A stretch of 64,000 nucleotides of DNA, taken from contig CAXKVR010000021.1 in assembly GCA_964058845.1 (NCBI GenBank), forward strand, positions 1-64,000, read 5' to 3'. Positions 1 through 64,000 of the stretch are shown in pieces (position 1 is the stretch's first letter; the number at the start of each line of letters is the position of its first letter). The stretch is from Carex sylvatica. Lineage: Eukaryota; Streptophyta; Magnoliopsida; Poales; Cyperaceae. The position numbers and the translations under genes were made by a program. Under the pieces are notes generated by a model, which saw only the letters and a list, made by a program, of their open reading frames with translations, was not told the DNA's origin and ran no database searches.

Positions 1-7
1 AAACGCC

Positions 8-1405
8 ATGTTCTATAATCAAGGTTATAAGAGGAATGACCCAATTTACAACAAGGTTAGACAAAATAATAATTTTAATTCGAATTCTTATAACACTAAC
101 ACAAGGTGGAACCATCAGAATTTCAAACGGAAGACCGAAAATGACAAATCCAACCAGTTCCAAGGAAATTTCAATCCATACCAAAATCGGTCAAACCAAA
201 ACTCGTACCAAGGTCCTTCTCAAAGCAACAACCTAGAAAAGATGTTGCAAGAAATGATGATCCAACAAAGTGACTTCATAAACTAGCAAAGAAACACCAA
301 CACCGATGTTTCAGATTCCTTAAGAAACTTGAACAATATGTTCGAATTCTTAGAAACTAAGACAAAGATGTTAGAGATATAAATGGCACAACAAGCATCT
401 TCATCCCCTCGCCAACAAGGGACACTTCCGGGCAAGTCTGACATCAACCCGAGGGAGCAAGCGAAGGCTATAACTTTGAGGAGCAGCACGGGATACGAAG
501 GACCAAAGATGCCGATCATATATGAGCAGGAACAACCGCCAAAGGAGACACAACCACCTCCGGTCTCTCTCAATGCAAACATACCGGCATCGGATCAACC
601 TCAAGAACTGGGTAACTCTATCCCGGCTAAGGTAAAACCAATTGAAACTCCTAAGTATGTCATACCATATAGGTTTATACCATTCCCTCAGAGGTTAGTA
701 AAGAATAAACTCGACCAACAATATGCTAAATTCGTAGAACACCTCAAGAAATTGAATATCACCATCTCTTTTAACGAAGCAATTACTCACATGGTATCCC
801 TTAATGAGGAGTGTAGCGCTCCCTTCTTAAACAAGCTACCTCCAAAACTGAAAGATCCGGGGAGTTTTGCAATTCTATGTGTAATAGGTGATACCAAATT
901 TGAGAGGTGCCTATATGATTTAGGCACTAGCATGAGCCTTATGCCAAAGACTGTTTACCAAAGGCTAAACCTTGTTGATTTGAAACCCACAAGAATGTCA
1001 TTATAACTAGCCAATAAGACGGTACGGTACCCCGAGGGTATAGCGGAAGATGTAATTGTCATGATTGGTAAGTTCTTTGTCCCAGTAGATCTCGTGGTTG
1101 TTAAGATGGAAGAGGATACTCATACCCCTCTCCTATTAAGGCGTGATTTTCTCACCACTGTAAGAGCAAACATTGATGTCAAAGAAGGAAAAATATCCTT
1201 TGAAATCGGGGGTGAAAAGGTAAATTTTCATATGTTTAATGCCATCAAATATCCTTCAAATAATAATGATTCTATTTGTAGATTGAATGTTTTAGATTAC
1301 ATTGTAGCTACCCAAATGGAGGAAGAGATGGTGAATGAGCAACTGGACCAAGATCAAGAAGAAACCAGCTCAGAAAACGACCAAATTGACGAAAATTTTC
1401 CTTAG
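8..1405 (+). pseudogene. Ty3/gypsy retrotransposon gag-protease remnant
   Basis: One reading frame runs through this stretch and is broken by three in-frame stops (about 284, 380 and 1004) before ending at 1403-1405. The first part is an Asn/Gln-rich linker typical of the end of plant gypsy Gag. The middle (about 800-1000) carries an aspartic-protease-like block, CLYDLGTSMSLMP, which matches the DLGAS-type active site of Athila/Tat-like plant elements. It is followed by a second protease-like part ending near a Leu-Leu-Arg-Arg-Asp stretch, and an acidic tail. No reverse transcriptase, RNase H or integrase follows, so the element is defective or internally deleted. The start lies upstream of the window. 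The family call is confident; the exact lineage is inferred. Confidence 0.8.
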
Positions 1406-3067
1406 TACGGATCACCCACCCGCACTGATACACAGTGTGTCCGCACTCATCCTCCTGAAGCTGTAGGAATAATTGCCCGAGCCCAGTGTGTCCGCACTGA
1501 GCATCCAGTGCGGCCCAGCCACCCGCACTCGTCAAATTCTCCGTAGATTTTCACTGTTTCATCAAATTCCAATGCACCGAAGATCGAGCTCAAACCTTTG
1601 CCACCCAGCCTTTGCTATGAATACTTGGGAGAAGACAAGACTTATCCGATTAATAGAGAATATGTGCGAGAGAAGTCGGTGGCAATATCTGAAACTGACA
1701 AACATCGAGAAAATCAACACAAAATGGAGCAATGAGGAGGCCGCCCTCCTGATCTTCCACCCAAGCATTGAGGCCGCGCAGCACCACCACCACCTTTCGC
1801 CAATAGAGTAGTCCATTTTCTTCCTATTTACTTTTGTTTATTTTTACGCATTGGGGACAATGCTTAATTTCATCTTGGGGGATGGGAAGAAATTGTATCT
1901 TTGCATGCATGTTTAATTATCTTTCAAAATTTAGAATTTATAACCTTGAATTTTTACTTGACCTTGAATAGGATTTGTGATTTTGAACTTAATTGCTTGA
2001 AATTATAAATTTGTCAAGATGTTTTACGAGGTTATAAAAATAGAGTCTTGCATAATTAAACTTAATTGTTTGAAAATGTATAAAGTATAAAATCATGTTT
2101 AGTTTTTGTGTTAAAAGTTGGCAAAAATAAATTTTTTGAGAAATTTGAGTGATTGTCGAAAAATTAAAAATTTTAATGAGAATTTTAACGAGTTTTTAGG
2201 AATACCCTTGGAATAATTTGAAATAACCCCATAATTTGACAAAAAACTTAGTGAAAATAAAGTATTACGAAAATGAAAACTTAGGAATTAATTTTTTTTT
2301 AAATGCAACTTAAATGTAGAAAATGAATTTAGAAAGATCAAGATATCCATGGGTATGACTTAATTCCTATGGATGTGTGTTTTCATGGTATTTTTGCAAA
2401 AATGTTGAAAAATTATTCAAAATTGAAATTTTTTTAGAAATAAAAAGGATTCCGCTTGTTTATGTTACGGCGATATGACGTACTTATAGCGATGAATCAT
2501 TGACATTTTTCTCCGCTAGTTTGCCCGATAAATTGACCAGGTTCGCACTAAACATGTGAGTTCGTGTCATAGAAGGGTTGAACCATGAGCATGCAAATGC
2601 ACTTTTGAATTAAAACGGTTGGGTATGGATTAGCTATCTATAACTAATTGGTTTTGTTCTAAGGATAAAGATTTATAGTGTTATAAAATAAAAGCAACAA
2701 AACAAAAATTAAATTTTGCAAATATCAACACACGAAGTCCGTGACTTTCTAACGTAAACTTGATCTAAACTTGGAGGATTTTTAAAAGAATTTCCCCAAA
2801 TAAAAATGCATTTTTTGTAACAAATTTAGATAATCAAAGTTTACAAATTCTAAACCTTTAAGAAAATGAAAGTCGAATTGTGGTGTGAAGCATGATTAAC
2901 CAAGGGTTGAACTTTAGATTTGTAGAAATTTACATTGAGGTTTATAAATTTTGGCAAGATCATACAAATTTTTCGATTAAGAAATGTATACTTGATATAT
3001 ATGGGGTTAAATTAGAGATCGAATTGTGTTCCAAGTTTAGATGTTGTTTGGGGATAAGCAATGTTCA
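1406..3067 (+). other. gypsy element 3' non-coding region
   Basis: No recognisable gene lies here. Between the protease remnant and the LTR there is AT-rich sequence with a small open frame at 1473-1811 that I cannot assign. At about 1850-1890 there is a block (gcattggggacaatgctt then tcttgggggat) of the kind found before polypurine tracts in Athila/Tat-like elements. A near repeat of it at 3050-3081 sits just before the LTR. The pol domains expected here are absent. Confidence 0.5.
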
Positions 3068-3081
3068 AGCTTGGGGGAATT
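3068..3081 (+). other. polypurine tract of gypsy element
   Basis: The sequence agcttgggggaatt directly precedes the TG of the LTR start (tgataagcataaat). This is the expected position and composition of a plus-strand primer. Confidence 0.6.
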
Positions 3082-5152
3082 TGATAAGCATAAATTATAT
3101 ACATATTCGATCTAGTTTTCATCATAAAATAACGCCAAATATCTTGTATTTTCAATATAAATTGAATAGATTATATCTAGAATCAAGTTACTGCGTTTGT
3201 TTAACTTTACAATGCAGGAAATGATAAAAAATGAAGAAAAATACTCTCAGTGTGGATGGATCCCCCACAGTCAGATCCATTGCGGACGCACTGTAGCAGA
3301 AATGCAGAACGGGGGTCTGAACTTAAAACGATCATAGATTTTGACTCGTAACTCTGTTTTGGGCGTATGACCACTTTTTGGAAAACTAGCGAGAAGATCT
3401 ATAACCTGAGAATATAAAAAAAATAAGTTTGGGGTCCAGTGCGGATGCACTCAGCACTTAGACGAACTTTCAACATCTCAGCACTTCACAGAAAAAAGTC
3501 CGAGCCTAGTGCGGGCGCACTCACCTCCAGTGTGGGTCATCCACTCGCACTCAGTACTTAGCCAATTTCAGGAACTTCAGAACAGCACAGAAAATTAATC
3601 AGTGTGGGTCAGCCACCCGCACTCACCACTAGTGCGGACGCACTCAGGAATTTCGTAAGATTTTTCTTCTAAGTTAAATATGAAAAGTTGAACTAGTGCG
3701 GGTCATCCACCCGTAATCACCACCAGTGCGGATGCACTAAATTCGTAGGCAGCCAGAATTACACTTTTTCAATACGGTTTCTATTTTTAGAGAGCTAGGG
3801 ACGCTTTTTGACAGCTAAATTTGGACACATCTGTACAGAGAAACAAGGCAAATATAGCACCCACTAACCCCACATTTTAGCCTCTAAATTGGGCATAGTC
3901 TTTTACTATATAAGGGGGGCTCATCTCACATCTCAAATCTCACATCTCCCATCTTACAACTCTCTCTCTCTCTCCCCTTGGTGCATGCCAATTTTCATAA
4001 AATATAGCGATAAATCTGCAGCCATTCTAGGAGTTCCGGAAACTTTTCAAGGAGGAGAAGAAGGTCCAAGTAAGATTTTGACACAATTGAGGTTCCTGAT
4101 TCAATAAAGGGTGTAACTATTTTTTTTTATTTCATTCCTTCTTATTTTTGCCAACTTTTGTAGTGGATCTCTCCAAGAGAGAGTAGATCTCTTTCTAGAG
4201 GTTTAGGTCAATGCATGAACTTATTTAATTGTATCTTATTCGGTTATTTATTTTTATTATGATTGTTTTATGAGATTTGATGCTAATTTCTGAGATTTAT
4301 AATTTTTGTTAATTACATAATTAGTATTTAAAATCGATGTAGTTCTGCTTTGAATTCGAAAAAACCAAAGTAGTTAGGACGAGAGGAGAGTACCAATTAT
4401 GAACACAAATACCTTAGGTTTTGATTAAGGTCTAACCAACTGTGAAATCAAATTGGAACTATAGAAACTAGGGTTAAGGACTTGGTGAAGGACGTAATTG
4501 TGAAGTCAAACCCTTATAAGGATATCTCAAAATGAATTGGATATTGGTATGAAGGACGTAACTGTGAAGTACCAATATTTGAGGAGATGAGAGACTAACA
4601 AGAGCTTATGGTCTAGGTAGCTAGGATGAAGGACATAACTGTGAAGTCCGAATTGCTTAGGCACGTTATTAATTCACGAAAGTGACCCTTAATGACATAT
4701 TAGGTTAGAAATCTCATCAAATCATACATGAATTTAAACAAATACCGAATAGATAGAATTAACAAGGGATTGTAGACCGAATACTCCTAGATCTCCTTAA
4801 CTTGAGAGCAAACCAATCTTTACTTTCTTTATTTTATTTACATCTATTGTTTACAATTCCTTATTTTTGGGTATTGAACCCAACTTATGATTACTTAAAC
4901 AAACCCCACCATTCTATTTTATTGCACTTACTTCTTTTTATTATTTTCTAAAATTAATTAATAAAGTCTAAACCTAGTATCTAAACTTACTCTCTGAGGA
5001 TCGATACCCGATAATATACTACGCAGTATAATTGTACACTTGCAATCTGAACTGAAAGTGTATTTAAGGTTAAAAGGTACAGCTTGCTGTATTGAAACTT
5101 TGTACTATATATTTTTTGTGCAACAAATAACTATAAGACACAATAGGGATTA
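3082..5152 (+). repeat. gypsy LTR (about 2.07 kb)
   Basis: It starts TGATAAGCATAAATTATA after a polypurine tract. The same start sequence recurs at 5153, with about 150 bases of readable similarity, which fixes the period. Inside are a promoter-like stretch (actatataagggggg near 3905), CT-rich leader sequence at about 3958-3980, and the phrase gaggatcgatacccgat near 4997 that is common near the end of long plant gypsy LTRs. The stretch 4370-4690 holds repeated phrases of the form gaaggacgtaactgtgaagt. It has no coding capacity. The 3' edge is uncertain by about 20 bases. Confidence 0.65.
3245..3745. repeat. cluster of short GC-rich palindromes (AGTGCGGRCGCACT-like)
   Basis: Around ten copies of agtgcgg or agtgtgg paired with cgcact or cgcactc occur within 500 bases, in both simple palindromic form (agtgcggacgcact, agtgcgggcgcact) and extended form (agtgcgggtcatccacccg). 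A smaller cluster sits at 1410-1527. They stand out in AT-rich sequence. Their role is unknown. Confidence 0.7.
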
Positions 5153-5400
5153 TGATAAGCATAAATTATATACACATTCGATCTAGGTTTTCATCATAAA
5201 ATAGCGTCAAATATCTTGTATTTTGAATATACAAATAATATAATACACTTAGAATCAAGTTACTGCATATGTTTGATTTTAATTTGCAGAAAATAAAGAA
5301 AAAGGAAGAAAAATGTCCAGTGCAGACGTACGGATTACGATATGGCCGTACTAAGTACTTAAATAAATTTCTGAACGTGCGCCAATTTTAAAAATGTATA
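5153..5400 (+). repeat. second gypsy LTR start, truncated
   Basis: This matches the beginning of the LTR at 3082 (TGATAAGCATAAATTATA, then cattcgatctag, then gaatcaagttactgc) for roughly the first 150-200 bases and then loses similarity. It directly abuts the end of the first LTR, with no recognisable primer binding site between them. Confidence 0.65.
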
Positions 5401-5404
5401 ATGA

Positions 5405-6790
5405 GTTGTGCATCAAATTTATAACTTAGATTAAAAATTTAAAAAGATCTTATTCACCCCCCTCTAAGTGCCTTTGGGACTAACAAGTGGTATCAACACA
5501 GAAAAATTAAATTAAGATACACTTAATTTGATTATTGTATTAGATCCTAGATATGACACTTTGCACACCAAAACATGTTAGAGAACCTTCCATGTTGACT
5601 CTATCTACTAAAAACTTTAGTTATTTGAAAATGATTATGGCCAACTATATGAAATTGATTGAAGTATTGGAAACCGTAGAAAATAGTTTCACACCAGTGT
5701 ACAACTCAAATACCAACATAATTACCACATAATCTAAACTTGCCAAAAAGGTAGATGACATTGCCATGAATGTGATCATGAGTGCAGTCCATGAATCAAT
5801 ATGGATTGTGTTTTCAAATGCTAAAAATGCAAAAGAGATGTGAGAATCTCTTATAACCAAATATGAGGATAATGACCAAATCAAGCGAACTAAACTAGCC
5901 AGTCTAGAAATAAAGTTTGAAACATTTTGTGTAGAAAATTGTGAGACTGTAGAAGATACCTATACCAGACTCCTACAAATGCAAAATAAATTTATTGAAC
6001 TTGGATAACCACTATCTAACAATAAGATTATAGGAAAGCTTTTATGAGTTATTCTTAGGAAACCTGGATAGGAATCAATGGTGAGTGCACTGGAGGTACT
6101 GTCAGGAGTACAAGTCTTCACACCAGAGGAACTGTTCGCACATCTCAAAAGCTGTGAAGAGAAAATCTGACAAACCGAGGATCATAAACACAAGTCTAAA
6201 CTCACATCCATGTATGCACAAACTCAGAAACCTGCTAAGCCAAAAGAATACAACAAACCATCCTCCAGTTCACCCAACTTCCTCAACTCACAAAACAATA
6301 ACCCTCAATCAATTGAGAATGACAAACTACTTAATGTGTTAGTTCAAGGGATGTTGGACTTTGAAATAAAGTACAACAAAAAGAGAGAAGTAACAATAAA
6401 AAGATTATCTATCTCGGATGCAACAAAGAAGGGTATTACATCTGAAACTACTTCAAGCTTTTCCCTTCAAAGAAAGAAAGTGGTGATCAACCAAACCAAC
6501 GCCTCAAATACAAAAGGGACAGAAAGCTCAAGAGGAAGAAAGAAAAAGCAATGGTTGTAGATCAACAAACGGAGACAGATTACAGCAGTGGTGGAGAATC
6601 GAACTCAGAGTTTGAAAATAAGAAAGTCATCAACCTAGCATTGGTGGCTACCCATGATAGTGAAGCATCCACCTCCAGCTCTGCAGTAAAGGTATGCCTA
6701 ACCCCTGTGTTAAATAAAGTAGGATGTGTTAATGAATCAACTAGTGATTCAATTTCTTGTTTAGATAAAAATCAATTGCTAAGGTAGATA
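5405..6790 (+). pseudogene. Ty1/copia retrotransposon gag remnant with primer binding site
   Basis: The sequence ttattcacccccctctaag and tgggactaacaag, then TGGTATCA at 5488-5495, is the usual LTR end plus initiator-tRNA primer site of plant copia elements. A Gag-like reading starts at about 5553 and continues in pieces to 6790 with several stops and frame changes. It contains the UBN2-type Gag blocks: a segment reading MSAVHESIWIVFSNAKNAKEM, the stretch TKYEDNDQIKRTKLASLEIK, and a C-terminal Ser/Lys-rich part. No pol follows. This is a decayed gag fragment. Confidence 0.75.
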
Positions 6791-9700
6791 TCAGGTCGAA
6801 CAACATGCATGAGAAATATGACGTCATTCTGTAGGTCACTAAGAGTCGTACTGCGGACCAAGTTAGTTGATGAGTGTGCAGAGGGAACATTCGTTCGGGA
6901 ACTTCTCTCTGCATACGTCTGGTTTCACCCTTTTGATAGGCCTACGGTTCATGATCAGCCTGTTGGGGCTTTATTATTTGATTGTGGGTATGTTTAACTT
7001 TCGACGGACGCAAGTCCCTGTCGTTAATTACATTAGCAGACCTTTCATGTTCATACTTAATACCTCATTCATTCCAAAATTTGCACCTATTTTGGTGTGA
7101 ACTGAGTATTGGGGCTAAAAAGGGGCTCATGTAAAGTTCTTTTGGTTGTTTGGTTGATTCTCGTTTGATTTGGACATCTGTTTAAGCATGTGTGCATGTG
7201 CATATTTTTCATGATGTGTGTTTATATTATTAAAACATATAAATTATATGATTTATCTTTGAGAAAATACATTTAAATATTATTTTTATATTTTATTTAT
7301 AAAAATAAGTCAATAGAGGGGTATTTTGGTCATTTCAGAATTTGGGTAAAGCTTGGACATATTTAATTATTATTTGGATTTGTAGATAATTTAATTTGGG
7401 TTCATTTGAAATTGATTTGAGTCGATTTGGACTTAAAATGAAAAAGTTATGATAAAAAAGGACTTGAAAGGACTTTTTTGTGAAGTTTTTGTACTTTCAG
7501 CGGTTTATTTTTAAATTTTGAGGGACTTGAGATTGTAATTTAGGCTTTTGACAGGGTTCAGGGTGAAAATTGGGCTTGCAAAGGCCTGTTTGAAGAAGTT
7601 TTATGCTGTCAGGGGCGTTTTTGTTAATTTTCAGGCACTCCTCTACATATTTTTCATAATCAAAGGGGTTTATATGAAAAAGGGCATCATTTAATCATTT
7701 TTGGGATTTAAGATTTGTGTTGGGCCTTTGAGATTAGGCCTTGAGATGTCCACTGGCCATTAGATTTGATCACTGGGCCTTAAGTTTTGGATATTGGGCT
7801 TTGAGATGTGTGAAGAAGCTTGATTTTGCCATATGGGCTTTGAGATTTGGGCTTTTAGCATCAACAGGTGTGCTGGGTCTTTAATATGTGTGTACTGGAC
7901 TTTGGATTTTAACATATGGGCTTTAAGATCGGTGCTGAACTTTTAATAAATCTCAGCCGATTGACAGGTGGGTCCCATTGTCAGAACCAATTGAACAAGG
8001 TTTGAATATAGGCCTTCAGATCTATCTCATTGCTTTAAGATCTGTATTTTTTCTTTAAAACCCGTGCTAAACAGTTGCCGGGTTAGGTTCATCTCTGACA
8101 AATTGAGTCTGGCTGATTCTGGCCACGGTGGCACCGACCAAGTACATCATTGTCATCATCGTCAAGAGTGCAATGGTGCTATTGTCGGTGACCGGCGGCC
8201 ATCAAGGGCAGCGGTTCTCAGCTAAGCAAGGGTTATCGATAACGATGAAGGTCTAAGCTGATTTTTATAGATTTCTATGTGATTTTCTTCAATCAATTGA
8301 CCATCTGAGGTCGTATGGAAGCATGAAAGTAACTAGAGGCATCAATGTTGCATTTGAAGAAGCTTTGAACATAAATTGGGTTTTCTTCTCTCGGTTTGGG
8401 CACTGATTTGGTACCATTGTACAACACCATCGGGTTTGACCGGATAGCAAAAGATGAACACATTTTCTATCGGGGTGATATGCATCGGTTCAGAGTCCAA
8501 TGGCGTAACGTGATTTCAACCAATATAGAAGTATTTTTTTGTAGTAGTGTTTGTATCCGTTGACACCCTTAGTTGGAATTTAAATATCAATATAACTGTG
8601 TAACTTTTCACATACTTTTTTCTTAAATGCTACAAATAAAATAATCGGCGTATCTAATTCAGTAATTGATATAATGAACTCTTAATTTGACTAATAAATA
8701 TTCAAGGTGAATAAAAACATTCAAGGTGTTGGTGTCTTTGTACAAAGAGAGAAAAAAGAAGAACAGAAAAACACCAAAGATTAATAAAAACAAACACAAA
8801 TTATTTACAAAACATGATTGGTAATTCAAAATTTTCATCTATATACTCATTTTTTTCTCCTTTTATTTCTTTTTATTTTCTTGAATTCTCCACCAAGGAA
8901 ACTCACAATTACATATCCTAATCAGAATCACGTTGCCCTTACTAATCACATATGAATATCTCTTGTGATCAGTAACCTGAATTTTACAATAAGCATCCAG
9001 AATTTTATTTGAAATACCGTACTTAGCCTTAAAATCAACATGGTTCATTGCTACTGTAACTGCGAGAAATTTGACTTACTAAAATTTTAAAAACTTAGGA
9101 TTATATCAGGAGATATCATCTTCTTAATCTTTTGGATCTGACAATCGACAAATTTTCCTAACTAATTTTTTGCAATTTTATTTAGAAACAGTCCAAAATT
9201 TCATAGCTAATTGCAAATCAACTACCCTTGAGAGTCTTATTTATGTCAGCTTTCTCCATCATCTTATTTTGTTTGCTCTTTTTGTTTAAAATTAATGTCT
9301 CAAGTTTGATTGTTTGTCATTATATAGGTTCATCAATGTTTAGGTGAGCTATTTAAACACTTTTAATTTGGTTCTGGAAGAAGTCTACATTTGTATGATT
9401 ATAATTCTAATTGTGTTCCTTATTAGTCTAATTAATGCCATGACAAATTAATGAGCATGAGGTTGATCATGTGCTCTTCACCTAATAAGATGTCATGTAT
9501 AAACAATGAAATTGAGGGGGGAAAAACTGGCGCCACTAAATTAATCTTCATTTTTTTCATTAATTTAAGAATACTTACAATCATGTAATTAAAATGCTGC
9601 CTCTGCGAGAGTAAATATTATATATATATATATATATATTAGTCATCCGTTAACTGTAACAATAAGATATAAGAATGAATACAAATGTCAAGACATCCAC

Positions 9701-9865
9701 TAGGGAGTAGGGACTAGCTCATACTATATCAGTGAAAATCCCTGCTTGAATACATTAATTGGCATCTTTGGTATATTATGTTCGCTGTGTCTAGTCTTTT
9801 GTGTGGCGAGTGATTTACTTGCTGTGTTTTAGCTCTATTTTGGATAGATTTTGCATTGTTCTCGC
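6791..9865. other. intergenic, no gene recognised
   Basis: This is AT-rich DNA. The stretch 6809-7100 has short open frames with no family resemblance that I can name. 7700-7950 repeats phrases such as gggctttgagatttgggc. A frame on the minus strand at 8863-9048 (61 residues, ending in a Trp-Trp-Arg stretch) has an AG acceptor-like site just upstream, but I do not recognise it. A (TA)n run lies at about 9617-9640. Confidence 0.5.
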
Positions 9866-10069
9866 TCATGGTTTTACGGAAATAAATCTGTTGTGATTCT
9901 TCAGGAATCACAGAATTCTACTTTTCTAAATCCAACTCTTTACTTTATGAAATATACAATTTCAAAATTAGTAATTTTTTGTACATGAATCTCGAAATAA
10001 ATAAAGGAATGGATTTGAAATAGCATGGTCCTATAATTCCTGAAGAATCCAGCAGATTTAATTCCATGA
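9866..10069. repeat. foldback (inverted repeat) element
   Basis: The left arm (about 9866-9950: tcatgg, then aaatctgttgtgattcttca) is complementary to the right arm (about 9990-10069) around a loop of about 40 bases. The match is imperfect. It resembles the foldback at 18686-18900, which shares the aaatctgctgtgattc core, so this is probably a small MITE family. The hAT element at 10082 is inserted a few bases beyond its right arm. Confidence 0.65.
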
Positions 10070-11383
10070 TTGCACTGTATGTAGGGGTGTAAATAGATTT
10101 GAATTATCTGTTCCGAATCCAATCCGTATTCGCTTGGAATCCGAATTCGGTTGAACGAATTCGGATAGTTTCGAATTCGGAGCCGAATAATTTCGGAATA
10201 TCCATAACTGTGCCGAATTCGGATACGAATAAAATTTGCAACTCCTAAACAGAGCGGATATCCGATAATATCCGAAACAAGTTTTATTCTTAACGTAAAG
10301 AGCTTCATATATAAATGTTGAACATTTGTTTACCAGCGTAGTTGTGGGACTAATATTGATTTCCATCCGGACACTTCCATCACTCATTTTTTTTCTTATT
10401 CCTGCTCTTTCTCTCACCGTCTCTCTCTCTCTTCCATGCGCTAACCTGTCCCATCATTCTTCTCTCTCCCACGCCTATAGCGTACTGGCCTACAACATCT
10501 CTGCCCTCTCTCTCCCTTCCATATGCTAAATCTGATTTAGGGTTTCCGCCTCCCTCTCTTCTTGTGCTTCTTTTTTCTCAAAGCTCGCTTTCACTTACAT
10601 TCTTCCTGTCAAGTCATTGATCTACCGTCACTCAAATGGAGGCATGTTTCTCCACTTCACCAATTTCATGCAAACTCACCATCGATTGAGGAGCTATTGT
10701 ACAGCAAATCGAGCTTTCTTCTGTGGAGCTTCCTCTCTTACCTTTTGGGCATAGACAAGGTAATTTAATTTTTTTTGCTACTGTACAGTAATTTTGGATT
10801 AATTTGTGAAAAGTGTTTCTTTCCCAATTTAATTGAAGGGTCATGCTTGAGAAAGTTCAAATAGTCACAGAAAGTAGAAAACTTGCATATATAATGATTT
10901 TGCTTATTTCTTAATTATGATATTGTTTGTATTTTCACGAAAATAAGCATTTTATACTCCTTGATCTTTATCCAGGTTCAATTGAGGTGTTATTTTACAA
11001 CAAATCGAACTCCTTCTAGACGAGGTAATTTAATTTCGGGTTACTATACAATAATTGAATTAATTTAGTGTAACCTTTTGGACTTACTGTCTGACCTTTT
11101 GGATTACTGTACAATAATTTTTTAGTTTACCTTTTGGACTAGACAAGCTTCCTCTCTGCATCCCCTCTTTTTCAATTAATTTAATGTTACATGTTCTTCA
11201 ATTAACTTAGTGCTATAATTAGCTTCAACTAAAAAATAGAAAGGCTAATGCATTGTTATTTTACATGATTACTCTTTAATTTTAAAAATCTTTGAATTGT
11301 AATTCGAGCAGACCCCTTTTATTATTTAAGCATGTTAATGATATGTAATTAAGGCTTGTACCATTCTCACTAATCCTTCATGC

Positions 11384-14300
11384 ATGAAAGAATTATTGAG
11401 ACAAATGTTAACGGGCAATAATGTGGAGACTTCTAATGAATTTGCGGCAAATCAGCAACCACAAGAAGAAGAAGCTATAGTGGCCCCAAAAAAGAAAGCC
11501 CTAACCTCTCCAGTATGGAAAGAGTTTAATAGAGGAGATACAAGTGGAAATTGATGGAAATATAGTGATGCGTGTGAAGGCTACATGCAAGCATTGTGCT
11601 AGAGCATTTGATGGACCAAGTGACCGAGGGACTACTCAATTGAAGAACCACTTGAAAACTCACACTGCTGGTTCACGTCAAAAATTACTACAAACATCCA
11701 TGAAGGGTGTTGATAGTACTTGTACTCTTAGTGCATACAAGTATGATGAAAGTTTGAGTAGAACTAAACTTCTACACATATTTATTTTGCACGAGTATCC
11801 TTTTACTATGGTCGAACATCTGGAGTTCGTTGATTTTGTTAAATAATATTTATTTTGCATACAAGTAGAATCATGTTTGGTTAACGTTTCAATGCTGAAA
11901 TTGCTCCAATTTACTTCCCACATTTACTGAAAAGCAAACTTCCCTCCATCAACAAATAATATTGCACATATGGTTCAATTTCTCTCTAGCTTCCTAGAAA
12001 GAGGCCATCATAATGGCATAAAAGACAAAATTCAATGCACTACACTATTACAAGAACAAGTTCCAAAAAGAAGAGTTCATGGGCTAAATGGTAAATCAAG
12101 TGTAAAGACGGTTAAATAATTAAAGACCAAACTTAATGCAAGATCACAAGCTTTATTGACACTTTTCTAATTTAGGTTCCACAAGCAATATCATAACTCG
12201 TGGAGGCAGCCCCGAGGCAGCAAATTACATGTTCTAGCATAGAAAGCCAAAAGGCAGGGGACACCATAATCATCGTTCATAGGATACGGATATTTTTTGG
12301 CATCCTTGGTGAATCAGAAGAAATTTCATAAGACGCAGTGACAGTGGCCACTATCATACCACGTTCACCAACACCTTAAAGTACATAAAAATGTCAAACT
12401 ATATATATCCGGGTAAGTATTTGGTTTTTGCAGCTGGCAAGGTCTTCGGCCTGAATCTTCGCATAATCTAATTTGCAATCATGCAAAACTATTCCTTTTT
12501 ATGTCCATATACGTAGCCCAAAAGAAGGAAAGATAATACAAGCTTTTTCTTTTTCTCGGAGCTTAAGCATGGTTGGGCCACAATCTTCAGCTAATATTTT
12601 TTTGAATCAAGGAGTAATGTTAGAGAAGAAAAAGAGGAATCTCCTTCATGAAAGAGCGAGCCAGTTGCTTTTTCTTGATAGAAGAAGTATAAAGCTAGTG
12701 GATTGTTTGAACGGAAGTTGGTTTTGCGAAGAAGTTTTCTATGCTCGGTCTGAGGAAAGTAGATAAGCCATTTCTCTCTCAACGAAGAAGAAAGTAGACC
12801 GAAAAGCAGAATAGGACGACGAGGCTACCTAACGTTTTGGAAGTAGGCAAGACAGGATATTGAAGCGTAAGGAATCGAAGCAATCGGACATTCACGTACG
12901 TAGTGAACAAGAACAAAACTTTCCTACCTAGTCAACAGATACCAATTCTAGCGACCGAGTCCAAGATTTCAATAGGTAGGTTTTTCACTCCACTCATCAC
13001 CTGATACTCCTACTTAACTTGCCAACCAATGAAAGAAAAAACCTCGTGTTGCCGCTCGCTTTGCCGGCGCATCAAACGTTGAAAAAGGCAAAAACCAAAG
13101 GTGCGTACAATGAAAAACAAACTAGAAAAAACCCATACATTACAGTACCTAAAATATTACCATATCACACTCGTCTTTCGAATGTCCGTCCTTTTCCTTA
13201 AAGTCCTGAGTTACTCATACAAGACAAATCATAGGGGCCTATGTAGAGGAGAAAAAGAAGTTGTATGATTTGTTTGCTTCAATGTCTTGTCGAGTGAGTA
13301 CAATAATGGACTTATGGACCTCAAGGCAAAACAAATCATACCTATGTGTGACAGCCCATTTCATTGGAGATGATTGGACCATGCAAAAAAGAATTATTAA
13401 TTTTATGCACATGGGTGAAAAGCACACAGGATTGAATTTGAGCAAAACATTTGTTAAAAACATGACGGGTTGGAATCTTGATCGGAAACTATTCTCTTTG
13501 ACCTTAGATAATGATTGTTCTAATGATGTGTGTTAGAGATGTTGTGAATCATTTGGCGGGAGAGAATGAATTGGTTTGTGAAGGTACGTATTTTCATTTG
13601 AGATGTGCAACTCATGTTATTAACCTAGTGGTGCAAAATGGGTTAAAAGGGATAAAAAGTGCAATCGAAAATGTTAGAGAGATTGTTTTGTTGGTGAAAA
13701 GTTCTACTTTGCAGCGAGAGGAATTTGAGAAGGCCGCAAGAGAGTATAAACTGAACATAAGAAGGGCTCTATCCACTGATGTAGTTACTCGTTGGAATTC
13801 AATTTATATGATGCTTAGAGATGCCTTACACTACAAAGATGCCTTTAAGCGATTACAACGTGTTGATCCGGTAAAATTTCATAAGTGCCCGACAAGTGAT
13901 CAATGGGATGAAATTAGAGTACTTTGTAAATGTCTAGAGGGATTTTTCAATGTCACAAGAGTCCTATCAGGTACCTCCTATCCAACTGCAAATTTGTTCT
14001 TTGAAGAATTTTGTGAAATTAAATTGCAAATTTCTAAGTGGTGCAATGGGAAAGATGTCCGAGTACGTACAATGGCTCTATTAATGAAGGAGAAGTTTGA
14101 GAAATATTTGGGGAAAATGAACATAATTCTTGCTGTGGCTTATTTTTTAGATCCACGTTACAAATTTAAAATGGTGCAGTGTTACTTTCCCCAAGCTGAA
14201 GAAGAGATGAATACATTTTTGAGTGCCATAAAATCAATTTATGAAGAATATGCTTTAAAGTATTCTCTTCCTCTAGATGACACTCAAAATGTAGAAGAAC

Positions 14301-15230
14301 AATCTTCTCGAGTTGGTAAATCTGCTGTTAATGAAGGTCAAATAAAGAAAAGAAGATTTGATCAGTTTATTGAGGAAAACACCTCTGTTGAATCACCTAA
14401 AACGGACTTGGATCAATACATGGCAGAAAACGTACTTCCATGGGATAAAAGGAATGGTCCCTTTGATATATTAGGTTGGTGGAAATTTAATGGATCGAAG
14501 TATCCCATTTTATCAAAGGCTGCACGAGATGTGTTGGCGATCCCTGTCTCAACTGTTGCGTCAGAATCTGCATTTAGTACCGGAGGCAGAGTTGTAGATC
14601 CACATCATAGTTCATTAGACCCCGAATCAATTGAAGCTTTAATTTGTGCTCAAGAATGGATCAGATATTCTAAACCAGGTATGTTTCTTTGATTTCCCAA
14701 TGTCTTATTAATTACTTACAAAATATTTTATTATGAAATTAAATTTTTATTGTTTTGTCAAAATGACATTTTATTAACAAATAATACTGACAATTGTAGA
14801 TGCTCGTCAATCTCTTTTTAATGACATTGAGGAGCTTGCTGGAACATCACATTCTACATTAGTATCAAATGGAGAAGGTATATGTTTAGAACATAACATT
14901 CTATTTTGTCATTTCTCTGTACTAATCTGATTACAATGCTTATATATATTTATAAGCATATTTCTAAGATTTACATTTACTGAGATAACTAAGTTATAGT
15001 AAGGTTAAAATGACCAGAGACGTAGTGTGTGAGCTACTGACCAATGAAATAATTTGCTCAGGGACTTGGAGGTAAGATTACAATGGCAATTATACTACAT
15101 ATGTATCTAAAGATTATGAAGGAATCATGTGCTTGCCTTGAAGCATTCTCATGATTGTGTTTTTTTTTCTAATAGGAACTTCATCAAACCTTTTGATACC
15201 ATGAGAACAATGAATGATGCTTCAGCTTGA
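11384..15230 (+). pseudogene. hAT transposase (BED finger, RNase-H-like core, C-terminal dimerisation domain), disrupted
   Basis: This is a cut-and-paste transposase of the Ac/Tam3 type. The first exon-like part (from ATG 11384) leads into a BED finger: SPVWKEF near 11505, then after a one-base frame change CKHCARAFDG and QLKNHLKTH (11590-11660). Next comes the usual ILHEYPFTMVEHLEF block, ending in a stop at about 11845. After a foreign segment the gene resumes near 13225 (VEEKKKLYDLFASMS). The first catalytic Asp is in IMDLWTS (about 13310) and the second in LTLDND (about 13505). A frame change at about 13530 fits loss of one GT from a short GT run. The main frame 13511-14692 has the CxxH motif (RCATH), the RW motif and the E-containing SESAFSTGG block with the dimerisation domain. 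Small 3' exons follow: about 14802-14877 (AG/GT-flanked) and a last one ending near 15230. Confidence 0.9.
11850..13222. other. foreign insert inside the hAT transposase, partly organelle-like
   Basis: Transposase similarity stops at about 11847 and resumes at about 13223, at what is normally contiguous protein sequence. The intervening DNA differs in character. From about 12420 to 13210 it is more GC-rich and resembles plant mitochondrial intergenic DNA in style (gaaagtagaccgaaaagcag, cttgccaaccaatgaaag, ccgctcgctttgccggcgc). The part at 11950-12420 is not recognised. Identity as mitochondrial DNA is inferred from composition and phrase style only. Confidence 0.45.
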
Positions 15231-16864
15231 AGTTTAGTGGCGATATTGTCATTTATTCTTCTTTTTGCAAAACTCTAATATTTTGTGCGTACAATGATAT
15301 AGTTAACCTACACTAATTTTCGTTATTCTGTAGCTATAAAAATGTATATTTTGTGCATCAATTGATAGTTATATAATTAACTGCACAATCATTTTGTAAA
15401 TTGAAGGCGTTATATATGCTGATATAATAGTTTTTCGTATTTGAATTTTGTTAATTAGTATTTGTATTTTAAATGCATATGACTCAATTATCCGATAAGC
15501 ATTTGTTTTGTATCCGTATTCAAATTCGTATTCGTAGATTATCCGTTCTGTATCCGTATCCATTTAAAGCGGATTTGATTTTAGGTTTTGACATCCATTT
15601 ACTATTTGTATCCGCTCATTGAGAGGTGAATTCGAATTTGGTATTAGCACTATCAGCTCCGAATCCGCTCCGTTTACACCCCTAACTGTATGTGTTAAAA
15701 AAAAATTTTAGTGAGATTTCAGTGATCCCACGTTACAATCTTTCACATGAGATGATGTGACAAGTAATGGATGTCACGTGACATAATTTATCACATTATA
15801 ATTACAAGTGGAGTGATCAAAATGGACGTGATTGGTTATTGTTAATTATTTTTTTTCATATTTTAAATTAGTTTTCTAGAAGAAAATAAAATATATTAAA
15901 AGAATATTAATTATTGCAAAAATATTAAAATAAATAAATAATGTTGAAAAATTTAGTCACGTAATGTTTCACACGACGTGATGTGATGTGACCAGATCTA
16001 TTGGCGGATCTATATTGAAATTGAATTTTTTAATTCGATCTAGTACTAATTGTTCAATGTGCCTACTCCTGATTCGATGTAGTGTCTACTCCTGGTTCAA
16101 GTTAGTCTAATTTTTGAATTGATTTCTTTTGAGTTTTGATCGATTATGTGTATTTCGTTTTTTCGGATATGCGATACTCTATTTCGTAAATATAATGAAA
16201 GAAAAGATGATAACAAGATAGATTGGTGGAATCTATTATTACAATTCTAAGAAATTGATTGGCTAAATTTTTTGTGCCTTTTATTATCCAACACTTATAT
16301 TTTGGTAATTTATTTTTTAAAACTTTGACTTCAATTTGCTAATTGACTAAGAATAGTCCCACTTTGAATTGTGTCAAATAAATTTTTAATTAGCTTACTA
16401 AAATTATTTTAATACTGTGTCACTCGATTTTATAATTATAACATATTTTATAATAAACAGTTATAGAGATGAAGTTGTAATTGTGTACCTGATAAGTTAA
16501 TGGATTTGAATATGAATAGTTATTTGAATCCGATTAATGTCCTATCCTGACAAAAATTCTGGATTCGCCCCTGACCAAGTCAATTTGAGTGACGTATATT
16601 TTCGATCGAATGGAGACACATCACGCGATATACAAATCACGTCACGAAATCGAGATATATATATTAATGACATGTGGTGAAATTAGTAATGAAATGACTA
16701 ATTTCTATCACTGTTGACGTATATAATTAAAAAGTTGATCATGTAGATTAAAAAAGTAAATTTGAATAACGACCGATTAATTCAACGTCGACGGCCACTT
16801 AATTTCTCTTTGCATCTTAATAATATAATCATAATAGTTGTATAATCGACACATAATTATTATT

Positions 16865-17352
16865 GAATAGATATTAATTTGTTTATTACACAATTCAAAT
16901 TTACTGCGATAGAAGTTATTTGTCATGATGTACATGACAAGTCAAACTAGAAAATTATATTAGTTTTGTTATTTTTTAAGTTATCCTATATTTAGCATGT
17001 ATTGAAGCAAATTGATGGTCAATTAGTAGTATGTTAGTGGTTTTATTTTTGGATGCGTGCCTGTTATTATCGTTAATTGCATTTAATTAGTAATATATTA
17101 TAGTTAATTACATATTAATTTGTTTATCACGCAATTCAAATGCACTACCGATAATGGTTTCAATATAGACGGCGAAAGAAAGGAAAAAGGAGAGTTATAT
17201 GTCATGATCTGGATAACAAGTCAAATCAGAAAATTAATTATATTTGTTTTGTAATTTTTTAGTTCTATTAATTAGCATGTATTTGAAGCAAGTTGATGGT
17301 AAATGAGTATTAGTTAGTGGTTTACTATATTTGGATGCGTGCCTTTTATTAT
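16865..17352 (+). repeat. tandem direct duplication, two copies of about 230 bp
   Basis: Copy 1 (about 16865-17088) and copy 2 (about 17105-17352) share phrases in the same order: attaatttgtttatcac, gcaattcaaat, tgtcatgat, aacaagtcaaa, ttagcatgtat, gaagca, ttgatggt, and tggatgcgtgcc. Copy 2 has a small insertion near 17170. The copies are diverged, so the duplication is old. Confidence 0.7.
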
Positions 17353-17689
17353 TTTTTACTTAAAGTGTTCATGTTCCGAAGTATAAATGTAATCAAGAAA
17401 TTGAATGACTTATCCAAATTACTTTTATTAAGAAACTGATTCAACCTGAGATGACGATTCTTCTTTTGAACCATGAGTATATCTTTCGTTACAGTGCCAA
17501 AAGCTGTGATGTAAAATCACTCATTTATTGTTCTCTATTCACGTGCTTTTTGTTTCTTTGTATACTTTTTGTAACTTCTTAATAACTAGCTTATCTACTA
17601 TAAATATAAATTTGATCACCTGAGTTCAAAATAAATTATATTTCAACTTAATTTAATAACTAGCTTTTTGTGAGGTATATCTTCTTCAG

Positions 17690-18520
17690 ATTCTTTTGAT
17701 TCTTGTGATTCCTTATATTATGTTGATTTTATTGATTTTTTAAAATTTTGATTAGCATCTTCATCATAAGCAAGGTTTTTTCTTTTTCTTTTATTTCTCC
17801 TGATGATTCTATTTCTGCGAGAAGAAATAATTGCTCTATTTCGTTTCGAGTATATTTCTTTCCAATCAATTTGTTGACTTTCTTTTCATCTGAATCGAGT
17901 TTATCTTCATTTATTTTATTCAGTTCCTCTAGATCTAATTCTTCTTCAAGTAATTCTTTCTCGATATTTTTTCATTTCTCTTCCATTCACTCTCCACTTG
18001 TAATCATCTTTTAGAATTTATCTTGTTTCATCTTAGAAAAATATTTATTATATCACTTCAATGATACGATGGACTCTTCTTTTTATGTGTTTAAGACCAG
18101 AGTTGTATTCCAATATTACCAGATCCCCCATCAAGGACCGGATATTCTCACGAAACAGCTCATGAGATAGATAGCATTTCACTATCCAATCAGTCCCGGA
18201 CAAAGAGGCCTGAAACGTACGTTCGTCGATTTGATTGACTATGTACGCTGGACTATATATTAGTGCTATATAAGTCCACAAAATAAGGGTTATAGTACAA
18301 TGATGACTTATTTAAAAAAAATAGATTCTCTAAAAAGATAAATAAAATTATAAAACTAGCCTTCATACTAATTACCGGAAAAAATTTCTTCTTCATTGAG
18401 CATATCAAATTCTCAGCATACTTTTTTAATTCATTCAACCAACTTCTAATAAAATATATATATATTGAGATAAAATCATTAATGATACACATAGCAAGAT
18501 TAAAACATTCCAATTAAATT
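17690..18520 (-). pseudogene. unidentified coding-like remnant
   Basis: On the minus strand several short open stretches in shifting frames look like decayed protein sequence. One is a segment containing GTDWIVKCYLSHELFRENIR and ILEYNSGLKHIKRRVHRI (about 18050-18200). Upstream there is a stretch with RSWLNELKKYAENLICSMKK (about 18400), and downstream a Glu/Lys-rich tail (17750-18000). I cannot assign a family; a retroelement or endogenous pararetrovirus relic is possible but unproven. Confidence 0.3.
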
Positions 18521-18685
18521 TTGTTAAATTAGTAAAAATACAGTTTTTAGAATTTTAATATTTTATAACAAAAATATATTATTATTTGATAAAAAAATTT
18601 TGAAAAAATATCAGTATATCTGGATTCAAATAAAGCGACTTAGCTACATATAAGATGTGTAATTATCAGTCATGGAGAAAATGAG

Positions 18686-18900
18686 AAACAAATCTGCTGT
18701 GATTCGAATTGGATGAACAATATTATGAAATTTCTGCTTTTCTAAATTCAACTGTCGATTTATTTTGAGATGTGTGCACAAAAAAAACTAACTGTTTGAA
18801 GATGCATGCACAGAAAAAGTTAGATAGTTAGATTTAAAAAAGCAAAAATTTCATAGTACTATTCATCAAATTTGGATCGCAGCATATTTTATTCCGAGAA
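18686..18900. repeat. foldback (inverted repeat) element
   Basis: The left arm (about 18688-18756: aaatctgctgtgattcgaat, then tatgaaatttctgctttt) is complementary to the right arm (about 18823-18897) with a few mismatches. A loop of about 65 bases includes the near palindrome gtgtgcac. It is the same family as the foldback at 9866-10069. Confidence 0.7.
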
Positions 18901-19505
18901 AATGGTACCTACCAGAAATTTATGACGTAAACGACAAAAAAAGATTAAAAAAAAAATCGAATAATTAAATTCGAGACGATTCCATCAAATTCTTTGACTC
19001 TCTCCATTTCATTTCAAAAGAGAACCCTCCATTTCATTTCTTTAACTTCCAAGGCAAGTTCCAACTTGTCAAGGTGATGCAACTGGAGAAAATGATGGTT
19101 TCATTTTTAATTAATTCTTGATACAGGAAGAAACGGACCTATATATCAAGTATTATGTGTTAAGGGTAAATGATGTAATTAATAACATTTTATTTTGATA
19201 TAAATATTGATTTTCTGCAAATAAATAATTTACTTAAATAATAAAAATTCTTTGATGTTAAGAAAATAAAACATTAATTTTTTGCAAACAAATAACTATG
19301 TTTCACATGAATGACAAAACTGATTTGCAAAGAAAATTTTGGCAGTTAAAAGAGATACTGAGAGCTGCTTAAATTCATTTTTTAATTTTTTTTAAGAATT
19401 TATGTGCTCTAGAATTTTAAAAATCAAATTACATGTTTCTCTTCCAGTTGACAATAAGGTTCAATGCTAGAACAAGTTAGAACAGTTTATAACATATTTA
19501 ATATG

Positions 19506-19903
19506 GAGAGTCAGGCTAATGTCATAATGTTATAATTTCAGTCTAATTTATATCGAGTTGATCTTTGCAATTTCAAAGTCCAAATAGTATATCCGAACCG
19601 CTCAAAATGTTTGCCACATTAGAATTTAAATTTTATATTTTTTGAAATTTCTTTACTATTTTTTAAATAGATACAAAATCACTACTTTTAGATAATTTAC
19701 ATAATTCAAAACAGTGATTTTGTAACCCTCTAAATAAATAGTAAAAAAAATCCAGAAAAATATAAAATTTGATCTCAAAGCACATTTTAATATAGAGATC
19801 ATGTCAAGCGGTTCAAATTGATTGTTCGGACTTTGAAATCACAAAAACTGACTTGTTATAACTTAAGCTGGAATTATCGCGTTATGAAATTAGTCGGACT
19901 CTG
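19506..19903. repeat. large foldback element (core family A)
   Basis: An inverted repeat of about 400 bp. The outer arms (agagtcaggctaatgtcat and, on the right, the complement ending in agtccgact) match each other. The inner part has the core shared with the elements at 33.3, 52-54 and 59.4 kb: aaagtccaaat, then attttatattttttgaaatt, then tactatttttt, and mirrored on the right. Confidence 0.75.
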
Positions 19904-20403
19904 ATTATAAATAAATATTTTTTTCCTATCAAGAAACATAATTGCAATTTTGAGAACATATATTTCCACTAAATGTAAAAATAGCTACTGACTATATTTA
20001 TAGCGTGTACACAACATCGCATTAATTGTGAATAGCTATATTTACTGAACAGAACTCTGGTAAAGACTTTTCTGGCAAATACTCGGCAAATTTGCCAGAA
20101 AGTCAAACAATAATTGTAAAACATTTATGACAGTTTCTAAGTTTGCTTTGATCAGATATATTGTTCTGATAATATCATCTGCAATTCTACATATATAAAG
20201 TGGTCCCTAAATATCTGAAATTCTATATATAAAACACTATTGAATCTAATATTCTACTTAGAAGACCGTGTTTGCAGATTATACAAACACAGTTTTGTAT
20301 ATATACATGAAAAAATTAAAACAAAATAGACTAAATTCTGACCTTGGCACTGGTTCTAAAAATATATAGTTGTTTGTGATAATTTCGTGCATCTAAATCA
20401 ACA

Positions 20404-22941
20404 CTACTTATGCCTTGCCGAGCTGCTATTGCTCAGAACACTTCTAACACTTCTACTGGTGTCCAAATGATGGCTATCAATGAGAGCAGAAAGTGTGATT
20501 TTACCACATTTGCTGTTGTCAAGTCTCTCAAATTGTTCGCATATTAGCATCACATCCTTTTCCGTTATCTTCCCCATCTCCTTTAGTTTATACACCACAA
20601 ACTCTGATTTTCTGAAAATAATCCACAAAACAAAAAAAAATTGCATCATGTACCACAAAAAAAAATTACCAGCAACAAAAACAGATAAGAGGACTTGGGG
20701 CCAAAAGGAGGGTAAAGATTTTAACAGAGCAGTTTTGGCTTCATACAATGCACAAACCATATGCAAAGCTATTTTGATTCTACAGTCCATGCAGTGCATG
20801 AAGCCAAAACTGCTCTGTCAATCTCTTTACTCCAAAAGGCTAATTCGGTGACAACGAAATTGGTGCTCAAAAGTCATCGGTCGGTCGTTCTCTTTATTTG
20901 AATTGAACCAAAAGTAAACTAATTTGGTCATAATATTCCCAACATGAGCAAAGCAACTCTTGGGGGACCCGAAATTGGTTCCTCAAATGATTGGTCCCGG
21001 AAAATTATTTATCATCCTATTTTGTCATTAAAGATAAGGATTCTATTTTTTTGTCCTAATCAGTGCAATCTCTATCAATTACTTTTGCCACATACTTTTC
21101 AAATTGTAGAATAAACGGATACTATATGAGCTCAAATTTGGCACTATGACAACGAAATCATTAAATATGTGGGTCACAAAGCTGCAATAATTTTGCAAAT
21201 CAGATTCAAGCAAAACTTTAATAATGTTGTAATTTAGTAAACCATATAAACTAATTAAATAAAAAGGCGAGACTTATTGAACTTACGTGACAAATCCATT
21301 ATGATCAATATCAGCTTCTAGGAACTCAGAAATCGTCATGTCTCTCGACAAAACAAAGTTTGCAATCTTTCGATGCCTCTTTTCGATTCTCATCTCTGCC
21401 AAGTACAGAAATGCCCTTGCAACCGTAAGAGTTGAGACCAACAACCAAATTGACGCAAATACCCTTCCCGGCATTGTCTTGAATGCCTGGTCACCATACC
21501 CAACTGTCGTAACTGACATAACAGATAGGTATAGTGCATCGAGTCCGTTAAGGTTTTCAATGAAGCAGAGAACAACTGCACCGATGCCCACACAGAGGAC
21601 AACCACACCAAGAGCAAGACCAACCTTGAGACGGATTCGCATTCGGCCCTTTTTGACATCTACTATGTACCGGCGTGCCAGGTCGTGCGCATGAGGGTGG
21701 TTTGGTTTTTTAGCTGCTGTTAAGAGAAGAGATTCCTAGAGATTCCAGAAAGTAGCATTTCAATTTAAACAAACAGCAGTAAATTAACACAACTATTGGA
21801 AAACATAATTATCATCCACCAATTTTATACAAATTTATATTAAAAACAATAGTCACATTGAATGGTAAGTGGTAAGAAATTGTTGATATTTACTGGTAAC
21901 AAATTAAAGTATGGTAACACGTACTGTTTACCAGAGATTCAAAACATGTCTGTTCTGATACAATGAAGCAGCAAATGAAAAGCAAAAATTTATAAAGTTT
22001 GCACCTTTTGGTCCTTTTCTATTACTTTAGAATCTTTCAAAACTAAAAGGCAAGTGATTAATGTGGGCAAAATATTTAACAGAGCAGTTTTGGCTTCATG
22101 CAGCGCACATACTATAGATCAAAACACCATTCGTGCACTGCATGAAGCCAAAACTGCTCTATTAAAGTCTGTACCTGGTACAATCCTAAAATCAGGATAC
22201 CTGGAGATCAAGAACAAAGGAGACCATGCCAGATAGCAAAATATCCACGAACCCGAACCCGATAATCACAAACAGAATCGAGAAGATCTTCGCTGCAGGT
22301 GTGGCAGGCGTGATATCACCGTATCCAATTGTGCACATGGTGACAATACAGAAATACAAAGCATCTACAATCGGATGCGTCGAATCCCCCGTAGCATAGA
22401 AATTATCCGGCGCGATCGTGAAAACAATCACGCCGAAGCAGAGGTAACATGCGAGGTATATGAATGCGCTTCGTACCACTGCAGGCCCCACAGGTGCCAT
22501 GTCAGCATGTTGGGTTTTGGAATCTTGTTGCGGGAGAGAAGAATTGTTGAGAGGGGACATTGAGGGTGCGGTGCGGCATCGGTGGAGGTTGTTAAGGTGA
22601 TGATTGTTCTTGCATGAGAAGAAATTGTCATCGGCGGAGGAGGGGAAGAGAGGAGAATGAGGGGTGTGGGGAGAAGGAATGGGGAGGTTAGGGTTAGGGT
22701 TTGTAGGTGGTCCGTCGTCTGAAGGAGAAGGAGAGAGACCAAAGATTAGAAGAGATTTTAACGAAGGAGAGGAAGGGTAAGGAGAAGAGGGGAGTTCAGA
22801 GTCTTCAGGGAGAGGGGTAAGAGAGGAGGAGAAGAAAGGGGTGGAGGAAGGAGAAGGACAGGGAGGAATGGTGATGGCGTGAGAAGGGGAACGGGAAGGT
22901 GGGGAAGAGGAGAGGAGAGGTTCTGCTGTGGCCGAAGCCAT
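20404..22941 (-). CDS. TPK: two-pore potassium channel (TPK/KCO family)
   Basis: The exons are 22941-22201, 21735-21287 and 20611-20404, all with GT/AG sites and consistent phase, giving 465 residues. The product is a potassium-selective channel. TPKs usually sit in the vacuolar membrane and some members elsewhere; location here is not decided. Residues 1-150 are Ser/Pro-rich and low complexity, longer than in many family members. RCRTAP at 121-126 resembles the N-terminal 14-3-3 binding site. The first transmembrane segment is about 155-178, the first pore filter is GYGD 206-209 (CTIGYGDITP) and the next helix is 219-241. The second pore unit has helices about 285-306 and 338-360 with GYGD 326-329 (VTTVGYGDQAF). 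EF-hand 1 (loop D389-E400) looks canonical. EF-hand 2 (loop D428-A439) lacks the acidic last residue, so calcium binding there is doubtful. Both introns carry a copy of one MITE. The gene appears intact. Confidence 0.93.
20709..20831. mobile_element. MITE in TPK intron 2, with 8 bp target duplication
   Basis: The terminal inverted repeats are about 24 bases long and extend inward through agcagttttggcttcat on the left and atgaagccaaaactgct on the right. The element is flanked by perfect 8 bp repeats CCAAAAGG at 20701-20708 and 20832-20839, which suggests a hAT-type MITE. It is the same family as the copy in intron 1. Confidence 0.8.
22062..22178. mobile_element. MITE in TPK intron 1, related copy
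   Basis: It has the same inverted arms as the copy in intron 2 (taacagagcagttttggctt and, on the right, gaagccaaaactgctctatt) around a loop of about 40 bases. A clear target duplication could not be found; the outer ends are degraded. The right arm ends within about 25 bases of the intron 1 donor. Confidence 0.7.
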
Positions 22942-23733
22942 TTTTGCTGCCGTTTTTTTTTTCTTCCTTGGTTTTGTCGTCTTGTTAGAAGGAGAAAGAG
23001 GTATCTTTTCTTGTTTTGGATTTTGTGGGGGATGGGGATTTGGAAATGGTGAAGCAGCATGTTCGAGGAGACGGAGTTTGCGCCGTAGATAGATTGGTGC
23101 ATGGACTATGGACCTGGTGTAATAATTAAATAAAATAGAATTGGATTTTGTCAGTAGAAATATGCAAATTTTGTCATGAGTAAATATGAAATGAGTTTTT
23201 AAACAACCGATTAATCACTTTTTACATATTAGGATTTATAAAAATTTTAATTCTTACATCTTTAAAATTACATTTAGAATTTTTATTAAGTCACGTTAAT
23301 AATAAATTTAAAAAAAAAGTAATGTGAAATAATTTATATCTCCTTTGTACCACTGAGAGAAATTTTTTAATAAAAAATTTTACTACATAATTTTTAAATA
23401 AGAAATTCTTTCACATCTCTGAAATTATATTAAAAACTACTACATCACATTAGAAACTCTCATAATTTCAAAGATGTAGATACTCTAAACTGTCTAATTT
23501 GTATTTAAATTTGTGTGAACAATGTAGAACTTAATAAATACATATGATCATGCAAATTTAAAGAATCCACGTAACAAATTAAATCCAACTTTCAATAAGA
23601 TTTTATCTTAAAAGTCTAGGACGTATTCGTATAGATGAAAACCGTTGAAAATTGAATAAAAATGAAAAATTAATCTACGAAGTATTTGAATGTTATTTTC
23701 TCTAGCATGGGATTGGATTTTTTTTTTTTTTTT
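22942..23733. other. TPK upstream region
   Basis: The stretch 22942-23100 is likely 5' UTR and promoter of the TPK gene (minus strand). Further right the DNA is AT-rich with no gene. A poly-T run ends at the CACTA element border. No clear TATA box was fixed. Confidence 0.4.
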
Positions 23734-23736
23734 CAT

Positions 23737-24262
23737 CACTACTAAAATCTGGGTTTTTTGCATGGATAAAAACATTTGTTGCATGGATAAGTAGTGTCAT
23801 TGCAACTAATATTGGCAGTTCTGACGCAGTTAAACTTGTTGCATGGGTAGTCCCATGCAACAATTACCCATGCAACAAGTTGGATGGTTATCCATGCAAC
23901 TGCCTCTTATTTATCCATGCAACAAATATTTGATGACCCGTGATCCGCCAGCAAGGATAGAAAGTATATTCTAATAAATGTCCATGCAACAACTCATCTC
24001 ATATCCATGCAACAAGTCTCCTGAATTTAGCCTAAACAGTTGCATGGGTAACCCATGCAACAAATATTTGAGAACTATTTGTTGCATGGGCTTACCGTTG
24101 CAACAAGTCGGCAGAATCTAGACAATATTTGTTGCATGGATAACTCATGCAACAAGTTTGGAGGATTATTTGCGCACTATTTGTTGCATGGGTTACCCAT
24201 GCAACAAGTTTTGACAATTTTTAGAACTATTTGTTGCATGGGACTACCCATGCAACAAGTAT
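23737..24262. repeat. left subterminal array of TTGCATGG/CCATGCAA motifs
   Basis: More than fifteen motif copies in both orientations occur here, several as perfect palindromes such as gttgcatgggtaacccatgc. This is the arrangement of transposase-binding subterminal repeats in CACTA elements. Confidence 0.85.
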
Positions 24263-27200
24263 TGAATTTCTGGACAGTGATTTTTTTGTATATATTTGAT
24301 CTCTCCTTTCAAATAGAAAATATTATTGTAAATTACAACAAGGGATACATTACAGTAGTATATTAATTTGTTCACATCCTACTTAAAAAATAAATAAGAT
24401 ACATAAATAATTCAAAAACATAAATTGTAGAATCTTAAAATTTTGGTCTTAAGAATAAACCTTACAAAGTAATAATAAAGATACAAAAGCCTTCACCAAA
24501 TTGTCATGCAACACATTACACAAAATATTACCAATTAATAACCAAATCAAGACTATTTGATTTAAAACCTATAATCTAGATCCAGACCATTATTTTTCAA
24601 GATAATGTAATAATAATTGTTTCAAGATAATATAGGTATCATTCTAAACATTATTATTTAATATACTTATAATGATGTATTGTAGGAATTTGCTTTACGG
24701 CAAATAATAATGTCTTTTTCAATAACCATTTTCACTATAAAAAATAATAATATAAGAGACAACTGGTGTTTAATAAATGTCTTTTTCAATAAACAATTCT
24801 AATTTAATGCCTTAATTGTTGTTAATGATTAGAAAATATTTCTTATTATTTTCATTAATATTAATCTAATCACAATTGAAATGTAATTAAGCAACAACAA
24901 CTTTTTCTCTAAAATTTTGACAATTTAATTTGTCATAAATTTTGAATTAAACATGATTTTCATAATTTCATTTAAATAGCACAATTTGGTCTGACATGAA
25001 ATAAGTGATACAATTAATCACAATTGAAATGCGTAATCCAAAGTTTTATTCGATTTTAAAAAATAGAACCGATCCAACCGAATTAAACTTACCAACCAAT
25101 TAGAACCGAACCAAAGTAAATTTCATAAAAGGAACTAGCACATCTTAAAAAGAATTTACACATCTTAAATCCAAATTATAAAAAGAACTAGCACCCTTGC
25201 AATTATAAACAGAACTTACACATCTTAAATCCAAAAAAAAATCATTACAACTCAATACAAAAATTAAAGCATTTACCTATCCAAAACAAGAGTTCATGTG
25301 AGAGGATTAATTAAAAAGCCATACTATTTACAAATCAGAGGGAGGAATCAAAATATATAATGAATATATAAAATAAAAGCTAAGGGAGATACTTTTTCTT
25401 ATAAATTAAAGAAGATTTGGTTACTTGCTCTTGAAAATATACACCAATTTCGACAAGTATCTCCTTTATGCCTTTGTTCTATTTACCCAGCATGCAATTG
25501 ATACTACTTCCAGCCCAATTCGAATTTGGAATGTGCACACTAAGCTTAACACTAGTCTCAGTTTGAGAAAGCACGCACAAAAAAATGATGCAAAATAAAA
25601 ATGAAATTACAGTACTATACAACTCCCGTGCGTGCTGGAACTTAATCTTAGCACAAGATTAGCAAGACTCAAGATACTAATCATAAATATTAAGTTAATT
25701 ATTGTATTCAAGATACTAGTCCTGAATTGACATCACAAGCCAAAACAACAATAGAAGAATACTATTAGTTTGTCAGTTGGCACAAAACAATAACTACCAG
25801 AATTTTGATTTGTTGCAAGGGTAGCACCAGTAAGTTGCATGGTTAGTTAGGTCTCATGTAAAAGAATTGACATTTCTGATTTCATAAATCTTGTTGCATG
25901 TGATGTCTCATGCAATACATCACCCTTGTAATTGCAGTGCGCTTAACCATGCTATTGTTTCCTATATACTCATGTAAATAAATTAATATCTCTTCACTAG
26001 AACGAGGTTCTCCTTGTGCTTCTGCCAAACCTGTCAGAGAAGAATAAATTATGGATTCTCTACTGTCATTCCTGGGGTTGAGAAAGAAAATGAGATACCA
26101 CCAAAATTAGGGCTTAATCATAGAGAGGGTTTGGTTCAGGTCATCTGATTTGTTATATATCAAAAGACAAATAAGTACTGGCTCTATTCAACATATCAAG
26201 CTCAAGACACGATTCAAAAACAACAACCATTTCACATTTCAATTCTCAAGCAAAAGAGCCAGCAAGGGCTGAAGTCACATACGACCAAAACCTCAACATA
26301 GATCAAAGGACAACCCAAGTATTCAATTAATTCAAAAATGACAAGGAACATGTCTACTTTAAATTAAGGAGAAAATGAGGACAACCCAAGTGCAGAAATA
26401 AGCTGGAGAAAATGAGGCGACTACTATAAATTAAGTAGATTAGAAGGAAAGGCAATCAATTATTTATATGTACATACACATAAAATTATTGAAATTGGCA
26501 CAGAGATATATAGGTATAGTAATTCTAAGTGTATGACATGATTGTTATCATATGGTGTAGATCATAAGAGAAATTAAGAAAAGAAAAGCACAAAGGTTAC
26601 CACTATAATCATCGAGCATTAACACACCAAATCCATGTAACATTTGCAGTTTCACCCCTTGAAGAATGTCTCTTTCACACTCATGCCTTTTACTCCTGCA
26701 TCTATTTCTTAAGCAAAACATTTAAAACCAACATATAATGGTGAAAACCACCAAGATAAAGGGAACAGATAGAAATCAGATAAATACATAACCAGCAGGA
26801 ATATCTCAAGTTCAAAGCTATCATAAATCTATATGGTTTTGCATGTGCATAAATTTGATTTTATTTCTCAAAATATGTTCTAGTTATTCTAAAGATCAAA
26901 ATGTAAATGGAAATATTACCTCTTGTTCTTCAAGCAAAAAAGTCCTTAAATCTTCACTTTTCCTGACATGTCTTTGCTATTTTCATTTCTTAGCTTATTA
27001 GTCTGTACATGAAGAAAAACATAAAATACTATTAAGGGATATCAACATTTCTCTTATAATTATCAAATATAATATTTTCCTTAAAAAAGTACCTCCTTGA
27101 GTATTGTTTCAAACACCACTCCTATCTTTTGTACAAACTCTTGAGGCACTTGATGCTACAAATTTTTTTTTTATATTCGATCACTTGGACTTCTGCTACA

Positions 27201-28000
27201 AAACTGGTACAGTATACCAGCATGCTACATACAATAAGGATGATTTAATGGAAATTTCAACAAAAAAATCTAAAAAAAAAAATATATAGGCCAGTACAAG
27301 TGAAAGCACCCTTTAGTTTTAACTATACAATTAGAAAGTGGTTATCATTTAAAAAATATTGTATTAACCCTTACCTGCGTGCTCTTGAACAGACTTAACA
27401 ATCCCAGTTATTTACTTTGTATAAACTTTGATGTAGAAAATAGTAGACATGTCTTCCTAATTTCTGTTGCAAATGTCTGTCTGAGCATGTGGTGTACCTC
27501 TCTCTCTCTGAAGCATCTAATTGTGCCAACCTCTTTCATTGAAACCATGAAGTTTCAGTTGGAAATTTCAACAAACAGATGGTGTGCTCTACCTGGTTTA
27601 CAAGTATACAAAAAGATATAGACCTTTATTTCTTTGCACTAACTTCACACCACAAATATGTTGCAATGATAGCCTTCACCAAGTACAAATCCGAATAAAC
27701 TTAACTGGTGTACTCATGTTCAAGTTCATTACAACTCTACAAAAAGATACATAGATTGGAATTTTGAATTGGATTTTCTCGATTCTCAGTTGCACACTCA
27801 ATACACCATATCCAGTGATTCTTCACAGTTATTTCTTTAAATTGAAGGCAACTATTTGTTCAGATAGCTTGTAATTAGACTTTTTTTTTAAAAACACTGA
27901 CACGAATTGCATGAACTAGACTGAACCCATTAAGGAAAACAACCCAATTTTTCCTGACTCAATTAAAAACTTAATTATTTGTTTATAGAAGAAGATGAGA
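24263..28000. other. CACTA interior, left part, no gene recognised
   Basis: AT-rich DNA with short stretches that look like decayed exons (for example near 26000-26045 and 27480-27600) but no assignable family. A weaker cluster of ttgcatg motifs lies at 25808-25960. No transposase signature was seen. Confidence 0.4.
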
Positions 28001-31000
28001 AATACATAACTGATGAAGGCCACCATTGCAATCGAAGAAGTGAGAGATTGGCCTGATGGTGACCACAACAGCCACGACATTGGCGGTGCTCGCCGGTTGG
28101 ACGGTCAAAGCCCTGGTCGGGGCGGCGAAAAACCAATCGAGAGGGAGAGGAAAGGGTGGAGATTTTGGAGAGGGTGGAGAGGTTAGTGGCGGCGGCACCA
28201 GATCGGCGTCTTTGTGCCTTGCGCGTATTTCTAGGGAGAGGAAAGGTAAAGGAGAAGTGTTTTTTCCCAAAACGCTCAAGTCAGTACAGAGATCCTTATA
28301 TGTATCTCATTTAACATATTTACTCCCCTCCATCAACTTCTATTAAATAATTTAACTAAGGTAATGTAAAATTATCTATGCAGATCATTGCTGCGTGATC
28401 CATGCAGCATGAATCTTGAAGGATATAGAGCCTTCCACCTGAGGCGGATACAAACCTGATGGATGGCATTACCTAAGAAACATTATTCCATCACAATTTA
28501 TTTACTAAAATGGAGGCCTCCTTTTAAATCAGAACAGTTTATCATACATCAGAGGGCTCTGATTAATCCAGTAGCCAATTAGATAATAATTGCTCAACAA
28601 ATTATATGTACAAAATTCTAAAAAATAAAATTTTGCATTTTAGCATATTGGATAAATAAATTATACTTACAAATATCAACTTTATACAATTTCATTATTA
28701 TTTACCTCTTAAAATAGTGCCATTAAATATGGACCGTGCATTTTCACATTATAAATTGACGGTTAATTTTTCATGAAATGATTCAAAGTTAATATTTAAA
28801 TGATCAAGTGAGAACTCTTAACATATACAATGTAGATGATTTTGAATCTGGTTATGTCTAAGTTTCGATCCGACGTGATGTGATTATAGCCATTCGATGG
28901 CTTGATATTCCGTAAGCTGGATGGATGTGAAAATCACCGTAAATTTGGACAAAATTTTCACACAAACAAATTAAGCTAGTAATCTTTAATTGTAACGGTT
29001 TTGATCGACCAATGCATGACATTTTTGTTTGTTCCTTCATTAGCTTCCACAACTATTGTTGTTGTTGCATAACAAGTGTATAGCATATGAGTTGTTTAAG
29101 ACAACATGCATGTACTAACATACTATTTTATGTGTCTAAATCATTTACTAATACACACAAAAATATTTTAACATTCATTATCTTGTAAATTTTACTAATA
29201 ATAATTTCCAATTTATTTTTAACAAAAAAATGACAAATTTATTCATTAATTAGTAAATTTCCCAGCTCATGCGAAAATTTAATAATACATAATAAATTGA
29301 ATTTCTTCATTAACCCTCTGCCAAAAATTTCACCCTCCTGGCAATTTTAATTCCCTCTCGATCTAGGCGGGTATCCAAATCCCAAAATTTTAATTTCCCC
29401 CCAAACCCTACACCCCACAGAGTGCGCATCATTTGAGATAACTCATTTTTTTGGGTGACCGACGTGTACGGTGCCTATTCGGGCATAGCGCAGGGCCAGT
29501 ATTATTTGAGCTTTGAGATTCGTGTATAACATATGTGAACGGTTGATATTTGCAAAAAAAAGTCATGCAAAATATGAGATAACTCAGAGGGTGCGAATTC
29601 AACCACACCGCTCTATCTCTCTCTCTCTATTCTTCTCTTCTCTAACCTAAAGTTCTGAAATTGGCGCCGTCTCCTGGAGAGTCTCTCTCTCCCAAAACCC
29701 TCCAACCATTTCGAGCTTTGCACCTCTTAACTGGAGCACAATAGCTTCTCGCGCCAACCCGCCAGTAGGAACCACACCTTTCCTCCAGTTCTCCCTCCTC
29801 CTCCTCCTCCAACCCTCTGATGCCGCGATCCCACTTTAAGTTCGCTTGTCGGAGATTGGCCTTACTTCGATCCACACAACTTCACCCAACTCGAACCCAC
29901 CGCTCAAGCTCAGCCCCTCTGTTTAAGCTTTCTCTCTTTCTCTTTCTCTCCCTCCTTTTACTTTTCTTCCCTTTTTACTTGTTCGTATGACTTTAATTAA
30001 TTATGTCCAATCTTTTATTTTCTTTAGAAATTGACACCTGTAACATATCATCTAACACACAACAGGACACTTCATCTCCCAAACAAGGTCAATTTTTCAT
30101 TTTTATCACTTGTTTTCATGTTTTTTTTTTATCTCTGATGGCTGATTGTATATGAACTTAGTACAAATCTAAATTCTAGTATTATATCTGTTTTTAAGGG
30201 TTTCATAGATGCCCTAGGCTCTTTTCACTGTCAGGCGCAAGAACCCAGCTTCTAGCTCTTTTCACTCTCAGGCGCAAGAACCCGGATCTCGAGTAAGGTT
30301 AGATCGAACATCCTGTCTAGTATCGTGCGAACCAACTGATTTTGTCTAAATCAGGTAGTAAGGCAGTAATTAATTTGGGAATTACTAGTTTCACATTTTT
30401 TTGGTTTAATTTCGGTAACCCTAAAATTTTCACTTTTCTGAGTAAAATCGAAATTGAACTGTCAATAGCTTATCAAAGAGATGCTTCCTTCTATCGAAAA
30501 ATTTATCATTCAACTGTGCATAATTGAACTTAACATTTCTATGATAGTTGAGCATGAAGGTGCAGCTAAATAACACTATGACCATATTTCATACTTTACC
30601 AGTAAGTTTACCATATCATCATGTACCAGTGCATCTTGATTTATGGTATATTATCTTATAAGTTCTAGAGACTAACTTGTAAAGTTCTCAAATTTGAAGG
30701 GCATGTTATGTAATTTAGTGTTTTGGTTTCTTGTGCTTGGCTGAAATTTAGTTACTGGAACTGAAATTGGATCTTAGATGAGCTATAAGTTCTAATTAGG
30801 GACAAATTCAACTTGATGTACTTCCCTGAAACTAAAGACAACAGTCACCTGTGTCTAAAGACAACAGTCACCTGTGCCACGCCTCATTGTGTAAAGGTAT
30901 ACTTTTTTGCCTGTTGTAATTTTGTCCAGAGCTGCTTCTCTAGTTCATATTGAATTTCTATTCTCATAGGCATTGAGTGGGGAAAATGCTTCTAGGATTG

Positions 31001-31500
31001 AGAGGTGCACTCTTGCAATGTTTATGCAACCTGATTGGTACGTAGTATGAATTCTCATATCAGATAGTTGCATGTCAAACCTATCTTCTCGACGTATAAA
31101 AAATGACAGTCAATTGAAAATGCATTGCAACCTGACAGGTCTTTCATGTTATGTCTCATTGCATGAAATTGTTTGTGATCTGAAAACTAATTGTGAGCAT
31201 GTTTATCTTACAGGGTTACTTTGTGCTTCTTTCATGGATGCATGTGTACTTCAAAACTGTGAGAATCAAAATGTTCATTTATCTCTCTCAAAATTAAATA
31301 ACTCATGTATTTATTTTTATAATTTTGTGACTTTGTATTAATTTTTTGTAATAGGTTTATGATGTGAATCTAAAGTAGGCATCATGGTCCAGTGCCATAC
31401 CATTCTAGTATTATTTTGGTAATTTACCGGATTATCAACCTTCCATTTTATGCTTCTTCATTTTAATGCTTTTCCAGTCTTGGTACAAGGTATTATTAAT
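28001..31500. other. CACTA interior, leader-like and exon-like captured sequence
   Basis: GC-rich leader-like DNA occurs at 28030-28270 and 29640-29930 (tctctctctcccaaaaccct style). A short repeated phrase, cttttcact then tcaggcgcaagaaccc, occurs twice at 30217-30285. At about 30971-31038 there is an AG/GT-bounded open stretch reading ENASRIERCTLAMFMQPDW. It looks like a plant exon, possibly from a 2-oxoglutarate oxygenase-like gene; that assignment is a guess. No complete gene is visible. Confidence 0.35.
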
Positions 31501-32084
31501 ACTAACTTCCATTCTTATGCTAATGTGATATATATATATATATATATATATGTAGGGTCTAGGTGCTGATTTTATAGAATCAAACGAGAGGCACTTTTCA
31601 AGCACTCAATGCGCGATATGAATAAGAGGTGGCAACATGTCAAGCTGCAATTTTCCAATGGTCCGGGGAAGAAAACCAGAAGAACTAGCCCTTCTAGTGT
31701 GGAGTTTTGTCATCCTTTATCACAAAAAAAAAATGTATTTTGCTGCTAAAAAAAATAGCCTCTTTTTGTAGTTTTTTTGTGATGGGTTGTGCATATATAT
31801 TGGTTATTGAATTTACTATAATGATTAATGATAATTAAAATGTTACTATTCATATTTTATTGTGTTGTTGTTCTTATTATGTTTCACTGTGTAATGTAAA
31901 AGATTTTTTAGTTGTCTATGGATTGGTACCAAATCGGTACAGGTACCAAATTGGTACGGGGTGAATTATATAATTGGGCCTGAATTTTTTTTTCTAGAAT
32001 GACAATTTTTTGCATCGAAAAATCTATACAAATATGAGGCCCAGACAATATCTTTGCAAATAACCTGGTGGAGCCCACGTTATT

Positions 32085-32548
32085 TATCCATGCAACTAAT
32101 AGGTTAATTATCCATGCAACTAACCATGTGGGACCCACGTTATTTATCCATGCAACAACTCAATCCTCTATCGTTACAAATACTCCATGGGACCCACACA
32201 CTATATCGTTTCAACTACTCAATGTTACATCGTTGCAACTACTCAATTTTACATCGTTGCAACTACTCCATGCTATATCGTTGCCAATACTTCCTGCATC
32301 AGATTTGTTGCATTGGTACTTATTGCATGGGCTTACCGTTGCAACAAATGTTTCAGAATTTATTGCATGGATAACCCATGCAACAAGTCAGAAATTGAGT
32401 AGTTGCAACGGGGGTTGTTGCAACGGTATTGTTTTGGGCTTGTTGCATGGGTAACCCATGCAACTGACATTTTTGGTGGTTGTTGCATGGGTAAGCCCAT
32501 GCAACAAGCCGAATTTTATCCATGCAAAAAACCAGAATTCTAGTAGTG
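32085..32548. repeat. right subterminal array of TTGCATGG/CCATGCAA motifs
   Basis: A dozen or more motif copies, including gttgcatgggtaacccatgc, with a subset degenerated to atcgttgcaactact (32200-32290). It mirrors the left array of the CACTA-like element. Confidence 0.85.
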
Positions 32549-32553
32549 TGCAT

Positions 32554-33311
32554 CTTCATTTCCATCTCTTTACAAATTTATGAAAAAAACTATTAGATCA
32601 AACCAAATTATTTTTTTCCCACCATCTCTTGCTTCATCACTCTCCTCAAAATATTCTAATAAAAAAATGTTATATGCATTAGCACTCAATGTTGAATAAA
32701 TTATATTTATTTATAATTGCAGTCAAATCTTATAAAAACTATCACAGTATCAAATTAATTTATAAGTAATTTTCTAATTATGAAAGATACATTTAGTTAT
32801 CGAAAATCATAAGTCTTTATCATTATTTTAATGTCATCCATATAATACACGACTAACCAAAGAGAAAATTATAAATTATTATACTTATAAAATTTTATTT
32901 TTATTTTTTTCAAAATTTCAAAATACGATTAATTATCATACTTTAGATTATTAAAGTTGATCACAAAACTATTAATATATATTATATACAATATTTATAT
33001 TGATAATAAATCTTTATAAATTACATTTTTCTTGAATATCTTTCAGTAATTTGAAGTTTCCACAACTATTTTCATGGTATAACGTCTGAACACTCATTCA
33101 GCGTAGATTGTCGCAAATAAAAATTGAGTTTCTGAACCTGTCAAATCTCGTTCCACACAATTATGTGACAAACAAACATACTTTTACACAAAATTCCACC
33201 CAAATATAATTAGCTTTTTTTTTTTGCATGAAATATTTAGCTAAATTTATATTATTACTAAATATTAGTGCCAATGGTCATATAAACATTAGTACTATTA
33301 ATATATATTAT
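32554..33311. other. intergenic AT-rich region
   Basis: No gene or clear repeat was seen. Confidence 0.5.
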
Positions 33312-33680
33312 GAGGAGGGATCGGATTACATTTTTTTTTTGTGACACCGGTTACACCCTAAAGTCTAAATAGTCAATTCAAACTGTTCAACTTGTTGGAT
33401 ATGTTAAAATGTGCTTGCAGATCAAATTTTACATTTTTCTGAATTTTTTTACTATTTATTAAGATGGGTAAAAAATTCAACGATTTGAATATAGTGATTT
33501 TGTTACATACTTAATAAATAGTAAAAAAATTTCAAAAAATGTAAAATTTGATCTGCAGGCACATTTTAATATATCCAACAAGTTGAACGGTTTGAATCGA
33601 CTGTTTAAACTTTGAAAATTTTGAAAATAGAGAGTGTAATTGAGTGTCACCAAAAAAGAGTGTAATCGGATCCTCCTCTT
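33312..33680. repeat. large foldback element (core family A)
   Basis: The outer arms are GAGGAGGGATC, ggattaca and gtgacacc on the left, complementary to the right end at 33640-33680. The inner core (tgttaaaatgtgcttgcag, then tttactatttattaag) is mirrored. The same outer start GAGGAGGGATC is used by the element at 52372-52780. Confidence 0.8.
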
Positions 33681-35303
33681 AATATATAAACATTAGATGA
33701 AAATTAATGCAAGTAGTCATATAAAAAAGCTATTGAAGTTCTAATCTCAATTAATGGGCAACTATTTTTCATTATATTTTGGCGAAAAAGTCTTGGCACA
33801 ATTTATTTTTCGAAATACTATGAATAAACTTCACATCTAAACTGTATAATTTATCTTTAATGATCAAGACATTTAAATTATATTATAACAAGCTTACGGT
33901 GCTATCATTCTTTGACTTGATTGATCATTATTTTTTATTATAACAAATTTATGACCAAGCATTCAATTGTAAACTCTAAAATAAATAAATGTTTGGTGGA
34001 CGGTGTATTAAATGATGGACAAGGTCCAGGGATATTGGAGGATGAGGCAAGAGGTGAACGCTTGGACGGAGGAGTCCGCATCGTCTGCAATAGATATTAC
34101 CCGTCCGATTGTAAACGAAGCCCATCCGGCGCTGGCCTAAAACATAGGGGTCATCAATATTAGTGTGGATTTAATTCGCACAAATCTTAAAGCTGATCGG
34201 AAAGTCCATATGGATTAACGCAAGAGATTCCTTTTTGTGTTAATGCAGAGGATACGAATTCTGGACGGAGTCGCCCTCGCCTAGACTGGCGAACCATTAA
34301 CCAATTCAATAATGATGCACATTTCTCAACAACTGCACCTGGTATACAGAAAGTTCACTAGTGTTTCCAACTGACTGGTGGGTCCCACAGAAGGAAACTT
34401 AGAGTTCCGCGGCGTTAGATTTCTTTCCCGCCGTTTTCTCGGAAATTTGTGCTGCGGAATTATTATAACATAAAAGTAAAATATAATTTTTACACCGCAT
34501 CTTTATCCGAAATTTTTATCCACAACCAGAGGTTTGCTAAAATCCAGCCGGCCTCAACCCGAACCGATCCGTCTGTGCTCACTGTCCACTGCTTGAGGTA
34601 TCTTTATCCGAATTCGGATATAGACAGATAAACAAGTACACGGGTGCGGATATTAAATGGACTGGTTACGATTTTTTTGAAAAAAAATTCAAATTAAACC
34701 AGACCAAATTGAACTCGTGCCTACCCGTTGTACCCGTTTTTTTTTTTTAATTCAAATTTTTTTTAAAAAATTCCCTCCAACAGTTCAAATCAAAAAAAAG
34801 AAAAAAAGAAAAAAGAAAAAAAATTCGTCCTAAAAAAACTCAAATTTCAAATACTTGAGTTCTTTAAACTTAAAAAAAATAAGTCAATTAACATTTGTTT
34901 TCCACTTATTAACATATAACATTTTTTTTTTACTTATAAACATATAACATTTTAATAGAAAAATAATCAGTTTTTTTCGACAACACTAACATTAACAATA
35001 TTTCATATTAAATTTAATTACAAACATACAACAAATAAAAAATAGCCACAAATATTGTTATTAACATTGTTAAACTTTAATTATTTTCTATATCTCAAAA
35101 ATAGCAACAAATGTGAATAAAATAGTAACTTGGTGTACTATTAAATTTTAATATGATGATAATATTTAGTGATTAGATTGACATTTGATAAATTTTTTTT
35201 AATAATCATCAGCATTCATCTTATATGTATATGTATGTATATATATATATATATATATTATACATGTATTATATATTATATTATATTATATTATATTATA
35301 TTA
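33681..35303. other. intergenic, AT-rich with CCCG-type motifs
   Basis: No gene was recognised. A short GC-richer patch lies at 33990-34150. Motifs such as ctacccgttgtacccg (near 34721) resemble the subterminal motifs of hAT-like elements. A (TA)n run lies at 35237-35262 and a ttata repeat at 35277-35303. Confidence 0.4.
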
Positions 35304-35714
35304 TAGAGTTTTGCTAGTATAACATCAGTGTCATTTTAACCTATATAACACCAACTCTAAAATCTATCAAATTGACTTCAAATGATAAATCCAAACTGTT
35401 CAAACCAATCTACTTCATTAGTTGTGCATTTACAGGCAAAATTTATAACATTTCGAATTTATTTAATATTAGGTAAAGTGGTCAAATATGTGAGTTTTTA
35501 AGTTAATTTTAATACATTAATTTTTTAATATTTTTACCGCTTGATTTGATACTAAAATAACTCGAAAATATAAAATTTTTGTATGTAAACACATCACACA
35601 TAATGTAAATTGATTTGAACAGTTTAGATTAGTCGTTCGAAGTAGATTTGATAGGTTTTAGAGTTGGTGTTAGATAGGCTGAAATGACACTGATGTTATA
35701 CTATCCAAACTCTA
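35304..35714. repeat. large foldback element with unique arms
   Basis: The left arm (TAGAGTTTTGCTAGTATAAC, then atcagtgtcatttt) is mirrored at the right end, complement of TAGAGTTTGGATAGTATAAC. The inner part is only distantly like core family A. It is embedded in TA-rich simple sequence. Confidence 0.75.
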
Positions 35715-37027
35715 TATTATATATACATATACATATATTATATTACATATACTATATATACATCTACATATATTATACATATATTATACTATATATTATA
35801 TTATATGCACATATATTATACATATATACATATATACATAGCGCATGTGGCCGCATTTTAAAACACTGAATATATGTATATGTATATATGCGGCGGCAAA
35901 TACGACAGCAAATGCGACGCATGCAGTGGCAAATATGGCTTAAGTAATTGATTTAAGCAACGTTGTTTTAAAATAATTAATAATTTTGATTTATATTTAA
36001 AGTAATTAATTTAAGTAATTGATTTAAGCAACATTGTTTTAAAATATACAATCATGCCAAATAAATTTTAGTTTAAATATACAACCATATCAAATATACC
36101 TATTAATGGTACAGAAAGAGTGAGGTAACAATATGCACTTTGGTCCGTACTATGAATCCATATCTTCATTTTAAGGTCTAAATAGTTCATCATGATCTCC
36201 ATATGAAAATCTACTTGGAGGCCAAATTTTACATTTTTTTTTATTTCTTTACTTTTTAATCTATTATTTTAAAATAATTCATAATTATTTTTAAAGTAAT
36301 TGATTTAATAAATTTTTTATTTATATTTTATTGTTTTAAAGTAATTGATTTAAGATATTTTTTATTTATATTTTATTTAACATATTAAAAATAAATGAAC
36401 GTTTAGAAAATATATTATCAATTTAAATGTAAACTAAAAATTTCGAGATATAAATAAATTATGAAACTATATAATTAGAATGAGAATTTCAAAATAAAAT
36501 AAAATGACTCGTGTAAAGAAATAAATAAATAGATTTGTACTTAGCCGAATAAATATACAAATTTTTGCATAAATAATTTATATATATAAGTTACAAATTT
36601 TATTTATTTAGGAATTATAAAGATGTGAGTTGATAATTTTATGTGTATATATACACTATTTGATATTGAACTATTCAGATTTTAAAAGTCGAATTATAAA
36701 CGTGTAATAATATTCGTACGACACTGTAAAAAAAATAGAAAAAAAATTCAGACTGGACTGCCCCTTCCCGGACCGCCCGGTCCCTCTACCCGACCCGTCT
36801 GGCCCCAGAATCCGAGACGGGTACTGATATGAAACGGGTAGGGTAGAGTTTTTGAAAAAAAAACCCATCTACCTGTGCCTGTTCTACCCGAGTACCCGTT
36901 CTACCTGTTGCCCACCACGAGTTTACCCGAACCCGTTAGCAAACCTCTATCCACAACACATGAAAATTTAAAATAAATTTTGAAAATCTCGAATCTTAAC
37001 TCGACAGCTGACAATGTCACTCCCACG
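35715..37027. other. intergenic, simple repeats and element remnants
   Basis: TA-rich simple sequence runs to about 35880. A fragment ending gccgcattttaaaacactg (about 35851) looks like a hAT-type MITE end. A half copy of the family A core lies at 36130-36250. The stretch 36750-36950 is rich in acccgt and gggtag motifs, like hAT subterminal DNA. No gene was seen. Confidence 0.4.
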
Positions 37028-39021
37028 CAATGTTATTAAATACTGTTTCTATGCGATATGCGGAAGGCTACTGCATACCACATATACGATATAGAACTGC
37101 ATATACGAATTTTTATGCAGACTGATATATGCGGATTCTTTTATTAAATATTAAATATGACATCCTTAATTAAATGTTTAATATTTAATATACTTTAATT
37201 TAATTAAATATTAATTATGACCCTTGCCAAATAACATATAAATCATACCAATTGTGTTTAGATTCTTTGGTTAATATGAATATCCATTAATTTTGGAGAC
37301 ATTTTAGAGTTAGTTAAAGGACGCGATACCAATTGTGTTTAGATTCTTTGGCTAATATGAATATCCATTAATTTTGGAGACATTTTAGAGTTAGTTAAAG
37401 GACGCGAGTAGCATCACTCCTAAATAAAAAAATAAATAAAAGTCTATATGTAGTTCAGTAGTTGCCATTAGGAGTGGCAACGAATCAAATCAAATTGAAA
37501 TTACCTTAGTTTGAATTTGATTTGAATAAGGTTCGAATCGAACTGAGTTTGATTTGTTTCAAATTGAACTAATTTTGAATCAAATTGAACTAATTTTGAA
37601 TCAAATTAATTTCGAACTACACATTTTTCGAATCAAAGTTGAATCAAATTACGAACTAAATTTTTTTTTAGCAGCTCTAATTATATCGGTAGTTTATACA
37701 TTAATTTTTTTTTTGCAGGACAAAATTCACATGACTTTCTTTTACCGGTATGAAATGAGTGTTTTTAAGTTGAAAAATTGTTCATGAAAAAATACATCAC
37801 AACAAATAATCATAAAAAGAGGGTTAAGTACAAGAACTGGAATATGTAGTAAAATAAGTAATCTTACCTCGAGTGCTCACTCGATCAAACTCTCGATCAG
37901 ACTATCTAATGAAGTGAGAATTCAAAATGTAGAGAATGCAGAGGAGAGACGACTGAAGAGAGATGAGAGATAGCTGTTTAGGCTGGAGAGATGGCCAGCG
38001 CCGAGAACGTCGGCTAGGTTTTAGAGAGAGAGGGAGAGCGAATCAGGGAGATGCAGAGAGAGAACTAAGTTATTGAGATTTGAGAGCGAGGAAACGTCGG
38101 CTAGGTTAAATTATAACTATTTATCTTAGATTTTAATTTCATAAGATAAATGAACTAAAAAAGTTCATGAACCCATTTCGATTGAACCAGACCCAGTTTA
38201 TATTTGGTTTGAATTAATTTCGAACCGAACCTAATTTAGTTTGTTTTAATTCAAACTAATTTCGAATCAAATTAAACTCAAATCAAATTCAAATTGAATC
38301 ACGAACTACAATTTTTTTTTAAAAAAGGAAACAAATATCCTCTGTCGAAGGCTCGAAGCCCAACTAAACTTAGCAGGCCACAACAGGGTATGAATTCAAA
38401 ACTTAATTTCTCCGTGAGTTCCCGAGCTCCTCTGGTTTGGTTATTAGTCCCACGTCATCAATTCATCAAGGTGTAATTGGATAGAATAAGAATAGTACTA
38501 ATCTGAAAATAATATTATTTTTTTGAACTATTCGATGTTTAAATAAAATAAAAATAACATTAATTCACTATTCTTTATTTGTCTTATATAAATTAGTTCA
38601 CTATTTTAGTAACTCAATCAAATGTTAAATTAGCTACTATTCTTAAACTCAAAATTAGTTCTAATATTTTTGCTCTATTTTTTGTTTCATTCACATGAAT
38701 ATTACCAAATATCTCAGCGGGTCTATAAAAGAAGTCAGAGGATGCCCTCGAAATTAACTAAACTGAACCTCAAGGTTCGGATGAGTATATGGTATTGGAT
38801 TTCTATTAAATTGGTTATCCAATCCGCTTTTTATTAATAAAATAATTCAAATATGTGGTTTGCATACCCGTAAATTTTAAATATGGTTTAATGTATCCAA
38901 TTAGATCATATGCGATAAGAACTATGAGGCTAAATATGCGGCCGCACATGCGTAACTGCATATACATTTTTATGCGGAATGCAAGCGCAAACGAATATAC
39001 GGATCGTATTTTATTACCCTG
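37028..39021. mobile_element. putative non-autonomous hAT-like element
   Basis: The left end caatgttattaaatac and the right end (complement of cagggtaataaaatac) are similar, and both flanks carry tatgcgg-type motifs. The flanking 8 bases (ctcccacg, ctcgtagg) agree at only 5 of 8 positions. The interior is a mix of tcaaattgaa-rich inverted sequence (37490-37660 and 38190-38310) and leader-like GA-rich DNA (37920-38110). No transposase was seen. Confidence 0.35.
37246..37407 (+). repeat. 81 bp tandem duplication
   Basis: Two adjacent copies (37246-37326 and 37327-37407) starting taccaattgtgtttagattc differ at about one position. The duplication is recent. Confidence 0.9.
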
Positions 39022-39497
39022 CTCGTAGGTATAACAAAAATAGTACCGCTGACATTACCAGCGTTACTATTACACTGGTACGGTTGACATTGCCAATATA
39101 GAAGATTTTTTTTAACTTCTCAAACATAATTAAAAAATTATTTTAAACATGCATGGTTAATAATTTAAATTTTATGATTCAATTTTTTTTGTAATATTGA
39201 TACTTAATTCTAAAATGTTTATTATTCTTAAATAAAATTTCATGATAAATAATTAATGAGAAATTTTTTTCTATGCCACTCCAAAACTTGAAAATTATAA
39301 ATTGCCATCCCAAAATATTGAAGAAAATATGTATACTAATAAGGAAGCTAGATCAGAAACAAGTGCATGCCATAGCCGCCATAATCTATGTTATAAAAGG
39401 ATGATGTTCTCTTTCCATGTACTTAGATTTTACTATTAAAATAAAATAAGAATGGGAAGGGAGTTTTATAGAAGTTGTGTGTTATTTACTTAATTTC

Positions 39498-42190
39498 TCA
39501 TAAGTTTACAACAAAACAAATTTACTGCGACCGGGCTGACGCTGGTCGCAGAAACTAAATTTCTCCCAAAAAAAAAATTAACCGAAGAACCAGCGACCAA
39601 ACCTTCATCGACTTTCTGCAACCGTAACAGCGACCGGCTCCCACGCCGGTCGCTGAAAGTTTTGGTAAAAAAATAAAAATAAAAGCGCGCCTTCGAATTT
39701 GTCTCTCCGCCAGATCAAATAACCCTAGCTGCGCGCGCCATAGCCGCTCTGTCTCTCGCTCTTGCCAGACATCGAGAATCATCGTCAGCCTAAACCCTAG
39801 CCTCTCTGTCTTTCCGTCTCTCCCATCTCTCCCATTCCCTGTCCTCTCTGCGAAAAAAGAGCAGCCGCCAGACCGTTGCCTCTGCATGCGCAAAGAAGAA
39901 GGATCGTGCCTCCACCTGTGTCAGACCGCCTGTGCCGCCTCTACTGTAGCAAGGTATAGTAGCGCCTTTTACTTTATCTGATTTTGAGCGTAATTTCTGG
40001 TTTTGATTGAATGTCGTTGGTTCTGGTTTTGATTGAATGTCCAGCATGGGTTGAAATTTTAGAGCCTAATATCAGCTCTACTTTGAAATTATTGAAATGC
40101 TCTTGTGATCTTGATCGGGCTAGTGATGCCTTTTGCTTGTGTGCTGCCTTGTTGTGAATTCTTGCATATCTTATGGCTTCACTTGTACTTATTGACCCTC
40201 TATCTAATTTCCTCGTTTGCTGCCTTTTTGTGATGCCTTGTTGATATGTTGTATGATGCTAACTACCCCAAATTGTGATATTTATTATGGTGCTAATTAC
40301 CCCCTATGACTTGCTGTGATGATTATGTGTGTTCTGATGGTTACCAGTAAATGTTGTGATAAGGGCCTTTTCATTATTTGGTATAAGATTAAGGGGTAAT
40401 GTGTGAAAATTGATTGACTTGTGGTAAATAAATTAAGAGAGGGGGACTCTATGCAAATTTGAAACTTTGGAGTGTAAAATGCGGCCTTATTCCTTTTTCT
40501 ATAATTTTGTTATATATGTGTCTCAACCTCACTTGACTTGTCTGGTCCAACAAGTACTGGTTAGTTTGGGGATCTATAGATGAATAAGGGGCAAATATTT
40601 CCTCTTCTTTGTTTTTGTATGCTTCAATTTCCTTAAGAAAGGAATCTCATTTTTGGGTCTGTACCAGTAAACAGGTCCAGTTCATTTGCGACCAGTCGGA
40701 TCGAAGGCTCTAATCAGGACCCTTTACTCGATTCTCTTGATACGGGTAATTTGAGAATATTTTAATTTGATTTCTTTTTAGGGGTAAATTTGAGAATGAT
40801 GTTAATCTGATATTAATTGGGATTTTATATGAAGGTGAAGAGAGATCGAACGCTACAGATCTGATGATCCTTATATTTGAAGTGGCATCTAGACAAGCAT
40901 GAAGGCCCTTCAAAGGTTATTCTATTTAATTGTATTTTCTCAGTTTCTAAGTTAATTTATTAATATGAAATTAAATGAACAAACCTAAGTAATAATACAA
41001 GAATGTAAGAATAGATTGTACCACCAGTACTCGACAGAAAATTATTTTAGTAATATCTCTCAGCTTTTTTCATCTACTTTTATAATCTACTTTTATATAT
41101 GCTTACCTACTTACTTGGCTGGTTGATTGCTTGCTTTATTTGTTTCAGAGGTGGTGATATAAGATGGTGTTTCCTTTGCTGTTAGAGCTTGTTAGGTGTT
41201 ATAGAGCGACTGCTCAATCTGAGGCTACAAAGGTTATTTATTTTGGATTTACTTAAAGCACTAAATTTTGGTACAGTTTAGTTTTATCTACTTCGGTTTG
41301 TTAAAAGTGAGTATAATTTGGGGGCTTGAATGCAATGATTTTACGAGCAGTAATGAAACTCGTGTAATATTTGGGTGAATCTATTTTAGGGATGATCCTT
41401 GTCAGATGATTGATTAATAAGTTAATCATACATTATCCTTTTAGCTTAAAGTCTTGTTGTCTAATATATTTGGGTGAATCTATTTGTAATGGAAGTTAAG
41501 TTAGCTTTTAGAATCTTTGGTATGAAAAGTTTTACAAGTCTCAATTATATATTTTTAGGGAAATTTTTGTTCTCTTCATTTACTAAATATAGTTTTTCTT
41601 TCTTTGCTTGTAGATGTTGCTTTATGCTGTGAAAAATACGAGGTAGAAACAATGGACATGTGTTAATTCTCTTCTCTTCTAGTAGAGTGTGTAATTATCA
41701 TAAATATATGTTGTCAATATACTCTTGCTTTGTATGAAAAGATTATGTCAATATACTCTTGCTTTGTATGAAAAGATTATGTCTATATACTCTTGCTTTG
41801 ATCGATTTTGTTTGATTTGAATGTTGTTTATATTTTGTATGTTTAGATATTGTTGTTTATGTTTGATCGATGTGAATGTTTGGTACGTGTGGTATCAATT
41901 AAATGGGAGAAAAGTAAATAACTAAAAAAATCTAAAAAAACTGACAGAAAGGTATCAGCGATCGGTTTTTCACTATCAGCGACCATTTATTTCGTCGCAG
42001 ATACTTTTTTCTAACGTCAGCAAAAATTAAGAGTGACGGAAAAAAATTGATCGCAGAAAAATATCAGCGATCGGCTGATGTCATTCAGCGACCGGTGACG
42101 TCAGCAGAAGAGTATCTGCGACAATGCTTTCAGTGACTGAGTTATCAGCGACCGGGATAAGTTATCTTTGTTGTTTTTCCCTCTGATTAT
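39498..42190. mobile_element. putative non-autonomous CACTA-like element with cagcgaccgg subterminal motifs
   Basis: Both ends are dense in cagcgaccgg and ggtcgctg motifs in both orientations (39527-39660 and 41955-42160), the typical pattern of subterminal binding repeats. The ends are weakly inverted (acaacaaaacaaatttac on the left). The interior holds leader-like CT-rich DNA (39690-39950) and intron-like DNA but no transposase. A three-unit tandem repeat lies inside. The element class is inferred. Confidence 0.45.
41712..41800 (+). repeat. 34 bp tandem repeat, 2.6 copies
   Basis: Units starting tgtcaatatactcttgcttt at 41712, 41746 and (with one change, partial) 41780. Confidence 0.9.
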
Positions 42191-42239
42191 TTCTCTGTTA
42201 TTACTCATTTTTTTGAACAAACAAAAAAAAATATAGCTG

Positions 42240-42620
42240 AGAAATCAGTCTGTAGCTGAGAAGTCAGAATTTATTCTCATCTTGGAGAGTCTGATTGCTA
42301 CCTTGTCACAACTTCTAAAACAAAACAAACTGGTTAATACCGATCAAGATGGGCTTGCTTTTGCTTTGACAATCAAGTTCGGCAGGAAGAATTTGAACCT
42401 ATGGTCAAAATGAAGTTGTCAAGCAGAGATAAGCTCAGCTACATCAGTGGTTTGATCCTCAAACCAACAGAAACTGATGTAAACTACTGCAAGTGGAAGA
42501 TTGAAGACTCTCATGTCAAGGATTAATTAATTAACTCTAAGGATCCGTCCTTAGTAGGTAACTTTTCTCCTTTCTCTAGAACTTAAAAAGTTTCGGACTT
42601 GGTGACATCATTTAATGAGA
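42240..42620 (+). pseudogene. copia-type gag N-terminal remnant
   Basis: Broken reading frames contain the pattern of copia Gag N-terminal domains: a region like FGRKNLNLWSKM, then SRDKLSYISGLILKPTETD, then a Trp and an Asn-Ser-Lys block. Frameshifts and stops are present and no other retroelement part is attached. Confidence 0.6.
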
Positions 42621-43784
42621 AAGTCTGGAGCGAATTTCTCAAGTACTCTGAGCTAGAGTCCTAGACATATCAAACAGATTACTTATGTTTTCACTTGATT
42701 TTGTAGAATTGCAGATTTCTAGTGTTTTTAGGGCTGAACTAAGCGTAAAACGAAGAATTGTGGACAACAAGTCTTTTTAATACGGATGAATTAATATTCG
42801 TACTTCATTTCTTCTAATTATTGCTAGACTTTGCTAAATTATCGAGGTTAAAATTTAAAAAAAGGGAATTTTGAAAATACTACCAACCTTTAGACATTTT
42901 TGTGTACTTATAATCTAAGAAAAATTTATTAAAATACCCTTTTTAATCAATATTTCGTTAGTCCAATATTTTATCTAACTTAAAAATAATACAATTGTCT
43001 TGGAGACTATGCATCTATTTCATTTTAGAGTTTGCCTCAACATATTCATTCAATTCATTTTCTTTGACAATCTCTTTTTTTTGTTTTGATTTTTGAAAGA
43101 TTTTCTTTGACAATCTCACAAGTGTGGACTTCATTAAACTAAATTAATCCTCAATTAAGTTATTATACTCCTAAATGCAATTGCTAAAATCAAACATGCA
43201 TAACGAGATGGTACTTACATCTATATCCTAGACCACACAAACGAGAACAAAGTACGCATCGATGAAAAAAGATAGTACATGCATGGTGGTACCAAATTGA
43301 TGAGAAGCACAACCGTGTTTCCATTATTTAATTATTATTACAATAATTAACATCTGTACCTCGTACATGCTTTTTATTTATTCAGCAATATTTGAAAACC
43401 AATGAAAATCTACCATATATTGCAATGCGGATGCCCCATCAACCACACCTACTGAAATGCAAACAAATTGATTGCACCACAACTTCCTAAATCACTAGTC
43501 TTATACATATCATCATATATATATATATATTGAAATAAGGACAACACCAACATATATAGATGCAAACAGATTTTATAATTGCATCACAACTTCTGTTTGT
43601 ACATGGAACCAAATCTCACATGTGGGCAGGAGATTCAATTCCGGGAGAATAATGCACAGTATTAATTTAGTCCTACCGCCAATTACCAGCCTATTAATAC
43701 CTACCAGACATGAGAAAACCTCTCCTAATTATACAAGTCATTAGAAAAACCAGCAGACCCAAACATGAATTGTACCCGATATGC
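42621..43784. other. intergenic region and MYB 3' flank
   Basis: AT-rich sequence with no gene recognised. The part next to 43785 is the likely 3' UTR of the MYB gene (minus strand). A (TA)n run lies near 43516. Confidence 0.45.
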
Positions 43785-45086
43785 TCAGAACAGATCCGAC
43801 ATGAGCCAGCTGGTTAAGGATTCTAGATCATTGCCATTATTTATATTCATGCAGGGGATCCTAAAATCAACAGTAGAATCACAATAAGACCATTCCTGTC
43901 CCAAATCCATGTCCCAATCCAGCTTGTCCCAATCTAAGAGGTTACTCGTGTCAGTTTGGGCCGAGCCCACCTCCTCCTCTTGGCCCAATTGGGTTCCCGT
44001 AGGCTCGCTTTCTCTCTCTTCATTTACCATATCTGCCCCACTCCCTCTCTCCTCATTCAATATCCTCACTTTCTGTTGGACCCAACCCTCACTGCCCTCA
44101 CTGCCACACAGAAGCATTGCATCCATCTCACTGCCAAGTGGGCCCGGGCTTAGGAGGCCCCTGATCATCTCATCTAAAATTGATTCAATACCTGGATCTA
44201 ACACTACGCTGAACCCCTCCTCGCTGTTAGATTGTGAATCAGCGAGCAGAACTTTGGTTTCTTTCGTGTTTTTTTCCTTCATTTCTTTCGTTGTGTTGTT
44301 GTTATTGGATTTCTTCTTTGAACCACGGTTGGTGTGCTTGGCCTTCTTGTGTCTGCCTGTTTCTGTGGATGTTGGCAAGTTGACTTTCAGGGAATCAGAG
44401 TTGGTGGGAGAGGACTTGTGGTTAGTGTCGACCCGTCGTCTGAGGTGTGAGTTCCAGTAGTTCTTTATCTCATTGTCTGTTCTCCCTGGCAGGTGATCTG
44501 CTATCTGTGACCACCTACAGAGACAAGAAATTAAGTAACAATTTTGTCAGATATACGGTCAAGAATTTAAATATATATTAAAGGAAGCTAGATTTATATT
44601 AAATATTTTGTTTCATGCATGCACAGAATTTTGTGTAAATTCAGTTATATATTAGTGTATATCGTGATTATATTTAAATGTGTTAATGCAGGATCGATAT
44701 TATTGTACATGTCACAGTTATCTACTGAATACTCTTACATCCATTATTTTATCGAAATATTATATGGTGATATTGTAAATTTCTTTTTTATGATATATTC
44801 ATATAATACAACTTGCAGCTGAATTACGGTTTATAATATATAAAGTGTGTGAAAAGAAAACAAGCGGCAGAGAAGATCTGTTATAACCAGAATGATTGGT
44901 GTCAGTCAGAATCTCAAATAATTTATGATAAATGATTCAGATCTCTTCTTTGTTTTCTCTTGTTCTTAAATTTTATAATAAATGTGTCCAAATATTATAA
45001 TCACCATTTGCACACGTTTATTGCATAGCACATGACTAACTGATCCGCGTACAGATTTGAATCCAAAATACTTGTACAAGATGCAA

Positions 45087-45117
<31 letters not shown>

Positions 45118-46074
45118 TGTATGAGACAGAACAAAATCAGTAGAAAGATGCGAAAAGCGAAATGAATCCAATCATTTTAATTTTTCCAGCTCTGTAACAG
45201 AAACTGTTGTCTATGTATAATATGCCAACTCTGGCAGCTCTTTTTGTTCCAATTAAGAGGTGGGACCCATCTCTGGCGGATCTGGCCATGTATTCTTGCA
45301 GTGAACTAAAGTAAAATAGCTTTACATGTGCCAAAGGACAAAAGAGGACAGAGCAAGCTGAACGGTAAACAATGTTCTCTATATACGAGAAGAACTCTCT
45401 GTTTACAATCAGAAAAGTAAAAAATAATAATTGGAAAACGGATAGAACAGAACGAATGAGTTTCAATTGTGAGGACTGATAACTGATCAAGGATCTTCAA
45501 TTGTGATTTGTCAAGAATGAAATGATGATTTTCAGGGAGAATTTTATAATATTTAACTTAAGTACCTGTTATTAACGGAGAGAAGAGAACGAATGACCTT
45601 GGAGTGTATTACCTCATGTAACGACTGATAACTGATCAAGGATCTTCAATTGTGATTTGTGATGAATGAAATAATGATTTTCAGGGAGAATTTTAGAATT
45701 TTAAACTTAAGTACCTGTTGCCAAGAGAAAGATGGAGCTTTATAATGGTGTCTTCCTCCTCTTTGGAAATGCTGCCTCTCTTGATATCAGCTTTCAAGTA
45801 GTTTATCCACCTGAGCCTACAGCTCTTCCCGCACCTCAACAATCCTGAAAATTTCAGGCGCATACAATAAGAGATGAGCCATTTTCAAATCAATCTAGTT
45901 TAGAATGTGTGATGTAGAAAGCCAGGAAAAAAAAATTGTACCAGCTTTCTTAGGTAGAGATCGCCATGAGCCTTCGCCATGGGTAGCAATGTACTTCAAT
46001 AAGATATCGTCCTCTTCAGCCGTCCATCTCCCCTTCTTCAACCCTACCTTGTCGCAACATGGTGCTCTCCCCAT
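43785..46074 (-). CDS. R2R3-MYB transcription factor, resembling flavonol-regulator subgroup 7
   Basis: The exons are 46074-45942, 45844-45715 and 44514-43785, with GT/AG sites at the conserved R2R3-MYB intron positions (after the first base of a Gly codon and within an Arg codon), giving 330 residues. It is a nuclear DNA-binding regulator. It begins [21 protein letters not shown]2 has Trp at 17 and 37, and [12 protein letters not shown] follows; R3 has the usual Trp pair in [12 protein letters not shown] and IKNYWNSHL. There is no clear bHLH-binding motif. The C-terminus is acidic and ends [11 protein letters not shown], similar to the WLLS-type end of AtMYB11/12/111. The GRTxRSxMK motif of that subgroup is not clearly present (a weak GRHKKAK is seen). 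Subgroup 7 controls flavonol pathway genes including chalcone synthase; function here is inferred. Confidence 0.92.
45475..45722. repeat. direct duplication in MYB intron 2 that copies the splice donor
   Basis: A block of about 99 bases (actgataactgatcaaggat to gtacctgtt) occurs at 45475-45573 and again at 45624-45722, offset 149. The right copy contains the real exon 2 donor at 45714; the left copy carries a second, identical-looking donor (complement of cttaagtacctgtt) inside the intron. Confidence 0.9.
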
Positions 46075-46794
46075 TTTGTCTCTCTAGGTTTCTTAGAGTA
46101 AGAGATAGAATCTAGAGTTCACATCACCAGGGTTTAGCTCGCGAGCAAGAGAGAGAGAGAGAGACGTGAGAGTAGAGTGAGTCCAAACGAGTTGGTGGGT
46201 TCAGGGGGTAATTATAGATGATCCCACGCTATCCGCTTGGACTTTAGGCAAAGGGATGTCTATTGCTTCGAAATAAACAAAGGGAATGTCCATACGGATA
46301 ATTGAAGGGTAAAATTGTAAATGGGTATGTGGCCGTGAAGGGGACGCACCGCAAGTGGTCATAGGAAGAGACGTGGAAGAAATGGGCCATTTGGAAATTG
46401 AGAATTTTGTGGCTTGATCATCGACGGTTGTATCTTTACACTTTCGGTTTAATTAGAACTATTGCCCGACCCACTAGTGTGAGTGTTGGATTATGCTTCT
46501 GCTTCCTTCTTCCCTTCTTTGAAAAATAATATGGTAAAAAATATATATGTTAAGAAGAGAAAGAAGAATGCAACATTGGCTTAATTCGTAAGGAGATGTC
46601 GTTTTCTTTAACAAGCGTTTAATAAAATTGTTGGTGGAAATTGACAGATAAGTATTTCCTTAGTATTGGATTCATATAACGAGCGGCTTAATCATCTTCA
46701 TATATAGTATATATACTATGAAGATTTCTTATTTATAATAAAAAATTTGGTTCATGTTCTTGTTCATGTCAACTTATAACAAATACTTACTATC
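46075..46794. other. MYB upstream region
   Basis: Likely 5' UTR and promoter of the MYB gene (minus strand), including a GA-rich run at 46147-46165. No clear TATA box was fixed. The rest is AT-rich without a gene. Confidence 0.45.
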
Positions 46795-49700
46795 CATATT
46801 TGAAAGGTGCCAATTATTGGTAAAAGATTGTATATACTTCTTTCTGTTGAGAAATATAGGCTTTATTTTTATTTTAGTATAATTGGATGAAATATCTGGA
46901 ATATAATGGTATTCAAACCTATATAAATATAAATATAAATTAGAAAATTATTGTTTATCTTAATAAAAAGGTGATCGATGAATGTCAACGCACATAATTA
47001 ATTATCACAAGGACAGAGCTCACAAAGAAGAAAAAAACATAAGGAAAAAAAGAACATAAAACAAATTATTATTCCATTGATACAGTTAACACTAATTATG
47101 TAAGCATGACAAAAAGCTTTTCTCATCTTTCCTAAATAGGTATCCATATAATGAACAAGTAATGTCTACTGAAGTACTAATATTTGGCCTACTGTCATTA
47201 TACCTTCTGTTTTACACGTTTCTAAATCTATCTAATGTAACACTTTCAAAGTTGTAATTCGGATATACTCATTGCTTCATTTTTTTTAAACTGGCCAGGC
47301 TAATTAATTAAGTGATAAACACAAACAGTGTTTGTATATGGCCTGCTACACTAACAATATGAAAGCTTCATTAGTTTTTTCTCTCGGACTATATATATAT
47401 ATATATATAGGTAAGCTAACGCCCTTACAGAAGTGTAGTACTGAGAAAAATAAGGATCCGCAATCAGATTTGAGGTTGAAAGATAGAATATATAATATGT
47501 GATATCTAGAATTTGAGCTCAAGTTTTCACGACGAACGTGTTTTAATGGAAGAGGCCGGATATATTAATACATCAAAAACTAATTAAAACAATATATTGA
47601 CGTTGTTGATAATGCATGCTTATATAATTTCTTAATAAAAAATTTCAATTAGAAAGCGCCAAAACAATTAGAAATATTCTTATGAAAACAAAGAAAGAAA
47701 GATTCTTGAAGGAGACAACCTAAGAATACCATGGAGAGAAGGAAGCTAGTATTTAGTAGGTGTAATATTCTTATGAAAATGATGTCTTTACTCCGAATAT
47801 CATTGTTGATCTCAGTGAAAACGTCCTTTGAATGAAGAAAGGAGAAAATGACAATTGAATTGTCTTTATAAAACGATGAAAGTAAGTTTGCATATACGTG
47901 CAAATATAATATTTGCTAGACATCATTGTTGTTGAGTTGTTAATTAAGAGATACATATATTGATAAATAATATTACAATATATTTTACCTCGGTAAGTTG
48001 GCTACAATAAAATAAAAAATATACTAGAAGATATTAATTAGGTTAATTTCATACAACAATAAACCCTAGCTTATTTAGATAGCCCATGAAATATACGAAC
48101 TACATATAATTATCTTATTATATAATAATGAATGTTCATCAGGCCAGGTTTAATCAGTTTTAAAACGAACTAAGATATTTCAGTTTAAACGCACTACTAT
48201 GGAAATGGGATCTTTTAATGCCCATTTTCTAACGGTTTAAACTGATCTTAGTCTCAAGGCGATAAACTAACGGTGTTGTGTCAAGTTAGTAAATAAGCTA
48301 AAAAATAATTCTATCGATTGGGTCCTCGGGAGCCGATAGGAGATGTACACCAATTTCTTTTGTAGGTTACTTTTAGTTTACCGACAGAAGATATTTAATA
48401 TATTATAGGGGTATTATTAGCCTAACTGATATAAAACATTTCCTGATCTTCTGATATCGGTAAATAAGTTAGTACCGATAGAATCAAAACAAACTTTTTG
48501 TACTGGTTGATGCTTTAAATCGTTAGAATTTAGATACTTTAATTCGACCCCTATTTACTAGATCGAGGTTGTTAATTTTCACGCCGTTCTTTGTCTAATC
48601 AAATTAATCTCTCTCATCTCTCTCTTTTTCCTCTTTATTTTTTCACCTTGTTTAACCATATTGTCTTTAATTTGTATGTTGTTTACGTTGAATTAATACT
48701 GAATATACTTTAATTATGGTTATGTCTGTTGAATGCTGCATATTTTCTAATGAATGTTGTTTATATTGAATGTTGAATATTTTAAGGTTCAAATTATTTG
48801 TGAAAAATGTGTATACTTCTTTCAGTATAATTGGATGAAATATATAATCTGGAATAGAATGGTATTTAAACCTACATAAATATAAAAGTGAATTAGAAAA
48901 TTATTTTTTCATGATAATAAAAAGGTAAATGTACATCATTAATTATCACAAGGACAGAGCTCACAAAGAGAAAAAATAAACATAAAGAAAAAGAGAACAT
49001 AAAATAAATTATTATTCCTTTGATACAGTTAACAATAATTATGTAAGCATGACAAAAACTTTTCTCATCTTTAATTCCTAAATAGGTATCCATATAATGA
49101 ACAAGTAATGTCTACTGAAGTACTAATATTTTGCCTACTGTCATTATACCTTCTGTTTTACACGTTTTTAAATCTTTCTAATGTTAAACTTCCAAAGTTG
49201 TATTTCGGATATAGTCATAGCTTAATTTTTGTTAAATGGCAAGCCTAATTAATTAAGTGATAAACACAAACAGTGTTTGTATATGGCCTGTTACACTAAC
49301 AATATGAAAACTTTATTAGTTTTTCTCTATAGATTTGTTTAATTAAGCTAACGCCTTTACAAAATTATAGTAGTGAAAAAAATAAGGATCCGCAATCAGA
49401 TTTGTTAACCAGAAACCATCTCTTACAACTTACAATATGGCATAACTAGAAAATTTAGATTGGGACCTGACAGATAAAATATATAATATGCGATATCTAG
49501 AATTTCAGCTCAAGTTTTCACAACAATAAAGTGGAACACCAACCACTAAACTACAATTATACATTTAGCGTTTTATGAGGACGCTAAATTATATAAAATC
49601 TCCTAGAAAAATTTAATTATATTTCAATTATTCATAATTAAAAATTTAAAAACATTAATGTGGCTAAGCACTTCTGGCTTGACAATAGATCCGCGTCTGA

Positions 49701-50550
49701 CTTGGGAGATGTTTATGATAATATAAATGAAACTTTAGTGTTTATTTAAGTCCATATAGAGTCCCATCCAGCCAGAAATTAGATACACATTTGAAGATAA
49801 TAAAGACAATTAATATTTCACCAAATTTTCTTAACTTTCCTAAACATGAAACGGACAAGATTAATTAGTATATACGGGTATTTATGCATGAGGCCGAATA
49901 TATTAATGCATCATGAACTAATATAATGAATTGTTGTTGATCATGCATAATTATATAATTTCTTTATAAACTTTTCAATTAGAAAGCAACAAAAAAATTA
50001 GAAATATTCTAATGAAAACAAAGAAAGACATATTTCTTGAACGAGACAACCTAATTAAGAATACCATGGAGAGAAGGAAGCTAGTATTTTGTAGGTGTAA
50101 TATTCTTATGAAAATGATGTCTTTACTCCGAATGTCATTTTTTTATCTCAGTGAAAACGGCCTTTGAATGAAGAAAGGAGAAAATGACAAGTGAAGTGTC
50201 TTTCTAAAACGATGAAAGTAAGTTTGCTTATACGTGCAAATCTAATATTTGTTAGACATGATTGTTGTTGAGTTGTTAATGAAGAGATACATATATTGCA
50301 AAATAATATAACAATATAGTTTACCTCAGAAAGCTGGCCCATGAGTTACACAAACTACATGTAATTACCTTATATATTATAATGAGTGTTCGTCGGATCC
50401 GGTTTAATCGGATTTAAACCGAACTAAGAGATTTCAGTTTGAACTTTCCACTACAAAAACGAGATCTTCTAATGCCCCTTTGGTAACAGTTTAAATGGAT
50501 GGTCTCAAGCAGATAACTAACAGTGTTGTGGCAAGAAGTAAAATTGGCGG
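46795..50550 (+). repeat. segmental direct duplication, copies of about 1.5 and 1.8 kb
   Basis: Copy 1 (about 46795-48300) and copy 2 (about 48775-50550) share many phrases in the same order: ttatcacaaggacagagctc, acagtgtttgtatatggcct, ataaggatccgcaatcagat, gagagaaggaagctagtatt, aaatgatgtctttactccga, and ctaatgcccctttggtaac. Copy 2 has an extra insertion near 49400-49860. Neither copy has a recognised gene. Confidence 0.85.
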
Positions 50551-51007
50551 TTTAACACTGATATTTCATAGCTAGAAATTGGTGGACCGAAGTAAAAAAA
50601 AAATTGGGTCTCCAACTGAATTGGCGGACTAATATCTGGTCTGCCAATTCAATTGCGGACATGGTAAAAGCCTAAATTTTTGAAAAATAAAGTTATTTAG
50701 TTTATTTGTTTTTTTTTCGGGGGTAGGACAGGGCTTTTCCTAAAAAATGTAGGGATAATGACAGAAAATATACTCGCTAAAAAATTAAAAGGAAGGATAA
50801 GAAATTGCTAGAAATTACAAAAAAAAAAATACAAAGTGAAACCCATATGGATATATAATTGGAGGCAATAAGACCAAGGATGGATAAAAAGATTCGTTTA
50901 GAAAGAGCACATGTAAACAAAAATGTTATAATTCAATCATAATTACGTAAGCATGGGTAATCGGTTACCCTATAAAACAAATTGGCATCACCAGTGTATA
51001 TATATAT
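50551..51007. other. intergenic region
   Basis: No gene was recognised. The part at 50560-50660 has short inverted phrases (aattggcgga, gtctgccaattc). Confidence 0.4.
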
Positions 51008-51280
51008 TTTTTACTATTTATTAAGCCATTTTGAAAATTGCTAATCCAACAGTGGCTTAACAAAACAGTAAAATCAGAAGTCACCGTTGAATCAGTGATT
51101 TTCAAAGTGGCTTAATAAATAGTAAAAAAGTTCAGAAAAATAGAAAATTTGGTCTCCAAGCACATTTCAATATAGATATCACATCTAACGGTTCAGATCG
51201 ACCATTTAGACATTGAGAACACAAAAATGAGTTATAAGCATATATGGGGATATGCTTATATAAGCATAGTAGCCAACCTC
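51008..51280. repeat. truncated foldback element (right part)
   Basis: This matches the centre and right arm of the complete element at 53378-53803: a cagtggcttaac centre, then ttggtctccaagcacatttc, then tagtagccaacctc. The left arm is missing and is replaced by a TA run. Confidence 0.8.
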
Positions 51281-51301
51281 TATGTATGTATCTATATATA
51301 T

Positions 51302-52335
51302 GAGATGAACTATGGTGCATTGCAATGTATAGACTCTTTTGTACGTTGGACTATAAATCACTGGATTTAAAGTTCAAATGACTGATCCAAACTGTTCATA
51401 TTGTTCTCCATATTCATATGTGTTTGGCAAGCTTCTAAATAGCTAGCTATAGCGGTTTTGGACCCAAAAAGCTAACTACGGGCTAAAACTGCGCTAATCA
51501 AGCTACGGCCGCTATAGCGGTAATAGCGGTCCGCTATAGCGCGTATTGCGTAGCGACAATAGCGGTCCGCTATGCTACATGGGTTATGATTTTGCAAAAT
51601 TATTATTATTATTTTTTTTTTTTCTGAAAACATGATTTTGCAATTTTAATGGGCCTTAATGTCTAGATTGGTTTTTTTTACTTTATCAAGCTATATCAAT
51701 ACAATGGAACATGTGCGGGCTATACCGCTATATCAATTACATTTTGTATCATGCATTAATATATGGTAGTGGTATATTTTGAATATAAAATATATCGATA
51801 GTTTTTGAATTAGGGATATTTTGAATGATAATTTGAACTTTGTATTGGTTTAATATGAATATTAGAACTTCTTAATTAATTTGATATTTTTTTTCTTGAT
51901 GAGACATTTTTACTATTAATAGAAATATAAAATATAATTTTTGAAATTAAAAACGCTATTTATAGTAGCTTTCACTATAGCTCCGCTATTCGCTAAAGCT
52001 TTTTTTTTTCATCTTTCCGCTATACCTCTATAAACGCTATTTAGAACCTTGGTGTTTGGAGATCAAATTTTCCATTTTTTTTAAATTTTTTACTATTTTT
52101 TTAGATTTATTGAAAATTGCTGTTTTTAGATAAATCTGAACCATAAAAAAATAGCAATTTTCAATAAATCTGAAAAAAGAATAAAAATTTCCAAAAAATG
52201 TAAAATTTCGTCTCCAAATACATATTAATATGAAGAACAAGATTAACAGTTTGGATTGGTTATTTGGACTTTAATTTCGGCAATTTATAGTCCAATGTAC
52301 AAAAGAGGCTATATATTGCAATGCAACATAGCCCA

Positions 52336-52339
<4 letters not shown>
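51302..52339. repeat. foldback element interrupted by a nested MITE
   Basis: The left arm (gagatgaactatggtgcatt, then tgtacgttggactat) is mirrored at 52255-52339 (atagtccaatgtacaaaaga, then atagcccatctc). Without the 624 bp nested element and one target-site copy it would be about 406 bp, the size of its neighbours. Confidence 0.8.
51428..52051. mobile_element. nested hAT-type MITE, 624 bp, with 8 bp target duplication
   Basis: The ends are CAAGCTTCTAAATAGC and the complement of CAAGGTTCTAAATAGC (one mismatch in 16). It is flanked by GTGTTTGG at 51420-51427 and 52052-52059. The interior is rich in gctatagcgg and ccgctatagc palindromes near both ends, and has no coding capacity. Confidence 0.9.
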
Positions 52340-52371
<32 letters not shown>

Positions 52372-52777
52372 GAGGAGGGATCCACTTACAACAACTTGAA
52401 AGTTACAACATCTTACAACATCGTTTTTTTTTCATTTTCAAAGTCTAAATCGTCGATCCAAACCGTTAGATATTCAATCTATATTAAAACATGCTTGCAG
52501 ACCAAATTTTACATTTTTTGAAATTTTTTTGCTATTTATTAAGATGGGTACAAAATCGCTGTATTTATTAAAATTCTGCACCATTAAAAAACAGCGATTT
52601 TGTACCCATCTTAATAAATAGCAAAAAAATTTCAAAAAATATAAAATTTGGTCTGCAAGGATGTTTTAATATAGATTGAATATCTAACGGTTTGGATCGA
52701 CGATTTAGACTTTGAAAATGAAAAAAAATGATGTTGTAAGATGTTGTAACTTTCAAGTTGTTGTAAGTGGATCCCTC

Positions 52778-52780
<3 letters not shown>
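52372..52780. repeat. large foldback element (core family A)
   Basis: The outer arms, gaggagggatccacttacaa and its complement, are near perfect over the whole length. The core carries ttacattttttgaaattttt and atttattaagatgggtac, mirrored, with a short centre. Confidence 0.9.
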
Positions 52781-52815
<35 letters not shown>

Positions 52816-52832
52816 AGAGAGAGAGAGAGAGA

Positions 52833-53230
52833 GTAAGGCTACGCTATGCAAATTCAACGGGCTGTTTTAATTCGCGCTCATATCTCTAGTTTCGAAGTCC
52901 AAATAGCCGATCCAAATCGTTAGGTGTTTAATCTATATTAAAATGTGCTTGGAGACCAAATTTTATATTTTTTGAAATTTTTTTACTATTTATTAAGATG
53001 GTTTGAAAATAGTTATTTTTTAATGGTGCAGGATTTTAATAAAAACAACGATTTTCAAACCATCTTAATAAATAGTAAAAAAATTCTACAAAATGTAAAA
53101 CTTGGTCTCCAAGCACATTTTAATATAGATTAAACATCTAACGGTTTGGATCGGCTATTTGCACTTCAAAACTAGAGATATGAGCGCGAATTAAAATAGC
53201 CCGTTTAATTCGCGAAGTAGCGTAGCCTTA
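52833..53230. repeat. large foldback element (core family A)
   Basis: The outer arms (taaggctacgctatgcaaat, then gcgctcatatctctag) are mirrored at 53165-53230. The core is as in the neighbours. It is flanked outward by GA/TC runs and TA runs that are themselves inverted. Confidence 0.9.
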
Positions 53231-53252
53231 ATCTCTCTCTCTATATATATAA

Positions 53253-53312
53253 AATCAAATATCTGAATGGTGCAGAATTTTTTATATCAAGTGATTTTCT
53301 ATATATATACAA
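53253..53312. repeat. isolated centre of a foldback element
   Basis: It has only the central part of the element at 53836-54235 (aaaatcaaatatctgaatgg, then tcaagtgattttcta), bordered by TA-rich sequence on both sides. Confidence 0.75.
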
Positions 53313-53377
53313 ACATATATGTATACATATATATATATGTATACATATATATATATATATATACACACACATATGTT

Positions 53378-53803
53378 GAGGTTGGCTACTATGCTTATAA
53401 AAGCATATCCCCCACATTTGCTTATAACTCAATTTTGTATTTTCAATGTCCAAATGGTCGATCTGAACCATTAGATGTGTTCTCTATATTGAAATGTGCT
53501 TGGAGATCAAATTTTATATTTTTCTAAATTTTTTAACTATTTATTAAGCCACTTTGAAAATCGCTGATCCAACGGTGGCTTAACAAAACAGTAAAATCAG
53601 AAGCCACTGTTGGATCAGTGATCTTCAAAGTGGCTTAATAAATAGTAAACAAATTCAGAAAAATGTAAAATTTGGTCTCCAAGCACATTTCAATATAGAG
53701 ATCACATCTAACGGTTCAGATCGATCATTTGGATAGTGAAAACACAAAAATGAGTTATAAGCATATGTGGGGATATGCTTATATAAGCATAGTAGCCAAC
53801 CTC
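53378..53803. repeat. large foldback element (core family A)
   Basis: The outer arms (gaggttggctactatgctta and its complement) are mirrored. The core shares aaatgtgcttggagatcaaa with its neighbours, and the centre has ccaacggtggcttaac. Confidence 0.9.
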
Positions 53804-53835
53804 CATATATGTTTGTATATATAGAGAGAGAGAGA

Positions 53836-54235
53836 GTAAGGCTACGGTGCTATGGGTTGCATAGAGGACTACGGTGCTACGGCTCAATATTCAAATTTTC
53901 AAAATCCTAACAGTCGATTCGAACCGTTCATCTTGTTCTCCATATTAATATGTGTTTGGAGACCAAATTTTATATTGTTTGGAAATTTTTCACTATTTTT
54001 TTAGATAGGTAGAAAATCAAATATCTGAATGGTGCAGAATTTTTTAGATCAAGTGATTTTCTACCTACCTAAAAAAATAGTAAATTTTTTTCAAAAAATG
54101 TAAAATTATTCTCCAAACACATATTAATATGGAGAACAAGATGAACAGTTCGGATTGACCGTTAGGATTTTGAAAAGTCGAATATTGAGCCATAGCACCG
54201 TAGTCCTTTATGCAACCCATAGCACCATAGCCTTA
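53836..54235. repeat. large foldback element (core family A)
   Basis: The outer arms (gtaaggctacggtgctatgg and its complement) are mirrored, with the core shared with the neighbours and the centre aaatatctgaatggtgcaga. Confidence 0.9.
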
Positions 54236-54284
54236 CTATATATATATATATATACACACATATATACACACACACATATATATA

Positions 54285-54688
54285 GAGATAGGCTAATATC
54301 AAAACATTTGTTCCTGGACTCAGGAACAAACGGTTCGGTTCTCTAATTTGTAAAGTCCAAACAGTCGATCCAAACCATTAGATATTCAATCTATATTAAA
54401 ATGTGTTTGGAGACCAAATTTTATCTTTTTTGGAATTTTTTTACTATTTATTAAGATGGTTTGAAAATCACTGTTTTTCAGTGGTGCAGAATTTTAATAA
54501 AAACAACGATTTTCAAACCATCTTAATAAATAGTAAAAAAATTCTAAAAATTATAAAATTTGGTCTCCAAACACATTTTAATATAGATTGAATATCTAAT
54601 GGGTTGGATCGACTGTTTGAACTTTGCAAATTAGAGAACCGAACTGTTTGTTCCTGAGTCCAGGAATAAATGTTTTGATATTAGCCTA

Positions 54689-54692
<4 letters not shown>
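54285..54692. repeat. large foldback element (core family A)
   Basis: The outer arms (gagataggctaatatcaaaa and its complement) are mirrored. The core is nearly the same as in the element at 52833-53230. Confidence 0.9.
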
Positions 54693-54744
<52 letters not shown>

Positions 54745-54945
54745 CGTAGATACATATATATGTATCTACGTATATACATATATATGTATATACGTATATA
54801 CATATATATGTATCTACGTATATACATATATATGTATCTACGTATATACATATATACATATATACATACATATACATATATATGTATCTACATATATACA
54901 TACATATACATATATACATACATATACATATATATACATTTATAT
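54693..54945. repeat. TC run, TA run and TATACGTA/TGTATC minisatellite
   Basis: A run of tc, then ta, is followed by degenerate tandem units of about 26 bases (atatatgtatctacgtatat style). These are themselves largely palindromic. Confidence 0.85.
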
Positions 54946-55039
54946 ATGTAATTGTAATTTGATAGTGACTTATATATGGGATAGAGAATTCAAAAAATAT
55001 GGAGCGATAACTGCGTTGGCCAAAAAGATTGGTGAAATA

Positions 55040-55215
55040 ATTGGAAAACGACGTGGCACCTCAGATTCCACCTGTAGTTATCAACATCGTTGAAATATAC
55101 CAGTTCATTCTTCTATATAAACACCCTCCTAGCAAATTAACCAATTCAAGTTTCATCTTCCATCTTTCCTTCTTCAAATTATCTCCCACATTAGTTTCGG
55201 TTATCCTAAAAGGTA
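55040..55215 (+). promoter_or_regulatory. probable promoter and first non-coding exon of the polyketide synthase gene
   Basis: A TATA box, tctatataaacaccc, lies at about 55112. It is preceded by an ACGT-core element (cgacgtggcacc, about 55049) of the kind found in light-responsive promoters. The sequence after it is C/T-rich leader. A donor-like site (cctaaaag then gtatta, about 55212) and an acceptor-like site (ttaatctgtcag, about 56244) would give a 5' UTR intron of about 1 kb ending just before the ATG. This is inference from signals alone. Confidence 0.45.
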
Positions 55216-56255
55216 TTATATTGCTCTTGTATTACAATAGAAGTCAGTTATGTTTCTAAATATTTTATTTACTAGGGAAGTAAAATATTGTTCTTGTATT
55301 AGGTATTGTTCTAATTTTCAATAGAAGACAGTAATATGAGTCTGCATATTGCGTGCCAAAATATTTATTTAAAGTTTATTTCATTTCGATACATGTTAAA
55401 TTTTGCATGAATTCCTCTACAAACTTACATAAAAAAATGTAAGACTAATTTTCATGACTCAATTAATTTAATTAGCCTCGACATCTGCTTGAAAACCTGA
55501 TAGGTCATTTACTCGAAATTGTTTTCATTAATTGTTTTTCACCATTTAATTATGTGAGTAACAAATTGAGGGAGATGTGTGCAGAAATCCGCTTCATTCA
55601 TGCATTACAGCAAAGTTAAATTTTTGTTGTAAGATGAAAATTCCAGTGCGATTACAGCTGACTTAAGTTGACAGGGCATTAAATTACTTTTCTCAATTAA
55701 TATTGCTTCATTCTTTAATCTTTTGAGTTATATTTTTCATGACCATTTAGTAATATATTGAATATCTACGTATAGCTTTACATGCATTATTTCTTTCTTC
55801 CCTATTTTCTCCTATTTGGTATTTTTTTTTCTGACACAGTTTTTTACCATGTCTTAACCTTAGCATCTTTACAATTTGCTTTTGCAAGTAAATAATAATT
55901 CTTTGGAATTGCTAGTCATCATATTGTTGTTTTTCCTGCAAGTGACATCTATATATAGCTGACCTCAAAATTGTATGGTTATCAACTTATTTAACTTAGT
56001 TTTTTGTTATGATGCACCTGTTATGAATTAATTAAACTAACAAGTATATAGGTGGGCCGTCAGAATTTCTTAGTTGCATCTTATTTCATTCTATAAACCC
56101 CAACATATGGGGCCCATAAAATTTGTTGGAACTTCTATACATAATAAAATTAGCAATTCTATAAACCCCATAAAATGAATCTTTGAATACTTGGAAAAAA
56201 ATAAAAATAAATAAATAAATTATAATATGTAGTTAATCTGTCAGAGAAGAAGCAA
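55216..56255. other. putative 5' UTR intron or upstream region of the polyketide synthase
   Basis: AT-rich, no gene. It ends with a polypyrimidine-poor acceptor-like cag 12 bases before the ATG at 56256. Confidence 0.35.
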
Positions 56256-57651
56256 ATGGAAGTCATGAATGGAATACGTAAGGCACAACGGTCACAAGGG
56301 ACAGCAGCAGTACTCGCAATTGGCACAGCTACCCCGCCTAATTTCATTTACCAATCTGAATATGCCGACTACTATTTTTGTGCTACCAAGAGCGAGCACC
56401 TTAAAGAGCTCAAGGAGGAGTTCCAGAAAATCTGTAAGATAAATGCCAAGAGCAATCAGTTTTCATATGTTTTGTCTGAGTGCCCAAAAATCTACAACTA
56501 AAAAGATAAATGCCTAAATGAGAAAATGAACAAAGTTAGCATCATGCACGCCAAAATATTTCTGGAAAATTAAATTCTTGTTACTTTGTACTTAATTCTT
56601 TGTAGGTGATGATACGAAGATTCGTAAGCGTCACTTTCACTTGACAAAGGAAATGCTTGAGAAGCACCCTAAGATAACTTCACATAAGGATCAGGAATCA
56701 CTGGACGCCAGGCAAGACATTGTGTATGGTGAGGTGCTGAGGCTTGGTCTCCAAGCAGCAGAGAAGGCCATCAAAGAGTGGGGACAGCCAAAGTCAAAGA
56801 TCACTCACCTAGTTTTCCACTCCACAACTGGCAGCATCGACATGCCTGGTGCTGATCGAAGGATGTTAGAGCTTCTTGATCTTCCTTCCTCTATCAAACG
56901 GTCAATGATGTACCACCAGAACTGCTCTGGTGGTAACACAGTGCTTCGTCTTGCTAAGGATATTGCTGAGAACACTCGTGGCACACGTGTCCTTGTTATA
57001 TGCTCCGAAATCACCTTGACGGCCTTCCGTGGGCCATCCAAGGGACACAACGACACTCTCCTACCTCAAGCAATTTTTGGTGATGGAGCAGCAGCTGTTA
57101 TTGTTGGTTCCGAGCCAGATCTGTCAGTTGAGTGCCCACTTTACGAAATCATTTCAGCTCTCCAAACTATTCTTCCCGGCACAGAAGATGCATTCATTGG
57201 CCACATTAGGCAAGATGGCCTCACGTTGTACATGTCACCTCCTGCACCAGAGTTTATCTCTAGCAGCGTCGTCGATACTCTCTCAGAGATAGTCGAACCA
57301 CTCGGGATTATTACCGACTGGAATTCAGTCTTTTGGGGAGTGAATCCCTGTATGCCGGCTATCCTAGAACAAGTGGAAGCTGAGTTGGCACTAGACAAGG
57401 AGAAATTGAAAGTGACGAGGCATGTGCTTTCTGAGTATGGAAACATGATGAGTGGGACCATTTTTTTCATGCTTGACGAAATGAGAAAGAAGTCGGTTGG
57501 AGAAGGAAAGAGGACGGTTGGAGATGGAATGGAGTACGGGGTTCTGTTGGGATTTGGGGCTGGAATCACCATGGAGACAACCGTCTTACGTGCCAATGCA
57601 AGTATTTCTGTTGCATTAGAGACCAAAGAAGATGATGTCTGGGTCATTTAA
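56256..57651 (+). CDS. divergent type III polyketide synthase (chalcone synthase superfamily) with His-to-Asn in the catalytic triad
   Basis: The exons are 56256-56433 and 56606-57651, split inside Cys60 as in nearly all plant CHS genes, giving 407 residues. Family members condense an acyl-CoA starter with malonyl-CoA in the cytosol. It begins [15 protein letters not shown], and AIGTATPPN is conserved. The nucleophile Cys164 (alfalfa CHS2 numbering) is kept as Cys166 in [11 protein letters not shown]. Asn336 is kept as Asn339 (EYGNMMSG). Phe215 (Phe217) and Gly256 (Gly258) are kept. The catalytic His303 is Asn306 (FWGVNPCMP instead of the usual IAHPGGP). Thr197 is Ala199, Ser338 is Met341, Phe265 is Leu267, Gly211 is Pro213, and the GFGPG loop reads GFGAG (Ala378). 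The frame is intact, with a C-terminal extension. Chalcone synthase activity is unlikely; the true substrate is unknown. A MYB gene lies about 10 kb upstream. Confidence 0.93.
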
Positions 57652-57784
57652 GTATATATATTTACATATATTTTTGTGTGTTCTTAAATAAGCTCGTGCA
57701 ATGAGCGAGATGTTCGGGATGGCTTTCAAATTTTAGTTGTTCTAAGTGTGAACTTATTATCTTGCTTTGTAATGTGGAAAAAGG

Positions 57785-57790
57785 AATAAA
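57785..57790 (+). terminator. possible polyadenylation signal of the polyketide synthase
   Basis: AATAAA about 135 bases after the stop codon. Confidence 0.35.
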
Positions 57791-57828
57791 GAACTAAAAC
57801 GTTATTTCTTAAGAATCGTCCAAATGCT

Positions 57829-58321
57829 AATGGTTGGAGAGGTCTAACAATTACACCTCGTCTAGAGGTCAAACACTTACGCCGTCTTATGCGAAAGTCG
57901 ACTCAAAACTTAAACAACTGTAGTACCGAACTTAATACCAGATTTAGTGCCAAAGTCATGGAATACTCGTTTTCTTGATAGATCACCAATCGTATTTGTG
58001 AGCGCAGAATAAATTCCAATGGCCAGAAGCCCTTCTTGACGTTTAGTCATGAGAATAAGTCTTACAAGGCTTCAAGACTTTGCCTTTGAGAGATTGTCTC
58101 CAAATTTCTTATTAATCTCTCTTCCCTCTCTCTTATAGATGGTGAAACAAGAAGAGAAGGCCACATATTTATATTTTTGTAACTATCTTTTAGATTTTGT
58201 GTTGTGTTATGGTATCTTGTGCTTGTGATATAGATCACTTTTGCTGGACAATCATACGTGACAGCATAGACTTCATAATTATATCACATATATGCTGAAC
58301 TTTGGATATTATGATTTAACA
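57829..58321 (-). repeat. copia 3' LTR (minus orientation)
   Basis: Read on the minus strand it starts TGTTAAATCATAATATCC just after a polypurine tract (caagtgagagattg). This is the usual copia arrangement. The lower border is uncertain. Confidence 0.6.
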
Positions 58322-59330
58322 ATCTCTCACTTGAATAATATGTCAAATCTTTTAATTATGTGTTGTTAAACTTTATGCGCAAACAAACTTTTCAGTCGAC
58401 TTTATGTATTCTCAAACCAATTTCATCCATCAATTACACTAGGAAAGAATCAAAGCAGCTTTTGTTGTTTCATTTATTTGCAACTCAACAAATAATGATC
58501 ACATTGCTAACACATAAATTAAACACAAAATTGTGATCTTATCGTGCATATTTCAAACTTGGTCTCCCCTTGGAACTTAAAACCAAATGTCATAAACTTA
58601 TTGTAAAATGCACAATCTAATAAAACATTTGGAAATTACATATCCAAAATAGAGATCAACATCCAAAATACAGGAAGAATGAAAACATAATATCTTTTTT
58701 TTCAAAACATGCATAGCCAGACAAACTTGATGCCAGTTACATATCCAAATTAAAATAGCAAAATCCCACTATAACGGAGCATCTCTAATTGAAATTAGAC
58801 TCATATGAGAAACATGCTCGCGAAACTTATTGAGTGTCAAATCCTTAGTAAGTGGATATGCTTACATGGAGACTATTTCTATATGTTATATAGGTAACTA
58901 ACAATTTTGTGTAATTTTCTTTATAACAAAAAACTTAATATCAATGTACTTGGACTTTAACAAGCTCTTATTATTAGTTGCATATAGCAACGCTGAATTG
59001 TTGTCATAATATAATTTTAATTTTTTCTCAATTGAGTTCACTATACACAACCTGATAACAAAATTGTGAAGCCACACATCATGAATTGATGCTTCCTGAA
59101 TGAACTCTATAGTCATTGTGAAAGATGCTAATAGAGACTGTTTAACACTCTTTCACAAAATAGCTCCTTCATAACATAAAATATATCTGGATATTTATTT
59201 CACACTATCTTGACATCCTCAAACATCAAAGTCAGTATACCCAATGACCTCAATCTTTTCCGACCTCTGATACGTCTGTATGTGATCTTTTGTTGTTGCA
59301 TGTACCTCAAGACCGTTCTTTTTTTGGATC
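58322..59330 (-). pseudogene. copia RNase H remnant
   Basis: On the minus strand, broken frames show the C-terminal RNase H region of a copia polyprotein: RYMQ (about 59310), IGYTDFD (about 59230), then EFIQEAS and LYYDNNSALLYATNN (about 58950-59110) and SKYIDIKFFVIK (about 58930). Several frameshifts and stops are present. The part 58322-58897 is non-coding 3' region. Confidence 0.75.
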
Positions 59331-59339
59331 ATTGAAAAA

Positions 59340-59425
59340 TGGCAATTTTGAAAAATTCTAAATATAATAATAAAAAAATTCCAAAAAAAATGTAAAATTT
59401 AGTCTCCAAGCAGATTTTAAGCTTG
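59340..59425. repeat. fragment of the foldback core (family A)
   Basis: It contains only the half core (attccaaaaaaaatgtaaaa, then ttagtctccaagcagatttt) and lacks the arms. Confidence 0.6.
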
Positions 59426-59827
59426 TCGTCTGGCAAGTTGATCTGACATGCTTGGTTTAGATTAGGTGTTTATGATAGTTTTCATATTAGTATATGACCA
59501 AAACATCAATGTATCATTTGATCGTGGAGTTTAAACACAAGTAGAAAGATTAAAGATAAAGATATCTCCCTTCATGTTCATTGCAGTTAGAGAGTATCTC
59601 TCTCATTACAGAGTATCTATCTCATTAAAGATAAAGATACCATTCCAGCTGCAAAATCGTTACAATGATAAAACTGCACTAAACAAATCATCAGATGAAA
59701 GAACAAATTAAAAATATAAATAAACTTAACAATCATTTTTTTTTGGGATAAAAATAAACTTGACAATCAAATTGAATTAGAACTCCTCCAGGTACTCTGT
59801 TCCTAAATATTACAACTCATCCACCCT
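59426..59827. other. ERF 3' flank
   Basis: No gene was seen. It contains a short duplicated phrase (gagtatctatctcattaaag and a similar copy, 59590-59640) and the likely ERF 3' UTR at the right side. Confidence 0.4.
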
Positions 59828-60349
59828 TCACATCTCCATTTCTCTCCCCTTATTTCTCTTCCCGGCTCCTCTTTTCCTCATAGAATGCCTCCTCTTCAAC
59901 TCCAAGACAAGTGATCCCGTGTCGCTGTTCATAACTCCCTTGAGCGACTCACGAACTTTCTCGACAGGGAAATTAAGCACTGCCATCGAGCCACGTATGG
60001 CGAAAGCCGCTTGATCATAAGCTAAAGCGGCTGCTTCGGCACTGTCAAATGTCCCGAGCCAAACTCTGACTCCATGTCTAGTAGAATCTCTTATCTCAGC
60101 AGCGAATTTGCCCCAAGGCCGTCGTCTCACTCCGCGATAACACCGACCTTTCGGGCTAGTGGTGGAACTTTCTTCACCTTTTTCGTCTTTTGGGGAGCGA
60201 GATGCGGCCTCTGTTTCTTCTTGTTCTTCTTTCGTCGGTCTGGGGCTCGTCTCCATGGTTGCCAATGTGTAAAGGAGCATCATCTCATCGGAGTCATTTG
60301 GATTGAAAGGGAGAGGATTATAATCCCCAGAGAATTGCAGGAAGTCCAT
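59828..60349 (-). CDS. AP2/ERF transcription factor (ERF1-like, group IX)
   Basis: A single exon of 173 residues, without introns as usual for ERFs. It is a nuclear factor expected to bind GCC-box-type sites. The N-terminus is acidic (residues 18-62, Glu/Asp/Ser-rich). One AP2 domain spans about 70-128: [20 protein letters not shown], then [20 protein letters not shown] and [11 protein letters not shown]. The Ala and Asp at the AP2 positions typical of ERF rather than DREB proteins are present. After the domain, VRESL and a basic [12 protein letters not shown] block match the C-terminal motif of ERF1/ORA59-type group IX members, which act in ethylene, jasmonate and defence signalling. The role here is inferred from family. 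The start fits the first in-frame Met. Confidence 0.93.
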
Positions 60350-60439
60350 TGTATGTAAGTGGAGATGTTTAAGCTTGTTTTGATTTGTAAATGTTATCTT
60401 TGCTCTGCTTTTGACACTTAAAATGTTGGCGCTCTTCCC

Positions 60440-60447
60440 CTTTTATA
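60440..60447 (-). promoter_or_regulatory. TATA box of the ERF gene
   Basis: On the minus strand it reads TATAAAAG, about 95 bases before the start codon. Confidence 0.6.
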
Positions 60448-60450
60448 CTT

Positions 60451-60989
60451 GTGGAGAAGAAGGGAAGCATTAAAAGTTGAAAGAAATATTATTCATATAT
60501 ACCCTCGGAAGTTTTGAACTTGTAAAGAGCTTGTCATAAACTACTAACTAGTACGTGGCAATTGGCAAGGAAAGATTTTGAATTGATAAAATAATATCAA
60601 TAATTTATTTTTCTCTTGAAAGTTAACTGAAAAAGTTAATGATAATGGGATCGACAATTGAAAAATTTTACTGGGAAGAAATTTTGAATTGGTCCTAAAG
60701 GAATAAAATAATATACAATCATCTGGTGTTCATCCTATATGAGTTTTTTATTTTGGTTTAATTTAATATTTAAATAAGTTGAATAATATATTGTTCTTAA
60801 ACTATACTAAATTAAAAAAAAATGATATAGAAAGAAGTAAAAAATTAGAAAATTATTTTGAATTTCAAAAAGACCTTGAATGGATTCTAACGTAGCAAAA
60901 CAATAAACAATTTTGAAGTGTTCTGATTATTTGAGTTATATTCAATTTACATAAATAAAGTTTTGTTTACACTAAATTAAGATTATATT
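60451..60989. other. intergenic, ERF upstream region
   Basis: AT-rich, no gene. Confidence 0.45.
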
Positions 60990-62150
60990 TCTCATTGACT
61001 TATTCGGTTCATGATAAGAATGGTACCAATGTGGGTAAATGGAAAGGAAATGGAAAGATTCAAGTTAAGTGGTGGTATAGATATAATGACCCTAAGATTC
61101 AAGGTAAATGGAAATCTTTATTATTAGCTAAGTATGGTTCACACTGTTCTCAAACCAGAATTTCTTACTTTTGGAAAGGAATTACAGCTTTAAAGGAATT
61201 AGTTAATACAGGTTTTATGAAAGAAATTGGGAATGGTATGTCAACATTATCCTTTTCGTAAGATAGATGGATAGGATAATGAATTGGAAATGGCATGTCC
61301 ACATTTATTCTCAATTGTGAAGGATGAATTGGCTACTGTAGCTAAGGTGTTAGGTCAAAACTTGAATTTGTCTTTCTCTAGATTGTAGACAACTGACAGG
61401 AGTATATAAAGAGAGAATGATTGTTATCACAACAACATCTGTTATCTCTTAGATCCAATTGGAGATGGTCAGCTAATAAGCATTTTCAGTTTATTCATTG
61501 TATACTTGGTTGGATTTTGGTGGCATTCCAAATTCCACGTTTGATTTACTTGGAAATCAACAATTGCCCTTAAAATTAAGGTGTTTCTTTTGCTGGTTCG
61601 GCAAAACAAAATACATACAAAGGTTAATTTATTTAAAAAAGGGTGTGGTTAGGTTGTACTGCTTGTCTTTTATGTGGCCAACCAGAAACCACAACTCATT
61701 TGTTTGTCAATTTTACTCAGCACAAGGTGTCTAGAGCCAGCCTTGAGACAATACAGCCTGTCACCCTGAGACAGGACGTATCATTGGGTAGTGTATATTT
61801 GAGAATGGATAGGTAACTTTAATGGTTTTACTTATAATTGTGATGATTTTCAAGATCTGAGGTTCATAGATCTACTTAGTAGAATTAATTAGAGGAGTTG
61901 CCTTGTGGACATTATGGCTTAATAGAAATATTTTATACTTTAATAATATAGCTACATCAGTTAGAAAGATAGATGCTCAAACTATATCATTAGCTTCCTT
62001 TTGGTGTAAAGCTAAGTCTACTAATTCTTTCTTCAAGTTATCCCTTATTCTACCAGCTGGAGATGTTAGTAATTTGCCTATGCAGTCTTCCATAGGTCCT
62101 CTGGTTCAGGGGGAGGATCTAGTACAGTAGGAGGTCCTCAATATTTGATA
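60990..62150 (+). pseudogene. LINE (non-LTR) retrotransposon 3' remnant, zf-RVT region
   Basis: Frames on the plus strand match the end of plant L1-like ORF2. One has KWKSLLLAKYGSH and SYFWKGITALKELV followed by IGNGMS (61100-61250). Later pieces contain a Cys-x-x-Cys-Gly-x-Pro-Glu-Thr and His-Leu-Phe-Val pattern (61650-61715) of the zf-RVT domain, and TLWLNRNILYFNN (61905-61945). Stops and frame changes separate them. No reverse transcriptase is present. Confidence 0.7.
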
Positions 62151-62229
62151 GACATGCACTTGCCCTTGGAACAAATGGGAGAGAGCAGCGAAGACATTTT
62201 GTCATGCGACCCAATAGAGATGTTCTGGA

Positions 62230-62586
62230 AAATCTTTAATATTGGATGTTATCTGGCAAAAAAAAAATTCTTGCCGTAAAACCCACCTGTTTCAAATATT
62301 GAAACCTGGATAAACAATGGCAACCAGTGCCCAAAAACCTGGATAAACAATGTCTTACAGATAAACAATAGCACCGGATAAGATATAGTTGAACAAAAAC
62401 CTAAGTGACAATACAATTGCAACCACTAGATTTGAGCAAAAAGATAGTCTTTATTGATAAAAGGTTGGGCTTATATAGAGCCTTACAAAACACTCTTACA
62501 AGCAACCCCCTAGACTATTCCATAATGGCCTATTCACCGATAGGTCCTCTAAACTATTCTAATACAATGTTTTTCATACCAACACT
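62230..62586 (-). repeat. copia 3' LTR
   Basis: On the minus strand it begins TGTTGGTATGAAAAACATTG directly after the polypurine tract. It contains a TATA-like stretch (ctctatataagc) and an AATAAA signal near 62456. The lower border is uncertain. Confidence 0.7.
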
Positions 62587-62598
62587 CCCCCTCAAGAT
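62587..62598 (-). other. polypurine tract of copia element
   Basis: On the minus strand, cttgagggggag just before the LTR TG, as in Tork/Retrofit-type copia elements. Confidence 0.7.
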
Positions 62599-62602
62599 GA
62601 GT

Positions 62603-64000
62603 CTATGGACGAAAGATATCCACTAGACCCATCTTGTCACATAGTCTCGACAAATCTAACGAACTAAGCCCTTTAGTGAGGCAGTCAGCCACTTGCTCTC
62701 TAGTAGCTACATGTCCCAGCTCAAGTAGTCCGCTATTCAGCTTTTCCTTGATGAAGAATCTGTCGATCTCCACATGCTTGGTCCTGTCATGCTGCACAGG
62801 GTTATTAGCAATGCTAATAGCTGACTTACTGTCGCACCACAGCTTCATTTGTGCCCCTTGGTCCATCTTGAGCTCCACCAACAGAGCTCTCAACCACATC
62901 ATCTCTGCAACACTTAAAGCCATGGCCCTGTATTCTGCCTCGGCTGTGGACCTCGCAACTACCGACTGTTTCTTGCTCTTCCAGGAGACCAGATTGCCTC
63001 CTACAAACATGCAATATCCAGACGTGGACTTCCTATCATCGGCACAACTAGCCCAGTCTGAATCACAGTATCCCTCAATATTCAAATGCCCATTCTTACG
63101 GAAAATCAACCCCTTCCCTGGTGCACTCTTCAGGTATCTCAGGATCTGGTACACAGCATCCATGTGACCCTCCCTAGGGTTATGCATGTAGCGACTCACC
63201 ACACTCACCGCAAAGGAGATGTCAGGGCGAGTGTGGCTCAAATAGATCAAGCGACCAACTAACCTCTGGTACCTTTCCTTATCAACTGACTCTCCTGCCT
63301 CAGCACTCAGCTTGGACTTTTGATCAATAGGGGCCACCGCAGGCTTGCACCCTAGCATACCTGTCTCTGTAAGTAAATCCAGCACATACTTCCTTTGAGA
63401 TAAGACAATCCCCTCTGCACCGCGAGCTATCTCAATCCCAAGAAAGTATTTTAGTTGCCCCAAGTCTTTCACCTCAAACTCCTTACTCAGTCTCTCCTTC
63501 AGTGATGCAATCTCACCCTCATCATCACCAGTGATAATCATGTCGTCCACATACACTGCTAGCATCGTAATGTGAACGCCACGTTGCCTGAAGAACAGTG
63601 TGTGGTCTGCATTGGTTTGCCGATATCCCATGTCTACCATAGCCCTCCTAAACCTGTCAAACCAGGCTCGAGGAGACTGCTTCCGCCCATAAAGAGATTT
63701 CTTGAGTCTGCACACCTTACCCTCCGTTTGTTTCGTGCCAAAACCCGGTGGGACCTCCATGTACACCTCCTCCAACAACTCACCATGAAGGAAGGCATTC
63801 TTCACATCAAGCTGATGTAACTTCCACCCCCCATTCGCTGCTAAGGAAACAAGTGTCCGCACTGTACTCATCTTCGCCACGGGTGCAAAAGTCTCATCAT
63901 AGTCGATACCATACGTCTGACTGTACCCCTTTGCCACCAACCGGGCCTTGTAACGCTCAACCCGACCCTCTGGGCTTTGCTTCACAGTGAAAACCCACTT
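62603..64000 (-). CDS. copia polyprotein, reverse transcriptase and RNase H (partial, runs off the window)
   Basis: One uninterrupted frame of more than 460 residues runs from the right window edge to the stop at 62603. It begins inside the reverse transcriptase (KWVFTVKQSPEGRVERYKAR style). It then has ARLVAKGYSQTYGIDYDETF, QLDVKNAFLHG and the catalytic YVDDMIITGDD, then LKYFLGIEIARG. The RNase H part has YCDSDWASCADDRKSTSGY, STAEAEYRAMA and KHVEIDRFFIKEK. The stop is followed closely by the polypurine tract and LTR. Gag, protease and integrase would lie beyond the window. The clean frame suggests recent insertion. Confidence 0.93.
   Translation of the reverse strand, partial: KWVFTVKQSPEGRVERYKARLVAKGYSQTYGIDYDETFAPVAKMSTVRTLVSLAANGGWKLHQLDVKNAFLHGELLEEVYMEVPPGFGTKQTEGKVCRLKKSLYGRKQSPRAWFDRFRRAMVDMGYRQTNADHTLFFRQRGVHITMLAVYVDDMIITGDDEGEIASLKERLSKEFEVKDLGQLKYFLGIEIARGAEGIVLSQRKYVLDLLTETGMLGCKPAVAPIDQKSKLSAEAGESVDKERYQRLVGRLIYLSHTRPDISFAVSVVSRYMHNPREGHMDAVYQILRYLKSAPGKGLIFRKNGHLNIEGYCDSDWASCADDRKSTSGYCMFVGGNLVSWKSKKQSVVARSTAEAEYRAMALSVAEMMWLRALLVELKMDQGAQMKLWCDSKSAISIANNPVQHDRTKHVEIDRFFIKEKLNSGLLELGHVATREQVADCLTKGLSSLDLSRLCDKMGLVDIFRP

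Follow-up and report, generated by a model that had tools for sequence, protein, structure and literature searches.

The Cys-His-Asn catalytic triad of type III polyketide synthases (PKSs) was described as extremely conserved in plants by a survey showing 226 sequences (PMC5004622), and two further papers also describe it as conserved (PMC8133574, PMC5667535). In alfalfa chalcone synthase (CHS), Cys164 is the loading site, the substitutions H303A, H303D, H303N, and H303T abolish malonyl-CoA decarboxylation whereas H303Q does not, and His303 mutants still bind CoA (PMC6274091). K55, R58, and K62 are CoA-tunnel residues of quinolone synthase, and the same paper gives D96, D136, H257, and R259 as dimer salt-bridge positions (PMC11093982). 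Four rice members of this protein family reportedly lack triad residues (PMC7312121), and a major fungal type III PKS cluster, a whole natural group, keeps the Cys and not the triad (PMC12559476). Loss of the triad in nature thus has precedents, although the fungal cluster belongs to another kingdom and carries H303D and N336S. Two further systems bear comparison: (i) ChlB3 and CerJ, which have a ketosynthase-III fold and use their Cys for acyl transfer, not chain extension, but with a Cys-His-Asp triad where the protein described here has Asn at both 303 and 336, a comparison made from the triad description (PMC9573744), and (ii) the KS0 domains of modular PKSs, in which loss of the active-site His is read as non-elongating, but which are an analogy only, since they belong to algal type I PKSs and have His changed to Ser (PMC4661987). 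The literature searched yielded no description of a plant clade in which H303N is conserved, which is no proof that none is in print. A "Cys-Asn-Asn" triad was not found among the matches listed; H303N together with "synthase" led, within the same literature, to the review PMC6274091 only. Judged by title, the papers that link Rhynchospora to chalcone synthase are unrelated, and those that link Cyperaceae to polyketide synthase do not treat a protein of this kind.

The locus described here lies in the window, that is, the whole 64,000-nucleotide stretch at the start of Carex sylvatica contig C21 that was analyzed, and occupies positions 56256-57651 of the plus strand (from the ATG at 56256 to the last base of the stop codon at 57651). 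The original prediction had called the gene intact. Its spliced translation does give 407 amino acids with 0 internal stops, but it is not one open frame and needs a single GT..AG intron (56434-56605), which interrupts the Cys60 codon between its two exons. The same intron site, assumed in the model search, also fits the paralogues on contigs C448, C176, C18, and C99. The features of the gene are as follows:

56256..56433, plus strand: exon 1, residues 1-60, last codon split
56418-56420, plus strand: Glu at CHS position 55, in exon 1 (CHSs have the CoA-tunnel Lys55)
56434..56605, plus strand: phase-1 GT..AG intron within the Cys60 codon
56606..57651, plus strand: exon 2 and stop, with the remainder of Chal_sti_synt_N followed by Chal_sti_synt_C
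56923..56925, plus strand: Cys166 (CHS Cys164), codon TGC, context MYHQNCSGG
57343..57345, plus strand: Asn306 (CHS His303), codon AAT, context FWGVNPCMP
57442..57444, plus strand: Asn339 (CHS Asn336), codon AAC, with Met at 338 nearby
57628..57648, plus strand: C-terminal tail EDDVWVI (D-D-x-W)

Both Pfam domains of the type III PKS superfamily were found in the protein, PF00195 (Chal_sti_synt_N) with an E value of 1e-94 and PF02797 (Chal_sti_synt_C) with one of 2.7e-48, and a CHS-like thiolase fold is predicted for P0001, a database protein 90% identical to it, with low confidence in the C-terminal tail. Rfam gave 0 matches within the window. The domains and the predicted fold are shared with chalcone synthase (alfalfa CHS2; rice 4yjy, Freesia 4wum), as are Cys164, Asn336, Met137, and part of the dimer-contact residues, and the window PKS is 54-60% identical to the 47 rows compared from outside its own clade.

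By alignment, the nucleophile Cys and the triad Asn are kept, as the original prediction had stated, and Asn stands at alfalfa position 303, so that the protein has Cys-Asn-Asn in place of Cys-His-Asn. A check for further sequences of this kind, suggested at the same time, turned up another copy elsewhere in the genome, on contig C448 (84.7% protein identity), and protein and profile searches brought in five relatives of 75-90% identity (P0001, P0003, P0004, P0008, and P0009), below which identity falls to about 60% (ordinary CHS) among the matches listed, with some over-long gene models scoring in between. P0004 is from Rhynchospora pubera, and the remaining four are encoded on JGI contigs. 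The window PKS is nearest to P0001 (89.7%, among the matches listed), and the C448 copy is 97.8% identical to P0003. An assembly or sequencing error at codon 303 would require no more than a single C-to-A change to convert a His codon to AAT, but the same Asn stands in the independent contig C448 and in 5/5 close database relatives, and we rejected an error on the strength of these independent copies as having practically negligible probability.

All seven Asn303 proteins group in one clade with 100/100 support in the trees compared, and the branch leading to it is long (0.38-0.74 changes per column); the branching order of the deep groups is provisional. The relatives seen are the best 120 per search, out of 2129-2300 matches, and no Carex-named protein of the clade stands among them in either search, the entries being 90% clusters whose inner members are hidden. 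Carex proteins of another PKS group do appear in a further search. The canonical CHS of the genome is 93.9% identical to a protein of Carex rostrata, 88.3-90.8% to Rhynchospora, 89.8% to Eleocharis, up to 88.3% to Juncus, and 87.2% to two further Carex proteins. By this one gene, the plant would very likely be a sedge (Cyperaceae). The same plant family also holds a "stilbene synthase-like" group (P0149-P0166, from Carex, Rhynchospora, and unnamed contigs; the genome's C176 copy goes with them) that is likewise not CHS, but has His303 in 17 of its 18 database proteins (the P0164 model is without the segment) and Lys55 in 17 of 18, and no D-D-x-W tail. A kinship between the Asn303 clade and the C176 copy had 96/87 support in the first tree only, where it carried a long-branch warning, and was rejected when the addition of 18 relatives of C176 and the omission of C776 gave two separate groups with full support.

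Within the clade, Cys164-Asn303-Asn336 is found in 7/7 members, whereas His303 is found in 134/134 other aligned PKS rows from the best 120 matches per search (the 148 proteins of the protein and profile searches without the 5 that belong to the clade and without 9 gene models that are over-long or fused). When the motif was counted across the 201 fetched proteins, 195 had FWxxH and 5, the clade members, had Asn, with the segment missing in the P0164 model. The basic CoA-tunnel set K55/R58/K62 is not kept either: Lys55, whose loss the original prediction had not noted, is Glu or Asn in the 5/5 clade rows in which exon 1 is readable, and positions 58 and 62 are variable. The D-D-x-W tail, a short conserved C-terminal extension that is likewise new, occurs in 7/7 clade members and, among the 201 fetched proteins, in the clade's 5 only. 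The clade has fixed the changes Q161H, F165S, A166G, G211P, L214I, L267M, S338M, and P375A, together with the stretch MSPPAP where others have LLKDVP, and F265 is Leu or Val. In the window copy, S133, T197, G211, F265, S338, and P375 of the CHS cavity are all changed, and Ala197, Met338, Leu265, Pro211, and the GFGAG loop (GFGPG in CHS proper) were all borne out by alignment as first reported. Kept, on the other hand, are Gly256, E192, D96, D136, M137, P138, H257, and R259 in 7/7, and Phe215 in 5/7 (Leu in C448 and P0003). Interface position 281, Lys in alfalfa, is Asp, Asn, or Ser in the clade, and 146 is Glu or Arg. The 134 rows have 231 columns that are at least 97% conserved, and of these the active-site and CoA-tunnel columns were kept clade-wide in 6/23 cases against 136/208 for the rest (Fisher P 0.0004) and were changed in all clade members in 10/23 cases against 40/208 (P 0.014). 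Because we compiled the site list ourselves, from the cited papers and the CHS structure, the P values serve as a guide, and as such they suggest that remodeling has been stronger in the active site than elsewhere in the protein.

Such changes could be those of a decaying paralogue, in which relaxed selection lost the triad on the way to a pseudogene. In the window copy alone, seven replacements (including R42C, P104L, and R236C) fall at sites that do not vary among the other clade members, so selection on this copy may be somewhat relaxed, and another PKS copy in the genome, C128, has decayed. However, both the window and C448 copies have full-length frames, and the same Asn persists in 7/7 members that have diverged to about 75% identity. 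Over 402 codons, the two genomic copies differ at 163 nucleotides, distributed 45/17/101 by codon position, giving dN 0.078, dS 0.440, and a ratio of 0.177 (bootstrap 95% CI, 0.12-0.25; YN00 estimate, 0.22). Neutral evolution of one copy since the split should have brought the ratio to about 0.5 or above. Pseudogene drift is disfavored because the ratio of 0.18, with its interval, lies below that benchmark, and the codon comparison indicates that both genomic Asn303 copies are under purifying selection. With P0004 as the outgroup, the changes since the split are fairly even between the two (20 versus 26; P 0.46), and against P0001 somewhat more fall in the window copy (19 versus 13, P 0.38; 20 versus 12 and 18 versus 12 with two other outgroups). 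Neutral drift, which the original prediction had named, together with absent transcripts, as grounds for abandoning it, did not show: the window copy has neither a neutral substitution pattern nor a broken frame, and we consider decay very improbable. Judged from sequence comparison, the clade has probably changed its function rather than decayed.

The relatives of both copies also appear to be transcribed. Contigs of 1,600 and 1,412 bases encode P0001 and P0003 in full, with no intron across the exon junction, which suggests that these contigs are cDNA and that spliced transcripts exist for relatives of both genomic copies. P0009 begins with intron-like residues and looks genomic.

What the changed function might be is addressed by three readings. 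The one we favor, tentatively and at somewhat less than an even chance, is a neofunctionalized subfamily of plant type III PKSs, so far in the sedge family, that would act as a non-elongating Cys enzyme. Its members keep the nucleophilic Cys, the oxyanion Asn, and, by prediction, the body of the thiolase fold, but have lost His303 and the CoA-tunnel lysine. With Asn at 303, malonyl-CoA decarboxylation would be impossible, and hence, we infer, there would be no polyketide chain extension. Instead, a preformed acyl or polyketide chain may be loaded onto Cys166 and then transferred or hydrolyzed, with the two Asn side chains as putative oxyanion-hole donors and an acyl donor that would not depend on the CoA phosphate grip. 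Several points weigh against this: (i) CerJ needs its His, and H295N lost malonyl transfer (PMC9573744), whereas the window site has neither His303 nor a His at 336; (ii) the conserved Cys and Asn336 argue only weakly for catalysis, since 256 of the 409 columns of the clade alignment are invariant anyway; (iii) the alfalfa His303 mutants bind CoA, an observation that does not cover the change at Lys55 (PMC6274091); and (iv) the replacements R42C, P104L, and R236C of the window copy are at clade-constant positions. His161, present in 7/7 clade members, was considered as a relocated catalytic His and rejected as not specific; 13 of the 18 proteins of the His303 sedge group have it too, and it is no convincing replacement base.

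Alternatively, the protein may still be a decarboxylating PKS, slow or with a new product, in which Asn303 and Asn336 would provide two hydrogen-bond donors and the other changes would compensate. The alfalfa H303Q mutant decarboxylates, so an amide can work at 303, but H303N in the same enzyme abolishes the reaction (PMC6274091). The retained Cys, Asn336, Gly256, and Met137, the Phe215 of five members, and the predicted CHS-like fold agree with an active enzyme, and substitutions at 197 and 338 are known from active PKSs, among them 2-PS and ALS, whereas the lost Lys55 and the Leu215 of C448 and P0003 do not favor it. On balance, we regard continued decarboxylation as rather improbable.

Type III PKSs are dimers, and Met137 of one subunit reaches into the partner's site. 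The Asn303 protein could accordingly be imagined as a catalytically silent partner: joined to a canonical CHS or to some other PKS subunit, it would modulate what that subunit makes, and the D-D-x-W tail would serve as a docking motif. Canonical CHS genes in the same genome, the tail and the residues D96, D136, M137, P138, H257, and R259 kept in 7/7 members, and the combined loss of Lys55 and His303 are consistent with such a role. Against it, interface positions 281 and 146 differ in the clade, Cys164, Asn336, and E192 are kept in 7/7, and the consistent remodeling of the interior (P211, M338, and A375 fixed) would be unneeded by a pure scaffold, so that we hold a silent partner to be unlikely, though deserving of some weight. 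A more far-reaching formulation is of a PKS-fold group of sedges that would neither build polyketides any longer nor need the CoA phosphate grip, and would be either a His-free plant acyltransferase or hydrolase with a Cys-Asn-Asn site, or a plant counterpart of chain-length factors, steering the PKSs of the plant through heterodimers and the D-D-x-W tail; we offer this as a possible but doubtful proposal. The earlier interpretation of the window PKS is partly supported: both of its options, a new reaction and a non-catalytic role, survive. It had missed that the window PKS belongs to a subfamily that is represented twice in this genome and also occurs elsewhere.

The surroundings of the gene were also inspected, and the following neighbors were recorded:

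13511-14692, plus strand: C-terminal part of a hAT transposase
22192-22941, minus strand: ion-channel domain protein, by look part of a two-pore potassium channel
43785-44546, minus strand: Myb-domain protein exon, about 12 kb upstream of the PKS
59828-60349, minus strand: ERF-like open frame with an AP2 domain, about 2 kb downstream of the PKS
62603-63985, minus strand: open frame resembling, by eye, a copia-type reverse transcriptase/RNase H

Among the neighbors examined (the ion-channel protein, the Myb-domain exon, the AP2 gene, and the transposon genes), no further pathway enzyme indicative of a biosynthetic gene cluster was recognized. Outside the gene, the C21 and C448 surroundings match in repeats and, upstream of the gene, in two short stretches. 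A diverged repeat family lies in both orientations at 51003-54816, upstream of the window PKS, and also flanks the C448 copy on both sides; a simple repeat is found at about 54.7-54.95 kb of the window.

Other PKS copies of this genome vary at the triad as well. The copy at C176:9523-10908 has Gln303 (FWIVQPGA) with Cys164 and Asn336 kept, and, within its group of relatives, Gln303 was seen in it alone; the corresponding H303Q mutant of alfalfa CHS retains decarboxylation (PMC6274091). On C776 and C744, which carry the same exon-2 protein, Cys164 is replaced by Ser (YHHGSHGG), and His303 and Asn336 are kept. The copy at C128:137790-139048 has several stops and frame breaks.

Natural Asn303 (C21 and C448), Gln303 (C176), and Ser164 (C744/C776) variants thus occur together in one genome. 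A natural subfamily that is without the His and under purifying selection is a ready-made test of the need for that residue, and it may also serve to probe how a condensing enzyme turns into a transferase or a subunit.
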